A stretch of 10,589 bases of DNA from an uncultured Lachnospiraceae bacterium (lineage in GTDB: Bacteria; Bacillota_A; Clostridia; Lachnospirales; Lachnospiraceae). Shown piece after piece: positions 1 to 10,589 of the stretch. How positions within the stretch are numbered: position 1 is the first letter of the stretch; each line of letters begins with the position of its first letter. Position numbers and translations under genes: made by a program. The notes under the pieces were generated by a model. It worked only from the letters and a program-made list of their open reading frames with translations, had not been told where the DNA came from and did no database searches. The stretch covers positions 1 to 10,589 of the forward strand of contig CADBNA010000451.1 in the NCBI GenBank assembly GCA_902795835.1, given 5' to 3'.

Positions 1-540
1 CATGATCTGTCAAAGTATTCGCCGACGGAATTCCGGGAGGGCGCCCGGTACTGGCAGGGGACGCGCAGCCCGAACAACGCAGAGCGCGAAGAGACAGGCC
101 TTTCCAGGGCATGGCTGCACCACAAGGGACGCAATCTCCATCATTTCGAATATTGGATTGACTACGGCCTGAACTGTGATAAAATCATCAAAGGTGTGCC
201 GATTCCCAGGCGCTATATCGCCGAGATGATCGCTGACCGCATCAGCGCATCCCGCGTCTACCTGGGAGACGCGTACACGGATCAGGCGCCGATGGAATAT
301 TTTGAGCTCGGCAAAGACAAGCTGTGGTTTGTACATGATCAGGTAAAGGAGCATCTGTCCTTTTTACTGAAAATGCTTGCGGAAAAGGGAGAAGAGAAGA
401 CACTCCGGTATATCCGGGAGATCTATCTGAAAAACCGCGGAGAGCTCAAAGGCCCGTTTTATCCGGAGGCCGCCCACAGGGAAGCAGTCCGGAAGATGCG
501 GGAATCCGGTCATATGGAAGACGGAGCCAACAGATATTAA
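1..540 (+). CDS. DUF5662 family protein, 5'-truncated
   Basis: The gene enters from the left edge already open in frame 1 and ends at TAA 538-540, giving about 179 residues without a start. The readable N-terminus begins HDLSKYSPTEF, followed by a conserved stretch rich in His and aromatic residues (AWLHHKGRNLHHFEYWIDY, near residues 45-63), then PRRYIAEMIADRISASRVY and a Lys/Glu-rich helical C-terminus. From memory this matches the DUF5662 family, common in Clostridia, whose members start roughly 30-40 residues before the HDLSKY motif; that part lies outside the window. The several conserved His and Asp residues suggest a metal-binding helical fold related to HD-type proteins, but this is inference and no reaction is known to me. 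An ATG at 196 is internal, since the conserved motifs lie upstream of it. No terminator with a T tract follows; a short repeat array separates it from the aspartate kinase gene. Confidence 0.75.
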   Translation, partial: HDLSKYSPTEFREGARYWQGTRSPNNAEREETGLSRAWLHHKGRNLHHFEYWIDYGLNCDKIIKGVPIPRRYIAEMIADRISASRVYLGDAYTDQAPMEYFELGKDKLWFVHDQVKEHLSFLLKMLAEKGEEKTLRYIREIYLKNRGELKGPFYPEAAHREAVRKMRESGHMEDGANRY

Positions 541-629
541 AGGGCGGACAAAGTAAAAGGACCGGTCAGACATAAAAGCCGGACAGAGCAGAAAGACCGG
601 GCAGACATCTAAGACCGGGCACAGATGGC
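541..629 (+). repeat. Degenerate tandem repeat, about 5 units of 17-19 bp
   Basis: Five imperfect copies follow one another between the DUF5662 stop and the aspartate kinase gene: 541-557, 558-576, 577-593, 594-611 and 612-629. The shared core is approximately AGACCGGrCAGACATaAA. The fourth and fifth copies share AGACCGGGCA exactly. The last copy runs to just before the aspartate kinase ribosome binding site at 635-640. The array contains several stop codons and no open frame of note. The function is unknown; it may be a slippage-derived minisatellite or a spacer. Confidence 0.55.
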
Positions 630-645
630 AGTACAGGAGGCATGC

Positions 646-1965
646 ATGTTAAAGGTAGTAAAATTCGGAGGCAGTTCCCTGGCGGATGCCGAGCACTTCG
701 CAAAGGTCGGGGATATTATCCGGGCAGAGGATGACAGACGCTATGTGATTCCCTCTGCGCCGGGACGGCGGTTTGAGGGCGACACCAAAGTGACGGATAT
801 GCTGTATCATTGCTGGCATCAGGCCGAACAGGGCCTGGATTTCACCGACACACTGAACAATATCCGCGCCCGCTATGAAGAGATCGCCAACGGCCTTCAC
901 CTCCAGGTGGACCTTGACACAGAGTTTGCCGCCATCGACCGGAATCTCCGGAACCTGATGGGCGCCGACTACGCGGCCTCCCGCGGTGAATACCTGAACG
1001 GTATTCTGATGTCCGCTTATCTCGGCTTTGATTTTGTAGACGCCGCAGATGTGGTTGCGTTCAATGAGCTGGGAGAATTCGATGACCGTAAGACAGACCG
1101 CCTGATCGGCGACAGACTGGCGGATGTCAGGCATGCGGTTATTCCGGGATTCTACGGTTCTCTGCCGGACGGGACGATCCACACGTTCTCCCGCGGCGGC
1201 TCTGACATCACGGGTTCCCTGGTCGCCAAAGCCGTTCACGCGGATCTCTATGAAAACTGGACGGACGTCTCCGGCTTTCTGATGGCCGATCCTCATATTA
1301 TCCGGGATCCGGTGACCATTCCGACCATCACCTACCGCGAGATGCGGGAGCTGTCCTACATGGGCGCCACGGTGCTCCACGAGGACGCCGTTTTCCCGCT
1401 CCGCAAGGAAGGCATCCCAATCAACGTGCGCAACACAAACTGCCCGGATGAGCCGGGAACCATGGTTGTGGAGAGCACCTGCAACAAGCCGCGGTTTACG
1501 ATCACCGGCATCGGCGGCAAGAAGGGCTTTGCCTCCATAACCATAGAAAAAGCCATGATGAATGCCGAAGTAGGCTTCGGTCGCCGCGTGCTGGAGGTCT
1601 TTGAAGATACGGGCATGACATTCGAACACACGCCCTCCGGCATCGATACGTTTTCCGTGTTCGTGAACCAGCATGAATTCGAGCCCCACGAGCAGCAGAT
1701 CATCGCCGGCCTGCACCGGTCCGTCCACCCGGACATGATCGAGCTGGAGTCCGATCTGGCCCTGGTCGCCGTCGTGGGACGCGGCATGCGCCGGACGAGA
1801 GGAACGGCCGGCAGGATTTTTTCCGCGCTGGCCCATGCCCATGTCAATGTCAAGATGATCGACCAGGGGTCGTCCGAGCTGAACATCATCATCGGCGTGG
1901 AAAACCGCGATTTCGAGACGGCCATCCGCGCGATCTATGATATATTTGTGGTCGCACAGCTGTAA
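646..1965 (+). CDS. lysC: Aspartate kinase (ACT-domain, monofunctional)
   Basis: This cytoplasmic enzyme phosphorylates L-aspartate with ATP to 4-phosphoaspartate, the first committed step toward lysine/diaminopimelate, threonine and methionine. Reading from 646 gives 439 residues, a usual length for clostridial aspartate kinases. The amino-acid-kinase domain occupies about residues 1-285, with the nucleotide-binding KFGGSS at 6-11 and SRGGSD at 182-187, followed by WTDVSGF. Two C-terminal ACT domains (about 295-365 and 370-439; the second contains a GTAGRIFSAL segment and ENRDFETAIRAIYD) imply feedback inhibition by an end-product amino acid. Which amino acid cannot be read from the sequence. 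The start at ATG 646 is preferred over the in-frame ATG 625 because AGGAGG lies at 635-640, five bases upstream of 646, and because the family begins right at the KVVKFGG strand. The symbol is given for function; the isozyme class is undecided. It is the last gene before the pyrH promoter. Confidence 0.95.
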   Translation: MLKVVKFGGSSLADAEHFAKVGDIIRAEDDRRYVIPSAPGRRFEGDTKVTDMLYHCWHQAEQGLDFTDTLNNIRARYEEIANGLHLQVDLDTEFAAIDRNLRNLMGADYAASRGEYLNGILMSAYLGFDFVDAADVVAFNELGEFDDRKTDRLIGDRLADVRHAVIPGFYGSLPDGTIHTFSRGGSDITGSLVAKAVHADLYENWTDVSGFLMADPHIIRDPVTIPTITYREMRELSYMGATVLHEDAVFPLRKEGIPINVRNTNCPDEPGTMVVESTCNKPRFTITGIGGKKGFASITIEKAMMNAEVGFGRRVLEVFEDTGMTFEHTPSGIDTFSVFVNQHEFEPHEQQIIAGLHRSVHPDMIELESDLALVAVVGRGMRRTRGTAGRIFSALAHAHVNVKMIDQGSSELNIIIGVENRDFETAIRAIYDIFVVAQL

Positions 1966-1968
1966 ATA

Positions 1969-1977
1969 TGGTATAAT
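1969..1977 (+). promoter_or_regulatory. Extended -10 promoter for the pyrH operon
   Basis: The sequence TGGTATAAT (TG at 1969-1970, consensus TATAAT at 1972-1977) is a perfect extended -10 element, immediately after the aspartate kinase stop and 39 bases before the pyrH start. No good -35 is seen at 16-18 bp; the closest, TTGTGG at 1946-1951, is 20 bp away. Extended -10 promoters often tolerate a poor -35. Transcription would start near 1984 and give a leader of about 33 bases. Confidence 0.55.
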
Positions 1978-2016
1978 AGACACGTTGCAGAAGGCAGGCA
2001 GAGAGCGGAGGCGTAT

Positions 2017-2712
2017 ATGAAAAGAGTTCTTCTGAAGCTGAGCGGTGAGGCACTGGCGGGCGAAAAGGGCACCGGCTTTGATGAGGCCGTGGTAACCGAG
2101 GTCGCAAAGCAGGTAAAGGTGCTGACGGATGAAGGAATTCAGGTCGGCGTCGTTATCGGAGGCGGCAATTTCTGGAGAGGCAGGTCCAGCAAAAACATCG
2201 ACCGGACCAAAGCGGACCAGATTGGCATGCTGGCTACGGTTATGAACTGCATCTATGTGTCGGAGATTTTCCGCTCACAGGGCATGATGACCTCCGTGCT
2301 GACACCTTTCGAGTGCGGAGACATCACGAAGCTGTACTCCAAGGACCGCTGCAGCAAGTATTTCAACCGGAACATGGTTATTTTCTTCGGCGGCGGAACA
2401 GGCCATCCCTATTTTTCCACCGATACGGCGACTGTCCTGCGCGCCATCGAGATCGAGGCAGATACGATCCTGCTGGCAAAAGCAGTGGACGGCGTCTACG
2501 ACAGCGATCCGAAGGATAATCCGGATGCCGTGAAATTCGATGAGCTGACGATTCAGGAAGTCATTGACCGCAAGCTGCAGGTCGTGGACATGACCGCCTC
2601 TATCCTGGCCATGGAGAACCGCATGCCGATGATCGTATTCGCGCTGAACCAGAAGAACAGCATCGTGAATGCAGCGCATGGCATTATCACAGGAACAAGG
2701 GTTACCGTGTGA
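2017..2712 (+). CDS. pyrH: UMP kinase
   Basis: PyrH phosphorylates UMP to UDP with ATP in the cytoplasm, supplying UTP and CTP for nucleic acids and UDP-sugars for peptidoglycan. The protein has 231 residues, close to the 235-245 usual for bacterial UMP kinases. It is a single amino-acid-kinase domain: KLSGEAL at residues 7-13, the glycine-rich GGGNFWRG at 48-55, the RTKADQIGMLATVMN region that contacts UMP, TGHPYFSTDTAT around 129-139 and the nucleotide-site stretch AKAVDGVYDSDP. The start at ATG 2017 has GGAGG at 2007-2011, five bases upstream. It is the first gene of the core operon and is usually paired with frr, as here. The rpsB-tsf pair that commonly precedes pyrH is not upstream in this window. 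The bacterial enzyme is a hexamer controlled by GTP and UTP; this is family knowledge. Confidence 0.97.
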   Translation: MKRVLLKLSGEALAGEKGTGFDEAVVTEVAKQVKVLTDEGIQVGVVIGGGNFWRGRSSKNIDRTKADQIGMLATVMNCIYVSEIFRSQGMMTSVLTPFECGDITKLYSKDRCSKYFNRNMVIFFGGGTGHPYFSTDTATVLRAIEIEADTILLAKAVDGVYDSDPKDNPDAVKFDELTIQEVIDRKLQVVDMTASILAMENRMPMIVFALNQKNSIVNAAHGIITGTRVTV

Positions 2713-2770
2713 TTGCTGCAGCGATCGGAATACAAACCCGTGCAGGCGGGCGACAGTATCCGGAGCAATC
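2711..2770 (+). other. Imperfect stem-loop between pyrH and frr
   Basis: Three helices stack around one hairpin in the 112-base gap. GATTGCT 2711-2717 pairs with AGCAATC 2764-2770. CGGAATAC 2726-2733 pairs, with one bulged A, with GTATCCG 2756-2762. CCCG 2737-2740 pairs with CGGG 2747-2750 around a six-base loop. No T tract follows, so it does not look like an intrinsic terminator. It starts over the pyrH stop codon and ends 54 bases before the frr start. It could be an mRNA processing or stability element. Confidence 0.4.
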
Positions 2771-2824
2771 CGCAATACATGAAATTAATAACAGAACCAA
2801 TCAATAAAGGGAGGGATGCTTGAG

Positions 2825-3382
2825 ATGAATGAGAGAATCACGCCGTATGACACAAAGATGACCAAGACGATCGCCAATCTGGAGGGCGAGCTCGGGACGA
2901 TCCGCGCCGGCCGTGCCAATCCTCACGTCCTGGACCGGATCACCGTTGACTACTACGGGACGCAGTCCCCGATCCAGCAGGTGGCCAATATTACCGTGCC
3001 GGAGGCCCGCATCATTCAGATCCAGCCCTGGGAGGCTTCCCTGGTAAAGACGATCATCAAGGCGATTCAGACCTCTGATCTGGGCATCAATCCCTCTACA
3101 GACGGAAAAATCATCCGCCTTGTCTTCCCGGAGCTCACCGAAGAGCGCCGTAAAGAGCTGGCCAAGGACGTCAAGAAAAAGGGCGAGGCCGCCAAGGTGG
3201 CCATCCGGAACATCCGCCGCGACGCGAATGACGCCTTTAAGAAGCTGGAAAAATCCGACGAATCCGTATCCGAGGACACCGTCAAGGAACTGCAGGGAGA
3301 CATGCAGAAGCTGACCGACAAGTATATAGAGAAAATCGACAAGACTGTAGAAGAAAAGACCAAGGAGATCATGACAGTATAG
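2825..3382 (+). CDS. frr: Ribosome recycling factor
   Basis: RRF works with EF-G to split post-termination ribosomes and release mRNA and tRNA; it is essential in bacteria. From ATG 2825 the protein is 185 residues, the same as E. coli Frr. The helical domain I contains the typical LEGELGTIRAGRANPHVLDR (about residues 18-37). The domain II stretch YYGTQSPIQQVANITVPEAR follows, then the long charged C-terminal helices (EERRKELAKDVKKKGEAAKV). An in-frame ATG at 2816 overlaps the end of the strong SD AAAGGGAGG (2807-2815), leaving no spacer. ATG 2825 has a nine-base spacer, so it is preferred. It is separated from uppS by an unusually long structured gap. Confidence 0.96.
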   Translation: MNERITPYDTKMTKTIANLEGELGTIRAGRANPHVLDRITVDYYGTQSPIQQVANITVPEARIIQIQPWEASLVKTIIKAIQTSDLGINPSTDGKIIRLVFPELTEERRKELAKDVKKKGEAAKVAIRNIRRDANDAFKKLEKSDESVSEDTVKELQGDMQKLTDKYIEKIDKTVEEKTKEIMTV

Positions 3383-3403
3383 AGAAACCGTCAGGCTTCC
3401 GTC

Positions 3404-3461
3404 GGCAGGCGAAGGGCGCAGGGCTTTGGACCATGGGCAATGCTTCGCCTGTTGTCTTTTT
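3404..3461 (+). terminator. Terminator-like hairpin with T tract after frr
   Basis: CAGGCGAAG 3406-3414 pairs perfectly with CTTCGCCTG 3443-3451, and two G-T pairs (3404-3405 with 3452-3453) extend the helix to 11 bp. The T-rich stretch 3452-3461 (TTGTCTTTTT) follows directly. The 28-base loop is long for an intrinsic terminator, which lowers confidence. It lies 20 bases after frr and 187 bases before uppS, so it may end part of the pyrH-frr transcript or act as an attenuator. Confidence 0.45.
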
Positions 3462-3480
3462 ATACCCAGAAGGAGATGGA

Positions 3481-3629
3481 CCCCCTGCTCTACAGGTGGG
3501 GGAGAAATCAAGTCTTCTCAGGAGGAGTCCAATCTCCTTCTGAGTATGCCTCCGGCGGATCGCAGACGCGCGCAGAGGAAGGTGCTTCGCACCGCGCGCG
3601 TCGCGGACAAGATCGCCGAGGCGATCTTG
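3481..3629 (+). repeat. Cluster of four consecutive hairpins upstream of uppS
   Basis: Four inverted repeats follow one another with little spacing. The first is CCCCC 3481-3485 with GGGGG 3498-3502. The second is CTCAGGAGGAG 3517-3527 with CTCCTTCTGAG 3534-3544, 11 bp with one G-T pair and a six-base loop. The third is ACGCGCGC 3566-3573 with GCGCGCGT 3594-3601, enclosing GGTGC/GCACC (3581-3585, 3589-3593) with a seven-base bulge. The fourth is CAAGATCGCC 3608-3617 with GGCGATCTTG 3620-3629, 10 bp perfect around two bases, ending right against the uppS SD at 3630. The 3383-3647 gap contains no recognisable gene; an open frame through it in the uppS phase has no conserved UppS sequence. It is either a regulatory leader RNA or an interspersed palindromic element inserted in the operon. 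Confidence 0.5.
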
Positions 3630-3647
3630 AAGGAGAGTAATTCAGCC

Positions 3648-4352
3648 ATGGTAATCCCCAATCATATCGCCATCATTCTGGACGGCAACGGCCGCTGGGC
3701 AAAGAGCAAGGGCCGTCCCCGCAGCTACGGCCATGTTGTCGGCTGTGACAATCTGGAGAAAATGTGCAATGTGATCTGCGACATGGGTGTAAAATACCTG
3801 ACGGTGTACGCCTTTTCGACAGAGAACTGGAAGCGCTCCGCCGAGGAGGTCGGCGTGCTGATGAACCTGTTCCGCCGCTACCTGAAGCGGTGTGAGAGGA
3901 ATGCGAAAAAAAGACAGATGCGCGTGAAGATCATCGGCGATCCGACAGGAATGGCTCCGGATATCCAGGATATGATTGCGGAGCTCGAGGGCATGTCCGC
4001 GGGGTACGACCGGATGTTTTTCCAGATTGCCCTGAACTATGGCGGGCGCGATGAGCTTCGGCGCGCCGCGGCAAAGATGACGGCGGATGCGCGGGACGGA
4101 AAGCTTCTTCCGGAGGATATGAGCGAAGACGTCTTTTCATCCTATCTGGACACCGCGGGGATTCCGGATCCCGACCTGCTGATCCGCACCAGCGGAGAAC
4201 AGCGCCTGTCGAATTTTCTTCTCTGGCAGCTGGCTTACTCTGAGTTCTACTTCACGGATGTGCCGTGGCCGGCATTTGACGAGAAGGAACTGATGAAGGC
4301 CATAGAGGCATACAACAACCGCGACAGACGATTTGGAGACGCAAAATCATGA
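3648..4352 (+). CDS. uppS: Undecaprenyl diphosphate synthase (cis-prenyltransferase)
   Basis: UppS condenses farnesyl diphosphate with eight isopentenyl diphosphates to C55 undecaprenyl diphosphate, the lipid carrier of peptidoglycan and other wall polymers, at the cytoplasmic face. The 234-residue protein starts HIAIILDGNGRWAK (residues 6-19) with the catalytic Asp at residue 12. It has the YAFSTENWKR motif and the C-terminal RTSGEQRLSNFLLWQLAYSE block, whose Arg and Glu residues bind isopentenyl diphosphate and magnesium. The start ATG 3648 has AAGGAGAG at 3630-3637 with a ten-base spacer. The frame stays open upstream to 3426, but that part is only the hairpin cluster in translation, so a longer protein is unlikely. 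The Met usual before DGNGRWA in many homologues is Leu here. The stop overlaps the cdsA start by four bases (ATGA), indicating translational coupling. It uses isoprenoid precursors made downstream of dxr in the same operon. Confidence 0.96.
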   Translation: MVIPNHIAIILDGNGRWAKSKGRPRSYGHVVGCDNLEKMCNVICDMGVKYLTVYAFSTENWKRSAEEVGVLMNLFRRYLKRCERNAKKRQMRVKIIGDPTGMAPDIQDMIAELEGMSAGYDRMFFQIALNYGGRDELRRAAAKMTADARDGKLLPEDMSEDVFSSYLDTAGIPDPDLLIRTSGEQRLSNFLLWQLAYSEFYFTDVPWPAFDEKELMKAIEAYNNRDRRFGDAKS

Positions 4353-5245
4353 AGATGAGAACCGCCGTGGCGGCAGGACTTGTGGGCATTGCATTTTGCC
4401 TGGCCGCCCTGTATCTGACCAGAAAAATGAACAATTCCTTTGTGACCAGGCTGATCAGCGGCATCCTGCTGATTCTGGCCGCTTTGCTGACGATCATTCC
4501 CGGAGGTCTGCCGCTGCTGGCAGTGAGTCTGTTTCTGTCTCTGACGGCCATGCGGGAGCTGCTGCGGGCCACCGGCGTTCAGGAAGAAAAAAAGGCGCCG
4601 GGCCTTTCCGCCTGCATTGGGTACGGCGGGATCATCCTGTATTACGCGGGACTTTTCGCGGACAGCCGGGAGCTGCAGATTGCCATGATCGTCCTGGCTT
4701 TTCTGGCCCTGCTGTTTTCCTATGTGTTCCGCTGGCCGGATGTGCCGCTGCAGAAGATCATGAAAGTGTTTTTCTGCATGATCTATGCAGGCGTGCTGCT
4801 GTCATTCATTTATCAGACCCGGAGGCTGCCGCACGGAGAATACGTGGTGTGGCTGATTTTCCTGAGTTCATGGGGATCGGATACCTGTGCCTACTGCGTC
4901 GGCATGCTGATCGGAAAACACAAGATGACGCCGCATCTCAGCCCCAAGAAGACGATAGAGGGCGCCGTCGGAGGCGTGGCCGGCGCCATGATCCTGTCCG
5001 TTGTCTACGCCCTGCTGACACCGCGTTCACTGGAGATCTGGGCATATCCGCTGATCTGCGGCGCCGGCGCGCTGCTGTCCATGGTCGGTGACCTGGCCGC
5101 CTCCGCCATCAAGAGAGACGTGGGAATCAAGGACTACGGAAGGCTGATACCGGGACACGGCGGCGTGATGGACCGGTTTGACAGCGTGATCGTGACGGCG
5201 CCGGTGATCTTTTTCCTGGCGGAAGCGCTGGGAAGAGGGCTGTAG
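4349..5245 (+). CDS. cdsA: Phosphatidate cytidylyltransferase (CDP-diglyceride synthase)
   Basis: CdsA converts phosphatidic acid and CTP to CDP-diacylglycerol, the precursor of phosphatidylglycerol and cardiolipin, in the cytoplasmic membrane. The 298-residue protein is mostly hydrophobic, with about eight membrane segments. Near the C-terminus it carries the full CDP-diglyceride synthase signature from Ser252 to Asp278 (SAIKRDVGIKDYG, then PGHGGVMDRFD). The Ser/Lys/Arg and Asp residues form the metal and nucleotide site. ATG 4349 has GGAG at 4335-4338 and overlaps the uppS stop by four bases. An internal ATG at 4427 (MNNSFVTRLISG) is where many homologues begin but has no SD. The extra N-terminal segment (about residues 5-23) therefore looks like an added membrane helix. 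Confidence 0.95.
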   Translation: MKMRTAVAAGLVGIAFCLAALYLTRKMNNSFVTRLISGILLILAALLTIIPGGLPLLAVSLFLSLTAMRELLRATGVQEEKKAPGLSACIGYGGIILYYAGLFADSRELQIAMIVLAFLALLFSYVFRWPDVPLQKIMKVFFCMIYAGVLLSFIYQTRRLPHGEYVVWLIFLSSWGSDTCAYCVGMLIGKHKMTPHLSPKKTIEGAVGGVAGAMILSVVYALLTPRSLEIWAYPLICGAGALLSMVGDLAASAIKRDVGIKDYGRLIPGHGGVMDRFDSVIVTAPVIFFLAEALGRGL

Positions 5246-5269
5246 GGGATATGGAAAAATGGACGTTAT

Positions 5270-5299
5270 AGCCGTGACAGGGGATACCCTGCCGCGGCT
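5270..5299 (+). other. Stem-loop between cdsA and dxr
   Basis: CAGGG 5278-5282 pairs with CCCTG 5287-5291 around GATA. AGCCG 5270-5274 pairs with CGGCT 5295-5299, separated from the inner helix by a symmetric 3x3 internal loop. No T tract follows, so termination is unlikely. It lies in the 108-base gap, which is otherwise featureless apart from the dxr SD. Confidence 0.4.
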
Positions 5300-5353
5300 T
5301 CCACTGTGTGTTTACCTGCTTAAAAGAGATCAAACGAAGGAGAGAAGTAATAC

Positions 5354-6502
5354 ATGAAAAAGATTGCGATTCTGGGTTCTACAGGGTCTATAGGCACGCA
5401 GACACTGGACGTTGTGCGCCGAAACGGGGATATCCAGGTGACGGCCCTCACGGCCAACCGCAATATTGACCTTCTGGAGCAGCAGATCCGGGAATTTCAT
5501 CCGCATCTGGCGGCAGTGGGAGACGAGAACCTGGCCGCCGAGCTCCGGACCCGGATCGCGGATACGGATACCCGCGTAGCTGCCGGCATGAGCGGTCTGA
5601 TAGAGGCGGCGACAGAGCCGCTTGCGGAGATCGTCGTGACGGCGGTCGTGGGCATGATCGGCATCCGGCCGACGATAGCCGCCATCGAGGCCGGCAAGGA
5701 CATTGCCCTTGCAAATAAAGAGACGCTTGTGACGGCAGGTCACCTGATCATGCCGCTGGCAGAAAAGAAGGGTGTCCGGATTCTTCCGGTGGACAGCGAG
5801 CACTGCGCGATTTTCCAGTGCCTGCACGGCGAGAACCGCGCCGAAGCCGACTATCTGTGGATCACCGCTTCCGGCGGTCCCTTCCGCGGAAAGAAGAGAG
5901 AAGAACTGGCGGATATGCGCCCGGCGGATGCCCTGAAGCACCCGAACTGGAATATGGGAAGCAAGATCACCATCGATTCTGCCACTCTGGTGAACAAAGG
6001 CCTGGAGGTCATGGAAGCCCGGTGGCTGTTCGGCATGCCGCTGGAGAAGATCCGCGTCGTCGTACAGCCGGCCAGCATCATTCATTCCATGGTGGAATTC
6101 CGGGACGGCGCCGTCATGGCGCAGCTTGGCTCCCCGGATATGCGCATGCCCATCCAGTACGCGCTGTATTATCCGGAGCGGAGACCACTGCCGACAGAGC
6201 GGCTGGATTTTCTGTCGCTGCAGCAGATCCGGTTTGAGGCGCCGGATACCGATACGTTCCTCGGACTGCCTCTGGCAAGGGAGGCGGCGCAGACGGGCGG
6301 CAGCATGCCGACCGTGTTCAATGCCGCCAATGAGAAAGCCGTATCACTGTTCCTGCGGGAGAAAATCCGCTTCCTGGAGATCTACGATGTGATCCGGGGC
6401 GCCATGGAGCAGCATACGGTGATTCCCGATCCGGGTCTGGAGGACATCCTGCGGACGGAGAGAGACACGGATGCCTGGATAGAAAGCAGGTGGAAAGCTT
6501 GA
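5354..6502 (+). CDS. dxr: 1-deoxy-D-xylulose 5-phosphate reductoisomerase
   Basis: Dxr rearranges and reduces 1-deoxyxylulose 5-phosphate with NADPH to 2-C-methylerythritol 4-phosphate. This is the first committed step of the MEP isoprenoid pathway, in the cytoplasm, and the step blocked by fosmidomycin. The protein has 382 residues, typical of the family. GSTGSIG at residues 8-14 is the NADPH loop. ANKETLVTAG and PVDSEH follow, with metal ligands Asp147 and Glu149; ITASGGPFR is next, and NKGLEVMEARWLFG supplies the third ligand, Glu218. These correspond to E. coli Asp150, Glu152 and Glu231. The C-terminal helical domain is complete. AAGGAGAG ending near 5345 precedes ATG 5354. Its product ultimately feeds isopentenyl diphosphate to UppS encoded upstream. 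Its end overlaps rseP. Confidence 0.97.
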   Translation: MKKIAILGSTGSIGTQTLDVVRRNGDIQVTALTANRNIDLLEQQIREFHPHLAAVGDENLAAELRTRIADTDTRVAAGMSGLIEAATEPLAEIVVTAVVGMIGIRPTIAAIEAGKDIALANKETLVTAGHLIMPLAEKKGVRILPVDSEHCAIFQCLHGENRAEADYLWITASGGPFRGKKREELADMRPADALKHPNWNMGSKITIDSATLVNKGLEVMEARWLFGMPLEKIRVVVQPASIIHSMVEFRDGAVMAQLGSPDMRMPIQYALYYPERRPLPTERLDFLSLQQIRFEAPDTDTFLGLPLAREAAQTGGSMPTVFNAANEKAVSLFLREKIRFLEIYDVIRGAMEQHTVIPDPGLEDILRTERDTDAWIESRWKA

Positions 6503-7788
6503 GATATCTTGTCGCATTTATCATACTGAGCGCCGTGGTCCTGTTCCACGAATTCGGTCACTACATCCTCGCAAAGAAGAACGGGGTGACCGTGCTGGAA
6601 TTTGCCCTGGGCATGGGGCCTATCCTGTTCTCCTTTGAGAAAAACGGGACGGTCTACGCGGTGAAGGCGCTTCCCTTCGGAGGCTCCTGCGCCATGCTGG
6701 GAGAGGACGGAGACGAAGACCTGGAGGGCAGCTTTTCATCCGCCGCGCTGTGGCGGCGGGCGATGATTGTCGCTGCGGGACCGGTGTTCAACTTTATCCT
6801 GGCTTTTCTGGCGGCTGTGCTGGTGATTGCCCTGTCCGGGTACGATCCGGCCGTCATTACCTCCGTACAGGAGGGATCCCCGGCGGCGGAGGCCGGCCTG
6901 CAGGAAGGCGACCGGGTGCTGCGCTACGAAGGGAACGGCATTGCCAATGCCCGGGAACTGTATACGGATATCATGATGGACGGCGTGCCGCTGGATCAGG
7001 TGGACCTGACCGTAAAAAGGGACGGCCAGAAGATCCGGATCCACTATGCGCCCGAGACAAAGAAAAATTACCTGCTGGGCTTTTCCTATTCGGACATGAA
7101 TGACCAGGTGGTCATCACAAAACTCATCAAAAAAGGCGTACTGCGCAAGGCCGGAGCGGCTGTCAATGACGCAATCATCTCCATAAACGGTCAGCCGGTG
7201 TCCTCACAGAAGGAACTCCAGGATTACCTGGCGGCGCATCCTCTGGACGGCTCACCGGTGGACCTGGTGCTGCAGCGCGGGCACAAAGAGATTGCCCTGG
7301 ACGGCCTGGTGCCGGAAATCACAGAATCGGCAGTGCTGGATTTCGGGTTCAGCCTGTACAGAGAGAAGCAGACTTTTCTGAGTATGCTGCGATGCGGCGC
7401 CGGCGAGGTGGGGTACTGGATCCATGTGACGGTGAAGTCATTGGCCAGCCTCTTCAACGGTACTTTCAGCATCAACGACATGTCCGGTCCTGTCGGCGTG
7501 GTCCGCGCAGTCGGCGACGTCTATGAGGAAGTAAAGCCTGAGGGCCCGATGATGCTGTTCCTGTCCATGATGGATATGCTGATCCTGATCACGGCCAATC
7601 TGGGCGTCATGAACCTGCTGCCGCTGCCGGCGCTGGACGGGGGACGCCTGCTGTTCATGCTGATAGAAGCCATCCGCCGCAAGCCCGTCGACCGGGAGCT
7701 GGAAGGCCGCGTTCACCTGACTGGACTGTTTATCCTTCTGGCGTTTATCATGTACATCACCGTGCAGGATGTGATCAAAATTCTGTAA
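6499..7788 (+). CDS. rseP: RseP/RasP-type site-2 intramembrane zinc protease
   Basis: This membrane metalloprotease cleaves transmembrane segments of anti-sigma factors, and signal-peptide remnants in some bacteria. The zinc motif HEFGH sits in the first membrane helix (residues 17-21 from the TTG start). Two PDZ domains follow (about 115-185, starting near VITSVQEGSPAAEAGL, and about 195-270 with KAGAAVNDAIISINGQPV). The C-terminal helices carry NLLPLPALDGGR (about 372-383), whose Asp is the third zinc ligand. Two starts compete. TTG 6499 overlaps the dxr stop by four bases (TTGA) and has AGGTGG at 6488-6493 with a five-base spacer. GTG 6490 adds three residues but has no clear SD. I chose TTG on that ground. 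Length is about 429 residues. In many Clostridia ispG and polC follow; here the operon ends instead. Confidence 0.94.
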   Translation: MRYLVAFIILSAVVLFHEFGHYILAKKNGVTVLEFALGMGPILFSFEKNGTVYAVKALPFGGSCAMLGEDGDEDLEGSFSSAALWRRAMIVAAGPVFNFILAFLAAVLVIALSGYDPAVITSVQEGSPAAEAGLQEGDRVLRYEGNGIANARELYTDIMMDGVPLDQVDLTVKRDGQKIRIHYAPETKKNYLLGFSYSDMNDQVVITKLIKKGVLRKAGAAVNDAIISINGQPVSSQKELQDYLAAHPLDGSPVDLVLQRGHKEIALDGLVPEITESAVLDFGFSLYREKQTFLSMLRCGAGEVGYWIHVTVKSLASLFNGTFSINDMSGPVGVVRAVGDVYEEVKPEGPMMLFLSMMDMLILITANLGVMNLLPLPALDGGRLLFMLIEAIRRKPVDRELEGRVHLTGLFILLAFIMYITVQDVIKIL

Positions 7789-7980
7789 CGATTTCAACAT
7801 CTTCATACGTTGGTCACGCATTCGGGTATAAAATTGACGTTTCAGTTGACGCCGGATATGCTGTAATACGATTATCATTGGATAAAAAGCATGTTTTGGA
7901 TGAATTTTGCTTCACATAATTGTCTATTTAAGCGAAATATTATTGAAAAAAAGTACAAATAGTAGTACTCTAATAGTAAT
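7789..7980 (+). promoter_or_regulatory. AT-rich boundary gap with candidate regulatory repeats
   Basis: This 192-base gap has no gene. GC counted by hand falls from 27/60 (7801-7860) to 17/60 (7861-7920) to 13/60 (7921-7980). It contains a direct repeat TTGACG at 7834-7839 and 7846-7851 (period 12). The second copy could serve as a -35 with GATTAT 7870-7875 at 18 bp, a weak promoter guess. An inverted repeat AGTAC 7952-7956 / GTACT 7965-7969 lies 11 bases before the sortase ATG. No GC-rich hairpin with a T tract is seen after rseP, so the terminator of the core operon is not evident. Confidence 0.35.
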
Positions 7981-8886
7981 ATGGCTCGTCGTGTACGGAA
8001 AAATAAAAAACAGGGAAAGAAAAGGGTCAGCCTCTTTAATGTGATTCTCGTCCTGATCATGCTTACAGGCCTGGGAATTATAGGATACCCTTCTTTTGCT
8101 GACTGGTGGAATAACTTTCATCAGTCCCGGGCAATCGCCGGGTATATGGAACAGGTAGCCCAGATGGATCCGGAGACCTTTGACCGCATGTGGAAGGAAG
8201 CAGAGGCATACAATGAGTCTCTCCTGCACAAGTCAAACCGGTTCTCTCTGAGTGAAGCTGAAAAGAAAGAATATAATTCCATCCTGAACGTAACCGGGAA
8301 CGGGATTATGGGCTACATAGACATACCGAAGATCGATGTCAGCCTGCCTGTGTATCACGGTACGGATGAATCGGTGCTGCAGACCGCCATCGGACATATC
8401 GAGGGGACATCCCTGCCTGTTGGCGGCATCGGCAATCATTCGGCTGTGTCCGGGCACCGCGGCCTTCCGTCTGCAAAGCTGTTCACAAACATTGACCAGA
8501 TGAAAGAGGGAGACCGCTTCCTGCTGCAGATACTGGATCGTACACTGACCTATGAAGTAGACCAGGTGAAGGTAGTTCTTCCGGATGAGCTGAAGGATCT
8601 GGACTTCGATAAGGAAAAAGATCTCAGTACACTGATTACCTGCACACCTTACGGTGTCAACACCCACCGTCTCCTTGTGAGAGGGCACAGGGTCGAGACA
8701 GACAGTCTGGATCTGCACTTTACAGCAGAAGCCATGAGGCTGGAACAGGTGCTGGCCGCACCAATGCTGGCATCGCCATTCCTGCTTCTGATGCTGCTGG
8801 TGCTGCTGGGTTCAACCGGCGGAAAAAACGGCAATAACAGGAAAAAGAAGTCGAAACGGAAAACGAAGAGTACGGGAATCGCATAA
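7981..8886 (+). CDS. Class C sortase (pilin-polymerising type)
   Basis: Class C sortases are membrane transpeptidases that join pilin subunits through isopeptide bonds outside the cell. The 301-residue protein has a basic N-terminus and a membrane helix at about 18-37. The sortase beta-barrel starts near GYIDIPKIDVSLPVYHGT. SGHRGLPSAKLF carries catalytic His159, and TLITCTPYGVNTHRLLVRGHR carries Cys221 and Arg230. The His-Cys and Cys-Arg spacings (62 and 9) equal those I recall for pneumococcal SrtC-1. A second membrane helix (about 257-277) and a Lys/Arg-rich tail complete the class C layout. The lid region (about 83-95, HKSNRFSLSEAEK) lacks the usual DPW/DPF-type lid motif. ATG 7981 is the first start after an in-frame TAG at 7963, yet no SD precedes it. 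It probably acts on pilins encoded downstream. Confidence 0.93.
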   Translation: MARRVRKNKKQGKKRVSLFNVILVLIMLTGLGIIGYPSFADWWNNFHQSRAIAGYMEQVAQMDPETFDRMWKEAEAYNESLLHKSNRFSLSEAEKKEYNSILNVTGNGIMGYIDIPKIDVSLPVYHGTDESVLQTAIGHIEGTSLPVGGIGNHSAVSGHRGLPSAKLFTNIDQMKEGDRFLLQILDRTLTYEVDQVKVVLPDELKDLDFDKEKDLSTLITCTPYGVNTHRLLVRGHRVETDSLDLHFTAEAMRLEQVLAAPMLASPFLLLMLLVLLGSTGGKNGNNRKKKSKRKTKSTGIA

Positions 8887-8896
8887 GTAATTGGTC

Positions 8897-8930
8897 CCTT
8901 GAGAACGTTCCCAGAAAACGGGCAAGGAGG
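8897..8930 (+). promoter_or_regulatory. Pilin ribosome binding site with possible occluding hairpin
   Basis: AAGGAGG at 8924-8930 lies five bases before the pilin ATG 8936 and is the strongest SD of the accessory region. Upstream, CCTTG 8897-8901 and CCC 8910-8912 can together pair with GGGCAAGG 8920-8927 with an eight-base bulge, covering part of the SD. This could tune pilin translation, but a chance pairing is possible. The 49-base gap to the sortase shows no terminator, so the two genes are probably co-transcribed. Confidence 0.3.
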
Positions 8931-8935
8931 TTGTT

Positions 8936-10153
8936 ATGAACAGGTTAAAGGGCTTAAAAGCTCATATTCGGCGGACAGCAGGGTTAGCCCTGGCATTTAT
9001 GCTGGGAGCGGGAGCGCTGGCGGTTCCTGCGATGGCGGAGGATGGTGCAGTAGCTGCGCTTGATATCACCAGACCAGTTACACTTGTTGTAGAACCGCAG
9101 TATCTGGATACAACACTTGAAAAAATAACGCTGGGCGACGGGCTGCTTTTTGATGTTTACCAGATTGCCGAGGCAAAAAAGCTGGATGGTTTTGATACTT
9201 ATAAATTAGAACTGTGCAGTGGCTTTACGAACGATAATCTGGGTGTTACGGATATTAATGCAGACGATATTAATCTGGATACATGGAATGCAGTAAGTCA
9301 GTCTGCAGCTGACATCATTCTGAATAATAAAGGTGAAGGAGGGGTTGAGATTCTTCCTGTTTTATCCGGAGGAAAGGTTACAACTCCCGGGGGACCCGTT
9401 AATTTAGCCACTTTGCCGGTTAATGCAAAAAATCATGAGACCGGCGGATTGTATTTATTGGTAATGCGGGGGAATTCAACGGAAAAGAGCAGTTACATGG
9501 AACCAGGCACTACTCCTATAACTACTTTTGTTGACTCAGATACAACAACGTATAAATTCCTTCCGATTCTATTTGCGGCTCCTTCAAAAACAACAAAGCA
9601 GGATACCATATTTGACACTTCTGCTGAGGGCGGATGGTATTATGACCGTACGTTCCAGCTGAAAGGCGAAACGGAAAGACGAAAAGGCAGCCTTCGAATT
9701 GTAAAGGACCTGAAGCCTTATGAGGAAAGAGCATGGGCCTTTGATCCTGCCACATTTGTCTATCAGATAGAGGGAAAACTGGCTAATAGTGATGGAACAG
9801 AAACAACTATCTACAGCAATGTAAAATCCATCGTTTTTGACGGCAAGAATGAACCGGATCCGATAGACCTCTTTGATTTGCCTGCAGGAGCAAAGTTTAC
9901 CATTACGGAGATTTATCAGGGCGAAAATTATGAACCAGATAAAGATGCCCCTGTTACTCCCGCTGAGATGCCAGTAATTATTAAGGCCGATCCCAGAGGC
10001 ACTCCACCTAAAACCATATCGGATCAGACAGTAATAGTTACTTTTAAGAATGTTTGGGATAAAACATATCACGGCGGCGGTTCTATAGACAATCTTTACA
10101 AGGATCGTAAATACCAGGGCAGTGATGCGCATAACGGGAAGGTGGTGGAATAA
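8936..10153 (+). CDS. Secreted pilin-like protein with CnaB-like (DUF7601-type) domain
   Basis: The 405-residue protein has a signal peptide (basic start, hydrophobic 14-30, likely cut after AMA at residue 34). An N-terminal pilin-like domain follows (VEPQYLDTTLEKITLGDGLLF then a DVYQIAEAKKLDGFDTYKL stretch). About residues 250-375 form a CnaB-like domain: SLRIVKDL, FVYQIEGKL, DLPAGAKFTITEIY and VTFKNVW. Lys257, Glu325 and Asn372 sit where CnaB folds place the isopeptide Lys, the catalytic acid and the Asn, so an internal Lys-Asn bond is inferred. The tail continues YHGGGSIDNLY and ends KVVE with no LPXTG-like motif, membrane helix or basic tail, so no sortase anchor is visible. It follows the class C sortase and overlaps the next gene by one base. 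Its base composition is lower in GC than the core operon (23/60 in 9241-9300). Assignment as a fibre subunit is inferred from domains and neighbours. Confidence 0.8.
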   Translation: MNRLKGLKAHIRRTAGLALAFMLGAGALAVPAMAEDGAVAALDITRPVTLVVEPQYLDTTLEKITLGDGLLFDVYQIAEAKKLDGFDTYKLELCSGFTNDNLGVTDINADDINLDTWNAVSQSAADIILNNKGEGGVEILPVLSGGKVTTPGGPVNLATLPVNAKNHETGGLYLLVMRGNSTEKSSYMEPGTTPITTFVDSDTTTYKFLPILFAAPSKTTKQDTIFDTSAEGGWYYDRTFQLKGETERRKGSLRIVKDLKPYEERAWAFDPATFVYQIEGKLANSDGTETTIYSNVKSIVFDGKNEPDPIDLFDLPAGAKFTITEIYQGENYEPDKDAPVTPAEMPVIIKADPRGTPPKTISDQTVIVTFKNVWDKTYHGGGSIDNLYKDRKYQGSDAHNGKVVE

Positions 10154-10589
10154 TGAAAAGAACAGGAAAAAATAATACCACCCGTTCTCTGCTGGTTTTT
10201 TCTCTTGCTGTTATTCTGGTAGTGGGAGCATCTCTCGGGGCTGCGTGGGCTTATTTTACCACTTATGCCCGCGCACTAGGCAGCCGGAGAATCAGTCTGC
10301 AGGATACCACCACGCTTATAGAAGAATTTGATGATACTTACAGTCATAAGTATGTAAGTATACAGAATAATACCACTTCAACTCAGCCGGTGTACGTTCG
10401 TGTTGCTGCCTTTGTAGGAAATAAGGGCGTGCTAGATGTTACTCAGGGAAAGTGGTTTATTCCGAATCCCGCTGATTTGAGTGCTGATGGCGCGTATGGG
10501 TATTACTATTATCCGGATGTATTAATGCCGGGTGACACCACAGAGAAATTAGATATAGGGATTACACTTCCAGAGCTGTCAGGTGTTCC
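10153..10589 (+). CDS. TasA/CalY-like protein with SipW-type signal sequence, 3'-truncated
   Basis: An open frame of 145 codons starts at ATG 10153 within TAATG, overlapping the pilin stop by one base, with AAGGTGG at 10139-10145 as SD. It runs off the window. The N-terminus is basic (MKRTGKNNTTR), followed by a hydrophobic helix at 12-33 and AAWAYFTTYARALG at 30-43. This resembles the LAYFTD-type hallmark of SipW-dependent signal peptides in TasA/CalY fibre proteins. The mature part (YVSIQNNTTSTQPVYVRVAAF at about 72-92, later YYYYPDVLMPGDTT) looks like the beta-sandwich of that family, with its NTG-type strand and PGD turn. An export role for an archaic-type SPase I (SipW) is inferred; such a gene is not in the window. 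The C-terminus is missing, so presence of an anchor cannot be judged. Confidence 0.7.
   Translation, partial: MKRTGKNNTTRSLLVFSLAVILVVGASLGAAWAYFTTYARALGSRRISLQDTTTLIEEFDDTYSHKYVSIQNNTTSTQPVYVRVAAFVGNKGVLDVTQGKWFIPNPADLSADGAYGYYYYPDVLMPGDTTEKLDIGITLPELSGV

Follow-up and report, generated by a model that had tools for sequence, protein, structure and literature searches.

A conserved gene set of gut bacteria that appears to join sortase pilus and SipW fibre machineries

Results

Genes of the window

The window, the whole stretch of 10,589 nucleotides from an uncultured Lachnospiraceae bacterium that was analysed here, opens with a partial open reading frame (1-540) that has no NCBIfam match and is presumably related to DUF5662 proteins. 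Its left part is a housekeeping run, in which family searches identify an aspartate kinase (625-1965) and an RseP-type protease (6490-7788), and in which pyrH, frr, uppS, cdsA and dxr are assigned by reading of the ORFs only. A gap of 192 bp separates this run from three plus-strand genes, for a sortase, for a protein that we call the connector, and for YFT1; the gene upstream of the sortase gene is rseP, with no LPXTG pilin adjoining. The features are as follows.

7981-8886, plus strand: class C sortase (srtC), 301 aa; 279.4 bits with model NF033745, whose cut-off is 160; nearest solved chain PDB 8gr6, E 9e-73
8936-10153, plus strand: connector, base-pilin-like, 405 aa, with signal peptide, pilin D1 domain and CnaB (DUF5979-like) domain
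9047-9673, plus strand: D1 domain of class C pilins, connector residues 38-246
9635-9664, plus strand: pilin-motif-like segment W234...K243 (WYYDRTFQLK)
9677-10063, plus strand: CnaB/DUF5979-like domain, connector residues 248-376, with a predicted isopeptide triad K257, E325 and N372
10067-10111, plus strand: C-terminal tail (GGGSIDNLY) with the GxGIxNxF motif; N386 invariant in 50 of 50 aligned connectors
10151-10155, plus strand: TAATG stop-start overlap of the connector and YFT1 genes, read from the sequence
10153-10587, plus strand: YFT1, secreted, with a SipW-type signal (AWA followed by YFTTYARALG), a distant BsaA relative; the gene is cut by the window end

The signal of the third gene product, from 10153, is AAWAYFTTYARALG. 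The window stops inside the YFT1 gene, and all parts past 10589 were read from relatives; full-length YFT1, of 210 aa, is taken from P0001, which is 99% identical across the whole window part. An earlier note on this DNA had read the three genes as a class C sortase, an anchor-less CnaB-like pilin, and a protein with a YFTTYARALG-type signal coupled to the pilin by TAATG, and for all three genes this reading holds.

The CnaB assignment of the connector comes from the DUF5979 model, which gives the window protein 18.6 bits, short of the 25 that it requires, matches 48 of the 50 members of alignment A5 at E<=1, and is exceeded at its cut-off by four relatives (P0008, P0011, P0013 and the L001 member). 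The window connector has neither LPXTG nor a hydrophobic C-terminus (over the last 100 aa the 17-residue hydropathy peaks at 0.74), and for this reason we class it as base-pilin-like only, since a C-terminal wall-sorting signal of its own, expected of a SpaB-like base pilin, is absent. LPXTG is likewise absent from all 57 connectors scanned whole and, in another 29 that include the giant forms described below, from the C-terminal 70 residues.

Both K243 and the W of the motif are present in all 50 aligned connectors, nine residues apart in 45 of them and 11 or 13 apart in the other five. Relative L076 carries WNYNVKIYPK at the place of the window's WYYDRTFQLK, and it is the fold, the spacing and this one textbook relative that place K243 at the pilin motif. 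A profile comparison of the connector with the LPXTG pilin aligned 22 columns only, and neither the D1 profile nor one member gave a sequence-level match to solved pilins. To judge from its fold and from the invariant K243, D1 looks like a pilin domain with a lysine at the place of the pilin motif, where it could serve as an acceptor.

Loci of relatives

A contig scan with the alignment of YFT1 alone yielded 47 loci, and their ORFs were scored with iterated profiles seeded from at most three of these loci. Most are from Lachnospiraceae, some from Oscillospiraceae/Ruminococcaceae and three from Adlercreutzia; many are MAGs, and the counts are taken irrespective of kinship. The order on one strand is (LPXTG adhesin, LPXTG pilin)-srtC-connector-YFT1-YFT2-tgd-MucBP-SipW, and behind SipW some loci add a class B sortase (11 hits) or a BTAD regulator (23 hits). 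Among the 47 loci we find srtC in 45, the connector in 46, tgd in 46 and MucBP in 45. Where a part is lacking, the locus breaks off at a contig end (L021, L027, L031, L036), except for MucBP in L045 and SipW in L043; in L021, L027 and L036 the contig edge is reached before SipW. The order srtC-connector-YFT1 is found in 44 of the loci, and L025, L027 and L031 begin at a contig edge. The conserved neighbourhood on which the earlier note had staked its case is thus present in relatives, as are the further components for which it had asked beyond the window: a SipW signal peptidase lies downstream in 43 of the 47 loci and, as a fusion, in L043; a second SipW-type protein, YFT2, is encoded in all 47; and LPXTG pilins and adhesins lie upstream in most, with 31 loci showing a match to the LPXTG pilin profile whose start is no more than 6.5 kb upstream. 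Of the findings that the note had named as speaking against its reading, none was met with in these loci.

The SipW-type (Ser-His) signal peptidase is thus seen in relatives, and for the window it would lie beyond the end; Ser59 and His97 are kept in 16 of 16 aligned sequences, drawn from 47 profile hits. In L043 a single ORF (13118-14539, plus strand) encodes a SipW-type signal peptidase fused to a class B sortase (TIGR02228 at 86.8 bits, above 51.85; TIGR03064 at 182.6, above 153.75). In L020 (13169-13768, plus strand) SipW is read as two adjoining ORFs, possibly a broken gene or an assembly error.

YFT1 and YFT2 are small proteins without an anchor, encoded directly behind the connector. 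The BsaA model TIGR04090 matches 36 of 49 YFT1 and 33 of 35 YFT2 members at E<=1, with best E values of 9e-9 and 1e-9, and the members among the matches listed fall below its 60-bit cut-off; P0001, at 15.2 bits, misses this curated threshold. The SipW-signal model TIGR04088 matches five of the 49 YFT1 members at E<=1, and no TasA-type structure is among the matches listed for the YFT1 model against structures. The tgd proteins end in TGD (41 of 46) or TSD (4 of 46), followed by a membrane segment and basic residues; the Adlercreutzia tgd ends LPQTGD, and of 31 tgd proteins submitted out of the 46, six reach E<=1 against the sortase B target model. With this KTGD-type sorting signal and membrane segment, tgd is probably wall-linked by a sortase.

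Connector and YFT1 in genome samples

In a sample of 250 genomes of one family, evenly drawn, the YFT1 profile at E<=1e-20 finds 27 copies in 18 genomes, and the connector domain at E<=1e-8 likewise has 27 copies, all of them confined to these 18 genomes. All 27 pairs are on the same strand, with 33-216 bp between the matches. A further 27 genomes contain weak YFT1-profile matches only (E 1e-5 to 1e-15) and no connector, from which it follows that BsaA-like proteins also occur without one. All 18 YFT1 genomes have a class C sortase at E<=1e-40, as against 59 of the 232 others (p 1.3e-10, ignoring kinship), and each of the 18 has a SipW-type peptidase above cut-off. Across the order, 14 of 344 genomes have YFT1 at E<=1e-20, three of the 14 having been met already. 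One genome of about 2.2 Mb, G239, has four YFT1/connector copies (contigs C10, C38 and C46), two of them with giant adhesins.

Three other accounts of the locus were rejected: chance adjacency, given the order in 44 of 47 loci and the adjacency of all 27 pairs; MAG chimerism, given that contigs as long as 3.6 and 3.4 Mb also bear the locus (L073, L074); and a plain TasA operon, to which the connector and its D1 are foreign.

Natural domain swaps

The 27 connectors of the 250 genomes form an unselected set. Their frames are 323-447 aa long in 22 cases, with srtC within 3.5 kb upstream in 19 and an LPXTG protein upstream in the other three (L081, L082 and the second copy in L076). The frames of the remaining five measure 1009-3641 aa, and for none of them is srtC found over that upstream distance; four of these (L078, L079, L080, L103) are without D1 and its lysine, and L083, cut at a contig start, retains both.

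A larger tally of 76 proteins was built from the 47 scan loci (46 connectors), the window (one) and fetched genome regions (29). Several of the fetched regions (G022:C11, G239:C38 and C46, G035:C67, G084) were chosen for having no sortase beside YFT1, so that the tally over-represents sortase-less cases, and it is because of this selection that the unselected count was added. Outside the tally are the cut connector at the end of L099 (which is the L100 gene), L063-L072 (pieces of 3.5 kb), L101:4203-5039 (under the threshold set for connectors), L027 (no connector before the contig edge) and P0008-P0013 (no context). In this partly selected set YFT1 is directly downstream of all 76 connectors. 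The D1 lysine is present in 69 (68 by script, plus L036): srtC lies at most 3 kb upstream of 59, eight have an LPXTG protein without srtC, and two (L031, L083) are at a contig edge. The seven connectors lacking the lysine are six giants (L078, L079, L080, L093, L102, L103) and L090, an exception that lacks the W...K motif although a sortase and an LPXTG pilin are present.

The six giants run from 1072 aa to about 3640 aa, that of L080 being longer than the locus as first read. None has srtC within 3 kb or an LPXTG-profile protein within 4.5 kb upstream, and the upstream stretch added for the two giants of G239 holds neither. These secreted adhesins lack LPXTG in their last 70 residues and end in the connector domain, that is, the CnaB and tail; all four that were scanned (L078, L079, L093, L102) have Cna_B, FctA, VWA or SpaA domains. 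The reverse arrangement, D1 without the tail, was met four times. A D1-only search of the 250 genomes gave three hits (L104, L105, L106) of 31-34 bits, covering about positions 6-120 of 180, in genomes without a connector or YFT1 match and each adjoining a class C sortase; by reading, their own anchors are LPQTG in L104 and L105 and membrane segments in L106, and the D1 of L104 is without the W. In L101 two sortases precede a D1 protein whose C-terminus consists of GPKTGD, a membrane segment and basic residues; YFT1 does not come after it, and a complete module is also present further down. Since the giants share the CnaB-tail, and the four D1 proteins without the tail are self-anchored, the connector end appears to stand in for a wall anchor. 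The L104 protein (3652-5235, minus strand) is a single ORF with a base-pilin D1, a CnaB-like part, an LPQTG sorting signal and a sortase-like domain.

Discussion

How does this gene set compare with known surface fibres? The class C sortase, and LPXTG pilins with isopeptide domains, are as in sortase pili of the SpaA/CppA/RrgB type, where a base subunit offers a lysine; in the part of the SpaB report consulted, that subunit offers its lysine to the pilus sortase (PMC3297441). Unlike SpaB-type base pilins, the connector is without a sorting signal and has a CnaB-GxGIxNxF end paired with SipW-type proteins. The nearest published system that we found is sipW-bsaABCRSD of Clostridium perfringens, which likewise combines a SipW-type peptidase, BsaA-like secreted proteins and an adjoining sortase gene, but, so far as the consulted part of its report extends, has no pilin D1-CnaB connector, and of whose BsaA proteins YFT1 and YFT2 are only sub-threshold relatives (PMC7395162). 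There the neighbouring sortase gene is dispensable for BsaA polymers, the mutant being unchanged (same part of PMC7395162), and for this reason neighbourhood alone proves little. The Bacillus tapA-sipW-tasA and B. cereus TasA/CalY/CapP systems share SipW-processed subunits and an accessory protein; that of B. cereus is called sortase-independent and, in the portion of the paper at hand, has no pilins or connector (PMC13082335). The VR-10B pilus operon of C. perfringens, as far as the excerpted text goes, has its own signal peptidase and sortase inside the pilus operon, as here, but the sortase is of class B, the pilins are three, and the term SipW is absent from the text of the paper (PMC8088525). 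Covalent pili and SipW amyloid pili are handled in separate sections in the consulted portion of PMC5817068. In titles and the opening lines of abstracts, in a search with subscription journals and preprints mostly outside it, we recognised no description of a combined sortase-pilus/SipW system.

We propose that the three window genes would be the start of a conserved surface-display operon, in which the 405-aa connector would act as the base subunit of a sortase-built pilus, a base without a wall-sorting signal. In the order of assembly that we envisage, the class C sortase would pass the threonine of the LPXTG pilus polymer to the invariant K243 of D1, forming an isopeptide bond, and the connector would in this way end polymerisation as SpaB does in corynebacteria. 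The CnaB domain and GxGIxNxF tail would dock on a platform of YFT1 and YFT2, together with tgd and membrane-anchored MucBP; YFT1 and YFT2 would be BsaA-like, their signals cut by the operon's own SipW-type peptidase. A giant adhesin with this CnaB-tail at its end may sit on the same platform instead, in which case no sortase adjoins. We consider it fairly probable that the lysine of the connector receives a sortase pilus, and that a SipW-processed platform then holds this pilus through non-covalent contacts. The broader formulation is one towards which we lean, if only slightly: the CnaB-GxGIxNxF end would be a plug that docks non-covalently in a SipW-processed socket of YFT1, YFT2, tgd and MucBP, and the cargo of the plug would be swapped between a lysine-bearing D1 that receives a sortase-built pilus and a giant adhesin without a sortase. 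The earlier note had suggested a distinct surface-appendage system in which sortase substrates and SipW-processed subunits combine. Gene content and domain logic support such a system, and from the natural domain swaps we infer that the two kinds of product physically combine.

In the textbook view a covalent wall bond ends a sortase pilus, and SipW fibres need no sortase. These two surface-fibre machineries are usually described apart, and a conserved gene set of gut bacteria appears to join them. A base pilin whose wall signal had been traded for a SipW-dependent partner would link them; if the proposal is right, it would also explain secreted giant adhesins without a visible anchor, and would give gut Lachnospiraceae a modular adhesion device.

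Might the operon instead encode two separate, co-regulated appendages, a sortase pilus and an independent BsaA/TasA-like matrix fibre, the shared operon reflecting common biofilm regulation? The C. perfringens sortase that sits beside sipW-bsaA without a role in BsaA polymerisation, in the consulted part of PMC7395162, is a precedent, and the matches of most YFT1 and YFT2 members to the BsaA model, those listed far below cut-off, point the same way. Separate appendages would not, however, require that the connector domain never occur without YFT1 in 250 genomes, nor that the pairing persist where the sortase is absent and the connector domain ends a giant adhesin, and LPXTG is found in none of the connectors scanned, whole or at the C-terminus; we regard this account as rather unlikely. 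That YFT1 and YFT2 are secretion or assembly chaperones for the connector, similar to CapP or TapA, with the pilus or adhesin held by tgd or MucBP, strikes us as unlikely. Their small size, lack of an anchor and position immediately after the connector would suit such a role, and CapP of B. cereus is a chaperone-like SipW substrate in the portion of PMC13082335 at hand, but such sequence similarity as exists favours BsaA, a fibre subunit. We give very little credence to the idea that the connector is an ordinary secreted pilin unused by the sortase, its W...K motif being purely structural. The lack of LPXTG, and of a sequence-level match to solved pilins from the D1 profile or the one member, is in keeping with it; against it, K243 is kept in every aligned connector and is lost with the whole of D1 in six sortase-less giants, and the sortase paralogues on the connector side form a branch of their own.

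If the connector does receive a sortase-built pilus, which pilins would the window's sortase use? Loci L029 and L033 have two sortases each, of which one follows an LPXTG pilin and the other precedes the connector; the two fall on different branches of the sortase tree. This split recurs in ten other two-sortase loci (support 0.999 and 0.929); the two sortases of L099 are exceptions, not lying on the branches expected from their position. A weakly supported group (0.61) joins the window sortase to those of L030, L034, L035, L036, L038 and L044 and the connector-side sortases of L029 and L033, eight sortases which themselves group at 0.998; L046 branches just outside. No LPXTG protein was found upstream of the module over at least 2.9 kb read in L034, L036, L044 and L046, and the contigs of L030, L035 and L038 start within about 1 kb of the sortase, so that an upstream LPXTG protein is not readable there. 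In these seven genomes the module sortase is the sole class C sortase above cut-off, and LPXTG anchors are found in nine of nine genomes searched. Given this sole sortase, the LPXTG pairs found elsewhere and the branch split of two-sortase loci, the LPXTG pilins of the window's subtype are probably encoded elsewhere in the genome, and the window's sortase may act on them, a reading limited by MAG gaps. Such adhesin-pilin pairs, without an adjoining sortase, are seen in two subtype genomes (L084 in G002:C81, L085 in G004:C15), where the only class C sortase above cut-off sits in the module. The best six matches of the window sortase among the sortases of the loci are 62.6-66.3% identical to it.
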